From Bacteroidia bacterium (GTDB taxonomy: Bacteria; Bacteroidota; Bacteroidia; UKL13-3): a DNA stretch of 48,904 nucleotides. A program made the position numbers and the translations under genes. Of the stretch, positions 1 to 48,904 are shown in pieces. Numbering within the stretch: the stretch's first letter is position 1; each line of letters starts with the position of its first letter. The stretch spans positions 1 through 48,904 of the forward strand of contig JAGVLJ010000035.1 in assembly GCA_020049855.1 (NCBI GenBank). The letters run 5' to 3'. The notes beneath the pieces are model-generated. The model was not told where the DNA came from. It worked only from the letters and a program-made list of their open reading frames with translations, and ran no database searches.

Positions 1-1
1 A

Positions 2-1435
<1,434 letters not shown>

Positions 1436-1438
1436 AAA

Positions 1439-2614
1439 ATGAACAACACACGAATCATATATTATCAGCTAATTATTTTACTAACCGTTATAGTTTCTTC
1501 CTGTGACAATAGAAAGCAACCTGTAACTGAAACCGTTTCCGACTCTACTGTAAGCAATATGGTTATGCTTACAAAAGACAAACAAAAAATGATGAACCTA
1601 AGGTTAAAAACTGCCGAACGAAAACCAGTTACGATTAATTTTTCGGCCAATGGTAAAGTAGTGGTGCTTTCGCAAAACAGAGAAATTTTAACTGCGCGCA
1701 TTAACGGAAGCATTCAAAAAATTTTGGTGCTTAATGGACAAAAAATAAGTAAAGGGCAGGTGCTTATGGAAATAAGCAGCGGAGAGTTTATTCAACTGCA
1801 AGAAAATTACCTGAACGCAAAAGCTGAAATCGGATTTTTGAAAAATGATTATGAACGTCAACGTAAGTTGAAGGAAGCAGATATAAGTGCGGGCAAAGAG
1901 TTTCAACAGGCCGAATCAAAATACCTTTCCTGTGTTACCCGGTTGCGTTCGGCTGAAGCTCGCTTAAAATACCTGGGTGTTGACGTGCAAAACCTGAATG
2001 TAACCGACCAAACTCCTTTGTCATCTACGTTTAGTGTTCGCTCAACTATAAACGGGTATCTGTCGTCTCTTCCTCTAAGTTTAGGCATGTCGGTAAATTC
2101 TGCTACGGAACTGGCTCATATTGTAAACCTTGATCATTACCATGCCGATATATTTGTGTATGAAAAAGACATTAACAAAGTAAGCGAAGGGCAGGAGGTA
2201 GATTTGGTATTTACCAATCAATCACTGCCCGCAGTAAAAGGAAAAGTAGAATTTATCAGTCGCGGAATGGATTTGGCCACACGTACCATAATTATTCACG
2301 TGGTATTTGAAACAATATTTCCGGGTGTATTGCCAGATATGACGTTTAAGGCAATTTTTAAAACTATATTACCTGATCAGTTAACATTGCCCGGCTCAGC
2401 TTTTATTTCTGAGGACAACAATTATTTTGTGTACTACGTTCTTCCATCTGCTCCCGAAAAATTTATTAAGGCACAAGTAAAACTTTTATCGCAGAACGAG
2501 GACAACAGTGCTTTTGAATTAATTTCACCGCTCCCGAAAGATGCTTTGTTTGTTGTGAAAGGGTTGCTTATGGTAGAAAGTGAGGCACACAAAGCTGAGA
2601 TGGCCGAAGACTGA
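1439..2614 (+). CDS. cusB: CusB/CzcB-like periplasmic adaptor (membrane fusion protein), lipoprotein
   Basis: 391 residues. The N-terminus is a lipoprotein signal with a lipobox around VSSC, so the protein should be anchored by Cys22. It has the HlyD/CusB order: a barrel-sandwich half (residues ~60-110, with ILTARINGSIQKILV and NGQKISKGQVL), a helical hairpin (~115-175), the second lipoyl half (SGYL-like region near 200), then beta-barrel and membrane-proximal domains (VYEKDINKVSEGQEVDLVF onward). It bridges the inner-membrane pump and the outer-membrane factor. It starts 3 bases after the pump-OMF stop, so the two are co-transcribed. Its last 47 bases overlap tail to tail with the opposite-strand STAS/SEC14-like gene. 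No Met/His-rich metal-binding tail is visible. Confidence 0.9.
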   Translation: MNNTRIIYYQLIILLTVIVSSCDNRKQPVTETVSDSTVSNMVMLTKDKQKMMNLRLKTAERKPVTINFSANGKVVVLSQNREILTARINGSIQKILVLNGQKISKGQVLMEISSGEFIQLQENYLNAKAEIGFLKNDYERQRKLKEADISAGKEFQQAESKYLSCVTRLRSAEARLKYLGVDVQNLNVTDQTPLSSTFSVRSTINGYLSSLPLSLGMSVNSATELAHIVNLDHYHADIFVYEKDINKVSEGQEVDLVFTNQSLPAVKGKVEFISRGMDLATRTIIIHVVFETIFPGVLPDMTFKAIFKTILPDQLTLPGSAFISEDNNYFVYYVLPSAPEKFIKAQVKLLSQNEDNSAFELISPLPKDALFVVKGLLMVESEAHKAEMAED

Positions 2615-3035
2615 AATAGAACTTTTTATTTGTTAGCATCCTTTGCAAATGGCAATACCAGTTCCATGCTTCCGCTTCATTGGGAAAAAAACGGATGGGC
2701 ACAGGCGGAGGTTGGAGCGTGAATGCCATTTTCATGATCAAGTTGGCTAAGCCAGGTTTATAAATCATGGCCATAGCCGTGTCAACAGCATGAATCTGTT
2801 GTGCCGAAAAAATGCGGGTAGCTTTGTCGGGAATGGGCGAGTTGCACAGGTAAATTAATAACGGAAATTTTTTATTTTCGGTTATCTTTTTTACCAAGGC
2901 AACATTTTCGGTAATATTTTGTACCGTTCGTTTTACGGGCTTGGAGTAGGAAATTAATATTCCATCCCTGTTCAATATATAGTCGGCAATTTCTCCTTCA
3001 ATTTTTGGGGTATTTGTTTCAAATAAAATGTTCAT
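2568..3035 (-). CDS. Small STAS/SEC14-like (DUF7793-type) protein
   Basis: 155 residues, no signal peptide, no membrane segment. It resembles a family of short cytoplasmic Bacteroidota proteins annotated as STAS/SEC14 or DUF7793: an N-terminal section ending in ISYSKPVKRT, a middle with NVALVKKI and PLLIYLCNSPIPDKATR, and a helical end with AMAMIYKPGLANLIMKM. The function of the family is not known to me. The ATG lies 2 bases after the stop of the P-type ATPase, so the two are very likely one operon and perhaps translationally coupled. The residues after ~130 (FYFSLRPSQLC) look poorly conserved and run into the 3' end of cusB on the other strand. Confidence 0.7.
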   Translation of the reverse strand: MNILFETNTPKIEGEIADYILNRDGILISYSKPVKRTVQNITENVALVKKITENKKFPLLIYLCNSPIPDKATRIFSAQQIHAVDTAMAMIYKPGLANLIMKMAFTLQPPPVPIRFFPNEAEAWNWYCHLQRMLTNKKFYFSLRPSQLCVPHFLP

Positions 3036-3037
3036 GA

Positions 3038-5524
3038 TTATGTCTTGACTTGGTTTCGAACGTATTTAATTATTTCAAGTAGCAAAAGCAATATTAAAGC
3101 AGCAGCCACCGATGGAATAAAATGGCGGTATCCGGGAAATTGGAAACTAAACAGTACCTGTAAAGTTGGTATAGAAGTGATAAGCACAAGCAGGGTAACA
3201 GCGGACAGAATAATGGCTGTAACGGCTTTGTTATTCTCAGCAATAACCGAAAACACATTCCTTGATTTGGAAAGGGAAGAAAGAATAAGAAAAATATTGC
3301 CAATAATAAGTGCCGAGAAAGTAATGGCTCTTACTTCTCCTTCTGTATGCCCTTCATTTATTGAAAGAAGGTAAATTGTAATCACCATTGCAAATAATAA
3401 GATTCCTTTTGCTGCACTGAATAAAATTTTACACCCCCCAAAAAAGAGTTCCTTCGAACTGCGCGGAGGCCGTTTCATGATTCCGTATTCCTCCTGTTCC
3501 GATTCAAAAGCAATGGAGCAAACGGGATCAATGATCAATTCCATAAAAACAATGTGCAGCGGAAGAAGTAATAAAGGAAGTGACGGAAAGAAGGCAGGCA
3601 ACAGAGTAAGTCCGATAATAGGAATATGAATGGCAATAATATAAGACATTGCTTTTTGAAGGTTATCAAAAATTTTTCTTCCGGTACGCATGGCCGAAAC
3701 AATAGAAGCAAAATTATCATCAAGTAACACCAGTGACGAAGCTTCCCTTGCCACATCAGTTCCTTTGTTTCCCATGGCTATACCAATATGTGCCGTTTTA
3801 AGGGCTGGTGCATCATTTACACCGTCTCCGGTCATGGCTACAATTTCGTTGTTGACTTTTAAAGTTTGTACTATACGAAGTTTTTGTTCGGGAATTACCC
3901 TGGCAAAAATGGTTATCTTTTCAATGCATTTTTTCAACTCCACATCAGTCATCTGTTTTAGTTCGTCACCTGTAAGCAATTCGCCACTGGGGTTCATGCC
4001 AATTTGCCGGGCAATGCTTTTTGCGGTAACCGGGAAATCTCCTGTAATCATTATTACTTTTATTCCGGCCTCGTTACATTCTTTCACTGCTTGTGGTACT
4101 TCCGGCCGTATTGGATCTTCAAATCCGAGTAAACCCTGATAGGAAAATTGATAGCCTTTAGGTGTAGCCGGAAAAGTGTCTGTATTCCATATTGCCGTAG
4201 CCGCAGCCAATATACGGTAGCCTTTTTCAGCCATCATATGTACCTGATTTAGGCGTATAGTCATTTCCTCTTTATTCATTCCGCATAGGGGAAAAATGGC
4301 TTCGGGGGCACCTTTTGTGTAAACAGTATAGGTATTGGAATCGGCATGTTGAATTACTCGGGTAAAGGCCATGAGTTCGGTTGACAGCGGATATTCTTTT
4401 TTTAAAACTGCTCCCTGGGGTGTGTTAGTAGTGCAATCACGGTACACTTTATCAATAGCTTTTTCCATTGGTTCAGCCGAATTGGTTTGTGATGCATACT
4501 GAGCTGTAGTAATAAGTTTGTAGATATGTTCTTTATTTTCGGGAAAAGCGTTGCTCGTAAAAAACAAATCGGGGCAATGCAGGGCCGCTATTTCCATTTT
4601 ATTTTGGGTAATGGTTCCCGTTTTATCTCTACACAGTACCGTTGCTGCTCCCAATGTTTCAATGGCCGATGGATTTCGGGTAAGCACATTTTTTGTTGAC
4701 AAACGCCATGCACCTAATGCCAGAAATACGGTGAGTACCACTGGAAACTCTTCGGGTAAGATGGCCATTGCTGACGATAGTCCGCTTAAAAGGGATTGAA
4801 TAAAATTTCCTCTTGAGGTATAAAAAGCCACCACTACACCTATGCTGATTATTGCACCCATGATAAACAGGTTTCGTATCAGCAATTTCATTTCCTTTTG
4901 CAGGCGTGTGTCTTCCGGTTCTATTAGCTGAAGGGATGTGCCTATTTGACCAAATTGTGTTTTTTTCCCCGTTGTTTTTACTCTGGCTATTCCTTTGCCC
5001 TGCACCACTAAAGTTCCGCTGAAAATGCGATTTCCCCCGTTGGCTGAATGAATGGACTTTCTTACGGCCACGGATTCTCCGGTGAGTAACGATTCATCAA
5101 TGGTGAGATGGAAAGCTTCTACTATTTCCGCATCAGCGGCAATGCGGTCTCCTTCATTTATGAGCAGTAAGTCGCCAGGTACCACTTCCCTTCCGGGTAT
5201 TCTAAATTCAGTTCCGTCCCGCACAACAAGTGCGCGCGGGGAAGAGAGTTTTCGTAAGGCATCAAGTGCTTTTTCGGTTTTTCGATACTGATAAAAAGTA
5301 ATAAAAATAATGAGTAGAATTGTTCCCGAAAGGATGGCTCCTTCACGGTAATCTCCTAAAAACATATACAATATGCCACAGCTAATTAACAGAAGAAACA
5401 TGGGTTCTTTTATTACTTCAAGCGCAATAAGCCAAACATTTTTTGGTTTGGCTGCCGGAAGTTCATTAAATCCGTATGATTTTAATCGGTTACTTCCTTC
5501 GGCTGAAGAGAGCCCTTTGTACAT
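3038..5524 (-). CDS. Cation-translocating P-type ATPase (P2-like)
   Basis: 828 residues, full length for bacterial Ca2+-ATPase-like pumps. In order: actuator loop with TGES (LTGESVAVRKS, ~148), membrane segment 4 with PEEFPVVLT (~256), the phosphorylation motif CRDKTGTITQNK (Asp ~300), a nucleotide-binding domain (YTKGAPEAI), the hinge MTGDGVNDAPALK (~565), and C-terminal membrane helices with ELIIDPVCSIAFE. It couples ATP hydrolysis to cation export from the cytoplasm. The segment-4 motif is PEEFP rather than the PEGLP of typical Ca2+ pumps, so I would not name the ion. There are no N-terminal metal-binding domains, which argues against a CopA-type pump. It is followed 2 bases later by the STAS-like gene. 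Confidence 0.93.
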   Translation of the reverse strand: MYKGLSSAEGSNRLKSYGFNELPAAKPKNVWLIALEVIKEPMFLLLISCGILYMFLGDYREGAILSGTILLIIFITFYQYRKTEKALDALRKLSSPRALVVRDGTEFRIPGREVVPGDLLLINEGDRIAADAEIVEAFHLTIDESLLTGESVAVRKSIHSANGGNRIFSGTLVVQGKGIARVKTTGKKTQFGQIGTSLQLIEPEDTRLQKEMKLLIRNLFIMGAIISIGVVVAFYTSRGNFIQSLLSGLSSAMAILPEEFPVVLTVFLALGAWRLSTKNVLTRNPSAIETLGAATVLCRDKTGTITQNKMEIAALHCPDLFFTSNAFPENKEHIYKLITTAQYASQTNSAEPMEKAIDKVYRDCTTNTPQGAVLKKEYPLSTELMAFTRVIQHADSNTYTVYTKGAPEAIFPLCGMNKEEMTIRLNQVHMMAEKGYRILAAATAIWNTDTFPATPKGYQFSYQGLLGFEDPIRPEVPQAVKECNEAGIKVIMITGDFPVTAKSIARQIGMNPSGELLTGDELKQMTDVELKKCIEKITIFARVIPEQKLRIVQTLKVNNEIVAMTGDGVNDAPALKTAHIGIAMGNKGTDVAREASSLVLLDDNFASIVSAMRTGRKIFDNLQKAMSYIIAIHIPIIGLTLLPAFFPSLPLLLLPLHIVFMELIIDPVCSIAFESEQEEYGIMKRPPRSSKELFFGGCKILFSAAKGILLFAMVITIYLLSINEGHTEGEVRAITFSALIIGNIFLILSSLSKSRNVFSVIAENNKAVTAIILSAVTLLVLITSIPTLQVLFSFQFPGYRHFIPSVAAALILLLLLEIIKYVRNQVKT

Positions 5525-5574
5525 GGACGCAAAGGTAGGGAGGCAGTGTGAAAATATTTGTGTTGCCTCATTGA

Positions 5575-6303
5575 TTAATCTGTTTCGTATTCCAGTTTTA
5601 CAGTAATGGTTGCTGTTTTTCGTTTAGAGGTGGTATTAAATGAACCGCCCCATGAGTATTCTTCCGAGGAGTTTTGCGCTACAATTTGAAAAACGCCCAT
5701 ATCTGCCTTTTTTAATTTACCTACTTTACTACCCGCGTTTTCTGCAATGCGTTTGGCTCGTTCGCTGGCATCTTTGGTGGCCTCTGCAATCATTTCAATT
5801 TTTAAGGCGGCAAGTTTTGTATAGTAGTATTGTGGGTTATTTGAATAAAACTGAATCCCCGAGTTAATCAGCTCGGTTACTTCGCGCGATACATTTTCTA
5901 CTTTATCTACATCGTTTGATTCTATCTGTACATTTTGACCTAACCGGTATCCTTTAAAAACCGATTTTATTCTCACGCCTTTTTCATAAACATCGTCATA
6001 TTCTTCATTAATATCAACAGAAGTAAAAATGATATTCTCCGGCTTAATTCCTTTTGAAATCATGTAATTTCTGATGCTTTCCCTGTCTTTATCTAATTGT
6101 GCGTACGCTTCTTTAAGGTTGTGATTTTTTTCGGTGAACGATCCGCTCCATACTATCAAATCAGAAACAAAGTTTTTACTTCCCAATCCGGTTACGGCAA
6201 TGCAATTGTACGATTTATTTCTGTTTTGAAATGCATTAGCCAGCAGGTATGCGGTTGCAACAATGGCAATAGCTGTAATAAGTGCATTAAAATATGTTTT
6301 CAT
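5575..6303 (-). CDS. SIMPL (DUF541) domain protein, periplasmic
   Basis: 242 residues from the ATG at 6303; an in-frame ATG at 6324 adds only MTDQNNC before the signal-anchor, so I prefer the downstream start. The N-terminus is hydrophobic (residues ~5-24) and directs the protein to the envelope. The remainder is a SIMPL domain: VTGLGSKNF, a long helix with Asp/Arg pairs, YRLGQNVQIES, and the characteristic A-rich ATKDASERAKRIAENAG near residue 185. The family includes oxidative-stress-related and OMP26-like proteins, but its biochemical role is unclear. It is 50 bases upstream of the P-type ATPase on the same strand, so co-transcription is plausible. Confidence 0.88.
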   Translation of the reverse strand: MKTYFNALITAIAIVATAYLLANAFQNRNKSYNCIAVTGLGSKNFVSDLIVWSGSFTEKNHNLKEAYAQLDKDRESIRNYMISKGIKPENIIFTSVDINEEYDDVYEKGVRIKSVFKGYRLGQNVQIESNDVDKVENVSREVTELINSGIQFYSNNPQYYYTKLAALKIEMIAEATKDASERAKRIAENAGSKVGKLKKADMGVFQIVAQNSSEEYSWGGSFNTTSKRKTATITVKLEYETD

Positions 6304-6397
6304 ACAATTGTTTTGATCAGTCAAATATGAGAAAAAGAAGGTAGAAAGAAAACGGAATGTTATTCAAAATAGTATCAGGTAGATATGCTTTTTTGAC

Positions 6398-9300
6398 TCA
6401 GTCCTCCCAATCCTCTCCTGCCTGCAGCATTTCCTCGTCTACCGGGGCATCAGGTTGTACAAAGTGTTTCACAAAATTGCACCATTTGCAATCAGGTTCA
6501 CCGCATCCTTTATCAAACTCTTTGTTTTGAATGCGGGCATACGTATCCATTATTTGCCCTTTCACAATAGTCAAGTCTTCCTGGGTAATTTCGATTCGTA
6601 CTTTTTCGAATATTTTTCCTTCTTTATCTGTAGGCTCAATAAAATCAAATTCGGCACTTACCATTTCCCATTGTTTGCTTTGTTCGGCATCCATCAAAAT
6701 TTTGTAAAACACGGCCTGACGCCAGTAGTCGCCACCAAATTTTTCTTCGAAGGTGGCATTTTCCGGGAGCTGACCTTTTATCGGAGGGTTTAGTTTTTTC
6801 TTTGCGTTTTTAAATTGTCCGGTTTTATAATCCACCACATGACATAGACGCCCGTTAAATTCTATTTTATCAATTTTGCCGTTTATGGGTATCTGATTTA
6901 TTCCGGTACGTATGCTGCGCTCGGTGGTCACTACTTTGTTCCATGTCGGTAAATAATGGGTTACATATTTGGGGAGAATTTTATCACCGTATTGCCTTCT
7001 ACGTTCGTATTCTTCTTTGGTAAATGAATCTTGGTGGCGGTACATAAAATAATCAAAATCACGCATCAGGTCTTCAATAGGTGGAAACGTTTTTGTTTCG
7101 CTATCGAGCATTTTTTTGAAATATCGGTCAAGCGCATCGTGCACGGCCGAACCAAAACTCATGCTGGCGTTTTTTGCAGCCGGCACCCGCAATAAATTCT
7201 GGAAGTAAAATGTAAACGGACATTTAAGGTAATTATTCAGGTGTGTTACACTCATGCAGTAATTTTCCAGTTGTTTATCAATCCAGGCTTTGTCAATTAA
7301 CTCCAGTCTTTCCTGTTTGTTTTCCTGCATACTAAGCAGGTTGTATTCGAGGAGAGCCTCATCAGGCAGGCTGATTTGTTCTTTGTGTACCTGTTCAAAA
7401 CTTTCAAGCTCGGCTACGAAGCGGCTTTTTTCGGTTTCCTTTTGGTCTTTGCTTAGGCTGCTGTAGGCGATGAGGAGTTCTTTTTTGGCGCGGGTAAGAG
7501 CCACATAAAAGAGCCTTCGGGCTTCCTCGCTTTCGTCACCTGCTTTGGTGCTCGCCATTAGATTATCGGGCAGGGTGTAGCCACGGTTTCGTGCAGGTTT
7601 ATCCCATTCCTTGCTCTGGCAGCCTATAAGGTAAACGGTTTCAAACTCGAGGCCTTTGGAAGAGTGTGCGGTGATAAAATTAACGCCTTTGGTGGCGAAG
7701 GTAATTTTATTGATGTCGAGGGATATTTCGTATTCTCGCATCAGGGTTATCGTTTTTAGAAATTCACGGATGCTAATACCGGGATGTTTAACACTTTCCT
7801 CTTTTATAAAATCAAATAGCGAGGTAAGTTCCTGCATGAGCCAAACCTTTTCCTTGTGTCGCATTATATACCCAAGCACACCTCCCCGGGTTAAAATTTT
7901 TTCGAACAACTGTTGAAGGGTAATGTTGTGTACGCCTTGAATCCAGTATTCGAGGTCATCACTAAGCCTGCGCATAGCACGGGCTGATTCGGGCTGGGTT
8001 TGAAAGAGGTTGTTTTGCGTTTTGCCTTTTATTTTTTGCAGTTCTTCGCGCCAAAAAGTGGTGCGTTTGTCTCGTATGTCGGCAGCAAAACGGGCAATGT
8101 CAATGGCCGGAATTTGAAAAAAGTCGTAGTGCAAAATTTCAAATAATAAGTCTTCTCGGCTATGTGGCATGTAGGCTTCCCCACTCAGGTATTCTAAAAT
8201 GGTCAGCATTTTTTGCACAAATAGACTCGTAAGAATATTTAACTTTTTGCGAATGTTTACCGATATATTTTTTTGCTCCAGGTAACGGGATATTTCTTCG
8301 GCTTGTTTGTGGTTGCGGTATAAAACGGCAATTTCACTTAGGTCTTCCCCATTCTTAAATCTGGTTTCAATTTCCTGGGCTATATGTACCGTTTCATGTA
8401 CGCTATTGTAATACTCGCGCAATTGTGGTAATACTTCCAGTTGGGCATAATTCTCATTGCAGGCGATTAAGTTTTTTTCAAGACCCGGAGTTTGCTTTAC
8501 CAGCCTCTCCGTATTGTTGCGGATGAGGTGAAGGGCCAGATTAAGAATATGCTGCGTAGAGCGGTAGTTTTCAGTAAGCATTACCACACGCAATTGTTCG
8601 GCATAGGAGTGACTGAACTGCATGATGTTTTCAATATTGGCTCCCTGAAACCGGTAAATAGACTGGTCGTCATCCCCCACTACAAATACATTGGGGGCAT
8701 CCCAGTAACTCACTAGTTTTTTTAGAATATCGTTTTGTGCTCCATTGGTATCCTGAAATTCATCGACAAGAAAATAGAGGTATTGCTCCTGATAATTGCG
8801 TAACAGGTTTTCATCTTGAGCAAAGGCATTTTGCACCCACAGAATCATGTCATCGTAATCGTAACGACAGGATTTGCGCATCATCGCCTCAAAATTTTTG
8901 AACTCACCCACTGCTGCTTTCAGCAGGTTCATTTTTTCGGTTTGCTCTTTTATTTTTTCGGTTTTTACATCACCGGCTTTTACTCCTGTTTTACTATTGC
9001 CTTTTTTGTAAATGTATTCTTCGCGCTGAGGCAAGTCGGCCAGGTACTCATCAATTTTTTGCAGCAATAAGGCTTCCGTCCACCCCTCTGTTTTCATTAA
9101 CCGAAACAATTGCGCCATGCGTCCCATTTCGAAGTAGGCATCTCCTGTTAGTCGTTTAAGCGGGTTGGACGGAGCAAGTCCGTCAATTAATTGACGGTAC
9201 AGTTTTACCTGTTCCAGTTCAGTGATGGGGTCAAGGTCGCGAACGCCAAAAACATCTTTATTCTCCTGAATAATTTTATTGCAAAAACTATGAAAGGTGT

Positions 9301-9589
9301 GAATGTGCACGCGGTAGGCATCGGGCCCTATAAACTGCAACAGGCGTTTGCGCATGGCAATAGTACCGGCATCAGTGTAGGTAAGGCAAAGAATGTTTTC
9401 GGGCTGAGCCAGTTGAAATTCACTTGATAAAATATTGCCTATTCGTGCCGCCAGAATCTGTGTTTTTCCGGTGCCGGGACCTGCAATAACAAGCACTGGG
9501 CCTTCGAGGGTATTGACTGCTTCCTGCTGTGCGGTATTCAGTCGGGAAAGTTCCTGCTTAAAAGTTTGCTGATTGGCGGGTGTATTCAC
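6398..9589 (-). CDS. UvrD/AddA-like ATP-dependent DNA helicase with C-terminal Fe-S PD-(D/E)XK nuclease
   Basis: 1063 residues from a GTG at 9589; no ATG occurs before the Walker A motif. Helicase motifs of superfamily 1A: AGPGTGKTQ (~37), CLTYTDAGTIAMRKRL, DEFQDTN (~275), GDDDQSIYRFQGA (~305), TENYRST, ITAHSSKGLEFETVYLIG and FYVALTRAKKELL. The C-terminal ~280 residues are a RecB-type nuclease: SVTHLNNYLKCPFTFYFQNL (~785), VVDYKTGQF (~918), then CGEPDCKWC (~1028). One upstream Cys and three downstream Cys match the Fe-S staple seen in AddB and Cas4-like nucleases. The protein would unwind and trim DNA ends during repair. No AddB/RexB-like partner is adjacent, so it may act alone or with a distant partner. 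Confidence 0.92.
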   Translation of the reverse strand: MNTPANQQTFKQELSRLNTAQQEAVNTLEGPVLVIAGPGTGKTQILAARIGNILSSEFQLAQPENILCLTYTDAGTIAMRKRLLQFIGPDAYRVHIHTFHSFCNKIIQENKDVFGVRDLDPITELEQVKLYRQLIDGLAPSNPLKRLTGDAYFEMGRMAQLFRLMKTEGWTEALLLQKIDEYLADLPQREEYIYKKGNSKTGVKAGDVKTEKIKEQTEKMNLLKAAVGEFKNFEAMMRKSCRYDYDDMILWVQNAFAQDENLLRNYQEQYLYFLVDEFQDTNGAQNDILKKLVSYWDAPNVFVVGDDDQSIYRFQGANIENIMQFSHSYAEQLRVVMLTENYRSTQHILNLALHLIRNNTERLVKQTPGLEKNLIACNENYAQLEVLPQLREYYNSVHETVHIAQEIETRFKNGEDLSEIAVLYRNHKQAEEISRYLEQKNISVNIRKKLNILTSLFVQKMLTILEYLSGEAYMPHSREDLLFEILHYDFFQIPAIDIARFAADIRDKRTTFWREELQKIKGKTQNNLFQTQPESARAMRRLSDDLEYWIQGVHNITLQQLFEKILTRGGVLGYIMRHKEKVWLMQELTSLFDFIKEESVKHPGISIREFLKTITLMREYEISLDINKITFATKGVNFITAHSSKGLEFETVYLIGCQSKEWDKPARNRGYTLPDNLMASTKAGDESEEARRLFYVALTRAKKELLIAYSSLSKDQKETEKSRFVAELESFEQVHKEQISLPDEALLEYNLLSMQENKQERLELIDKAWIDKQLENYCMSVTHLNNYLKCPFTFYFQNLLRVPAAKNASMSFGSAVHDALDRYFKKMLDSETKTFPPIEDLMRDFDYFMYRHQDSFTKEEYERRRQYGDKILPKYVTHYLPTWNKVVTTERSIRTGINQIPINGKIDKIEFNGRLCHVVDYKTGQFKNAKKKLNPPIKGQLPENATFEEKFGGDYWRQAVFYKILMDAEQSKQWEMVSAEFDFIEPTDKEGKIFEKVRIEITQEDLTIVKGQIMDTYARIQNKEFDKGCGEPDCKWCNFVKHFVQPDAPVDEEMLQAGEDWED

Positions 9590-9805
9590 TGCGGCAAGTT
9601 AGGAAAAATTGATAATAGGGTTAAAGTTTAATCAAGGTTAAATATTTAGCCACAATGCTTCCTTTCGTTACGTATTAATCGATTTTTTGGGAATATTGAT
9701 GCAGGCAATTCGCAAACAGAAATTAACTTGGATTAAATGGCAAAAGGAGTTTATTTTTTGGCCAGCGATGTACACAGAAGCAAACGGATTATTCCAGATG
9801 TTTTT

Positions 9806-10765
9806 TCATTCGTTAAAATGCCGAAATTTATGTTGTTGTTGGGGGATGTTTGATTCTTTTACAATATACAAAGGTCTTCCGCGCACGTTGTCACTTACCC
9901 GGCCTATGTATTCGCCAATAATACCAATACCAATCAGCTGCACCCCGCCAATAAATAAAATGGTCATCATTAACGAGGCCCATCCCGGCTCGTAATTTTT
10001 CAATATCAATCGCGAGTACAGGGTATAAATCATGAGCAAAAAGGTGATGCCCGATACCACAAATCCGGCAATAGTGGCCACTTTTAACGGGAAGCGAGAA
10101 AAGGAGGTGATACCATCTAACGCAAACCGAATCATTTTGCGGTAGGTGTAGCCTGTTTGTCCGGACAGTCGTTCCTGCCGATCATATTCCACAAAGGTTT
10201 GGTTAAATCCCACCCAGGCAATTTGTCCGCGCAGGTATTTGTGCTGTTCGGGCATGTGTTTTAATATCTCGGTAACCTGCCTATTAATGATGCGATAATC
10301 TCCCGTATCTACCGGAATTTCGAAGTTGGTGATGCGCGCGAGAATGCGGTAGAATAATTTTGCAGTAAATTTTTTTATGAATCCGTCTCCGGTGCGGCTT
10401 CTGCGTTTAGCATATACCACGGCATATCCTTCCTGCATTTTTTTATACAGGTCAACAATCAATTCGGGCGGATCCTGTAAGTCGGCATCAATAATCACAA
10501 CGGCTTCTCCGGTGCAGGCATCCAATCCGGCACTTACTGCCACCTGATGTCCGAAATTACGGCTGAAATCAATGTATTTTACGTTCGAGTCGGTGCCGGC
10601 CAGCCCCTTGATAACTGGAGCACTTTGGTCGCGGCTACCATCATTCACAAAAATGTATTCGGCTTTTACCTGTAGCTGTTCCGTTACTTTTTGCAGGCGC
10701 TGGTACATGGCCAAAATATTGGCCTGTTCATTAAAAACCGGAATGATTACCGAAAGCTGCGTCAT
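9806..10765 (-). CDS. Family 2 glycosyltransferase, GtrB/DPM1-like, membrane-bound
   Basis: 319 residues. An N-terminal GT-A catalytic domain opens with LSVIIPVFNEQANI, followed by YIFVNDGSRDQS, the DXD region VIIDADLQDPPELI (~95) and PVDTGDYRIINRQV (~155). Two C-terminal membrane helices (~230-255 and ~265-290) end in GEYIGRVSDNVRGRPLYIV, the signature of polyprenyl-phosphate glycosyltransferases such as GtrB and PglC-independent DPM1 relatives. It would transfer a sugar from a nucleotide donor to a lipid-phosphate carrier at the inner membrane for envelope glycans. It stands alone, with no O-antigen or flippase genes around it, so the sugar and end product cannot be inferred. Confidence 0.9.
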   Translation of the reverse strand: MTQLSVIIPVFNEQANILAMYQRLQKVTEQLQVKAEYIFVNDGSRDQSAPVIKGLAGTDSNVKYIDFSRNFGHQVAVSAGLDACTGEAVVIIDADLQDPPELIVDLYKKMQEGYAVVYAKRRSRTGDGFIKKFTAKLFYRILARITNFEIPVDTGDYRIINRQVTEILKHMPEQHKYLRGQIAWVGFNQTFVEYDRQERLSGQTGYTYRKMIRFALDGITSFSRFPLKVATIAGFVVSGITFLLMIYTLYSRLILKNYEPGWASLMMTILFIGGVQLIGIGIIGEYIGRVSDNVRGRPLYIVKESNIPQQQHKFRHFNE

Positions 10766-10852
10766 ACCACAAACTTATTCATTGTTTTTGGTTAAGCCAA
10801 AATTCGTTTTTGATAAACTATTTTTTAACTTGCACCATAAACTATATGTAAT

Positions 10853-11236
10853 ATGAAAACAATTTTATTGGTTCTGTTCACTTTTAGCAGCTACTGGGTA
10901 GTTGCACAGTCAGGCGGATATGACAAGATTGGTAAATTGCGGCATGGCCGGGCGATGGTTTCAAAGGGTGGGTATTACGGAATAATTGATGTGGACGGAA
11001 ATGAAGTGATACCTGTGAAGTATGACCATATTCATCGGTTCAAAAAGGGTCGTGCCAGAGTTTCGGTGGGCGGCTACTGTGGGATAATTGATGCAGATGG
11101 AAACGAAATAGTGATGCCCAAATATGATTATATAGGCAAATTCAGAAAAGGAAGGGCAAAAGTAAGCGCAGGGGGTTATTGGGGACTAATTGACCGGGAT
11201 GGGAATGAGATTGTGCCTGTTACTTCTTCATTGTAG
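10853..11236 (+). CDS. Secreted WG-repeat protein
   Basis: 127 residues with a cleavable signal peptide (MKTILLVLFTF through VVAQ). The mature part consists of three tandem ~32-residue repeats, each of the form Y-D-x-I-G/H-K/R-F-KKGRA-x-VS-x-GGY-x-G-I-ID-x-DGNE-I/V-V/M-P, i.e. WG/KWG beta-propeller-type repeats with YG, CG and WG at the key dipeptide. WG-repeat proteins are common in Bacteroidota; their ligands are mostly unknown. The protein is short for the family and ends in the third repeat, just after VPVTSSL, so it may be a minimal or trimmed member. Its stop lies 1 base from the stop of the convergent alkyltransferase-like gene. Confidence 0.8.
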   Translation: MKTILLVLFTFSSYWVVAQSGGYDKIGKLRHGRAMVSKGGYYGIIDVDGNEVIPVKYDHIHRFKKGRARVSVGGYCGIIDADGNEIVMPKYDYIGKFRKGRAKVSAGGYWGLIDRDGNEIVPVTSSL

Positions 11237-11237
11237 G

Positions 11238-11585
11238 CTATAAACTTAATTCGAGCATTGGATTCCAAAAACATTTTTCAAAATCCTGCACCTGGTCTTT
11301 TATTATTTTAATGCCTTCTTTTTCCAACAGTTGTTGCATGCGTTTTGGATCACCAAAATGAATTTTACCGGTCAATAAGCCCAATCTGTTCACCACCCGA
11401 TGTGCTGGTATTGTAGGTAGTATTGCGTGGGCATTGTTCATAGCCCAGCCCACCATGCGGGCGGAGCGGGCTGCCCCAAGATACATGGCAATGGCACCAT
11501 AGCTGGTAACCCTTCCTTTAGGAATTAACCGTACCACGGTATACACATCATCAAAAAACGAAGATTCTTGTTCTTTTCTAGTCAT
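11238..11585 (-). CDS. Alkyltransferase-like protein (ATL), MGMT family without the acceptor Cys
   Basis: 115 residues from the ATG at 11585. The TTG-free upstream extension to 11621 would run into the divergent gene, so I reject it. The chain covers the DNA-binding domain of O6-alkylguanine methyltransferase: VVRLIPKGRVTSYGAIA (~18-33), ARSARMVGWAMNN, and the active-site loop IPAHRVVNRLGLL (~59-71). The normal PCHRV motif is PAHRV here, so the alkyl-accepting Cys is Ala61 and the protein cannot be a suicide methyltransferase. Family members of this type bind O6-alkylguanine and hand lesions to nucleotide excision repair. It starts 20 bases from the divergent TrpF-like gene. Confidence 0.88.
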   Translation of the reverse strand: MTRKEQESSFFDDVYTVVRLIPKGRVTSYGAIAMYLGAARSARMVGWAMNNAHAILPTIPAHRVVNRLGLLTGKIHFGDPKRMQQLLEKEGIKIIKDQVQDFEKCFWNPMLELSL

Positions 11586-11605
11586 GCTTTGTGCAATTTT
11601 GCCCC

Positions 11606-12169
11606 ATGAACTTTTTGACAAAGATAAAACTTAGCCGCATTACGAACCTGAGCGATGCAAGATACGCAGCCGCAGCCGGAATGGATTATATCAGTTTTTG
11701 TTTTGACCCGGGCAATGAGCGTTTTATTTCTCCGGCCCATGCCAAACAAATTATGGACTGGCTGGCCGGAATAGCCTGTGTGGGTGAATTTGTGAACGAA
11801 CCGGTGGAAACCATTAATGAGGTGTGCAGCCTTATTGGGTTGGATTTGGTACAACTGAGCGGAAGTTATACCAATGCCGATATTAGTTTGATACAAGTTC
11901 CGGTAATTTGGGAAACAGAAACGCATGAGGGAATACCCGAAGGAGTTTTTGCAGTACAGTTTGCCTCAGAAGCAGGTTTGCAAAAGCAACTGGTTGAAAA
12001 GCATCAAACCATTCTTCATTTCGCTTCGGGTGATCATAACCTGATTAAATCGCAGATTCAGGAGTATCGGCCTTTTGCGGTAAGTTTTACCGGAGGAGAT
12101 GAAGACAAACCTGGCCTGCGTGATTTCTCAGATTTGAGCGAAGTGCTGAATGGTTTGTCAGCCGATTAA
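11606..12169 (+). CDS. TrpF-like (phosphoribosylanthranilate isomerase) protein, probably inactive in Trp synthesis
   Basis: 187 residues from the ATG at 11606 (a GTG at 11591 is in frame but overlaps the divergent gene's upstream region). It follows the TrpF pattern: KIKLSRITNLSDARYAAAAG at the start, FDPGNERFISPAHAKQI, VGEFVNEPVETI and LDLVQLSG. However TrpF proteins begin with KICG and use that Cys as a catalytic residue, and here the position is not Cys. The expected Asp-containing LLD loop and the GG(S/T)G phosphate-loop region are also absent or unrecognisable; the C-terminus reads FAVSFTGGDEDKPGLRDF. No other trp genes are nearby. I think this is a diverged (beta/alpha)8-like paralogue of unknown function. 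It overlaps trmB by 4 bases, tail to tail. Confidence 0.7.
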   Translation: MNFLTKIKLSRITNLSDARYAAAAGMDYISFCFDPGNERFISPAHAKQIMDWLAGIACVGEFVNEPVETINEVCSLIGLDLVQLSGSYTNADISLIQVPVIWETETHEGIPEGVFAVQFASEAGLQKQLVEKHQTILHFASGDHNLIKSQIQEYRPFAVSFTGGDEDKPGLRDFSDLSEVLNGLSAD

Positions 12170-12807
12170 AACTTATACTGCACGTAATGAATGGGCATAC
12201 CTTTGGCTCGAAACAATCCTTCGTAGTAGGTTTGAATGTTTAGTACCTCATCTATCATAGTTGAGTTATATAAATCATCGGTATGAGTGAGTAATTTAAG
12301 CTTTTTCTCATCAATCACTTCTAAGGTAAAATCGTACAACAGGCGGCTGTCGGTTTTGAGGTTGATGGTGCCCTGTGGATGTAAAAACTGCCGATATCGT
12401 TCGGTGAACTGCGAACTGGTTAAGCGTTTTTTTATTTTAGGTTTATTGGGTTGAGGGTCGGGGAAGGTGATCCAGATTTCACTGACTTCACCGGGTTCAA
12501 AATACTCGGCAATCTGTTCAATGCGGGTGCGTAAAAAGGCTACGTTGTTCAATCCTTCATCGAGGGCAGTTTTAGCCCCGCGCCAGATCCGATTCCCTTT
12601 AATATCCGTGCCGATAAAATTTTTATTTGGGAAACGTGTGGCCTGACCTATGGTATATTCTCCTTTGCCGCAGCCCAGTTCCAGCACAATGGGATGATTG
12701 TTTTTAAAAACTTCCCGATGCCAGGTACCCTTAATGCTTGTGGGAAATTGAAAAGTATTGGTGAAAGTGTTGAGTTCAGCAAAGCGCTGCAATTTTTTCT
12801 TGGCCAT
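12166..12807 (-). CDS. trmB: tRNA (guanine-N7-)-methyltransferase TrmB
   Basis: 213 residues, typical for TrmB. It contains the SAM-binding motif I VLELGCGKGEYT (~41-52), FIGTDIKGNRIWRGA (~63-77), and the family signature FPDPQPNKPKIKKRL (~115-129), with Asp and Pro in the substrate pocket. The enzyme makes m7G46 in the variable loop of tRNAs using S-adenosylmethionine. The ATG is only 7 bases downstream of the antiporter stop, making trmB the last gene of a Usp-antiporter-trmB transcript. The basic N-terminus MAKKKLQRF suits tRNA binding. Confidence 0.95.
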   Translation of the reverse strand: MAKKKLQRFAELNTFTNTFQFPTSIKGTWHREVFKNNHPIVLELGCGKGEYTIGQATRFPNKNFIGTDIKGNRIWRGAKTALDEGLNNVAFLRTRIEQIAEYFEPGEVSEIWITFPDPQPNKPKIKKRLTSSQFTERYRQFLHPQGTINLKTDSRLLYDFTLEVIDEKKLKLLTHTDDLYNSTMIDEVLNIQTYYEGLFRAKGMPIHYVQYKF

Positions 12808-12814
12808 ATTCAGG

Positions 12815-14092
12815 TCAGATTCCTAACTGCTCCTCCGGTTCAGCAGGGTATTTTAATGATTCAGTTTGCAACATCCATTGCATAAATGGCCCACTCATTA
12901 CACTGGTTACAACAGCCATGATAACGATGGCAACAAAAAGCGGTTCGGTAATCAGTTTAGCTTCCAAAGCCAACAAAGCAAGAATAATTTCCATGGCTCC
13001 CCGAGCATTCATCCCAAAGCCAACTGCCAGCGATTCGCGTAGAGAGAGGTTACCCCAGAGCGCACCTAAGCCGGCACCGAGCATTTTAGTTACAATGGCT
13101 AAGCCCAGAATGAGTATTACCAGATTTAAGTCAAAATTAGCGATGAAATTTATTTTTAATCCGATAGCCACAAAAAACAAGGGAGCAAATACATTAGTCA
13201 CAAATTGGTTGATGATTTCGCGGGTGCGCTCATTCATGTGCACCGAATCGCCAAACGCAATACCCATAATGAAGGCTCCGAAAATGGCGTGAATACCAAT
13301 GTACTCAGTAAAGGCCGCCCCGATAAAACTTAAACCCAGTGCAATGGATAATATACCGCCCGGCCAGGAAAAATTTCGTTGCGCCCAGGGGAGTGATTTA
13401 TCTATAATTTTTTTACCAATTGTAAGCATAAGTAAGGCATAAAGTAAAGTATACCCAAGCGTATATAGCACCTCATATGAACCAACTCCAGTTTTCATCA
13501 GGGCAAGCACCACCGAAAACATGAGCCAGCCAATCACATCATCCACCATAGCGGCAGCAATAATGATCATGCCGATCTTGGTTTTAAAAAGTTTCAGATC
13601 CATGAGGGTGCGTGCAATAACCGGAAGAGCGGAAATAGACATGGCAGTACCAATAAATAAACTGAACACCAGATTTTGTTGTGTATTGGTTTGTCTAAAC
13701 AGGTTGTAATAATTATGGGCTACATAAAACCCAAGCACCATGGGAATACTAAGCCCGAGAAAACTTGTTTTAAGTGCTGTTGTTCCCTGCTTTCGGATAA
13801 GGGATAATTCGACTTCCATGCCGGCCACAAAAAGTAACATGATCACCGAAATGGAGGTAATACCGTTGAGGGCAATGGGTACATTACCGATTAAAGGAAA
13901 GAGTGAATGGTTAAGGTCAGGATAATACCTGCCAAGTATACTTGGCCCAAGGAAGATTCCGCCAATAATTTCCCCAACTACTAAGGGCATTTTTAACTTG
14001 CGCGCCAGTTCGCCAAGAAAACGAGCCACCAGCAGCATAATGCCAATGGAAAGTATCAGGGTGATCATTTCAGGGTGCGCCAGTTTCGACAT
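12815..14092 (-). CDS. CPA2-family cation:proton antiporter (Na+/H+ or K+/H+ exchanger)
   Basis: 425 residues with about 12 hydrophobic helices and no C-terminal TrkA-N domain. It fits the Na_H_Exchanger/CPA2 fold: KMPLVVGEIIGGIFLGPSIL near the N-terminus, VAGMEVELSLIRKQ (~90), TAMSISALPVIARTL with the discontinuous helix (~147), AAMVDDVIGW with the adjacent Asp pair (~180) expected for electrogenic ion binding, and FGMNARGAMEIILALL (~355). It should exchange Na+ or K+ for protons in the inner membrane. It lies 11 bases downstream of the universal stress protein gene and 7 bases upstream of trmB; Usp-antiporter pairing suggests regulation by nucleotide or stress signals, but this is inference. 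Confidence 0.92.
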   Translation of the reverse strand: MSKLAHPEMITLILSIGIMLLVARFLGELARKLKMPLVVGEIIGGIFLGPSILGRYYPDLNHSLFPLIGNVPIALNGITSISVIMLLFVAGMEVELSLIRKQGTTALKTSFLGLSIPMVLGFYVAHNYYNLFRQTNTQQNLVFSLFIGTAMSISALPVIARTLMDLKLFKTKIGMIIIAAAMVDDVIGWLMFSVVLALMKTGVGSYEVLYTLGYTLLYALLMLTIGKKIIDKSLPWAQRNFSWPGGILSIALGLSFIGAAFTEYIGIHAIFGAFIMGIAFGDSVHMNERTREIINQFVTNVFAPLFFVAIGLKINFIANFDLNLVILILGLAIVTKMLGAGLGALWGNLSLRESLAVGFGMNARGAMEIILALLALEAKLITEPLFVAIVIMAVVTSVMSGPFMQWMLQTESLKYPAEPEEQLGI

Positions 14093-14103
14093 TTTTGTTC
14101 TTC

Positions 14104-14952
14104 TTAGTTAAATTGGGGTTGATGTACAATTAATACGTTGCAGGGTAAGTGAGCTAATACATATTCCATGTCATGCTGAAAAACGCGGTCAAATAAACTC
14201 AATTTGTTTTCAGGTGCAGTGAGTACTAATAGATCAGCCTGATGCTCACGGGCAAAATTACTTATGGCAATACCGGGTTTTCCTTCAATGTTCATCGTAT
14301 TAACATGTACCTGACCGCAATCGGTACAGGAAAGGAGTGAGTCGAGTTTTTTTCGATCCTCATCAATCAGCTCATTTTTTATAGTTGAAATTTCTTTTTC
14401 CGATTTTACATCACTTCCCAGTTGCGCCATTCGGTGGTAGTCGGCCTCCTGAATAATATTCAGCTTTGCCTGATCGCGTCTGGCCAGTTCAATGGCTAGT
14501 TCAAGCGTATAGGAAGTTTTGCTCTCATGGTCATTGCCACCAACCACAATATTTTTGAAGGCGTGCGGTTGTACCGAGGGTTCGGTAAGCATAAGTACTG
14601 AACACTGCGCTTTTCGCCCCAGTTGACGGGCAATGGAACCTTTGAGGTAGGTAATGATGCCTTCTTTTTCCATGGCTCCGGTTACCAAAAGATTAATTTC
14701 TTCTTCGCGGCAGCTATCCAGAATAGCTTCTACCGGGTTACCGTGTTTCCATAGTACGTGTGTGTTTTGATGGCTTAATCCATGTTTCTCAAATAACTTT
14801 TCCAGTACACAGGCATCATGGGCTTCATGGTCGCCTACATGAATCAGGGTTAAATGTGCATCAAAAAGTTTTCTCAGTCTGGCGGCTTCTGCCAAATTGG
14901 CCTCTAGCCGGGGTGAAAAAGCAATGGCTAATGCAATTTGTTTCACAATCAT
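14104..14952 (-). CDS. Tandem universal stress protein (UspA family)
   Basis: 282 residues forming two Usp domains in one chain, ~1-140 and ~146-282. Domain 1 shows IALAIAFSPRLEANLAEA, LTLIHVGDHE, LLVTGAMEKEGIITYLKGS and CSVLMLTEP. Domain 2 shows IVVGGNDHESKTSYTLELAI, LNIIQEAD, DLLVLTAPENKLSLFDRVF and PCNVLIVHQ. The GX2GX9G ATP-binding motif is not clear in either half; VTGAMEKEGIITYLKGS in domain 1 is the nearest, so nucleotide binding is uncertain. It is the first gene of the Usp-antiporter-trmB set and diverges from the E1 gene across ~137 bases. Confidence 0.9.
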   Translation of the reverse strand: MIVKQIALAIAFSPRLEANLAEAARLRKLFDAHLTLIHVGDHEAHDACVLEKLFEKHGLSHQNTHVLWKHGNPVEAILDSCREEEINLLVTGAMEKEGIITYLKGSIARQLGRKAQCSVLMLTEPSVQPHAFKNIVVGGNDHESKTSYTLELAIELARRDQAKLNIIQEADYHRMAQLGSDVKSEKEISTIKNELIDEDRKKLDSLLSCTDCGQVHVNTMNIEGKPGIAISNFAREHQADLLVLTAPENKLSLFDRVFQHDMEYVLAHLPCNVLIVHQPQFN

Positions 14953-15089
14953 GCTGACAAAAATAGGGTTTTACTCTTCACAAATCCGTGGCTTCATGTT
15001 AATTATTTTAAAATAAACATTTCTTACTTTAATCGACTGTTTACTCTTATTGATTTTAGTTAAACTTGCGTTCTCGTTTAGCATATTAC

Positions 15090-17141
15090 ATGATTAAAAA
15101 AGAAATTCTGCTCGAAGCTTACAGCCATATGTGTGATGCTTTGTATATGGCCGAAATATATGATGTCAATAGGCCAATAACCAAGTATGTACATTCCACT
15201 TCACGGGGGCATGAAGCCATTCAACTTGCTGTGGGTATGCAATTAATCGAATGTGATTATGCCTCGCCCTACTATCGGGATGAGAGCATGCTGATGGGTA
15301 TGGGGTTAAGTCCGTATGAATTGATGTTGCAGTTGCTGGCTAAGGCCGATGATCCGTTTTCGGGAGGCCGCTCTTATTATTCGCACCCTTCATTAAATCG
15401 GGAGGGGTTTCCTAAAATGGCTCACCAAAGCAGTGCTACCGGTATGCAGGTTGTTCCGGCTACGGGCATGGCACATGGCATTGCCTATCTTGAGTCTCAA
15501 GGAATATTAAAAGATAAACGAAGCCCAATTGTATTGTGTTCGCTGGGCGATGGCTCGGTTACCGAAGGTGAAGTGGCCGAGGCCTGGCAAATGGCCGTAC
15601 TGAAAGATTTACCTATTTTTTATCTGGTGCAGGATAATGGCTGGGGTATTTCGGCCAGCAGTGATGAAATGAGAGCCATGGATGCCTACGAATACGCAGC
15701 AGGATTTAAGGGCATGAAACGTATGCGGGTTGACGGAACCGATTTTATGGAATCGTGGAAGGCGGTGGAAGAATGCATGACCTACGTACGCGATAAACGC
15801 AAACCTGTTTTATTGCATGCCAAAGTGCCCTTGCTGGGTCATCACACCTCTGGTGTACGTAAAGAATGGTATCGCACCGATGCCGATCTGGCATTAAGCA
15901 CCTATGACGATCCCAGACCTAAACTTAGGAAAATATTAGAGGATATAGGAGTAGAAGATCAGGAACTGATTGATATTGAAAAAAACGCCAAAGATAAAAT
16001 TGCCCAACATTTTAAACTGGCCGTAGAAGCCGAAAATCCGACACCTGAAACTTTAACGCTGCATGAATTTGCGCCTACACCTGTTTTGGAGGAAGCCGGA
16101 GAACGCGAGCCCGCAAAAGCCGAACCCGTAATTATGGTGGATGCGGCCTTGCACGCGGTAGACGAATTGATGAAAAAACATCCTGAGTGCTTGCTCTACG
16201 GGCAGGATGTGGGAGCACGGTTGGGGGGGGTGTTTCGCGAAGCGGCCACTCTTGCTAAAAAATATGGCGACAACCGCGTGTTTAATACGCCTATTCAGGA
16301 AGCTTATATTGTAGGTTCAACTGCCGGAATGAGTGCAGTAGGAGCCAAGCCGATTGTGGAAATTCAGTTTGCCGATTATATCTGGACAGGGGTAAATCAG
16401 CTGGTGGTGGAGTTATCTAAAAGTTGTTACCTCACCATGGGGAAATATCCGGTTAGCACTATCATTCGTGTACCCGTGGGTGCTTATGGCGGAGGTGGTC
16501 CATACCACTCAAGTTCGGTTGAATCTACATTGCTTACTATTCGGGGAATTAAAATTGCCTACCCAAGCACAGCAGCCGATATGAAGGGTCTGATGAAAGC
16601 CGCCTATTATGATCCCAACCCGGTGGTCATGTTGGAACATAAAGGATTGTACTGGAGCAAAAATCCCGGAACAGAAGGCGCCAAAACCATTGAGCCGGAT
16701 GAACACTATGTAGTGCCTTTTGGAAAAGCCCGCACCGTGCAGGTGGCCAGTAAAGAAATGATGGATGGAGGGTATTCGATATGTGTAATTACCTACGGAA
16801 TGGGCGTGTACTGGGCTACGGCAGCTGCTAAAAAATTTCCGGGCAGCATTGAAATCATTGACCTTCGAACCTTAAATCCTATTGATGAGCAAGCCATGTA
16901 TGTGGCCACTAAACGACATGGAAAATGTTTAGTGCTTACCGAAGAACCTTTGTTAAATTCGTTTGCCGAAAGTATAGCAGGGAGAATTTCAAAAGAATGT
17001 TTTACTTACCTTGATGCTCCTGTGCAAACACTGGGTGCAGTAGACATGCCTGCCATTCCGCTCAATGAAGGATTGGAAAAAGAAATGCTGCCCAATGCGG
17101 AGAAAGTCGCTGTGGCTATGGAATATCTGCTGAATTATTAG
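15090..17141 (+). CDS. 2-oxoacid (branched-chain type) dehydrogenase E1, alpha and beta subunits fused
   Basis: 683 residues from the ATG at 15090; a TTG at 15066 is in frame but only adds RSRLAYY. Residues ~1-330 are the E1 alpha part: TSRGHEAIQLAVGMQL, the thiamine-diphosphate motif GDGSVTEGEVAEAWQMAV through QDNGWGIS, and phosphorylation-loop-like HHTSGVRKEW. After a Glu/Ala/Pro linker, residues ~345-683 are the beta part: LLYGQDVGARLGGVFREA, NTPIQEAYIVGSTAGMSA, EIQFADYIW, RVPVGAYGGGGPYHSS and LVLTEEPLLNSF. It decarboxylates a 2-oxoacid and passes the acyl group to lipoyl-E2. Fused E1 is common in Bacteroidota and usually assigned to branched-chain oxoacids. No E2 or E3 gene is adjacent. 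Confidence 0.92.
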   Translation: MIKKEILLEAYSHMCDALYMAEIYDVNRPITKYVHSTSRGHEAIQLAVGMQLIECDYASPYYRDESMLMGMGLSPYELMLQLLAKADDPFSGGRSYYSHPSLNREGFPKMAHQSSATGMQVVPATGMAHGIAYLESQGILKDKRSPIVLCSLGDGSVTEGEVAEAWQMAVLKDLPIFYLVQDNGWGISASSDEMRAMDAYEYAAGFKGMKRMRVDGTDFMESWKAVEECMTYVRDKRKPVLLHAKVPLLGHHTSGVRKEWYRTDADLALSTYDDPRPKLRKILEDIGVEDQELIDIEKNAKDKIAQHFKLAVEAENPTPETLTLHEFAPTPVLEEAGEREPAKAEPVIMVDAALHAVDELMKKHPECLLYGQDVGARLGGVFREAATLAKKYGDNRVFNTPIQEAYIVGSTAGMSAVGAKPIVEIQFADYIWTGVNQLVVELSKSCYLTMGKYPVSTIIRVPVGAYGGGGPYHSSSVESTLLTIRGIKIAYPSTAADMKGLMKAAYYDPNPVVMLEHKGLYWSKNPGTEGAKTIEPDEHYVVPFGKARTVQVASKEMMDGGYSICVITYGMGVYWATAAAKKFPGSIEIIDLRTLNPIDEQAMYVATKRHGKCLVLTEEPLLNSFAESIAGRISKECFTYLDAPVQTLGAVDMPAIPLNEGLEKEMLPNAEKVAVAMEYLLNY

Positions 17142-17225
17142 GTGAAATTTTACCCTTGCCCTGCTCTTTTTCGTGCTGTAGGATACTACATTCGACAGAG
17201 TATAATTTCCCTCTTGTACGTCTTA

Positions 17226-17825
17226 TCATTTACCGTCCCTGTGTCGCCACAGGTACATGCAGGCATAAGTGCGGTAAGGAGTCCATTTGGCCGAAATGCG
17301 CAACAAGTCCTGCTTCAGTTTTTTTTTATCACTGTTATCTAAGTTGTACAAACTGGTCATGGCGTTTTGAATGCCCAGATCATCAACGGCAAATACGTCT
17401 TCCCGCCCAAGGGTAAACATCAGAATCATTTCTACCGTCCAGCGTCCCACACCTTTTATTTGGGTGAGCACTTCAATCACTTTTTCGTTTTCCATACGGT
17501 GCAGTTGGCGGTCGGTGAGTTTTTCTTCTATAAAAAACCGACACACGTGCTGCACATAGTTTGCTTTTGCATTCGATAAACCAATTCCCCTGAGCTTTTC
17601 AAACGGAGTGTTTACGATCTCTTCCGGTTTGGGATTTTTGCTTTTGTATAAATCCAGAAAACGCTGGTGAATAACCCGCGCCACTTTTACCGATAACTGC
17701 TGCGACATAATGGAGGCACACAGGCGCAGGTACACCTTATTGTGTTTTTGCAAGACAATATCACCGTGTGCTTCTATCAGTTTTTTAAGTTTACGGTCTT
17801 TGCTCAGGTGTTTAAGATATGGCAT
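17226..17825 (-). CDS. DNA-3-methyladenine glycosylase II-like (AlkA-type HhH-GPD) DNA glycosylase
   Basis: 199 residues, lacking the N-terminal TBP-like domain of E. coli AlkA, as in many shorter bacterial homologues. The HhH-GPD domain is complete: ASIMSQQLSVKVARVI (~37-52), LRGIGLSNAKANYV (~78-91), the helix-hairpin-helix IKGVGRWTVEMILMF (~123-137) and the Gly/Pro-Asp loop DVFAVDDLGIQNAM with the catalytic Asp at ~148-149. No Fe-S Cys cluster follows, unlike Nth or MutY. It excises alkylated purines to start base-excision repair. Together with the alkyltransferase-like gene 6 kb away the window holds two alkylation-repair functions, though not in one operon. It diverges from the aldehyde dehydrogenase gene (85 bases). 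Confidence 0.92.
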   Translation of the reverse strand: MPYLKHLSKDRKLKKLIEAHGDIVLQKHNKVYLRLCASIMSQQLSVKVARVIHQRFLDLYKSKNPKPEEIVNTPFEKLRGIGLSNAKANYVQHVCRFFIEEKLTDRQLHRMENEKVIEVLTQIKGVGRWTVEMILMFTLGREDVFAVDDLGIQNAMTSLYNLDNSDKKKLKQDLLRISAKWTPYRTYACMYLWRHRDGK

Positions 17826-17885
17826 GCAGGTAAAAATTTAAATCAAATTAACAAAAAATACGTGATAAATCCCCCTCGGGTAGCC

Positions 17886-17893
17886 TAACTTTG
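17886..17893 (+). promoter_or_regulatory. Predicted -7 promoter element of the aldehyde dehydrogenase gene
   Basis: TAACTTTG fits the Bacteroidota -7 consensus TAnnTTTG and lies 16 bases before the ATG at 17910, giving a transcript leader of roughly ten bases. I do not see a good TTTG at the expected -33 position, so the match rests on one element. Confidence 0.5.
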
Positions 17894-17909
17894 CCTTTCA
17901 AAATTTGCT

Positions 17910-19268
17910 ATGCTTTATCAATCCATTGATCCCGTAACCAATCAACTGCTGCATTCGTTTCCTGCCGATACGCTCATGGAGGCTGAGCCAAAATTAAAAG
18001 CTGCCGCTGCCGCATTCCATGAATGGAAACAACTTACGTTTAAACAAAGGGCAGCTTATTTGCACAGGCTGGCCGTTCTGCTCTCGCAAAACGAAAATGA
18101 ACTGGCACAACTGGCCACCCTTGAAATGGGCAAGCCCGTGCAGGAAGCGGTGAAAGAAATGCAGAAGTCGGCCCTTACCTTACGTTTTTTTGGAGATAAA
18201 GCCGAAGGGATGCTGAAGGAAGCAAAGCTGGATGGAACTACCGTGCCGCACCGCATCATTTACGAGCCGCTCGGAGTAATCTTTGGCATTTTCCCGTGGA
18301 ATTTTCCTTACTGGCAGGTATTGCGTTTTGCCGCGCCTACGCTAATGGCAGGCAATGTAGTGGTGGTGAAACATGCCCCCAATGTACCACAGTGCGCATT
18401 ACAACTGCAGAAACTTTTTAACGAGGCCGGATTTCCGGAAGGGGTTTATACCAATATGTTTTTAGCGAATGATACGGCTACACAGGTTATCGCACACCCG
18501 GTGGTGAAAGGTGTTTTGCTCACAGGAAGTGAAGTAGCAGGTGCGGCAGTAGCTGCACAGGCCGGAAAATGTATTAAACCTTCAGTATTGGAGTTGGGCG
18601 GAAGTGATGCCCTGATTGTGTTGCCTGATGCAGATATGGAACTGGCTGTGAAAACAGGAGTGCAGTCGCGTTTTATCAATAGCGGGCAGGCCTGCAACGG
18701 AGCCAAACGTTTTATTGTGTTGGAGGAAAATGCAAATGCATTCACCCAACGGTTGCTGGAGGAAGTAAAACAATTGAAATGTGTGGATCCGAAAATAGCG
18801 CAGGGCATAGGGCCGCTGGCCAGAAAAGATTTAGTGGAGAAACTGGAGCAACAGGTAAACGATACCATACAGCAGGGAGCAAAAGTTATGTGCGGGGGTA
18901 AACGGATGCCGGGTACCGGAAATTATTTTGAACCTACCATTCTCATGCATATCACCAAAAATTCCCCTGCCTACACCGAAGAGTTGTTTGGTCCGGTGAT
19001 TAGTTTGTTTGTAGTGAAAAACGAAGCAGAAGCCATAACGCTGGCCAACGATACACGATTTGGGTTAGACGCAGGTATTTTTTCGGCTGATGTGGCGCAT
19101 GCCCAAAAAATAGCGGAACAATTAGAAGTAGCGCAGGTGTACATTAACAGCCTCACCCGCTCCATGCCTGAGTTGCCCTTTGGCGGAACCAAATCTTCAG
19201 GCTACGGACGCGAACTTTCGGAATATGGCATCCGTACGTTTGTAAATATGAAAACCATTGTGTATTGA
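17910..19268 (+). CDS. NAD(P)-dependent succinate-semialdehyde dehydrogenase-like aldehyde dehydrogenase
   Basis: 452 residues, the length of short GabD/SSADH-type family members. Visible motifs: IFPWNFPYWQVLR with the conserved Asn in the oxyanion region (~128), VVVKHAPNVPQCA for cofactor binding (~150), GSEVAGAAVAAQAGK (~208), the general-base stretch LELGGSDALIVLPDAD (~226-241) and the catalytic Cys in INSGQACNGAKRFIV (~252-266). C-terminal PELPFGGTKSSGYGRELSEY is typical of the SSADH subgroup. It oxidises an aldehyde, probably succinate semialdehyde, to the acid with NAD(P)+. No GABA transaminase lies nearby, so the substrate is family-based. It is monocistronic as far as can be seen. Confidence 0.9.
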   Translation: MLYQSIDPVTNQLLHSFPADTLMEAEPKLKAAAAAFHEWKQLTFKQRAAYLHRLAVLLSQNENELAQLATLEMGKPVQEAVKEMQKSALTLRFFGDKAEGMLKEAKLDGTTVPHRIIYEPLGVIFGIFPWNFPYWQVLRFAAPTLMAGNVVVVKHAPNVPQCALQLQKLFNEAGFPEGVYTNMFLANDTATQVIAHPVVKGVLLTGSEVAGAAVAAQAGKCIKPSVLELGGSDALIVLPDADMELAVKTGVQSRFINSGQACNGAKRFIVLEENANAFTQRLLEEVKQLKCVDPKIAQGIGPLARKDLVEKLEQQVNDTIQQGAKVMCGGKRMPGTGNYFEPTILMHITKNSPAYTEELFGPVISLFVVKNEAEAITLANDTRFGLDAGIFSADVAHAQKIAEQLEVAQVYINSLTRSMPELPFGGTKSSGYGRELSEYGIRTFVNMKTIVY

Positions 19269-19387
19269 AAGAGTTGAGTTAGCATATTTATTTTTCTGCT
19301 GCTATTTGCATTACACGAAATTTTTGAATTGCCGTATTTCTTTAATTTCTTTTACTTTCACTACATTCAGTTTTGGCAGCTTGCCCG

Positions 19388-22300
19388 TTAAAATGCTCGC
19401 CCAATGGCAATCACCACGTTGGTGTAGCCGTAATTGCCTCCCGCTATATTCTTCTGGAGCACATACAATGGGAAATCAACCCTGAAGGTAAGGGGCTCAA
19501 CGGTGGCTAACCTTCCAAAGCGTTTTATGGTAAATAAAAATCCTGCTCCGGCATCGGCTTTCAAATCGCTCCATTTATAAGGGATAGGAAGGGTTTTACC
19601 CGACAAATCAATCACCTGATATTTGAGATATCCGGCATCGGCAAAAAAGTATGCATCTAATTTCAATGTATTGCGTAGTAATTTGGGACGGAATTTAAAA
19701 AACTTGTCGTACTCTATTTCTACATTCACAGAAGCCCCGCCTTTTCCCTGCACCACTCTCGAAATATTTGATCCGCTGTAAACCTGAGGAGCAAATGTCA
19801 GGTTGTATCCCCTCAAATTTAATCCACCGCCAAAACCCAGAATGTTTCCTTGGGGTTTAAATTCACCTATTCGATACATGTCGGCCAGATTACTGCGGTA
19901 ATATTTGCTTTCCATCATTTCTTCTCCGTTGCCACTTGCTAAGTACAATTGGCTTTCGGGCGCAATAGAGCTTCCGGTAATGTATTGTCCAAAAGTGCGG
20001 GTTCGTATATCGAATTTACCCAGGTAATTGTTGTTAATCGCTTCTATTTTTCCATACTGGTAATCGTAATCAGTATACAAAGCCGATGAACGCAACTGCA
20101 ATAAAATTTTCCCGTTTCCCCTGCGGTAGCTGTAGTTGTGTTCAGCTTCTATGTTCAGTGAGTTGTTGTTCATATTTGGGTTGAAATTAGCGCGCGGGGT
20201 GAGGTATTCATAAAAATTCATGTGGTTATTTCGGTACATACCTTTGAAGTACATACCAAAACGGTTATTGCCGGAATTTTTTTCTAAGCCGACTTTGTTG
20301 CCAATAAGCCCGTCAAGTAATTTGGTTTCGCCATAAACAAATAAATTTTTATCTATGGCAGTTCGGTAACTAATGCGGTAGTTCACTAATTCCAATGGGT
20401 CATTTAACCATGATTTTCCCAGGCCAGTATTGTACCACAACGTAGCATTAAACATATGGCGGTAATTCATATAGTTTCCGTTCAGGTGCAGTCCTGCTTT
20501 TATTCCGTCAGTGGTATTGTACCATATATCCGGCCTCCAGTGCAGAATGTAATGCTTTCGGTCAACGGGTTCGTTTACTTTTGCATCAAATCTCAAATAA
20601 ACCGGGCATTTTTTGCTGTTGTTTAACCAATTGATATCACCCAAACGATAGCTGGGGTCTATGATAACATTTTTTATTTTTCCCGGTACGTGAATAGAAG
20701 CAGTATAGCTTTCGTTCAGTTTATCCCAGCCATACCATTGCTTTAATACCGTAACATTTTTTTCATGTTTGGCAAAATAGGTATTGGGTATGGTGTAACG
20801 CAACGTATCGTTTTTATAGGTAATCACGGCAAAATCAATTGGCATTTGCATGTCGCCTTTGCGATGGAATGTGATAGAAGTATTGGGTATTTGACTACTA
20901 GATGGGGCTGATTCCCCTTTAAGTTTTATGTGTTTTGTTTTTCCAACTGCATAGTCTACTCGTTTTGTTGTTTCCATCCATTCATCAAAAAACCAGTTCA
21001 GGTCAACATGGGTGAATTGAATGATGCTGTTTCTAAAATCATCAAAATAAGGATGGCATATTTTCCATTGGTTAAAATAATGCGACATAGCCGCAATGAA
21101 AAGGGAATCGCCCAGTACATATTGTAAATTGGAAAGCATGGTAGCCGTTTTATAATACACATGCCGGTATCCACCGCCATGCCCTAAAGCCGAACTGAAA
21201 TCATCGGAATGGGTATTTAGCTGCGCGTCATTTTTATTCATGGCATCGGTGAGGTAACCTAAGTACAGAGTGCTTTCGTCAATGGGCAGGTCAATGTCAA
21301 ATCGTTTGTTGTATCGTTTTTTATATTGTTTATAGTACATGGAAGAGAAGGAGTAGGTTTTGTTATACGGGTCAAATTTCGCGTCAGGGTTGTACACCCC
21401 GTCAATGGCTTTTAACGACCACGAAGTAAGAAATTGCGTAAACCCTTCATCCAGTGCCGCGCGATAGGTTTCATTATTTCCCACCATTCCAAAAAACCAG
21501 TTGTGCCCTACTTCATGTGCTATCACAAAATGGTTACCCGGGTAATTTCCTCCGTTCAAAGTAAGCATTGGGTATTCCATGCCATCCTGTGCATCGGCCA
21601 CTATCATTTTGGGGTAAGCGTACATACCAAAATCCATAGAGTAAGTTTGAATTACCTTAGCGGTGAAGGAGGCAGCTTCCTGCCACCCTGCTGCATTGCT
21701 CTCCTGAGCCAGTGCAATGCATTTAATGCCGTTCCATTCGGTTTCGCCAATGCGGTAAGTAGGGTCGGCAGTCCACGCAAAGTCGTGCACATTATCGGCA
21801 TGAAACATCCAGGTTTTGGTAGTGCCATTGGGCTTAATAATTTCAGATGCCGGAGAACCGATGGGTTTATTTTTAAAATTGGTTATGTCTAATTTTCTTC
21901 TAAGTTCATCGGGTAAAACTTCTTCCCGGTTTTGCAATACTCCGGTGGCGTCAAGTACATAATGGTTGGCAAATGTGAGGGCAACATCATAGGCTCCGTA
22001 GTCGCCATAAAACTCTTTGCCCAAATGCTGGTAAGTATCCCAGCCAAACTTTGCATCGTACACACAAATACGCGGGTACCAGTGCACCCCGTCATAATGC
22101 GTGTAGGACGAACCGGATGCTGTAAATTTTTTCATGCGCCTGCGTTGGTCGCCAGCATCAAAGTAAGTCTTGAATTTTATTTTAAAAGAGGTGAATTGGT
22201 TTGGTAGTAAAGGTTGAGTAAGACTCACTTTCATAATAGTATTATCCATTAAAGCAATTACATTGCTATTGCCATTATTTTCCACGCGCTCCACTTCAGT

Positions 22301-22660
22301 TCCTTTACCTGCCGCTTCATAAGGTCCAAACCGCTGGTGAAAATTATTTGCTTCATTGAGTTGTTCTAAATGGGAACCCTTTACAAAAGCATTTTGATAC
22401 AAATGAAAATAAACAAAGTAAAGTGTGTCGGGGGAGTTATTCCAGTACGTGAGTTCTTCTCTCCCGTCTATAATTCCGGTTTTATCCTCAATGGTTGCAT
22501 TGATATTGTAATATATATCCTGTTGCCAATAGGCAGCATGCGGTTTGCGGTTTTTCCAGTAGTAAGGGTTTTGGGCGCTGCGGTAATAATCGGCACCGGT
22601 TTGTGCAAAAACAGAAATAGATGTAAAAACAAAGCAGAGTAAAGTAAAAAATCTTTTCAT
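19388..22660 (-). CDS. M1-family zinc metallopeptidase fused to a C-terminal Omp85-like outer-membrane barrel
   Basis: 1090 residues with a signal peptide ending near VFAQ. Residues ~45-600 are an M1 peptidase: an N-terminal beta domain, the exopeptidase-site-like GMEYPMLTLNGGNY (~362), HEVGHNWFFGMVGNNE (~382) and DEGFTQFL with the third zinc ligand (~404). From ~690 to the end the sequence becomes beta-rich and Tyr/Asn-rich with alternating strands. It contains GFGGGLNLRGYNLTF near 945, like the (V/L)RG(F/Y) loop of Omp85 proteins, then a penultimate strand VEPLTFRVDFPLYVL and a terminal Phe, the usual barrel-end signal. I infer an outer-membrane-anchored aminopeptidase facing the periplasm. 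The barrel assignment is by eye and could be another 16-strand-type barrel. Confidence 0.82.
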   Translation of the reverse strand: MKRFFTLLCFVFTSISVFAQTGADYYRSAQNPYYWKNRKPHAAYWQQDIYYNINATIEDKTGIIDGREELTYWNNSPDTLYFVYFHLYQNAFVKGSHLEQLNEANNFHQRFGPYEAAGKGTEVERVENNGNSNVIALMDNTIMKVSLTQPLLPNQFTSFKIKFKTYFDAGDQRRRMKKFTASGSSYTHYDGVHWYPRICVYDAKFGWDTYQHLGKEFYGDYGAYDVALTFANHYVLDATGVLQNREEVLPDELRRKLDITNFKNKPIGSPASEIIKPNGTTKTWMFHADNVHDFAWTADPTYRIGETEWNGIKCIALAQESNAAGWQEAASFTAKVIQTYSMDFGMYAYPKMIVADAQDGMEYPMLTLNGGNYPGNHFVIAHEVGHNWFFGMVGNNETYRAALDEGFTQFLTSWSLKAIDGVYNPDAKFDPYNKTYSFSSMYYKQYKKRYNKRFDIDLPIDESTLYLGYLTDAMNKNDAQLNTHSDDFSSALGHGGGYRHVYYKTATMLSNLQYVLGDSLFIAAMSHYFNQWKICHPYFDDFRNSIIQFTHVDLNWFFDEWMETTKRVDYAVGKTKHIKLKGESAPSSSQIPNTSITFHRKGDMQMPIDFAVITYKNDTLRYTIPNTYFAKHEKNVTVLKQWYGWDKLNESYTASIHVPGKIKNVIIDPSYRLGDINWLNNSKKCPVYLRFDAKVNEPVDRKHYILHWRPDIWYNTTDGIKAGLHLNGNYMNYRHMFNATLWYNTGLGKSWLNDPLELVNYRISYRTAIDKNLFVYGETKLLDGLIGNKVGLEKNSGNNRFGMYFKGMYRNNHMNFYEYLTPRANFNPNMNNNSLNIEAEHNYSYRRGNGKILLQLRSSALYTDYDYQYGKIEAINNNYLGKFDIRTRTFGQYITGSSIAPESQLYLASGNGEEMMESKYYRSNLADMYRIGEFKPQGNILGFGGGLNLRGYNLTFAPQVYSGSNISRVVQGKGGASVNVEIEYDKFFKFRPKLLRNTLKLDAYFFADAGYLKYQVIDLSGKTLPIPYKWSDLKADAGAGFLFTIKRFGRLATVEPLTFRVDFPLYVLQKNIAGGNYGYTNVVIAIGRAF

Positions 22661-22776
22661 GTATCAATAAAGTATTGAAGGTACGAATATATAAAAAAGT
22701 AGTTGCTGCAAAATGAAAAGAATGGGGTAACGAAAAAATGTAACAACACCCACGGTTGAATATGCCCGAAATAAAG

Positions 22777-22790
22777 TAAACTTGCAGTTG
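22777..22790 (+). promoter_or_regulatory. Possible -7 element directly before a GTG start (leaderless M1 gene)
   Basis: TAAACTTG at 22777-22784 is one base from the TAnnTTTG consensus, and GTTG 18 bases upstream could serve as -33. The GTG at 22790 follows 5 bases later. An in-frame TAA at 22772 excludes any earlier start, so the gene must begin at this GTG and its mRNA would be nearly leaderless. A similar TAAACTTG lies at 15061-15068 before the E1 gene. Confidence 0.4.
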
Positions 22791-24427
22791 TGAGGGTTGC
22801 GATTATTTTCGGGATATTGTTATTGGTTTGGGCTGGCAGTCGGAGTGAATTACGGGCTCAGCCTTTTTCTCGTACCGATTCGCTGCATGGTTCAGAAAAT
22901 GGGTTCACCACCTGTTACAATGTACTTAAGTATGATATACGTGTACGGTTGTTCCCCAATCAAAAGGCAATTAGAGGAACTAATAGCATTGTAGCAAAAG
23001 TTATAGGTAAGGCAATTCTTCAAACCATTCAACTCGATTTGTTTTCGGTTATTAAAATTGATTCGATATTGTTTGAGGACAAGAAAGTCTCATTTACCAG
23101 AGACAGTAATATTTTTCTGGTTCATTTCCCCAAAAAATTAATTCCAGGGCAGCGGTTTGAGGTGAAGATATTTTTTAACGGAATTCCTCCCGAAGCCAAA
23201 AATGCTCCGTGGGATGGCGGTTTTGTATGGGCAAAGGATGCAAGGGGAAATCCCTGGGTGGGGCTTGCCTGTGAGGGAATCGGGGCTTCGTGTTGGCTTC
23301 CCTGCAAAGACCATTTGAATGACGAGCCGGAAGATGGCGTTGAAATGCGGTTGATAGTGCCTGAAAAATCAGTTGGAGTATCAAACGGAAGACTGGTAGC
23401 TAAAAAACAAATGGTAAATCAAACTATGATGTATCACTGGAGGGTGACAAGTCCTATTAATCCTTATAATATTTCCATCAACGTTGGTAATTATGCTCAC
23501 CTGAGCAATAGCTATACCGGAGCAAAAGGAAAACTTAGTTTAGATTATTATGTATTGACCTACAATGCCGATACGGCACAAAAACATTTCAAACAGGTGC
23601 AAGGTATGCTCAGTTGTTTTGAAAAATATTTCGGGCCTTATCCATTTTGGAGTGATGGCTACAAGCTGGTGGAAACTCCCTATTGGGGAATGGAGCATCA
23701 GAGTTGTGTGGCTTATGGGAACAACTATAAAAACAATACATGGGGCTTTGACTTTATTATTATTCACGAAAGCGGACATGAGTATTTTGGCAATAGTTTA
23801 AGCATGGCCGATGCAGCTGAGATGTGGATTCACGAGTCGTTTACCACGTATAGTGAAACAATCTATATGGAATGTTTGTACGGGAAAGAAAAAGCATTTG
23901 AGTACCTTAGCACTCAACGAAAAAATATAAAAAATCTGCGGCCGATGATTGGCCCGTTTGGGGTGTATTACCATGGCCGCGAAGATAATGACATTTATTA
24001 CAAGGGTGCCTGGGTATTACAAACCCTTCGCGAGGCTATGAACAACGACTCCCTTTTTCTCGGGTTTCTCAAACACCTTACCATGGGTAATTCCCATGAG
24101 AATATTACTACCAGAGAAATTATCACTCAGTGTAATCAGATTACAGGGATAAACTGGGATGTTTTTTTTAACCAATACCTTTATTACTCCACCATTCCGG
24201 TATTTGAATACCGGGTGCAACATTCAGATGATAAGTGGCAAATCCATTATCGCCTGCGTACCGATGTAGCGGGACTAAGTTTGCCTATGCGTTTTACTAT
24301 TGGGAAAACTTTGTATAAGATTACTGTCGGCAACCAGTGGCAAACGCTTCAATTAATACACTTGGAAGGTGAACAAATTTTCGCTGATAATAGCCACGTA
24401 TTGGTGGAGGTGCTTGAAGTATTTTAA
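22790..24427 (+). CDS. Secreted M1-family zinc metallopeptidase
   Basis: 545 residues from a GTG start, with a signal peptide (RVAIIFGILLLVWAG up to LRAQ). The N-terminal beta-sandwich of M1 enzymes spans ~35-230, the substrate-anchoring motif reads PYWGMEHQSCVAYG (~296-309, GxMEN type), and the zinc site is IIHESGHEYFGNSLS (~324) with the third ligand in IHESFTTYSET (~347). A helical C-terminal region is short, so it resembles single-chain aminopeptidase/LTA4-hydrolase-like proteins rather than full ERAP-type enzymes. It probably trims peptides in the periplasm. It is divergent from the M1-Omp85 gene (130 bases), giving two unrelated-length M1 peptidases side by side. Confidence 0.92.
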   Translation: MRVAIIFGILLLVWAGSRSELRAQPFSRTDSLHGSENGFTTCYNVLKYDIRVRLFPNQKAIRGTNSIVAKVIGKAILQTIQLDLFSVIKIDSILFEDKKVSFTRDSNIFLVHFPKKLIPGQRFEVKIFFNGIPPEAKNAPWDGGFVWAKDARGNPWVGLACEGIGASCWLPCKDHLNDEPEDGVEMRLIVPEKSVGVSNGRLVAKKQMVNQTMMYHWRVTSPINPYNISINVGNYAHLSNSYTGAKGKLSLDYYVLTYNADTAQKHFKQVQGMLSCFEKYFGPYPFWSDGYKLVETPYWGMEHQSCVAYGNNYKNNTWGFDFIIIHESGHEYFGNSLSMADAAEMWIHESFTTYSETIYMECLYGKEKAFEYLSTQRKNIKNLRPMIGPFGVYYHGREDNDIYYKGAWVLQTLREAMNNDSLFLGFLKHLTMGNSHENITTREIITQCNQITGINWDVFFNQYLYYSTIPVFEYRVQHSDDKWQIHYRLRTDVAGLSLPMRFTIGKTLYKITVGNQWQTLQLIHLEGEQIFADNSHVLVEVLEVF

Positions 24428-24690
24428 CCCCTCACTTATCCGTTAATTGTCAAATTATTGAATTGAGGTTTAAGTTTGCTACCGCAACTTTTTTCTGCCA
24501 AATGTTGCTCTATAAATAATTTTACTGCTGTTTTTTCGTGTAGCGGGTTTTGTGCCGGTAAAAACTCAGGTAAACCTACGAGTGGCACGGTTCTTTTTCT
24601 ATCTTAGGCTAAACAACCTTATGGCTCGGTGCTATTGGTAATTGAAAGAAAAATACCAACTTTTAATGTATCGAAACAACGAATGGACTT

Positions 24691-24889
24691 ATGGTGGAAT
24701 TGAATGAAGGCGGGGTAAATGTATATGCAGGGATAAACTCCAAAGGGATACTGCTTAGGAGTGGCGCACAAAAATGGTAACGGTGTAGGACGAGGAATTA
24801 CGTTAGTTGAACTGTATGTATATCATGGTTGGGCAATGAACTTGGGGTTAAAAGAATCTACTGATAATAAAAGTGAAAAGCCCAATTAA
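24691..24889 (+). pseudogene. Frameshifted remnant of an unidentified gene
   Basis: An open frame from the ATG at 24691 reads MVELNEGGVNVYAGINSKG and then ILL. If one base near 24757 is skipped, it continues as GVAHKNGNGVGRGITLVELY followed by VYHGWAMNLGLKESTD, to a TAA at 24887-24889. Without the skip it stops after GAQKW. That a one-base change joins two protein-like pieces suggests a decayed gene of at least 65 residues. The sequence upstream also has protein-like pieces in other frames (for example YGSVLLVIERK). I do not recognise the family. Confidence 0.45.
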
Positions 24890-24981
24890 CCGAGTTGAGC
24901 AAATCAGGCAATGAGCAAAAAAATGAATACTCGTTTAATTAATGTCCCGCTTGCAAGCCAGTTTTCAAATGGCACATTTAA

Positions 24982-25320
24982 TTAATAAGCCGGGGTTTTT
25001 CTGGTACACGTTGTTTCCAAACTCATGAACTGTGAGTATGTGTGCTGATGTAGTGCCAGTAGTAAATATTGAAGTGTGGTGTATGTTTGTTCCTGTGAGT
25101 AGAATTTGTGAGAATGACTGAAGTAAACCTGCATACCCTGAAAGTAAGTATTGGAGTTGACGCCAAACGAAAGTAGGTTTCCAAATTGAATGGAACTAGT
25201 CCCGTTATATGAAAATGGAAAACCGGTATAAAATACGGTTATAAACAGAGTGGTGATTCCAGCATGCTAAATTTGATGGTCACTGGTAGTGCTTCCACAT
25301 GCTGTTCCTCCACGTTTTAT
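24982..25320 (-). pseudogene. Remnant of a secreted beta-rich protein, minus strand
   Basis: Read on the minus strand, about 90 codons are open from ~25260 to a TAA at 24982-24984, with no usable start. The translation has an extracellular-protein flavour: VFYTGFPFSYNGTSSIQFGN, then LLSFGVNSNTYFQGMQVYFS. The same frame continues upstream past one TAG (~25266-25268) into GGTACGSTTSDHQI, and is blocked by more stops beyond ~25320. The GFxFxYNGT plus FGVNSN pattern recalls N-terminal domains of large T9SS-exported proteins, but that resemblance is weak and by eye. Confidence 0.35.
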
Positions 25321-25619
25321 CACCTAAATTTAGTTGAGTTTACCGAAAACATTCCGGCATTTACCAATGCCAATGCCTAAACCGACATACGCAGGCAAAG
25401 CAAAACTCTGCCACTTAGTAAAGAGCCTTATCTCGAAACAAATGCGGCTTTTTTTGCAAGCACCAGCAGGATTGCTTAGAAATCATTTGGGGTGAGTGTT
25501 TTTAAAGTGTATGATTAACTGTTCAGTACCGTTCATAACATCAGGCCTTAATTCTTGGATGGGGGCACACTTTTGATGAATTTGCACCGTAATCATTAAT
25601 TAGGTTTTTTCAGAATTTT

Positions 25620-26438
25620 ATGAAGCAAGTATTTTTATTAGTTGCCACACTGTTACCCGGGTTTACCACTTGGGCACAGGATGATGTAAAAGGATCGGTT
25701 GAGGGTGGGCTTCATGGAGGGATTACTCAGTTTTACGGTGATGTTAGTTCAGGGTTGTTCAACTGGAAACAAAAGGGTCTTGTTCTTGGGCTGCATGGCA
25801 GGTACAATATCAATTCAAAACTTACCGCCAAACTTTCATTTACTTATGGGCGTATTAATGGAGATGATGCGCTTTCTAAATCTAAATACCAGCAATACAG
25901 AAATATTAATTTTCGTACTGCTATCAAAGAGTTCTCATTGGTATGCGAATACAATATTTTAGGGTATAGCTCGGGGAGTAAAAGAAAGTATCCGGGAATG
26001 GAGATGATGAGATTCAGTCCTTATGTTTTTACAGGAATTGATTTGTATTTTTTTACACCCAAGTCGCAGGTAGGGGGCACTTATTACAAAGTAAAAACAC
26101 TCGATACCGAACTTGGAAAGAAGTACAGCAATTTTAACCTTTCTATTCCCCTTGGTGCCGGGGTTAAATATTCGCCCATCAACTTATGGACATTGGGTTT
26201 TGAGGTAGGAATGCGTAAAACATTTACCGATGCGCTGGATGATGTGGCAGGTTATTATGCTGATTACAATACAGTAAGAGACGATCAGGGGGAAATTGCC
26301 GCTATTCTAAGCGACCCTTCCAGGTTAAAAGGGAACGCTATTCAAAAAACAGGAGCAAGAGGTAACCCCCGAAGCAAAGATTGGTATATGTTTATCTCCC
26401 TGAGCATCACTAAAAAGCTGTATTTCAAGAATTATTGA
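25620..26438 (+). CDS. DUF6089-type outer-membrane beta-barrel protein
   Basis: 272 residues with a signal peptide (MKQVFLLVATLLPGFTTWAQ). The mature protein starts with the family-typical GSVEGGLHGGITQFYGDVS and alternates strands with aromatic ends (LVLGLHGRYNINSKLTAKLS, FSPYVFTGIDLYFFTP). FNLSIPLGAGVKYSPINLWT followed by LGFEVGMRKTFTDALDDVAG is the hallmark of DUF6089. It is predicted to be a small outer-membrane barrel of unknown function. The reading frame ends 83 bases before rplU, and the rplU promoter starts 20 bases after its stop, so it is a separate transcript unit. Confidence 0.88.
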   Translation: MKQVFLLVATLLPGFTTWAQDDVKGSVEGGLHGGITQFYGDVSSGLFNWKQKGLVLGLHGRYNINSKLTAKLSFTYGRINGDDALSKSKYQQYRNINFRTAIKEFSLVCEYNILGYSSGSKRKYPGMEMMRFSPYVFTGIDLYFFTPKSQVGGTYYKVKTLDTELGKKYSNFNLSIPLGAGVKYSPINLWTLGFEVGMRKTFTDALDDVAGYYADYNTVRDDQGEIAAILSDPSRLKGNAIQKTGARGNPRSKDWYMFISLSITKKLYFKNY

Positions 26439-26457
26439 AATAATTTACCCCGGTGGG

Positions 26458-26488
26458 TTTGTAATTCTGTTCGTTCCCCGTATCTTTG
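26458..26488 (+). promoter_or_regulatory. Bacteroidota-type promoter of rplU-rpmA
   Basis: TTTG at 26458-26461, a 19-base spacer, then TATCTTTG at 26481-26488: an exact match to the Bacteroidota housekeeping promoter (-33 TTTG, -7 TAnnTTTG). The predicted transcript would start near 26495, giving a leader of about 27 bases before the rplU ATG, too short for an autoregulatory structure. Confidence 0.8.
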
Positions 26489-26521
26489 CCGTCCATTTAA
26501 CAATTTAAGATAAGTATAAAC

Positions 26522-26833
26522 ATGTTTGCTATCGTAGAAATTGCTGGCCAACAATTTAAAGTTGAAAAAGACCAGACTTTGTTTGTGCACAGGTTGCAAA
26601 ACGAAGAGGGCGCCAGCGTTGAGTTCGATAAGGTGTTGTTAGTTGACAACAACGGATCGGTAAAAGTAGGTACCCCTACCGTAGGAGGGGCCAAAGTGAA
26701 AGCTCAGGTTTTAAACCACCTGAAAGGCGACAAGGTGATTGTGTTTAAAAAGAAACGCAGAAAAGGGTATAAGAAGAAAAACGGACACCGTCAATACTTT
26801 ACCAAAATTCAAATTTCGGATATTTTAGGTTAA
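26522..26833 (+). CDS. rplU: Large ribosomal subunit protein bL21
   Basis: 103 residues, standard length. [20 protein letters not shown] at the N-terminus, [20 protein letters not shown] in the middle and the basic [21 protein letters not shown]-terminal segment identify bL21, which binds 23S rRNA (domain I) together with bL20. It is followed 26 bases later by rpmA, the usual order, and has its own strong promoter. Confidence 0.98.
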
Positions 26834-26859
26834 CCATCTTTTAAAGGAATAATTATAAC

Positions 26860-27117
26860 ATGGCACACAAAAAAGGTGTCGGTAGTTCAAAGAACGGCCG
26901 TGAATCACACAGTAAACGTCTAGGCGTAAAACTTTACGGAGGAGAATTTGCCAAAGCCGGTAACATTATCATCCGCCAGCGTGGTACCAAACATCACCCC
27001 GGTGACAATGTAGGAATTGGGAAAGACCATACTTTATTTGCATTGATTGATGGGAAAGTAGTTTTTACCAAAACATCAAATGATCGTTCATTTGTATCCA
27101 TTAAACCGATAGCATAA
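26860..27117 (+). CDS. rpmA: Large ribosomal subunit protein bL27
   Basis: 85 residues beginning [20 protein letters not shown] and continuing [28 protein letters not shown] is diagnostic. The N-terminus reaches the peptidyl-transferase centre. There is no Firmicutes-type N-terminal propeptide. It is the last gene of the rplU-rpmA transcript, ended by the hairpin at 27166-27201. Confidence 0.98.
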
Positions 27118-27165
27118 ATACCAATAGGCTTTTTTTAGGGTTTTAATAATATTTTAAGTGAATTT

Positions 27166-27201
27166 CCCGCTTTGACCAAGAATCAAGGCGGGTTTTCTTT
27201 T
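27166..27201 (+). terminator. Rho-independent terminator after rpmA
   Basis: CCCGCTTTGA (27166-27175) pairs with TCAAGGCGGG (27183-27192) with a single T-G wobble and a 7-base loop, and TTTTCTTTT follows directly. In the other direction the flank is less T-rich, so it mainly ends the rplU-rpmA transcript just before the convergent prenyl synthase gene. Confidence 0.92.
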
Positions 27202-27219
27202 AAACCCCGATATGTTTTG

Positions 27220-28194
27220 TTAACTGCCTCGTTGTTGCAAATAGGAGGCAAAGCTGGTAAACGCATTTTTGGCAGCTGCCTGCACATTTACCTGATCTAA
27301 ATGTTCAAATGCTTTTTGCTGATGAAAGGTCATTTGTGCTTCGGCTAGTTTACGCACGTTTACGGCATCGTAAATAGTCTTTACGGCCAATACTTTTTCC
27401 TCTTCGTTAAATTGTTTTTTATGTATCCATTGGTTCAGTTCGTGCAAATTGTTTCCTTCTGCCAACTCAAGTGCCCGTATTAAAAGAAATGTTTTTTTGT
27501 TTGAGATTATATCACCTCCGGCCTGTTTCCCAAACTCAATACTATTTCCATATACATCTAGTATATCATCCTGCAATTGGAAAGCCAACCCAATATGTTT
27601 CCCGAATTCGTACAGGTGTTGGGCATCTTGTTCTTTACCGTTTCCAATATAGGAGCCCAATTTTAAAGAGGCTGCTAATAACACGGCTGTTTTTAATTCA
27701 ATCATGTGCAGGTAATCTGTAATTGTTACCATTTCCTGCTGTTCAAAAATCATGTCTAGCTGCTGCCCTTCGCATACTTGTGCTGCTGTTTTCATAAATA
27801 ACGGGAGGCATTTTTTTAATGTTACTTCATCAAGTAAACCGAAGAGTTCTACTGCTTTAATCATCATTAAGTCGCCCGCCAGAATTGCCGTATCCGGATT
27901 CCATTTTACATGGACGGTTGGTTGACCTCTTCGAATGGGTGCTTTGTCCATAATATCATCATGCACCAGTGTGAAGTTATGAAATACTTCGAGTGCTGTT
28001 GCTACCGGTAAGGCTTTTTGCAGGTCACCGCCAAACAATTCGCAGGCCATCAGTGTTAATATGGGTCTTACCCTTTTGCCTCCCATATCCATTGTGTAAT
28101 TAATGGGGGCATATAATTCAAAAGGGGCTCCGGTAAATCGGTTATCTTGTATATAGGAATTTATTTGCTGTAGGTATGCCTGATATGTTTGCAT
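27220..28194 (-). CDS. Polyprenyl diphosphate synthase family protein
   Basis: 324 residues of the all-trans isoprenyl diphosphate synthase fold. First Asp-rich motif LVHDDIMDKAPIRRG (~76-90), with DDIMD as DDxxD, preceded by NFT; the upstream GGKRVRPILTLMACELFGG binds pyrophosphate; the second motif is FQLQDDILDVYG (~206-217), with IISNKKTFLL nearby. It condenses isopentenyl diphosphate with allylic diphosphates to make FPP/GGPP or longer chains. The residues before the first DDxxD (Phe and Thr rather than two bulky aromatics) do not let me fix chain length. It starts 4 bases after the RNase R stop, so it is co-transcribed with rnr. Confidence 0.9.
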   Translation of the reverse strand: MQTYQAYLQQINSYIQDNRFTGAPFELYAPINYTMDMGGKRVRPILTLMACELFGGDLQKALPVATALEVFHNFTLVHDDIMDKAPIRRGQPTVHVKWNPDTAILAGDLMMIKAVELFGLLDEVTLKKCLPLFMKTAAQVCEGQQLDMIFEQQEMVTITDYLHMIELKTAVLLAASLKLGSYIGNGKEQDAQHLYEFGKHIGLAFQLQDDILDVYGNSIEFGKQAGGDIISNKKTFLLIRALELAEGNNLHELNQWIHKKQFNEEEKVLAVKTIYDAVNVRKLAEAQMTFHQQKAFEHLDQVNVQAAAKNAFTSFASYLQQRGS

Positions 28195-28198
28195 AAAG

Positions 28199-30319
28199 CT
28201 ATTTGATTAGCTGAAAATCAATGGTACGTTTTACCAGATCGGTTTTAATGACTTTTACTTTTAGTTTGTCTCCAAGTTGATGAATGATTTTCTTTTTACG
28301 CCCAATTACACGGTAGTTGGCTTCATCATATTCATAAAAATCATCCTGAAGGGAGCCCAGTCTTATCATTCCTTCGCATTTGTTTTCTATTATTTCCACA
28401 TAAATACCCCATTCGGTAACACCTGAAATAATTCCCTCAAATACTTTTCCCAAGAACTGGTTCAGGTATTCTACCTGCTTGTATTTAATTGAAGCGCGCT
28501 CTGCTTCTGCTGCCCGTTGTTCCCTCTCCGAGCTGTGCTTACATTTGTTTTCCAGATCACTGGTTTTGTCCGTTTCTTTTTCTAAAAAATGTTCCAGCAA
28601 TCTATGTGTCATTAAATCAGGATATCGCCTGATGGGAGAAGTAAAATGTGTGTAGTAATCAAAAGCTAACCCGTAGTGGCTGGTTTTTTTTGTAGTATAA
28701 TAGGCTTTTGCCATGGTGCGAATGGCCATTTGCTGCAGCAGATTTTGTTCGGGTTTCCCTTCTACCTCTTGCAGTAAGTTATTCAGCAATTTTGAAATCT
28801 GCTTTTCCGATTGTGCGTTTATGCGGTATCCGAAACGAGCCGCAATGGTACTGAATTGGGTGAGTTTATCAATATTGGGTAGTTCGTGTACGCGGTACAC
28901 GCAATTTTTTTTATTCTTTCCTAAAAGTTCTGCCACTTTTTTATTGGCAAGCAGCATAAAATCTTCAATCAGTTTATGCGCTTCTTTTCGTATTTTGGTG
29001 TACACCCCAAGCGGATTCCCCTGTTCATCTAATTTAAATTTTACTTCTTCTGTTTCAAACGAAATGGCTCCGTTTTTAAAACGCTCGTTACGCATTATTT
29101 TGGCTAAGGCATTCAGTTGAAGCAATTCATAGGCAAAAGGGCCGCTTTGGCTTTCGATCACCTGCTGTACCTCTTCGTAGGCAAATCGCCTGTTGGAGTG
29201 AATAACCGTTTTACCAAACCACTCCTTGTGGATATGACCTTTTTCATCCATTTCAAATACTGCGGCAAAGCACAACTTATCCTCATTTGCTCTTAACGAA
29301 CACACTCCGTTGGATAATTTTTCGGGCAACATAGGTACTACACGATCCACCAAGTAAATGGACGTTCCGCGGTCATAAGCCTCTTTATCCAGCGGAGAAC
29401 CGGGCTTTACATAATGGCTCACATCGGCAATATGCACTCCTATTTCAAAGCGGTTATCGGATAATACCTGAAAAGAAATGGCATCATCAAAATCTTTGGC
29501 ATCTTCGGGGTCAATGGTAAATGTAGGGACAGCGCGAAAGTCTCTTCTTTTTTTTATTTCTTCGGCAGGTGGGGTGTAGGTAATTTTTTCTGCTTGAGCC
29601 TCCACCTCTTTAGGAAAACTCAATGGAAATCCATACTCGGCAATAATGGCATTCATCTCCACTTCATTGATGCCCGGTTTGCCAAGCACCTCGGTTATTT
29701 CACCAAAAGGATTATTGAAATCTACAGGCCAGTCGGTAATGCGGGCAATGGCTTTCATTCCGTGCCCGGCTTTGTTTAATTTATCGTTGGGGATATAAAT
29801 GTCTACATGCATTCTGCGGTCATCCGGAACCAGAAAAGCAAATCCTGCCTTGCGTTCCACAATACCTACAAATTCAGTTCGTGCGCGTTCCAGAATTTCA
29901 ATCACCTCACCCGAGTTTTTCCCATCTTTACGCTGGGCAAAGAGACAAATTTTTACCCTATCTTTATGCAGGGCGCGGTTTAAATCATTTGGGCCAATGT
30001 AAATATCATTTCCTCCACCATCCGGAATCAGGTAAGCAGAACCGTGTGCATTTACATCAAGAATTCCTTCTACAAATCGGTCAAAAATAACCGCTTTAAA
30101 TTTGCCCGGCCCACTTGATCTGAGTTTTCCGGTTCCCAATAATTTGTTCAGGGCGTTTTCAATGAGTTTGCGTTGCTCATCACTTCTGAAACCTAAGCGG
30201 GAGGCAATTTGTTTGGCATTCCACTCTTTGGATGCCTGCTCCATCATCAGGTCGCAGATAGCCTGCTGAAGATTTTGCGGAGTTGTTTTTTTTGTCAAAC
30301 TAAAACGTATTTGTTGCAA
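28199..30319 (-). CDS. rnr: Ribonuclease R
   Basis: 706 residues. Domain order: helical/winged N-terminal region with WNAKQIASRLGFRSDEQRK (~34-52), two cold-shock domains (GNDIYIGPNDLNRALHKD and VPDDRRMHVDIYIPNDKLNK), the RNB catalytic domain with TIDPEDAKDFDDAISF and its cluster of metal-binding Asp residues (~270-290), then HYGLAFDYYTHFTSPIRRYP and a C-terminal S1 domain (GIISGVTEWGIYVEI). It is a processive 3'-5' exonuclease for structured RNA. The frame opens with TTG at 30319; the next Met codons are ATG at 30247 and 30244. TATTTTGC overlaps the TTG, so if that is the promoter the real start is probably 30247. The basic C-terminal tail of E. coli RNase R is absent. Confidence 0.93.
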   Translation of the reverse strand: MQQIRFSLTKKTTPQNLQQAICDLMMEQASKEWNAKQIASRLGFRSDEQRKLIENALNKLLGTGKLRSSGPGKFKAVIFDRFVEGILDVNAHGSAYLIPDGGGNDIYIGPNDLNRALHKDRVKICLFAQRKDGKNSGEVIEILERARTEFVGIVERKAGFAFLVPDDRRMHVDIYIPNDKLNKAGHGMKAIARITDWPVDFNNPFGEITEVLGKPGINEVEMNAIIAEYGFPLSFPKEVEAQAEKITYTPPAEEIKKRRDFRAVPTFTIDPEDAKDFDDAISFQVLSDNRFEIGVHIADVSHYVKPGSPLDKEAYDRGTSIYLVDRVVPMLPEKLSNGVCSLRANEDKLCFAAVFEMDEKGHIHKEWFGKTVIHSNRRFAYEEVQQVIESQSGPFAYELLQLNALAKIMRNERFKNGAISFETEEVKFKLDEQGNPLGVYTKIRKEAHKLIEDFMLLANKKVAELLGKNKKNCVYRVHELPNIDKLTQFSTIAARFGYRINAQSEKQISKLLNNLLQEVEGKPEQNLLQQMAIRTMAKAYYTTKKTSHYGLAFDYYTHFTSPIRRYPDLMTHRLLEHFLEKETDKTSDLENKCKHSSEREQRAAEAERASIKYKQVEYLNQFLGKVFEGIISGVTEWGIYVEIIENKCEGMIRLGSLQDDFYEYDEANYRVIGRKKKIIHQLGDKLKVKVIKTDLVKRTIDFQLIK

Positions 30320-30723
30320 AATACTTTCTTTGCCTAATATTCAGAAAGGGTTTTATGCACAACGTGGCAGAATGATTAATGGGTTATTCTTATTTCGTTA
30401 CCTCAAGCTATAAGGAAGAGTTGGTTTTGATCAGGTATATGGATTGGGAGAGTTGAGTTGGATTTGATTTTCTTCCTGCAACTGGTTTTACATATGCCCG
30501 ATAGGATCACCCATATAAATTTCAATTAACTCGGTTATTTTTAGCAGGAATATTTATTTGGGCAAGGTTTGGAAATACGGCAATTAATGGAACGTGTGAA
30601 CTAAGTTGGGGTTTAATCTATTCGTAAGCAAATAGCAGAAACCAATGCTGTTATAATTAATTTGCCATAAGTTGAAAAAACAACATCCGGCAGGGATTAG
30701 TTAACTTAGGGGATGAATATAAA
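30320..30723. other. ~400-base intergenic region without recognisable features
   Basis: AT-rich sequence between the RNase R start and the 3' end of the T9SS cargo gene. I see no open frame of useful length, RNA motif or repeat. Confidence 0.5.
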
Positions 30724-30726
30724 TAA

Positions 30727-30757
30727 AAAAAGGCTTCTTTCCGGAAGCCTTTTTTTA
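30727..30757 (-). terminator. Terminator of the T9SS cargo gene (hairpin with A/T flanks on both sides)
   Basis: AGGCTTC (30731-30737) pairs with GAAGCCT (30744-30750) around a 6-base loop, with A-runs before and T-runs after. It lies ~24 bases beyond the stop of the minus-strand gene 30774-31538 and could work in both directions; the plus direction has no gene to end. Confidence 0.85.
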
Positions 30758-30773
30758 TTTATGACGATATAGA

Positions 30774-31538
30774 TTAATTAACCTGAATTTTTCCTGATTT
30801 AATCATTTCCCCTTCTACAGTTTTAATCTCGTAGAAATAAAATCCGCGCGGGTAATTGCTTACATTAACGGTTGTGTTTTTTTCCTCAAACATTATATCT
30901 TCTACTTTTCTTCCTGTAATGTCAAAAATGTTCAACACCTTGGGCAAACCGTAATTTACATCAATGTTTAGAACATCTTTTACAGGATTAGGGTAAACTT
31001 TGGTAGTGTTGGCTAATACTCCGGCAATACCTACAGCCCAGCCTTGCTCATTAAACCAAACAACATCTTTTGATTTCTGATTGTTGGTTAAGCCGGCACC
31101 CGATTCAAATCCCAAATCCGGACGGTTGAGGACATGTGCAATAAAAGCAAATCTTACGTTGGCTGACTGAAGAAATTTCAGATTGGCCGTAAGGTTTAAA
31201 GTCAAATGTACTGTGTCGTTTGGCGCAACGGTTCTGGTCAAAATTTTTAATCCGAAAGTAGAAGAGTTAGGACCTGGATACAATAAAATTGTTTGAGAGT
31301 TACTAATGATAGTTATGGCAAACTGAAACCAGATGGAATCGCCAGCCAGTGCTGAGCTGGAGCCATTGTTTTTCATAACTACATCAACATTAATAGGTGT
31401 TCCGTTTGAAGGAGTGCTTTTTAAACTATCCGGATATAGAATAGTTTCTGTTGACCAGTCAATGGTTCTGGTTGTTTGTGCAACAGATAATCCTGTTATA
31501 AAAATAACAGATACGAGTGTAAGTAGAATTTTTTTCAT
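30774..31538 (-). CDS. Small secreted protein with a T9SS type A sorting domain
   Basis: 254 residues. Signal peptide MKKILLTLVSVIFITGLSVA, a middle beta-rich domain (~20-170) with PINVDVVMKNNGSSSALAGD and a CARDB-like look (paired strands with NDTVHLTLNLTANL), then a C-terminal sorting domain starting KVYPNPVKDVLNIDV (~181) through VLNIFDITGRKVEDI to the end in FYFYEIKTVEGEMIKSGK. The C-terminal domain is recognised by the type IX secretion system, and the protein is then released or attached to the cell surface. No ligand can be inferred. It has its own terminator. Confidence 0.88.
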   Translation of the reverse strand: MKKILLTLVSVIFITGLSVAQTTRTIDWSTETILYPDSLKSTPSNGTPINVDVVMKNNGSSSALAGDSIWFQFAITIISNSQTILLYPGPNSSTFGLKILTRTVAPNDTVHLTLNLTANLKFLQSANVRFAFIAHVLNRPDLGFESGAGLTNNQKSKDVVWFNEQGWAVGIAGVLANTTKVYPNPVKDVLNIDVNYGLPKVLNIFDITGRKVEDIMFEEKNTTVNVSNYPRGFYFYEIKTVEGEMIKSGKIQVN

Positions 31539-31639
31539 GTGATGAATTTGAGTTAAATATTATTATTAATAGCAAATCTATGTTTTGAAAGCGGAAATAG
31601 AAAGGCGAAATAAAAAATATTTTCAAGTTTGTATAATTA

Positions 31640-34600
31640 TTAAGACAATAGGTCAATCAATTCATCAATATCCAGTGATTTGACAAAAGATTCTTCGGTT
31701 TCAATAAGGTTTTCAGCAAGTTGTAATTTTTTCTGTTGCAGGGCAACAATTTTCTCTTCCACTGTATTTCGGGTAATAAATTTATAGGTAAATACATTTT
31801 TTGTTTGCCCAATGCGGTAGCTTCGGTCTTCGGCCTGCTTTTCAACGGCCGGATTCCACCAGGGGTCGAGGATAAAAACATAATCTGCCGATACCAGATT
31901 TAACCCGAGTCCACCTGCCTTTAGTGAAATTAAAAATACTTTTATCTGTTCATTTTCATTGAACCTTTTTACCTGATCTGCCCGTTCTTTTTGCGACATC
32001 TGCCCGTGTAAATAGCAATAGGATATATGGTTTGCTTCGAGATGCTGACGGTAAATTTCCAGTTGTTTCACAAACTGAGAAAAAACCAGTAACTTATGAT
32101 CTTCTGCAATGGCTATATTTATTCTTTCGGTTACCTCATCAAATTTGCCTGAGGTAAATTCATATTCTTCTTCAACCATTCTTGGATGGTTGGCTATTTG
32201 GCGGAGCTTGGTAAGTCCCTGAATAATGTTTAGCTTTGATTTATTTAACCCTTGCTCTTTGATCACCTGCAACAGTTCGTTTCTATATTGTGATTTTACT
32301 TCATCATAAGTCTTTCCTTGTTCTTCGCTCATATCACAGTAAATCACTTGCTCAATTTTGTCGGGAAGGTCTTTAGCCACTTGCGATTTGGTTCTTCGCA
32401 GTACAAACGGGTTGATTAGTGTTTTAAGAATTTTGAGTTTTTTTTCGTCAGCCTGCTTCTCAATTGGGATAGAAAAATTTTCCATAAAACTACTGTAATC
32501 TCCAAGTAATCCCGGATTGATAAATGACATTTGCGACCAAAGTTCAATTACGGAGTTTTCAATAGGCGTTCCGGTAAGTACAATTTTAAATGCTGACTTT
32601 AAACTTTTCACCGCCTTTGATGCCTGCGATAATGGATTTTTTATATTCTGACTTTCGTCAAGTATGATATAGTGAAAATAATAGCTGCGCAATAGTTCAA
32701 CGTCCGATCGAACCGTACCATAGGTGGTAAGGATAATATCATAATACCTGAATTGGGCGGGGTCTTTTAATCGGTTGATTCCGGTATAAACTAAAATTTT
32801 TAATTCGGGGGCAAAACGTGCGGCTTCATTGTTCCAATTAAAAATTAACGAAGTAGGGACAATGATTATCGAAGTGGTGTATTGTTTCTTCACCGTTTGA
32901 TCATCTCCTTCTGCTATTTGAGAAGTTTTAGCTCCGGCCATAGCGGGTAAATGGGCATCCTGATTAAACAGGGAAATCTGAACCGGTGTTTGATTCGAAA
33001 TTTCTGAGGGGTCTAAAGCTGGCGGATGTTCAACTGTTTCGGAGCCGCGATGAAACTCCTTTTCATATTGCAGTAAAGCTAATGTTTGAATGGTTTTGCC
33101 TAATCCCATATCATCTGCAAGGCAGGCACCAAGTTTATTATCACGCAGAAATGAAAACCAGTTGTAGCCTGCTTTTTGGTATGGTCGCAAATCTCCGTTA
33201 AAAGAAAGCGGAAGAGGGTATTCTTTGATACTTTGCTGATCGCGCAGGTTCATGAGTTTTTCACTCAGCTTCATTTGAACACCATTAAAAGAGCTTAACT
33301 CGGTAATTAATCCGATGTGGTAATTATGCAACCTTATATTTTCGCCCGGTTCTGAATTTTCAAAAATGCTGCCGAAGGTGCAGAACCATTCATCAGGTAT
33401 TACGGCTGTTTCTCCGTTAGGCAATAAAAACTCGCGTTTGCCCTTTAAGATATATTCTCTAAGAGCAAGAAACGGAAACTGAAATTCTCCAAATTTTACA
33501 ACAGCATTGATGTCAAACCAGTCGTTAAATTCCTTTACATCAATTTTTATTTCCCGGTGACCAAGAAAATATTTATGTCGTTCTTCTTCCTGAATAATTT
33601 TAAACCCGGCTTCTTCAATTTTTTCTTTATGAGTAATTATCCAATCTATAAATTCATATTTGTTTACTGTCTCAAATGCCTGTAAGGTTCGTTCTTCTTT
33701 TGGCAGGGCATTAGGCTTCTTTAATCTGAAAACCGAGCCATCGGTGAGTTCAAGCCCCAGATTTTCGAGAAAATCTTTTTTACTGTCCTCCCATTTTACC
33801 GATCTTCTTATTCGTTTAAATAGGTACTGCTTGTCTTTTTTTTCAAAACTCACCGATACTTTATGCGAGTTATGGTAAAGGAAAAGGTTCTTTCCGTATT
33901 CAAAGCACAATTGCAGTTGAACATTTTCTTCCCATAACCTTACAATTTTGAGTACAGGGGTGGCATCGTGTTTTTCAGTAATAATTTCAAGCCCCTGAGC
34001 ATACACATCAAATTTTTCAACCAGCGGAACTACAAATTTACGGAAGTAGTTTTCTTCGGCACTTTTAGGAATTTGTATGAACCGTTTATTTAAAAAAGGT
34101 AATAATTTCTTCCCGTCAATATTTTTTTGAAAGTCATATATCCTATTCTCTACCAGCAACCACGCTGGGAAGTTGCACAGGAGTTTAGCGTTTTTATACA
34201 TGAATTCCAGTTTTTCTTCCTTATACTTTATGGTAGGATAATAGCGGGTACCTTCTTCATCGCGCCTGAAATGAAATAAAACCGAGCTTTTCTCTTTTGC
34301 AATTTCCAGCTCTGTGGAGCAGGGGTTATTGTCATTTCCGGTTTTGAATATCCGCTTATTCCGGAGTAATTCCAGGGAAGCGGCAATTCGTTTTTCAATA
34401 AATGGACGTATGAAATTAATAAACAGTTCCTCATCACAGTATTTCTCAAAAAACTGAGAAGGTTTTATTTGTTTATTGTTTTTATCAACGTAAAACTTTT
34501 TGGTGATATAGCTCTGCTCAATTTCATCTAATATTTTCAGCAACTGTTTGTCCGGGGCATCAATTTGTTCACTGTAATAATCAGAAGTTTTAGTGAAAAT

Positions 34601-34744
34601 TCGTTGATGAGTAAGCGTAAGTTGTCCCTTGGAATTCACCTGCACCACATGTGGCTCAATAATGAGTCCGAGGTGCTGATGCTCTACCAGTGTATAAATT
34701 AATTCAAAAGGTTGGGTATTGACTACTTTCAAAACAAATTCCAT
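31640..34744 (-). CDS. SWI2/SNF2-family DEAD/DEAH-box ATPase
   Basis: 1034 residues. About 520 N-terminal residues form the poorly conserved bacterial SNF2 N-terminal region. The ATPase core follows: LRPYQKAGYNWFSFL, Walker A LADDMGLGKTIQTL (~545), motif II DESQNIKNP (~697, DESQ rather than DEAH), VLTGTPIENSVIELW, then the C-terminal lobe with LLVFSQFVKQLEIYR, AGGLGLNLVSADYV and DRSYRIGQ (~976). A ~50-residue polar insert sits between motifs I and Ia. There is no SWIM zinc finger. It is probably a DNA translocase that remodels protein-DNA complexes such as stalled RNA polymerase (compare RapA); the partner is unknown. It follows dapF on the same strand after ~60 bases. Confidence 0.92.
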   Translation of the reverse strand: MEFVLKVVNTQPFELIYTLVEHQHLGLIIEPHVVQVNSKGQLTLTHQRIFTKTSDYYSEQIDAPDKQLLKILDEIEQSYITKKFYVDKNNKQIKPSQFFEKYCDEELFINFIRPFIEKRIAASLELLRNKRIFKTGNDNNPCSTELEIAKEKSSVLFHFRRDEEGTRYYPTIKYKEEKLEFMYKNAKLLCNFPAWLLVENRIYDFQKNIDGKKLLPFLNKRFIQIPKSAEENYFRKFVVPLVEKFDVYAQGLEIITEKHDATPVLKIVRLWEENVQLQLCFEYGKNLFLYHNSHKVSVSFEKKDKQYLFKRIRRSVKWEDSKKDFLENLGLELTDGSVFRLKKPNALPKEERTLQAFETVNKYEFIDWIITHKEKIEEAGFKIIQEEERHKYFLGHREIKIDVKEFNDWFDINAVVKFGEFQFPFLALREYILKGKREFLLPNGETAVIPDEWFCTFGSIFENSEPGENIRLHNYHIGLITELSSFNGVQMKLSEKLMNLRDQQSIKEYPLPLSFNGDLRPYQKAGYNWFSFLRDNKLGACLADDMGLGKTIQTLALLQYEKEFHRGSETVEHPPALDPSEISNQTPVQISLFNQDAHLPAMAGAKTSQIAEGDDQTVKKQYTTSIIIVPTSLIFNWNNEAARFAPELKILVYTGINRLKDPAQFRYYDIILTTYGTVRSDVELLRSYYFHYIILDESQNIKNPLSQASKAVKSLKSAFKIVLTGTPIENSVIELWSQMSFINPGLLGDYSSFMENFSIPIEKQADEKKLKILKTLINPFVLRRTKSQVAKDLPDKIEQVIYCDMSEEQGKTYDEVKSQYRNELLQVIKEQGLNKSKLNIIQGLTKLRQIANHPRMVEEEYEFTSGKFDEVTERINIAIAEDHKLLVFSQFVKQLEIYRQHLEANHISYCYLHGQMSQKERADQVKRFNENEQIKVFLISLKAGGLGLNLVSADYVFILDPWWNPAVEKQAEDRSYRIGQTKNVFTYKFITRNTVEEKIVALQQKKLQLAENLIETEESFVKSLDIDELIDLLS

Positions 34745-34805
34745 CTACTAACAACCGATAAAGGTAGGTTGAATAAATGGGTGGATTGCCTATGTGGGAA
34801 AATTG

Positions 34806-35591
34806 TCAGAAACTCACTTCGCCACTGAAAACCAATTTAGCCGGACCAATGAGCCATACATTTGTAAACGTATTCTCCTTTGGATTGAACTGAAACTTCA
34901 CTTTCAATTCCCCTCCCGGAGTGGTGATTGGAACTTCAAAGGGAGCTGTTGACGTTTTTTTGTTCAGCAAATACCAGGCAATTGCTGCAGCCGTAACCCC
35001 GGTTCCGCACGACAAGGTTTCGTCTTCTACACCGCGTTCGTAGGTACGCACATACAATCGGCTTTGCTGCCATTCAATAAAATTTACATTGATTCCGTTT
35101 GGCTTGTATTGATCATTATACCGAATAGCCTTTGCTTTGGTTATAATATCGGTGGTGGCGGTGTTGCTGCAAGGAAGTACATAGTGGGGTGAGCCGGTAT
35201 TCAATACAAAATGATTGGCATGTGATGTAATTTCACTCACGTTTTGCATTTGTAACTCCACCAAATCTCCGTTGAATAAGGCCAAATGAGGCCCGTCAAC
35301 CGCAAGAAAGGATGTGTTGGTTGAAATAATTCCCATTTGACGGGCAAAAAGAGCAATGCACCGACCTCCATTTCCGCACATGCTGCTTTCGTTGCCATCT
35401 GCATTATAATAAATCATCCGAAAATCGAAACCCTTCTCGTTTCTCAGCAACATTAATCCGTCAGCACCAATACCAAATCTGCGATTACATAATCCGGCAA
35501 TCAGTTCTTTGTTATGCAATGGAAATTGCTCTTCCCGATCATCTATAATGAGGAAGTCATTTCCGGTTCCCTGATATTTATAAAATTTCAC
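34806..35591 (-). CDS. dapF: Diaminopimelate epimerase
   Basis: 261 residues from a GTG at 35591. The KYQGTGNDFLIID start, NADGNESSMCGNGGRC with the first catalytic Cys (~73), and the second Cys in EDETLSCGTGVTAAAIAW (~197) are all present, so the enzyme should be active in converting LL- to meso-diaminopimelate for peptidoglycan and lysine. The GTG is just 1 base after the stop of the anti-sigma-like gene, a spacing that implies translational coupling. A frameshift upstream in that gene may therefore lower or alter DapF expression. Confidence 0.96.
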   Translation of the reverse strand: MKFYKYQGTGNDFLIIDDREEQFPLHNKELIAGLCNRRFGIGADGLMLLRNEKGFDFRMIYYNADGNESSMCGNGGRCIALFARQMGIISTNTSFLAVDGPHLALFNGDLVELQMQNVSEITSHANHFVLNTGSPHYVLPCSNTATTDIITKAKAIRYNDQYKPNGINVNFIEWQQSRLYVRTYERGVEDETLSCGTGVTAAAIAWYLLNKKTSTAPFEVPITTPGGELKVKFQFNPKENTFTNVWLIGPAKLVFSGEVSF

Positions 35592-35592
35592 T

Positions 35593-36491
35593 TTAGTGGT
35601 GGAATATTTTTTTTACTAAACCTAATTCCATTTCCCGGTAAGGATGAAACTTGCCGTCTTGTTCAAGGTAGTAGTATTTTTTTTCGTAGTGCAAATATAG
35701 GTCATCCTGTACCGTTAACAGATGAATTTTATATGGAGGATCAATGCCATAAAGAACCAATTTTTTTCCGTTAAACAGGTATCCTCTTGAGTTAAGGGGA
35801 GATTTCCAGAATTCAACGGTTACAGTAGGTGAGCTGAGCGTAGAAGTGTCTTCAGGATTTTCAGTAGAAAGAGTTGAGGGGGTAAGCAGGGTGTCAAATT
35901 CCCATTCGTCTTCTACCAAATTAATGTAATCAGGATTCTCTTCTAAAAGTTGTCCGTCAATGCTCCCCTGCCCGGCCAAAGTCTGGGGGGAGACTGTCAA
36001 GTTTTTTTGTTGCTGTTCAGGAGTGTTTTGTTTTGCCGAAAATTCTTTGCGTAATTGTTCTTCACTTCTGCGCTCCACCTCTTTGTAAGGAACCCGGATT
36101 AGTGAATCTACCTTATTAATTACTTTTGGAAGGCTGTATTGCGGGATATAATTTTCGGTAACAAAGTAAACGGCACTTAGAATTAACAATATAGTAAGTA
36201 TGTATGGGAGTAAACCAAAGAAGAAGGTTTTTTTGTTTCGAATGCTTTCAGTGTTTTCGTGCAGGTATTGTTTTAGTTCCTGTCTTCGGGCTTCTTTTAT
36301 TCCCTCTACAAGGGCTGCATAAAAGTCGTACTGAGTTTTAAGTTTTGGCTCAACCAATAGTCGCTCTTCTGAGTTTTAAGTTTTGGCTCAACCAATAGTC
36401 GCTCTTCAAACTCGGATTTTTCTTTTTTCCCTAGTTTCCCGTCAAAGTAACGCTCGATGAGGTCAAAATTATCGGTTAGCCATTCGTTCAT
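35593..36491 (-). pseudogene. Anti-sigma-factor-like membrane protein, frameshifted by a 38-base tandem duplication
   Basis: The ATG at 36491 begins MNEWLTDNFDLIERYFDGKL, with a second element KKEKSEFEERLLVEPKLKTQ, like the cytoplasmic start of Bacteroidota anti-sigma proteins. The frame is then lost in a 38-base tandem repeat (36331-36406). Taking out one copy leaves exactly 287 codons with no internal stop: cytoplasmic domain to ~73, one membrane helix (~76-98, FFGLLPYILTILLILSAVYF), then a ~190-residue periplasmic part rich in Ser/Glu ending in FHPYREMELGLVKKIFHH. As sequenced, the second half has no ATG. Its place directly after an ECF sigma gene and opposite HtrA supports an anti-sigma role, which is inference. 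Read error and true mutation cannot be separated here. Confidence 0.85.
36331..36406. repeat. Perfect 38-base tandem duplication inside the anti-sigma-like gene
   Basis: 36331-36368 and 36369-36406 are identical. 38 is not a multiple of 3, so the copy number decides the reading frame. No other copies of this unit are seen in the window. Confidence 0.98.
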
Positions 36492-36544
36492 TTTTCTTTT
36501 ATCTTCTCTATTGACAACTATTGGTTGTTAAACGTTGTTTGGGT

Positions 36545-37060
36545 TTAAAATTTGGTTGTGGTTTTTTCAATTAGGTGTTTAAGAATTTCACTTTTACGTT
36601 GCTTTACTGCATCCGGGCTATGGGCGCCTGTCAGCTCGGCAATTTCCTTTAAACTGAATCCGTCAAAATAGTAGTAGCCCAATAATTTCCGGTCGTTCTC
36701 TGGCAGGGATAACCAACTTTCTTTAAGGAGAGAAGCGGAATAGGATTGTTTATTTCCGGCATCCGGCTCTTTTTTCCCTTTTTTCCGATCACGTTTATTC
36801 CAACGATTACGTGCGGAAGCCAAAACATACGGAGCCAGCGCAAAAGGTTGTCCGTTTTTTTGCCGGATGACATGTTGCCAAACTGCCAGTAATGCCTCGG
36901 TAAGAACTTCTTCGGCATCTTTAATTTTTCCTTGTTTGGTTATTACATAGCGATACACTTTTTTAAATGTGCGCGCATATAGCACGGTAAGAGCTTCTTC
37001 ATTGCCCGATCGCATCAGTTGAATTAAAGTTCTGTCGTTCAGAAGCCGAAAACCAAACAT
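36545..37060 (-). CDS. ECF-type RNA polymerase sigma factor
   Basis: 171 residues from the ATG at 37060 (MFGFRLLNDRTLIQLMRSGN). A longer frame to 37312 crosses the HtrA start and promoter, so it is not the real start. Region 2 is LTVLYARTFKKVYRYVITKQ through DAEEVLTEALLAVWQHV (~26-70), and region 4 is WLSLPENDRKLLGYYYFDGF with SLKEIAELTGAHSPDAVKQR (~115-165), which binds the -35 region. The HTH is slightly unusual (HSPDAVKQR rather than the common S-x-x-V-K-x-R with Thr). It is followed by the anti-sigma-like gene (54 bases) and dapF. It would direct transcription in response to an envelope signal; the divergent htrA-like gene is a good candidate target. Confidence 0.87.
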   Translation of the reverse strand: MFGFRLLNDRTLIQLMRSGNEEALTVLYARTFKKVYRYVITKQGKIKDAEEVLTEALLAVWQHVIRQKNGQPFALAPYVLASARNRWNKRDRKKGKKEPDAGNKQSYSASLLKESWLSLPENDRKLLGYYYFDGFSLKEIAELTGAHSPDAVKQRKSEILKHLIEKTTTKF

Positions 37061-37112
37061 ACTGTTTATTAAGAAAGAAAAATATTTTTTGTCTTTATTC
37101 GCTGAATAGGCC

Positions 37113-37152
37113 TCAAAGTTACGGTGCAGAAATGGTTTCACCTTAACTTTGA
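37113..37152. promoter_or_regulatory. Mirror-symmetric divergent promoter between the sigma factor gene and the HtrA gene
   Basis: CAAAGTTA (37114-37121) and TAACTTTG (37144-37151) are inverted copies, and GGTG (37123-37126) and CACC (37139-37142) extend the symmetry: 12 of 13 bases pair about a centre at 37132/37133. Read outward, each arm is a TAACTTTG -7 element. The predicted leaders are then nearly equal, ~47 bases to each start codon (37060 and 37206). Confidence 0.7.
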
Positions 37153-37205
37153 ATAGAACAATGGAACAAAAATTGATAAGCGAAAGGACGTAAAATAGAA
37201 AGTGT

Positions 37206-38669
37206 ATGAAGAAAGTAGTCGGATTAGTATTGGTAGCAAGCCTGGGAGGCATTGTTGCCTTGGGCGTAAACAAATTATTTGACAGGGAGCGGAGTTCAGA
37301 ATTCGGAGCCATGCAGATGGCTCGTTATGCCAGTCTTGCCGAGGCAGGTCCTGGAATGACGCAGGATTTTACTGCTGTTTCAGAGGTTGTTACGCCAACT
37401 GTTGTTCACGTAATCACCACGGTTGAATCGGTTAGTTCAGGGTCTGTTCCTACTGACCCATTTGATTTTTTCAGGGGGCACGGTTTTAGTTTGCCTGATA
37501 TGGGGCCACAGGTAGGTTCCGGTTCAGGGGTTATTATTTCAGAAGATGGGTATATTATTACCAATAATCATGTGATAAACGGGGCAGCCAAAATTGAAGT
37601 AGTCCTAAATGATAAACGCAAGTACATGGCTGAGTTAATAGGCTCCGACCCCAATACAGATATTGCGTTGATAAAGGTGGAAGAAAAAAATCTCCCCTTT
37701 GCGGTTTTCGGTAATTCAGATGAAGTGAAAGTAGGCCAGTGGGTGCTTGCAGTAGGCAATCCTTTTAACCTTACTTCAACAGTCACCGCAGGTATAGTGA
37801 GTGCCAAAGGCCGTAACCTCAACCTGATTCGGGATCCGCAAAATCCGGAGAGCCGTTATGCCATTGAATCATTTATTCAAACGGATGCTGCGGTTAATCC
37901 GGGCAACAGCGGGGGAGCACTCGTTTCTATTGATGGGAAACTAATTGGAATTAATACGGCTATTGCGTCTCAAACAGGTTCTTTTTCGGGCTATTCATTT
38001 GCCGTTCCATCAAATATTGCAAAAAAAGTGATAAATGATGTAATGAAGTATGGCTCTGTTCAACGCGGATATTTGGGTGTTGAAATACGGGACGTAAATG
38101 CCGAGCTGGCAGATGAAAAAGGATTGAAGGATGTGAAAGGTGTTTATGTTGGAGCGGTAAATCCTAAAAGTGCAGCCGAAGAGGCTGGCATTAAAGCAGG
38201 AGATATCATTATTAAAGTGGGTGAGGTTTCAGTAAATTCTTCCTCCGAGCTGCAGGAGCAAATCAGTCGTAAAAATCCGGGCGATAAAGTTTCGGTATTG
38301 GTAAAACGTGACGGTAAAGAAAAACTATTTGACGTGGTACTTAAAAATAAAGAGGGTAAAACTGCTATTTCAGTCGAAACCAAACTTGATCAGGCAAGTG
38401 CTTTAGGGGCAAACTTTGAAAGTATTTCGCGCGAGGAGCGGATGAAACTGAAAGTTATCAATGGGGTAAAAGTGAAAAGCATTGGCGGAAGAAGTGCATT
38501 AAGCAAAGCCGGAATTCCGGAAGGGTATGTATTAACCCATATTGATAAAAAACCAGTTTATACAGTAGGCGATGTAAAGAAAATGCTGGAAGGTAAAAAA
38601 GGAGGAGTATTGCTGGAGGGCGTAAATCCTGATGGCAGTAAAGGTGTTTACGGAATTTCGATAGATTAA
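37206..38669 (+). CDS. DegP/HtrA-family (Do-type) periplasmic serine protease
   Basis: 487 residues. An N-terminal hydrophobic stretch (VVGLVLVASLGGIVALG) is a signal or anchor. The protease domain carries the full triad: His in IITNNHVINGAAK (~120), Asp in SDPNTDIALIKVEE (~150) and Ser in TDAAVNPGNSGGALVSIDGK (~233). Two PDZ domains follow: QRGYLGVEIRDV and AAEEAGIKAGDIIIKVG (~280-375), and VKSIGGRSALSKAGIPEGYV (~420-480). It degrades or refolds damaged envelope proteins. The gene is divergent from an ECF sigma/anti-sigma pair across a symmetric promoter, like the RpoE-DegP stress circuit in logic though not in gene order. A terminator follows. Confidence 0.95.
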   Translation: MKKVVGLVLVASLGGIVALGVNKLFDRERSSEFGAMQMARYASLAEAGPGMTQDFTAVSEVVTPTVVHVITTVESVSSGSVPTDPFDFFRGHGFSLPDMGPQVGSGSGVIISEDGYIITNNHVINGAAKIEVVLNDKRKYMAELIGSDPNTDIALIKVEEKNLPFAVFGNSDEVKVGQWVLAVGNPFNLTSTVTAGIVSAKGRNLNLIRDPQNPESRYAIESFIQTDAAVNPGNSGGALVSIDGKLIGINTAIASQTGSFSGYSFAVPSNIAKKVINDVMKYGSVQRGYLGVEIRDVNAELADEKGLKDVKGVYVGAVNPKSAAEEAGIKAGDIIIKVGEVSVNSSSELQEQISRKNPGDKVSVLVKRDGKEKLFDVVLKNKEGKTAISVETKLDQASALGANFESISREERMKLKVINGVKVKSIGGRSALSKAGIPEGYVLTHIDKKPVYTVGDVKKMLEGKKGGVLLEGVNPDGSKGVYGISID

Positions 38670-38690
38670 TTTTAGGACATCAATAATATA

Positions 38691-38723
38691 AAAAGGTCGG
38701 GTTTATTATCCGACCTTTTTTAT
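38691..38723 (+). terminator. Rho-independent terminator after the HtrA gene
   Basis: AAAAGGTCGG (38691-38700) pairs with CCGACCTTTT (38710-38719) around a 9-base loop, and the T-run continues. It begins 21 bases after the HtrA stop codon. The A-run on the far side would allow some bidirectional action. Confidence 0.92.
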
Positions 38724-39003
38724 TATCAAGGCATAATATGCATTTTAGCCTTCGGCTTCGCATTTTTATGCAGGTAATCTATCCCAACGTACAGTTATTT
38801 TGCAGGTCTATTCTTGAGAATTCTTTATAAATAAATAGCAAAGAACCCAAAAGGATAAGCAAGTGGGAAAAACTTTTATGAAAATGAGGGAAACCCAAAG
38901 CAACAAAAGGATTTTCCATCGTGTTTAGATGGTGAAAAATGATATTACTTTGTATAAAATTAAGAAGATAACAAAGGACAAGTAAAAACGAAAATATAAG
39001 TAC
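38724..39003. other. 280-base AT-rich spacer before the surface-protein array
   Basis: No gene seen. A small hairpin-like stretch (AGCC-TTC-GGCT inside ATGC/GCAT, ~38748-38773) and a TTACTTTGT at ~38945-38953 that could be a -7 element are the only features noticed. A similar TTACTTTGT lies at ~47042-47050, ahead of the second copy of the leader element. Confidence 0.4.
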
Positions 39004-39214
39004 GCGTTACTAAAAACGTTCCTCAGTACTAAAACCGCGAAATTTTACAGGTAGGGGCAGTTTGAAGTGATGCACCCTTACAGGGTGTGTTCTTCTTCTG
39101 GTCGGCTCTACGTGGGTGCTTCGCGGTACCTTGTGCAGACTGTCAGTTGGGGTTCACGCCCTTTCTGTTTTGGGACTTTTTTCGTATATTGCTATGTACT
39201 AAACATTAATAATA
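39004..39214 (+). repeat. Leader element, copy 1 (upstream of surface-protein gene 1)
   Basis: Direct-repeat partner of 47091-47302. It contains a long imperfect hairpin (39034-39127): outer arms ACCGCGAA and TTCGCGGT (8 pairs), a middle stem CAGGTAGGG with CTCTACGTG (one mismatch, one wobble), and an inner stem CACCCT-TAC-AGGGTG. After it come ~60 conserved bases with a possible promoter: TTTC (39162-39165), 19 bases, TATATTGC (39185-39192). 39057-39204 differs from the second copy at only 4 of 148 positions with no gaps. Confidence 0.85.
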
Positions 39215-41674
39215 ATGAAACGGCTGTTGACTCTTCTCTTCCTTCTTTTAGCCTTTCAGGGTTTTGCCCAGGATTATAAGCGTGCTTCAATATGGTATTT
39301 TGGGGATAGTGCAGGAGTAAATTTTAACACCATTCCTCCATCAGCATTGACCAACGGGGCAATGAGTACTTGGGAGGGATGTGCCACCATTGCTGACACC
39401 AATGGAAATCTTTTATTTTATACTAATGGGGTTAAGATTTGGAATAAGAATCACCAATTCATGGATAATGGAACTGGACTGTTGGGAAATATTTCTTCCA
39501 CTCAATCTGCAATTATAGTCCCACAACCGGGAAATGATTCGATTTTCTTCTTGTTCAATACCTATGACAATGGCCTATTCTATTCGCGCATTAATATTAA
39601 TCTGAATGGAGGGTTGGGTAGAGTAGTTGAAAAAAACGTTCTCTTACAAGTACCAATGACTGAAAAAATTGCAGGGTGCTTTCATTCAAATCAAAAAGAC
39701 GTTTGGGTTGTGGCACACGAGCATGGAAGCAATAATTTTTGTTCTTACTTGATTACTTCCGATGGGTTAATTAAATGTCCCATTATTTCAAGTGTTGGTC
39801 TTGTATATAATAACCCTTCATATGGTTACGATGTCGGTCAACTAAAGATATCCAAAAATGGAACAAGAATCGCTGTTGTTTCCTATTTTTCCTATCGAAT
39901 AGAATTGTTTAGTTTCAATTCTCTAACGGGTATTGTTTCTAACCCTGTAACATGGCTTACGACAAATACAGGCAGTTTAACCTATGGTGTAGAGTTTTCA
40001 AGTAACAATAAAAAACTCTATGTCACTGAAACTGGCAATACTGGTAAATACCTAAAGCAATTCGACATAAGCACCAGCGATACTGCTTTGATTAATCAAT
40101 CAAGAGTTATTTTAGATACTTTCCCTCCTTTTTTAGCTTATGGCCTACAGATGGGCATTGATGGCCGTATTTACATGGCACGGAAAGATTCTACATTTCT
40201 TAGTGTTATTCAATATCCCGATTCATCCGGTTTTGCCTGCGGTTACTTAAAAAATGGGTTGAGCATAGCCCCAAAAAAATCTGTGTATGGGGGACTGCCG
40301 ACAATTATCTCCTCTTACTTACGCAGGGATTCTTTACTTGATTTCAGCTATCAATTCCTTTGTCCTACCAATCAAGCCGCCTTTGCTGCCAAAAACATTA
40401 CAACCACACCGCAATGGATAATTACAAAACTCAGTTCACCCGGTAACTGGTCTTATAACAATGTTAACTTTAATCACCAGTTTGATACCGGAACCTATGC
40501 AGTAAAACTAAAATCAGGAACCGACAGCATTACCAAAACCATTATTGTTGGCTGGAGTGGTGAAATGATTGTCTCCAATGATACAACAAGGTGCCAGACC
40601 GACAGCATCCTTTTAAGTGTACAAAACTCACAGGCTTTTTCCTGCATTACCTGGAACGATACTATTAGTTCAATTACAGCAACGGCCAAAACAAACGGGA
40701 CTTACCGGGTAAGCGCATGGAACAAACAAGGCTGCAAACTTTCGGACAGTATCCGCGTTCGTCTTTTTGCAGTACCACCCGATCCCTTGGTAAAGCCTAT
40801 GCCTGATACCATTATTTTCTGTAAAGGAAACAGCATTGCGTTAACACCCGACAGCGGGGCTGACTTCCACTGGCAGGACGGTTACCCGATTGCTTCGCGC
40901 ATAATTGACACGATTGGGCTTTTTTATACAACTTGGTCAGACAGTTTCACCTGCAAGCGGGGTGATACCACACGTTTAATCTTTTACCCGGCTACTCCAT
41001 TGCAAAACCCCTTACCTGATTCGGTTACTTTCTGCATCGGGCAAACGATCACTTTAAACCCTGACAGCGGCATTAATTTCCTTTGGCAGGATAATTACCC
41101 AAATGCCACACGCATCATTGACAGTGCCGGACTTTTTTTTACAAACTGGTATGACACCAACGGGTGCCGGATGGCCGACAGCATCCGTATTAAAACATAT
41201 TCTGTTACCAAACCCACAGTACAACAATCAGGCGACAGCCTTTTTGCTTTTGGTAATTTTGCTCAATGGCAATGGCTATTTAATAACCAACCTTTGAACG
41301 GGGCAATTTTTGCAAAATACAAAGCCCTGCAAAACGGGTTTTACAAAGTACGGGGAACCGATACATTCTCTTGTATTGCTGTATCTGATTCCGTTAATAT
41401 TACGAATGTTTCTATTCGCCAATTAATATCACCAAATGAAATATCCGTCTTCCCTAATCCGGTAAACAATGTATTGCACATTGAACTGAACACTGCCACA
41501 GAAAAATTACAATCGGTGTATTTATTGAACAGCACAGGGCAGCTTGTTTACTGTGAAACCTCTCCCAATCCTTCTGAAACTGCAATAAACTGTTCCGCAT
41601 TTCCGAAGGGGATTTATCTGCTAAAATTATTTACAACTAACAAAACCTACTACCAAAAGTTAATTATCGAGTAA
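39215..41674 (+). CDS. Surface-protein paralogue 1: WD40-like propeller, Ig-like repeats, T9SS sorting domain
   Basis: 819 residues. Signal peptide MKRLLTLLFLLLAFQGFAQ, then a ~350-residue beta-propeller-like domain opening DYKRASIWYFGDSAGVNF with LLFYTNGVKIWNKNHQFM and STQSAIIVPQPGNDSIFFLF, known from many Bacteroidota T9SS proteins. Next are a PKD-like part (~375-450), an Ig-like part, two tandem ~70-residue repeats (PMPDTIIFCKGNSIAL and PLPDSVTFCIGQTITL, each with a WQD core), one further module, and a type A sorting domain from VFPNPVNNVLHIEL (~741). Predicted to be exported and displayed on the surface; the ligand is unknown. It shares its repeat modules with gene 2 and its leader and signal peptide with gene 4. 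Confidence 0.88.
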   Translation: MKRLLTLLFLLLAFQGFAQDYKRASIWYFGDSAGVNFNTIPPSALTNGAMSTWEGCATIADTNGNLLFYTNGVKIWNKNHQFMDNGTGLLGNISSTQSAIIVPQPGNDSIFFLFNTYDNGLFYSRININLNGGLGRVVEKNVLLQVPMTEKIAGCFHSNQKDVWVVAHEHGSNNFCSYLITSDGLIKCPIISSVGLVYNNPSYGYDVGQLKISKNGTRIAVVSYFSYRIELFSFNSLTGIVSNPVTWLTTNTGSLTYGVEFSSNNKKLYVTETGNTGKYLKQFDISTSDTALINQSRVILDTFPPFLAYGLQMGIDGRIYMARKDSTFLSVIQYPDSSGFACGYLKNGLSIAPKKSVYGGLPTIISSYLRRDSLLDFSYQFLCPTNQAAFAAKNITTTPQWIITKLSSPGNWSYNNVNFNHQFDTGTYAVKLKSGTDSITKTIIVGWSGEMIVSNDTTRCQTDSILLSVQNSQAFSCITWNDTISSITATAKTNGTYRVSAWNKQGCKLSDSIRVRLFAVPPDPLVKPMPDTIIFCKGNSIALTPDSGADFHWQDGYPIASRIIDTIGLFYTTWSDSFTCKRGDTTRLIFYPATPLQNPLPDSVTFCIGQTITLNPDSGINFLWQDNYPNATRIIDSAGLFFTNWYDTNGCRMADSIRIKTYSVTKPTVQQSGDSLFAFGNFAQWQWLFNNQPLNGAIFAKYKALQNGFYKVRGTDTFSCIAVSDSVNITNVSIRQLISPNEISVFPNPVNNVLHIELNTATEKLQSVYLLNSTGQLVYCETSPNPSETAINCSAFPKGIYLLKLFTTNKTYYQKLIIE

Positions 41675-41715
41675 TTTTTGAAATCAAGATATAAATATTG
41701 AAACTTAAAACCAGA

Positions 41716-41946
41716 TTAGTACTTAAAATTCAGTAATTCACTTAACGACATGTCCAAAGCATCTGCTAGTATCCGCAAAGAACAAATCGTAACATTGTAT
41801 TCCCCACGTTCAATGCGCCCAATCTGTTCAGCGTGGTTATCACACAAATCCCCTAATGCTACCTGGGTTAAACCCTTCGCTTCGCGAATTGAACGAATTC
41901 GTTTTCCCAAGAGGCCAAGATATTTAGGGTCTTTAACATTTTGCAC
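41716..41946 (-). CDS. XRE-family DNA-binding regulator 1 (divergent from surface gene 2)
   Basis: 76 residues from a GTG at 41946; no in-frame ATG exists nearby. It is a single Cro/C1-type HTH: LLGKRIRSIREAKGLTQVAL, DLCDNHAEQIGRIERGEYNV and LRILADALDMSLSELLNF. No dimerisation or sensor domain is attached, so it should bind DNA as a small dimer. It lies between surface genes 1 and 2 but on the opposite strand, and shares ~74 bases of intergenic DNA with gene 2 that hold a palindrome. I infer that it controls gene 2, and perhaps itself. Similar lone XRE proteins occur in restriction-modification and mobile loci, but no such genes are present here. Confidence 0.9.
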   Translation of the reverse strand: MQNVKDPKYLGLLGKRIRSIREAKGLTQVALGDLCDNHAEQIGRIERGEYNVTICSLRILADALDMSLSELLNFKY

Positions 41947-41981
41947 AGGGCAAATTGTACCCGAAAGAGATTTTATCTAAG

Positions 41982-42015
41982 AACATACATGTTGTATTTA
42001 TTTTATATATATTTG
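41982..42015 (+). promoter_or_regulatory. Predicted operator and -7 promoter element of surface gene 2
   Basis: AACAT-AC-ATGTT (41982-41993) is a perfect 5-2-5 palindrome; TATATTTG (42008-42015) matches the -7 consensus. With a 19-base spacer the -33 element would sit at 41985-41988, inside the palindrome, so a bound XRE dimer could block initiation. The GTG start is only 5 bases after the -7 box. Confidence 0.55.
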
Positions 42016-42020
42016 AAGTG

Positions 42021-44501
42021 GTGAAAATAAAAGTATCTCCTTTTTTGATAATAATTGCCATGCTTTTTACAACTTGTATAAAGGCACAGGATTATAAACG
42101 TGCCTCAATATGGTATTTTGGTGATAGTGCGGGCATCAGTTTTAGCTCAAATCCTCCCATTGCGCTATTAAACAGCGCTATGAAGGCTGTTGAAGGTTGT
42201 GCGACAATGTGTGACACCAATGGGAACTTACTCTTCTATACCAACGGCATTACAGTTTGGAATAAGAATCATCAAGTAATGCATAATGGAGATAGCATTA
42301 AGGGGCATTTATCTGCAACTCAAGGGGCTTTGATTGTACCCCAACCAAATAATGATTCAATTTTTTACCTGTTTACTACTCCTTATGCTTATGATCTAAG
42401 TAATGGTTTAAGATATTCGGTAATTGACATTAGCAAAAATAGTGGACTAGGCTCTATTATCAAAAAGAATTTGCTATTGCAGACCTCAGTAACAGAAAAA
42501 ATAGGAGCTACATTTCATGCGAATGGGACAGATTTCTGGATTATAACTCATGGATATGGAAATAATTATTTTTATGCTTACCTGCTTACTCAGGATGGGT
42601 TATTAAACTGTCCGGTTATGTCCGCTATTGGTACAGGATATAATTTTGACCCTTTCATTTCGCAGGGACAGCTTAAAATTTCATCGAATGGGAAAAGAGT
42701 AGCTTCTACTCTGTATACAACATATTATAAAGTAGAATTGTTCGATTTCGATAATTCAATCGGATTTTTATCAAATTCTATTAACATAAACACTACGGAT
42801 TTAAGTAGCAACCCATATGGAGTTGAGTTTTCACCAAATAATAAAAGGCTTTATGTTGCGGAGCGGGGCCGTTACCTGAAACAATTTGATTTAGTTTCTA
42901 ATAATGCAACCCAAATTAACAACTCAGCCTTTATACTTGATAGCTTCCCGTCCTCATTCTCCGCACCTTTACAAATAGGAACGGACAAAAGGATTTATTT
43001 AACATTTAAAAATGACTCATCTTACCTGAATGCAATTTTATTTCCAGACTCATTGGGAGCATCGTGCGGTTATGTTAGGAAATATGTACCTCTTGCCAAT
43101 AGAAAACCTGCTTATGGGCTTCCTTCAATAGTGTCGTCATATTTGGCAATTGACACATTAATAAACTTTAATTATCAGTTTATTTGCCCAAGTAATTTTG
43201 CCACTTTTAAAGCAAAAAACCATAGTTCATTACCACAATGGACAATCACCAAACTAAGCAGTGCAGGTAGCTGGGTGTACAATGGAACAACTGCAACCCA
43301 TAATTTTGATTCAGGGACGTACACAGTAAAACTTAAGGCCGGAGCGGACAGCATAATAAAAACAATTACGGTGGGATGGAGTGGGGAATTACTTCTCGCA
43401 TCTGACACTAACCGATGCCAAACCGATAGTGTTTTTTTAACAATACGCAATTCCCAATCATTCTCTTGTATTAAATGGAATGATACTATAAGTTCCAATT
43501 CAATCACAGCTAAGACAAACGGAACATACCGGGTAAGCGCGTGGAATATGCAAGGGTGCAAACTTTCAGACAGCATTCACGTTCGCCTTTTTGCCACACC
43601 ACCTGACCCCTTGGTAAAGCCCATGCCTGATACCATCATATTCTGCAAAGGAAACAGCATTGCATTGATACCCGACAGCGGTGCTAACTTCCAATGGCAG
43701 GATGGTTACCCATTTGCTTCACGTATTGTTGACACAACCGGGCTGTTTTATACAAGCTGGACTGACAGTTTCACCTGTCAGCGGGGTGACACCACACGTT
43801 TAATCTTTTACCCGACTACTCCATTGCAAAACCCTTTACCAGATTCAGTTACTTTCTGTATTGGTAAAACCATGACCCTTTTGCCTGATAGCGGCACTAA
43901 TTTCCATTGGCAGGATAATTATCCAAATGCCACACGCACCATTGACAGTGCAGGACTTTTTTATACGAACTGGTTTGACACAAACGGGTGCAGAATTTCC
44001 GACAGCATACTTGTTAAAACATATTCTGTTACCAAACCGACCATACAGCGTTTAGGGGATAGCCTGTTTACTTCAGGTAGCTTTAGCCAATGGCAATGGT
44101 ATTATACCGGCCAACCTGTCAATGGAGCTACTTTTACAAAATACAAAGCCACGCAAAACGGATGGTACAAAGTTTTGGGTCGTGATGTAAACCAGTGTAT
44201 AGCTACCTCAGATTCGGTAAACCTTACCAATGTCTTTGTGTATAACCCAACATTTGAAAATGAAATAACTGTTTTTCCTAATCCGGTAAACAGAGTGCTG
44301 CATATCCGCTTGCAAAAGGCAGCGGGTCAACTCACGGGGCTGCAACTTTACAGCAGTACCGGGCAGCTTGTTTACCGTGAAACCTCACCTAACCATTCAG
44401 AAGCTGAAATTGATTGTTCAGCCATGCCGAAAGGACTTTATCTGCTATCTCTCATAATAGCTAACAAAGCGTACTTTCAAAAAATAATAATTCACAACTA
44501 A
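42021..44501 (+). CDS. Surface-protein paralogue 2: propeller, Ig-like repeats, T9SS sorting domain
   Basis: 826 residues from the GTG at 42021; the frame is open back to a TTG at 41955, but that region holds the promoter and operator, and a signal peptide (VKIKVSPFLIIIAMLFTTCI, ending KAQ) follows the GTG. GTG at 42018 is an equal alternative. The layout repeats gene 1: DYKRASIWYFGDSAGISF, propeller to ~370, PKD-like and Ig-like parts, the same two ~70-residue repeats (PMPDTIIFCKGNSIALIPDS and PLPDSVTFCIGKTMTLLPDS), and a sorting domain from VFPNPVNRVLHIRL (~748). The repeat section is close to gene 1 in DNA as well as protein, while the propeller is more diverged. Its stop overlaps the convergent XRE gene 2 by 4 bases. 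Confidence 0.87.
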   Translation: MKIKVSPFLIIIAMLFTTCIKAQDYKRASIWYFGDSAGISFSSNPPIALLNSAMKAVEGCATMCDTNGNLLFYTNGITVWNKNHQVMHNGDSIKGHLSATQGALIVPQPNNDSIFYLFTTPYAYDLSNGLRYSVIDISKNSGLGSIIKKNLLLQTSVTEKIGATFHANGTDFWIITHGYGNNYFYAYLLTQDGLLNCPVMSAIGTGYNFDPFISQGQLKISSNGKRVASTLYTTYYKVELFDFDNSIGFLSNSININTTDLSSNPYGVEFSPNNKRLYVAERGRYLKQFDLVSNNATQINNSAFILDSFPSSFSAPLQIGTDKRIYLTFKNDSSYLNAILFPDSLGASCGYVRKYVPLANRKPAYGLPSIVSSYLAIDTLINFNYQFICPSNFATFKAKNHSSLPQWTITKLSSAGSWVYNGTTATHNFDSGTYTVKLKAGADSIIKTITVGWSGELLLASDTNRCQTDSVFLTIRNSQSFSCIKWNDTISSNSITAKTNGTYRVSAWNMQGCKLSDSIHVRLFATPPDPLVKPMPDTIIFCKGNSIALIPDSGANFQWQDGYPFASRIVDTTGLFYTSWTDSFTCQRGDTTRLIFYPTTPLQNPLPDSVTFCIGKTMTLLPDSGTNFHWQDNYPNATRTIDSAGLFYTNWFDTNGCRISDSILVKTYSVTKPTIQRLGDSLFTSGSFSQWQWYYTGQPVNGATFTKYKATQNGWYKVLGRDVNQCIATSDSVNLTNVFVYNPTFENEITVFPNPVNRVLHIRLQKAAGQLTGLQLYSSTGQLVYRETSPNHSEAEIDCSAMPKGLYLLSLIIANKAYFQKIIIHN

Positions 44502-44740
44502 TGAATGCCTTGAAAAAACTCTTCCAAAGTGATTTGATGAATATCAAGAATCCTTATCAGGCTTTTGATAGTAAAATTTGTTCCCGACTCCATTCTCCAG
44601 TATTGGATAGTAGGAAGAGAATAAGCAAAAGCAAAAGTTTCGTAACTGGAATAGCCTTTATCAAGCCTCAGTTGCTTGATTTTATCAGCAACCTGACTAA
44701 TTCTGCCTTCTTCCGGTACAATGCGCTTTTTTCTTGCCAT
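44498..44740 (-). CDS. XRE-family DNA-binding regulator 2 (divergent from surface gene 3)
   Basis: 80 residues: basic N-terminus MARKKRIVPEEGRISQVADK, then a Cro/C1 HTH with IKQLRLDKGYSSYETFAFAY, SLPTIQYWRMESGTNFTIKS and LIRILDIHQITLEEFF. It is clearly a different XRE from regulator 1 (recognition-helix area SLPTIQYWRMESG against DNHAEQIGRIERG). It starts 81 bases from surface gene 3 and faces away from it, the same arrangement as regulator 1 with gene 2. I infer it governs gene 3. Its stop overlaps the gene 2 stop by 4 bases. Confidence 0.88.
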   Translation of the reverse strand: MARKKRIVPEEGRISQVADKIKQLRLDKGYSSYETFAFAYSLPTIQYWRMESGTNFTIKSLIRILDIHQITLEEFFQGIH

Positions 44741-44778
44741 TCAAATGGCAAGTTGACATATACTGAAAAAAAATGTTA

Positions 44779-44815
44779 TATCATATATGATAGATAATAA
44801 AATACTTTATATTTG
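44779..44815 (+). promoter_or_regulatory. Predicted operator and -7 promoter element of surface gene 3
   Basis: TATCATATATGATA (44779-44792) is a perfect 14-base palindrome, and TATATTTG at 44808-44815 is a full -7 match. A 19-base spacer puts the -33 element at 44785-44788, inside the palindrome. The ATG follows the -7 box by 6 bases. Position for position this is the layout found at gene 2, but with a different palindrome. Confidence 0.6.
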
Positions 44816-44821
44816 CTATCC

Positions 44822-46825
44822 ATGAAAAGAGTTTATTCCTGTTTATTATTCTTTTTACTCCTTGGTGGTATTTGTTTTGCTCAGGATATTAAGCGTGCCA
44901 ATGTGTGGTATTTTGGTTACAATGCCGGGTTGGATTTTAACTTTCCGACTCCGATTAAATTACTTAATGGGCAAATAAATTCAGTAGAAGCAGCAGCAGC
45001 GATTTCTGATACAAACGGTGTATTACTATTCTATTCTGATGGAAGAAATGTTTGGAACAAAACCCATCAGCTTATGGCCAATGGCACGGGACTTTTAGCG
45101 GATCAGTCATCTACGCAGGGAGTAATTATAGTTCCTAAGCCGGGTTCAAGCAATCTTTACTATATATTTACTACAAGTCAGGGTAATCCTTGTTACTATA
45201 ATATTGTTGACTTGAATTTTGATGGAGGCAAAGGTGATATAATAGCAAAGAATATTATTCTAACAGGGAATACGACTGAAAAAATTTCAGTTGCAAAGCA
45301 TAGTAATGGGAAGGACTACTGGATAGTCACGCATGAGTATAATGGCAACCGTTTTTATAGTTTCTTACTAAATGATAAAGGAATTATAGATTGTCCTGTA
45401 ATAAGCAGTATTGGTACAATATACAATGGATCCGTACATGCTGCTGGACAAATGAAATTTAGTGCTAACAGTAGTAAATTGGCGGTTGCAACATGGGGAG
45501 GTAATACTGTAGAGGTATTTCAGTTTAATACAAGTACTGGAGTTTTGTCTAACATTATTACATTAGGTAATTTATTTGTTCCCTATGGAGTAGAGTTTTC
45601 AACGAGTAATAACTTTTTGTACGTGATGGAACGAAGCAAAAAATTATTTCAATATGATTTATTACACAATACTACAGATACAGCAATTAATAACTCAAAA
45701 CAACTAATTTATTTAGCAAATAGCTCGGCAAATATTGTAGCACTTCAAATGGCTGCGGACAATAAAATCTATCTCGCTTTACCAGATTCATTTTATATTG
45801 CTTCAATATCCTACCCAGACTCCTTGGGAAGTGCTTGTGCATTTGATACAAATGCAGTGGATTTATCGCCTAAACGTTCATCTTACGGGTTCCCTTCGTT
45901 TGTTCCAGCTTTCTTCCTCACTGTTCCAATGGATTTTGCCTACTCCTTATTATGTAATGAGCGAAAGGGGATTTTTGTAATAAAGGCAATTTCAACCCCA
46001 CCCTCATTAAATTGGCAGATTAGAAAAATGCCAAATGGGAGTATCACTGCATTTACTACACAATCTGTTAGCTATACCTTTCCTGATTCTGGCTTATATG
46101 AGGTGCGTTTAATAGCCAATAGTGATACGGTCACTAAAACTGTTTTCATTGACGCTCCCATACTCCCGATTACCGATACATTAGGGTGTGGAGTAGACTC
46201 GGTTGTGTTAATAGTTCCCAGCACGTACCGTTGTTTACAATGGGATGATACTTCCGCTTCCGCGTACAGTCGTTCAGTAAAGGCAGGCGGTACTTATTAC
46301 GTGCAAGGATACAATTCAAGTGGTTGTTTAATTACAGATAGTGTTAAAATTCACTTCAGTCCATCGCCTCTCCAACCGACTATAACAAAGATAAATGACA
46401 GTTTGCAAAGCAGTCCGGCATTCCATTATCAATGGCTACTCAATGATACGTTACTGACTGGAGCAACTACGCAAAGTATTAAACCAATAAAAGCGGGTCT
46501 GTATAAAGTATTTGTTACTGACAGCAACGGCTGCTCCAATATGAGTATAGCCTATTCATCTAATGTTGGAGTATTAAACCCATATATCAACGATAACATT
46601 CGCGTCTATCCAAATCCGGCAAGTGATAAACTGTATATAGAATCTTATAGTAAAATATCGGAGGTGAAAATCTATGACATTACCGGGCGAATCGTATTTG
46701 AAAAATCGGCTATTCCCAATTCATCTTTACAAATTAATTGTAACGAATTTCTTAGGGGGATATATTTTATAAAAATTAATTCAAACCTAAACACCTATTA
46801 CTCTCACAAAATAATCATACAATAA
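44822..46825 (+). CDS. Surface-protein paralogue 3: propeller, PKD/Ig-like modules, T9SS sorting domain
   Basis: 667 residues from the ATG at 44822 (a TTG at 44813 falls in the promoter). Signal peptide MKRVYSCLLFFLLLGGICFA, propeller from DIKRANVWYFGYNAGLDF with LLFYSDGRNVWNKTHQLM and STQGVIIVPKPGSSNLYYIF to ~370, then a PKD-like module (WQIRKMPNGSITAFTT, YTFPDSGLYEVRLIANSD), an Ig-like module (LGCGVDSVVLIVPSTYRCLQ), one with FHYQWLLNDTLLTGATTQSI, and a sorting domain from VYPNPASDKLYIES (~592). It lacks the tandem WQD repeats of genes 1 and 2, which explains its shorter length. Its C-terminal modules match gene 4 rather than genes 1 and 2. Confidence 0.87.
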   Translation: MKRVYSCLLFFLLLGGICFAQDIKRANVWYFGYNAGLDFNFPTPIKLLNGQINSVEAAAAISDTNGVLLFYSDGRNVWNKTHQLMANGTGLLADQSSTQGVIIVPKPGSSNLYYIFTTSQGNPCYYNIVDLNFDGGKGDIIAKNIILTGNTTEKISVAKHSNGKDYWIVTHEYNGNRFYSFLLNDKGIIDCPVISSIGTIYNGSVHAAGQMKFSANSSKLAVATWGGNTVEVFQFNTSTGVLSNIITLGNLFVPYGVEFSTSNNFLYVMERSKKLFQYDLLHNTTDTAINNSKQLIYLANSSANIVALQMAADNKIYLALPDSFYIASISYPDSLGSACAFDTNAVDLSPKRSSYGFPSFVPAFFLTVPMDFAYSLLCNERKGIFVIKAISTPPSLNWQIRKMPNGSITAFTTQSVSYTFPDSGLYEVRLIANSDTVTKTVFIDAPILPITDTLGCGVDSVVLIVPSTYRCLQWDDTSASAYSRSVKAGGTYYVQGYNSSGCLITDSVKIHFSPSPLQPTITKINDSLQSSPAFHYQWLLNDTLLTGATTQSIKPIKAGLYKVFVTDSNGCSNMSIAYSSNVGVLNPYINDNIRVYPNPASDKLYIESYSKISEVKIYDITGRIVFEKSAIPNSSLQINCNEFLRGIYFIKINSNLNTYYSHKIIIQ

Positions 46826-46843
46826 CATTTAAAATTTAAGTCT

Positions 46844-46984
46844 ATGAGGAAGACAGTACAAATTGTCTTGATGACCTTGCTTTGTCTTTTTACAACGCAA
46901 TCACAAGCACAAAATGAACCCTGCGGTACAGACCGCATGATGCAGTATTACCGCAGCTTGGACAACAACCAGTTTGATGCATAG
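46844..46984 (+). pseudogene. Truncated 5' fragment of a secreted protein gene
   Basis: 46 codons from the ATG at 46844 to a TAG at 46982. A good signal peptide (RKTVQIVLMTLLCLFTTQSQ, ending AQ) is followed by NEPCGTDRMMQYYRSLDNNQ and FDA, then stop. The CGTD start after the signal resembles the N-terminus of M43-type (pappalysin-like) T9SS metalloproteases, but only ~20 residues remain, so that is a weak guess. It starts 18 bases after gene 3's stop and ends ~107 bases before the second leader copy, so the rest was probably lost when the gene 4 unit arrived. Confidence 0.55.
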
Positions 46985-47090
46985 ATAATCAAGTGAAAGT
47001 GAAATGATAAAAAAATGTTTGTTATATTCAAAAAAAGTTGCTTACTTTGTTAAAGACAAAATAAACAGAAATAAATAAAATAATATTTAA

Positions 47091-47302
47091 GCGTTACTAA
47101 AGTAGTTCCTCTACAATAAAACCGCGAAATTTTAACACGTAGAGGGCAGTTTGAAGTGATGCACCCTGACAGGGTGTGTTCTTCTTCTGTTCAGCTCTAC
47201 GTGGGTGCTTCGCGGTACCTTGTGCAGACTGTCAGTTGGGGTTCACGCCCTTTCTGTTTTGGGACTTTTTTCGTATATTGCTACGTACTAAACAAATTAA
47301 TA
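47091..47302 (+). repeat. Leader element, copy 2 (upstream of surface-protein gene 4)
   Basis: Direct repeat of 39004-39214. The hairpin (47121-47216) is even better paired here: ACCGCGAA with TTCGCGGT, CACGTAGAG (47136-47144) with CTCTACGTG (47195-47203) without mismatch, and inner stem CACCCT-GAC-AGGGTG. Then come the same ~60 bases with the possible TTTC-19-TATATTGC promoter. 47146-47293 matches copy 1 at 144 of 148 bases. The two copies lie 8,087 bases apart in the same orientation. Confidence 0.85.
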
Positions 47303-48904
47303 ATGAAACGGCTGTTCGCTTTCTTCTTCTGCCTATTAACTTTTCAGGGTTTTGCCCAGGATTACAAGCGCACGCTTAACTGGTACTTTGGGGATAGTAT
47401 TGGGATGTCATTTTCTACTAACCCACCTACGTTACTTTCAAAAGGGGGGCTTAGTAAATCTGAAGGTTCAGCTTCTATTTCGGATAGTAATGGACAATTG
47501 TTGTTTTATACAAATGGGGTCACAGTCTGGGATAAAAATAATGGGGTGATGTTAAACGGAACTGGATTAAACGGTCATTGGTCATCAACGCAAGGCTCCG
47601 TTATTGTCCCACAGCCTGATAATGATTCTTTATTCTATATTTTTACAACCGATGCTATGGGACAGGCAAAGGGCTTGCAGTATTCGATAGTAAACATGAA
47701 TGCCAATAATGGTTTGGGTGCAGTTATAGTCAAAAACGTTTTACTGCAAACACCTGTTTGTGAAAAATTAGCCGCTACCAAGCATCAAAATGGGAAGGAT
47801 ATATGGGTTGTAGCTCATGGATTTGGAAGCAATACTTTTTTTGTTTATTTAATAACAAAACAAGGGTTGGTTAATTGTCCGATTATATCTAATTCGGGTT
47901 CAATTCACCCTTCAGCAAATGGTAATAACGCTCAGGGGCAGATGAAATTCTCTGCTGATGGGCACAAAATTGCCGCCACAGTATTTGACTTAAATAATAG
48001 TAAGGTTGATCTCTTTGATTTTGACAATCTGTCAGGAAAACTGTATAATTATATACCTATTAGTAGTGTATTTCTACCGTTTGGAGTTGAATTTTCAGAA
48101 AATGCTCATCACATATTCATTACAACAATTTATAATGAACTATTAACTTATCAGATAAATTTGAGCGGATTATCCGAAATTGAGAACTCAAGAACAGTTT
48201 TAGCAGATTATCCAAATGCTTATTGGATCACAACGCATTTGCAATTGGCCTCAAATTCTAAAATTTACGTTACATTTCCAGACTCTTCCCATTTGGGAGT
48301 AATTAATTATCCTGATTCCGGTCACGCACTAAGCCAATATAATGCGTTTGATGTTAGTGTTAATACTCAAAAAACCAACTACGGGCTACCTAACTTCCTA
48401 AGTTCCTATTTCTACCGTCCAACTTTAGATTTTGTGTACGCATCAAACTGTACATCAAGTATTGCAACCCTTCAGGGCAAAGCAAGTGTTCCTCCTTCTG
48501 AATGGAATTGGAGAGTAAAGCGCTTTTTGAATGGCAACATTGCAAGTTACAATACTCAAAATATTAGTTACACTTTCCCTGATTCTGGCTGGTATGAAGT
48601 GCGACTCATTGCAAACAGTGATACAGTTGTTAAAAATATCTTTATTGACGCACCAATCCTTCCATTGGTTGATACTTTGGGTTGTGGTATGGATTCAGTT
48701 GTTTTAAAAATTCCTGATTCATACCGATGCATACAATGGAGTGATACAGCTGCCTCGCTTTATAACCGTATTATCAAAACAAATGGAACTTATACTCTTC
48801 AGGGGTATAATTCAAATGGATGTTTGATTACAGATAGCATCAGAGTCAATTTTTCCCCTCCGGCCACCAAGCCAATCATTACAAAGATAAATGACAGCCT
48901 GCAA
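47303..48904 (+). CDS. Surface-protein paralogue 4 (3' end outside the window)
   Basis: Open from the ATG at 47303 to the right edge, 534 codons without a stop. Signal peptide MKRLFAFFFCLLTFQGFAQ, close to that of gene 1. The propeller opens DYKRTLNWYFGDSIGMSF with LLFYTNGVTVWDKNNGVM and STQGSVIVPQPDNDSLFYIF and ends near ~370 (NYGLPNFLSSYF). PKD-like and Ig-like modules follow (YTFPDSGWYEVRLIANSD, LGCGMDSVVLKIPDSYRCIQ, FSPPATKPIITKINDSLQ), strongly like gene 3. The T9SS sorting domain is expected beyond the edge but not seen. Propeller identity to gene 1 is only about half by eye, in contrast to the near-identical leaders. Confidence 0.87.
   Translation, partial: MKRLFAFFFCLLTFQGFAQDYKRTLNWYFGDSIGMSFSTNPPTLLSKGGLSKSEGSASISDSNGQLLFYTNGVTVWDKNNGVMLNGTGLNGHWSSTQGSVIVPQPDNDSLFYIFTTDAMGQAKGLQYSIVNMNANNGLGAVIVKNVLLQTPVCEKLAATKHQNGKDIWVVAHGFGSNTFFVYLITKQGLVNCPIISNSGSIHPSANGNNAQGQMKFSADGHKIAATVFDLNNSKVDLFDFDNLSGKLYNYIPISSVFLPFGVEFSENAHHIFITTIYNELLTYQINLSGLSEIENSRTVLADYPNAYWITTHLQLASNSKIYVTFPDSSHLGVINYPDSGHALSQYNAFDVSVNTQKTNYGLPNFLSSYFYRPTLDFVYASNCTSSIATLQGKASVPPSEWNWRVKRFLNGNIASYNTQNISYTFPDSGWYEVRLIANSDTVVKNIFIDAPILPLVDTLGCGMDSVVLKIPDSYRCIQWSDTAASLYNRIIKTNGTYTLQGYNSNGCLITDSIRVNFSPPATKPIITKINDSLQ

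Follow-up and report, generated by a model that had tools for sequence, protein, structure and literature searches.

The window analysed here, a stretch of 48,904 nucleotides from a Bacteroidia bacterium, carries four propeller genes in tandem, all diverged paralogues, and the second and third of them stand head to head with two small regulator genes, XRE1 and XRE2. We consider it probable that each small XRE is a private, self-regulated switch, most likely a repressor, of the divergent surface-protein gene. On the sequence side, this reading is carried by (i) the layout and its recurrence, (ii) the retention of the operator with the regulator and not with the cargo, (iii) the covariation of recognition helix and operator, and (iv) the single perfect copy of each operator in the genome; binding, repression and not activation, autoregulation and the trigger of the switch are inferred.

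Array architecture and predicted promoters

The features that enter the argument are as follows:

39215..41674, + strand: array gene 1, propeller protein with a T9SS sorting domain, without XRE partner
41716..41946, − strand: XRE1, 76-aa single-domain HTH_3 regulator, GTG start, recognition helix DNHAEQIGR
41951..41959, − strand: possible XRE1 −7 box TACAATTTG, one base longer than the consensus and 4 bases before the GTG, suggested by the distance rule
41982..41993, no strand: predicted XRE1 operator AACAT-AC-ATGTT (AACATACATGTT), kept in four genomes beside unrelated partners, single genomic copy
42008..42015, + strand: gene 2 −7 box TATATTTG, by the rule from PMC6847099; start codon 5 bases on
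42021..44501, + strand: array gene 2, propeller protein with signal peptide and T9SS sorting domain
44498..44740, − strand: XRE2, 80-aa single-domain HTH regulator, recognition helix LPTIQYWR, 3′ end overlapping the end of gene 2
44779..44792, no strand: predicted XRE2 operator TATCATATATGATA, core CAT-NN-ATG, with a near-identical site beside an LPTVQYW homologue in another family
44808..44815, + strand: gene 3 −7 box TATATTTG; start codon 6 bases on
44822..46825, + strand: array gene 3, propeller protein with signal peptide and T9SS sorting domain
47303..48904, + strand: array gene 4, propeller protein running off the contig, without XRE

The first-pass annotation had described two T9SS-tailed propeller genes, each facing its own XRE, with a palindrome, a −7 box and a start codon a few bases on, and all of these coordinates are confirmed. 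The products of genes 2 and 3 combine a signal peptide, recognized by heuristic, with a C-terminal T9SS type A sorting domain (PF18962/TIGR04183, E about 1e-13 to 1e-15), the two features that define T9SS type A cargo. Gene 2 starts with GTG at 42021, with an alternative in-frame GTG at 42018, and gene 3 with ATG at 44822. XRE1 is an HTH_3 protein above the Pfam cut-off (40.3 bits, E 3e-10) and its homologues in G012 and G079 likewise start with GTG; XRE2 is diverged from HTH_3 (15.1 bits, under the cut-off of 23), and its profile still matches the controller (C) proteins of restriction-modification systems.

In Flavobacterium johnsoniae, transcription starts 4-5 nt past the −7 box and a −33 motif is hardly seen (PMC6847099). 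By this rule, the transcripts of genes 2 and 3 are predicted to start at about 42020-42021 and 44820-44821, with leaders of 0-2 nt, and the palindrome centres fall at about −33 and −35, respectively. The proposal that the palindrome covers the −33 element therefore reduces to a position inside the polymerase footprint. Both mRNAs are thus predicted to be near-leaderless, in a phylum where such transcripts are uncommon: 5.5% in F. psychrophilum (PMC9723704), and 3.7% with leaders under 10 nt in B. thetaiotaomicron (PMC7366714). Relatives keep the palindrome but not the −7 spacing, the box lying 9 bases from the ATG in G001 and 14 bases in G324. Nor did near-leaderless cargo prove general among XRE partners, of which only 1/42 has its box within 9 bases.

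Genes 1 and 4, which have no XRE, are preceded by a common element of 216 bp (window 39000-39215 and 47088-47304, 92% identical). The element occurs in three copies in the genome, the copy on C65 (G000:C65:5394-5598) preceding the truncated start of a similar gene, and further in G002 (C69:13931, C73:2291, C4:7745); in a second species it is 90-94% identical, compared with only about 45% identity between the proteins. It folds as a single long hairpin (RNA MFE −67.8 kcal/mol, z −3.1) with compensatory change at 7 pairs in a 5-sequence alignment, gives no Rfam match, as is true of the whole of 38600-48904, and may be a leader RNA or a recombination site. Behind gene 3, at window 46844-46984 (+), 46 codons survive from the 5′ end of an M43 metallopeptidase gene (~1900 aa, T9SS-tailed), which follows the propeller genes intact in G001 and G324 and, in G002, to the end of the stretch read.

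Recurrence of the regulator-operator pair

Three further genomes of the family, G012, G079 and G082, encode XRE1 homologues of 61-67% identity; there the divergent partner is a LamG-like protein (G012) or a different secreted family, mutually homologous between G079 and G082; none is a propeller protein. The sequence AAGAACATnnATGTTG, exact or one base off, is present in all XRE1-clade spacers (window, G012, G079, G082), and AACATNNATGTT is kept in 4/4 inspected intact spacers of the clade, beside exported partners of three unrelated families, a count that leaves out L186 (54% identity, stop inside the XRE frame, no palindrome) and L188, which is truncated by a contig end and lacks the upstream spacer. 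The window's genome (2.9 Mb) contains AACATNNATGTT once, compared with 5 occurrences of a control pattern.

As for XRE2, TATCATATATGATA has exactly one copy in the genome, with one-mismatch matches three times inside long ORFs and once outside, and a homologue from a different family (G324; 58% identity, helix LPTVQYW versus LPTIQYW in the window) faces a propeller gene across the site TATCATATATGATG, ending ...GATG, this partner having 32.6% identity to gene 3 and 39.6% to gene 2. Helix DRKYYW goes with ACGGCATATATGCCTCATTT in G001 and, in G324, with the imperfect ACGGAATATATACCTCATTT; for the congeneric XRE2 of G001 and the G324 protein with this helix the sequences are ACGGCATATATGCC and the imperfect ACGGAATATATACC, with a downstream CTCATTT common to both. 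Pairing of an XRE with a propeller-T9SS gene thus recurs in the same genus and in another family. In the latter, L226 (G324:C5:162000-181500) is a second mixed array with four XRE genes, one XRE1-like and three XRE2-like, one of the four overlapping the start region of a same-strand propeller gene; it also holds several propeller genes and an M43 peptidase, as well as a short ORF similar to the first part of that peptidase.

XRE pairing is a wide theme in Bacteroidota and not peculiar to the propeller family, which mostly lacks an XRE: among about 40 relatives surveyed, a divergent XRE outside the window was found in only two (G001:C87:41606 and G002:C31:13613-14734), with more found later in G324. 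A partner survey covered XRE2-type genes from 79 named-collection loci. Divergent orientation was dismissed as a special trait, since HxlR regulators have a divergent upstream neighbour as often (26/28) as XRE2-type genes (69/77). The nature of the partner is more telling: 36/69 divergent partners of XRE2-type genes (52%) are exported, against 19/152 (12.5%) of the remaining divergent genes of those loci (p=1e-9) and 7/26 of the HxlR partners (p=0.04), some of these 7 looking like false positives. A first signal-peptide heuristic wrongly accepted Rossmann-fold N termini; the export counts use stricter rules, which still let through one or two such N termini in the HxlR set. Clustering divides the partners into 47 unrelated groups, and in 26 of these the first heuristic gave most members a signal peptide; T9SS-tailed proteins, lipoproteins and others are represented.

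Palindromes alone prove little, because short perfect ones are common in AT-rich spacers; generic palindrome length was set aside as evidence, perfect palindromes with arms of at least 6 bases being present in 51/124 XRE spacers and 33/109 control spacers (p=0.10). The informative pattern is CAT-NN-ATG extended by two or more complementary flanking pairs; across Bacteroidota it occurs in 16/124 upstream regions of related small XREs, where shuffling leads one to expect 0.4 (maximum 2 of 40) and controls give 0/109 (p=3e-5). In an enlarged set, the site accompanies 14/89 proteins with a YW recognition helix, so that most XRE2-type spacers lack it, and 10/34 XRE1-type proteins; the count for YG and other classes is 0/60, and a CAT-NN-ATG rule for all XRE2-like proteins was therefore rejected.

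Within this pattern, the three bases next to CAT can be predicted from helix identity (Mantel r=0.35, p=4e-4, homologous-partner pairs excluded), the p-value serving as a guide only since the code set is small, comprising 26 sites selected for the motif, and contains related, non-independent proteins. Identical flanks are shared by 11/19 pairs with at least 7/8 helix identity versus 4/290 other pairs. Examples include NRV with CCG, PTI/PTV with TAT and NSGKQI with CCC; helix INRVQYW has CCGCAT beside three different partners, and helix NSGKQI has AGCCCATATATGGGCT in two genomes of different families with different exported partners. A held-out set of 29 homologues, mostly of another helix class, yielded two more sites with flanking pairs, and the held-out INRVQYW homologue L261 lacks a palindromic site. 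In L083, L085, L090, L091, L093, L111 and L119, an XRE2-type regulator is paired with a membrane-anchored protein starting MKQIFPKEI; this pair recurs in Flavobacteriaceae and related MAGs, with the candidate operator TTTCATnnATGAAA in the spacer of four.

Regulator and palindrome travel together beside unrelated cargo, with covarying helix and flanks and single genomic sites, which supports the earlier suggestion that each regulator is specific for its own gene. Judged from sequence, independent private control of genes 2 and 3 is well supported.

Proposed mechanism and competing explanations

In the proposed mechanism, an XRE dimer would bind a single CAT-NN-ATG palindrome between the two genes. 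On the cargo side it would overlap the stretch that RNA polymerase occupies at the promoter (about −40 to −28), and on the XRE side the same operator, some 35-45 bases ahead of the regulator's start codon, would limit the regulator's own synthesis. The recognition helix would read the bases flanking CAT/ATG, giving each regulator-gene pair its own address. As the XREs carry no ligand domain, the switch would be triggered by concentration, a partner protein or noise. That the operator lies within the cargo polymerase footprint and near the XRE's own start makes repression of the cargo, together with self-limitation, the most likely outcome; XRE1 and XRE2 are proposed as self-regulated switches by analogy with controller proteins.

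Among solved structures both proteins come closest to controller proteins, activators at low concentration that turn into repressors at high concentration, and the XREs might likewise activate the cargo and repress themselves, in the way of these proteins or of lambda CI. We regard this as unlikely, since a dimer centred at about −33 to −35 should block polymerase at both window promoters; the same position favours repression, and repression of the cargo by the XREs is likely. A different possibility, and a quite improbable one, is that the XREs regulate only themselves, the operators belonging to their own promoters and the surface gene being a bystander. It would account for the tight distance from operator to own start in XRE1-type genes (mostly 35-47 bases) and for how much the distance to the start on the partner side varies (G079 and G082 exceed 200 bases), and divergence alone is common among lone regulators, as HxlR illustrates; it does not account for the enrichment of exported partners, even if the HxlR comparison reaches only p=0.04, or for an operator inside the cargo promoter in both the window and G324.

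A tandem array of diverged paralogues with different regulators, and the second array of several XREs and propeller genes in G324, also recall antigenic variation, and one-at-a-time expression had been raised in the first-pass annotation. Mutual exclusion of the two switches is nevertheless very improbable: nothing connects them, no site is common to both, neither operator has a second perfect copy in the genome, an XRE is missing from genes 1 and 4, no element for cross-control was seen, and two different private operators speak for independence instead. The palindromes could also be chance products of AT-rich spacers and the XREs unrelated leftovers of mobile or restriction systems, in keeping with long palindromes being not clearly commoner in XRE than in other spacers. 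This account, already disfavoured, is barely credible given that, in genomes far apart, rare sites of 12-14 bases go with the same recognition helix, and that the window's genome has one copy of each.

The private, probably repressive switch at genes 2 and 3 may be one case of a general pattern, which the first-pass annotation does not mention and which is the more valuable part of the analysis: regulator and operator form a portable module, its code can be read in part, and it stands next to exported proteins of many unrelated kinds. We give roughly even chances to the broader proposition that solitary controller-protein-like XREs across Bacteroidota form modular private switches for exported proteins, with helix residues that specify the CAT-NN-ATG flanks, a module that can pass among unrelated surface genes, and arrayed paralogues under independent control. 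How Bacteroidota choose among T9SS-secreted and lipoprotein surface molecules is poorly known. If these pairs are real switches, many uncharacterised XRE genes could be assigned an operator and a target from the helix-operator table, control of the cell surface gene by gene would become directly testable, and a set of small orthogonal regulators would be supplied. A published description of the pattern was not found in the open-access literature searched, outside of which most subscription journals lie.

Relation to known regulatory systems

The PDB matches of XRE1 and XRE2 are led by C.AhdI (E 7e-8 for XRE1, 2e-10 for the XRE2 profile), accompanied by C.BclI and Esp1396I. Like the XREs, the C proteins (C.AhdI, C.BclI, C.Esp1396I, C.Csp231I) comprise a single HTH domain of about 75-100 aa and have a palindromic operator in the spacer upstream of their own gene, which on the XRE side is a sequence-level likeness; they are autoregulators that act on palindromes within their own promoters, and leaderless transcripts are common among them (PMC4824078). 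Unlike the C proteins, the XREs have as partner an exported protein on the opposite strand, and a single CAT-NN-ATG site in place of the C.PvuII-like boxes GACT-n3-AGTC, which usually form two operators. No restriction-modification genes lie beside the XREs in the window or L226-L228, where the neighbours are propeller/T9SS genes, so the XREs do not belong among controller proteins proper. Phage CI/Cro-type and RstR-type repressors (HTH_3), RstR being a sub-threshold NCBIfam match of XRE1, share the divergent promoters, the operator between them and the single-domain HTH, but the XREs have no neighbouring phage or element genes and use one site in place of an operator array.

Two further systems invite comparison. 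PorXY-SigP of Porphyromonas also concerns T9SS-related expression; according to PMC7712824 it is global and acts on the secretion apparatus, whereas the XREs would be local regulators at single cargo genes. The invertible promoters of Bacteroides surface genes likewise switch surface components gene by gene and, according to PMC4747536, do so through DNA inversion. At the XRE pairs, where the examination covered short repeats inside the spacers, no inverted repeats flanking the promoters were noticed, and a switch of protein and operator is proposed instead.
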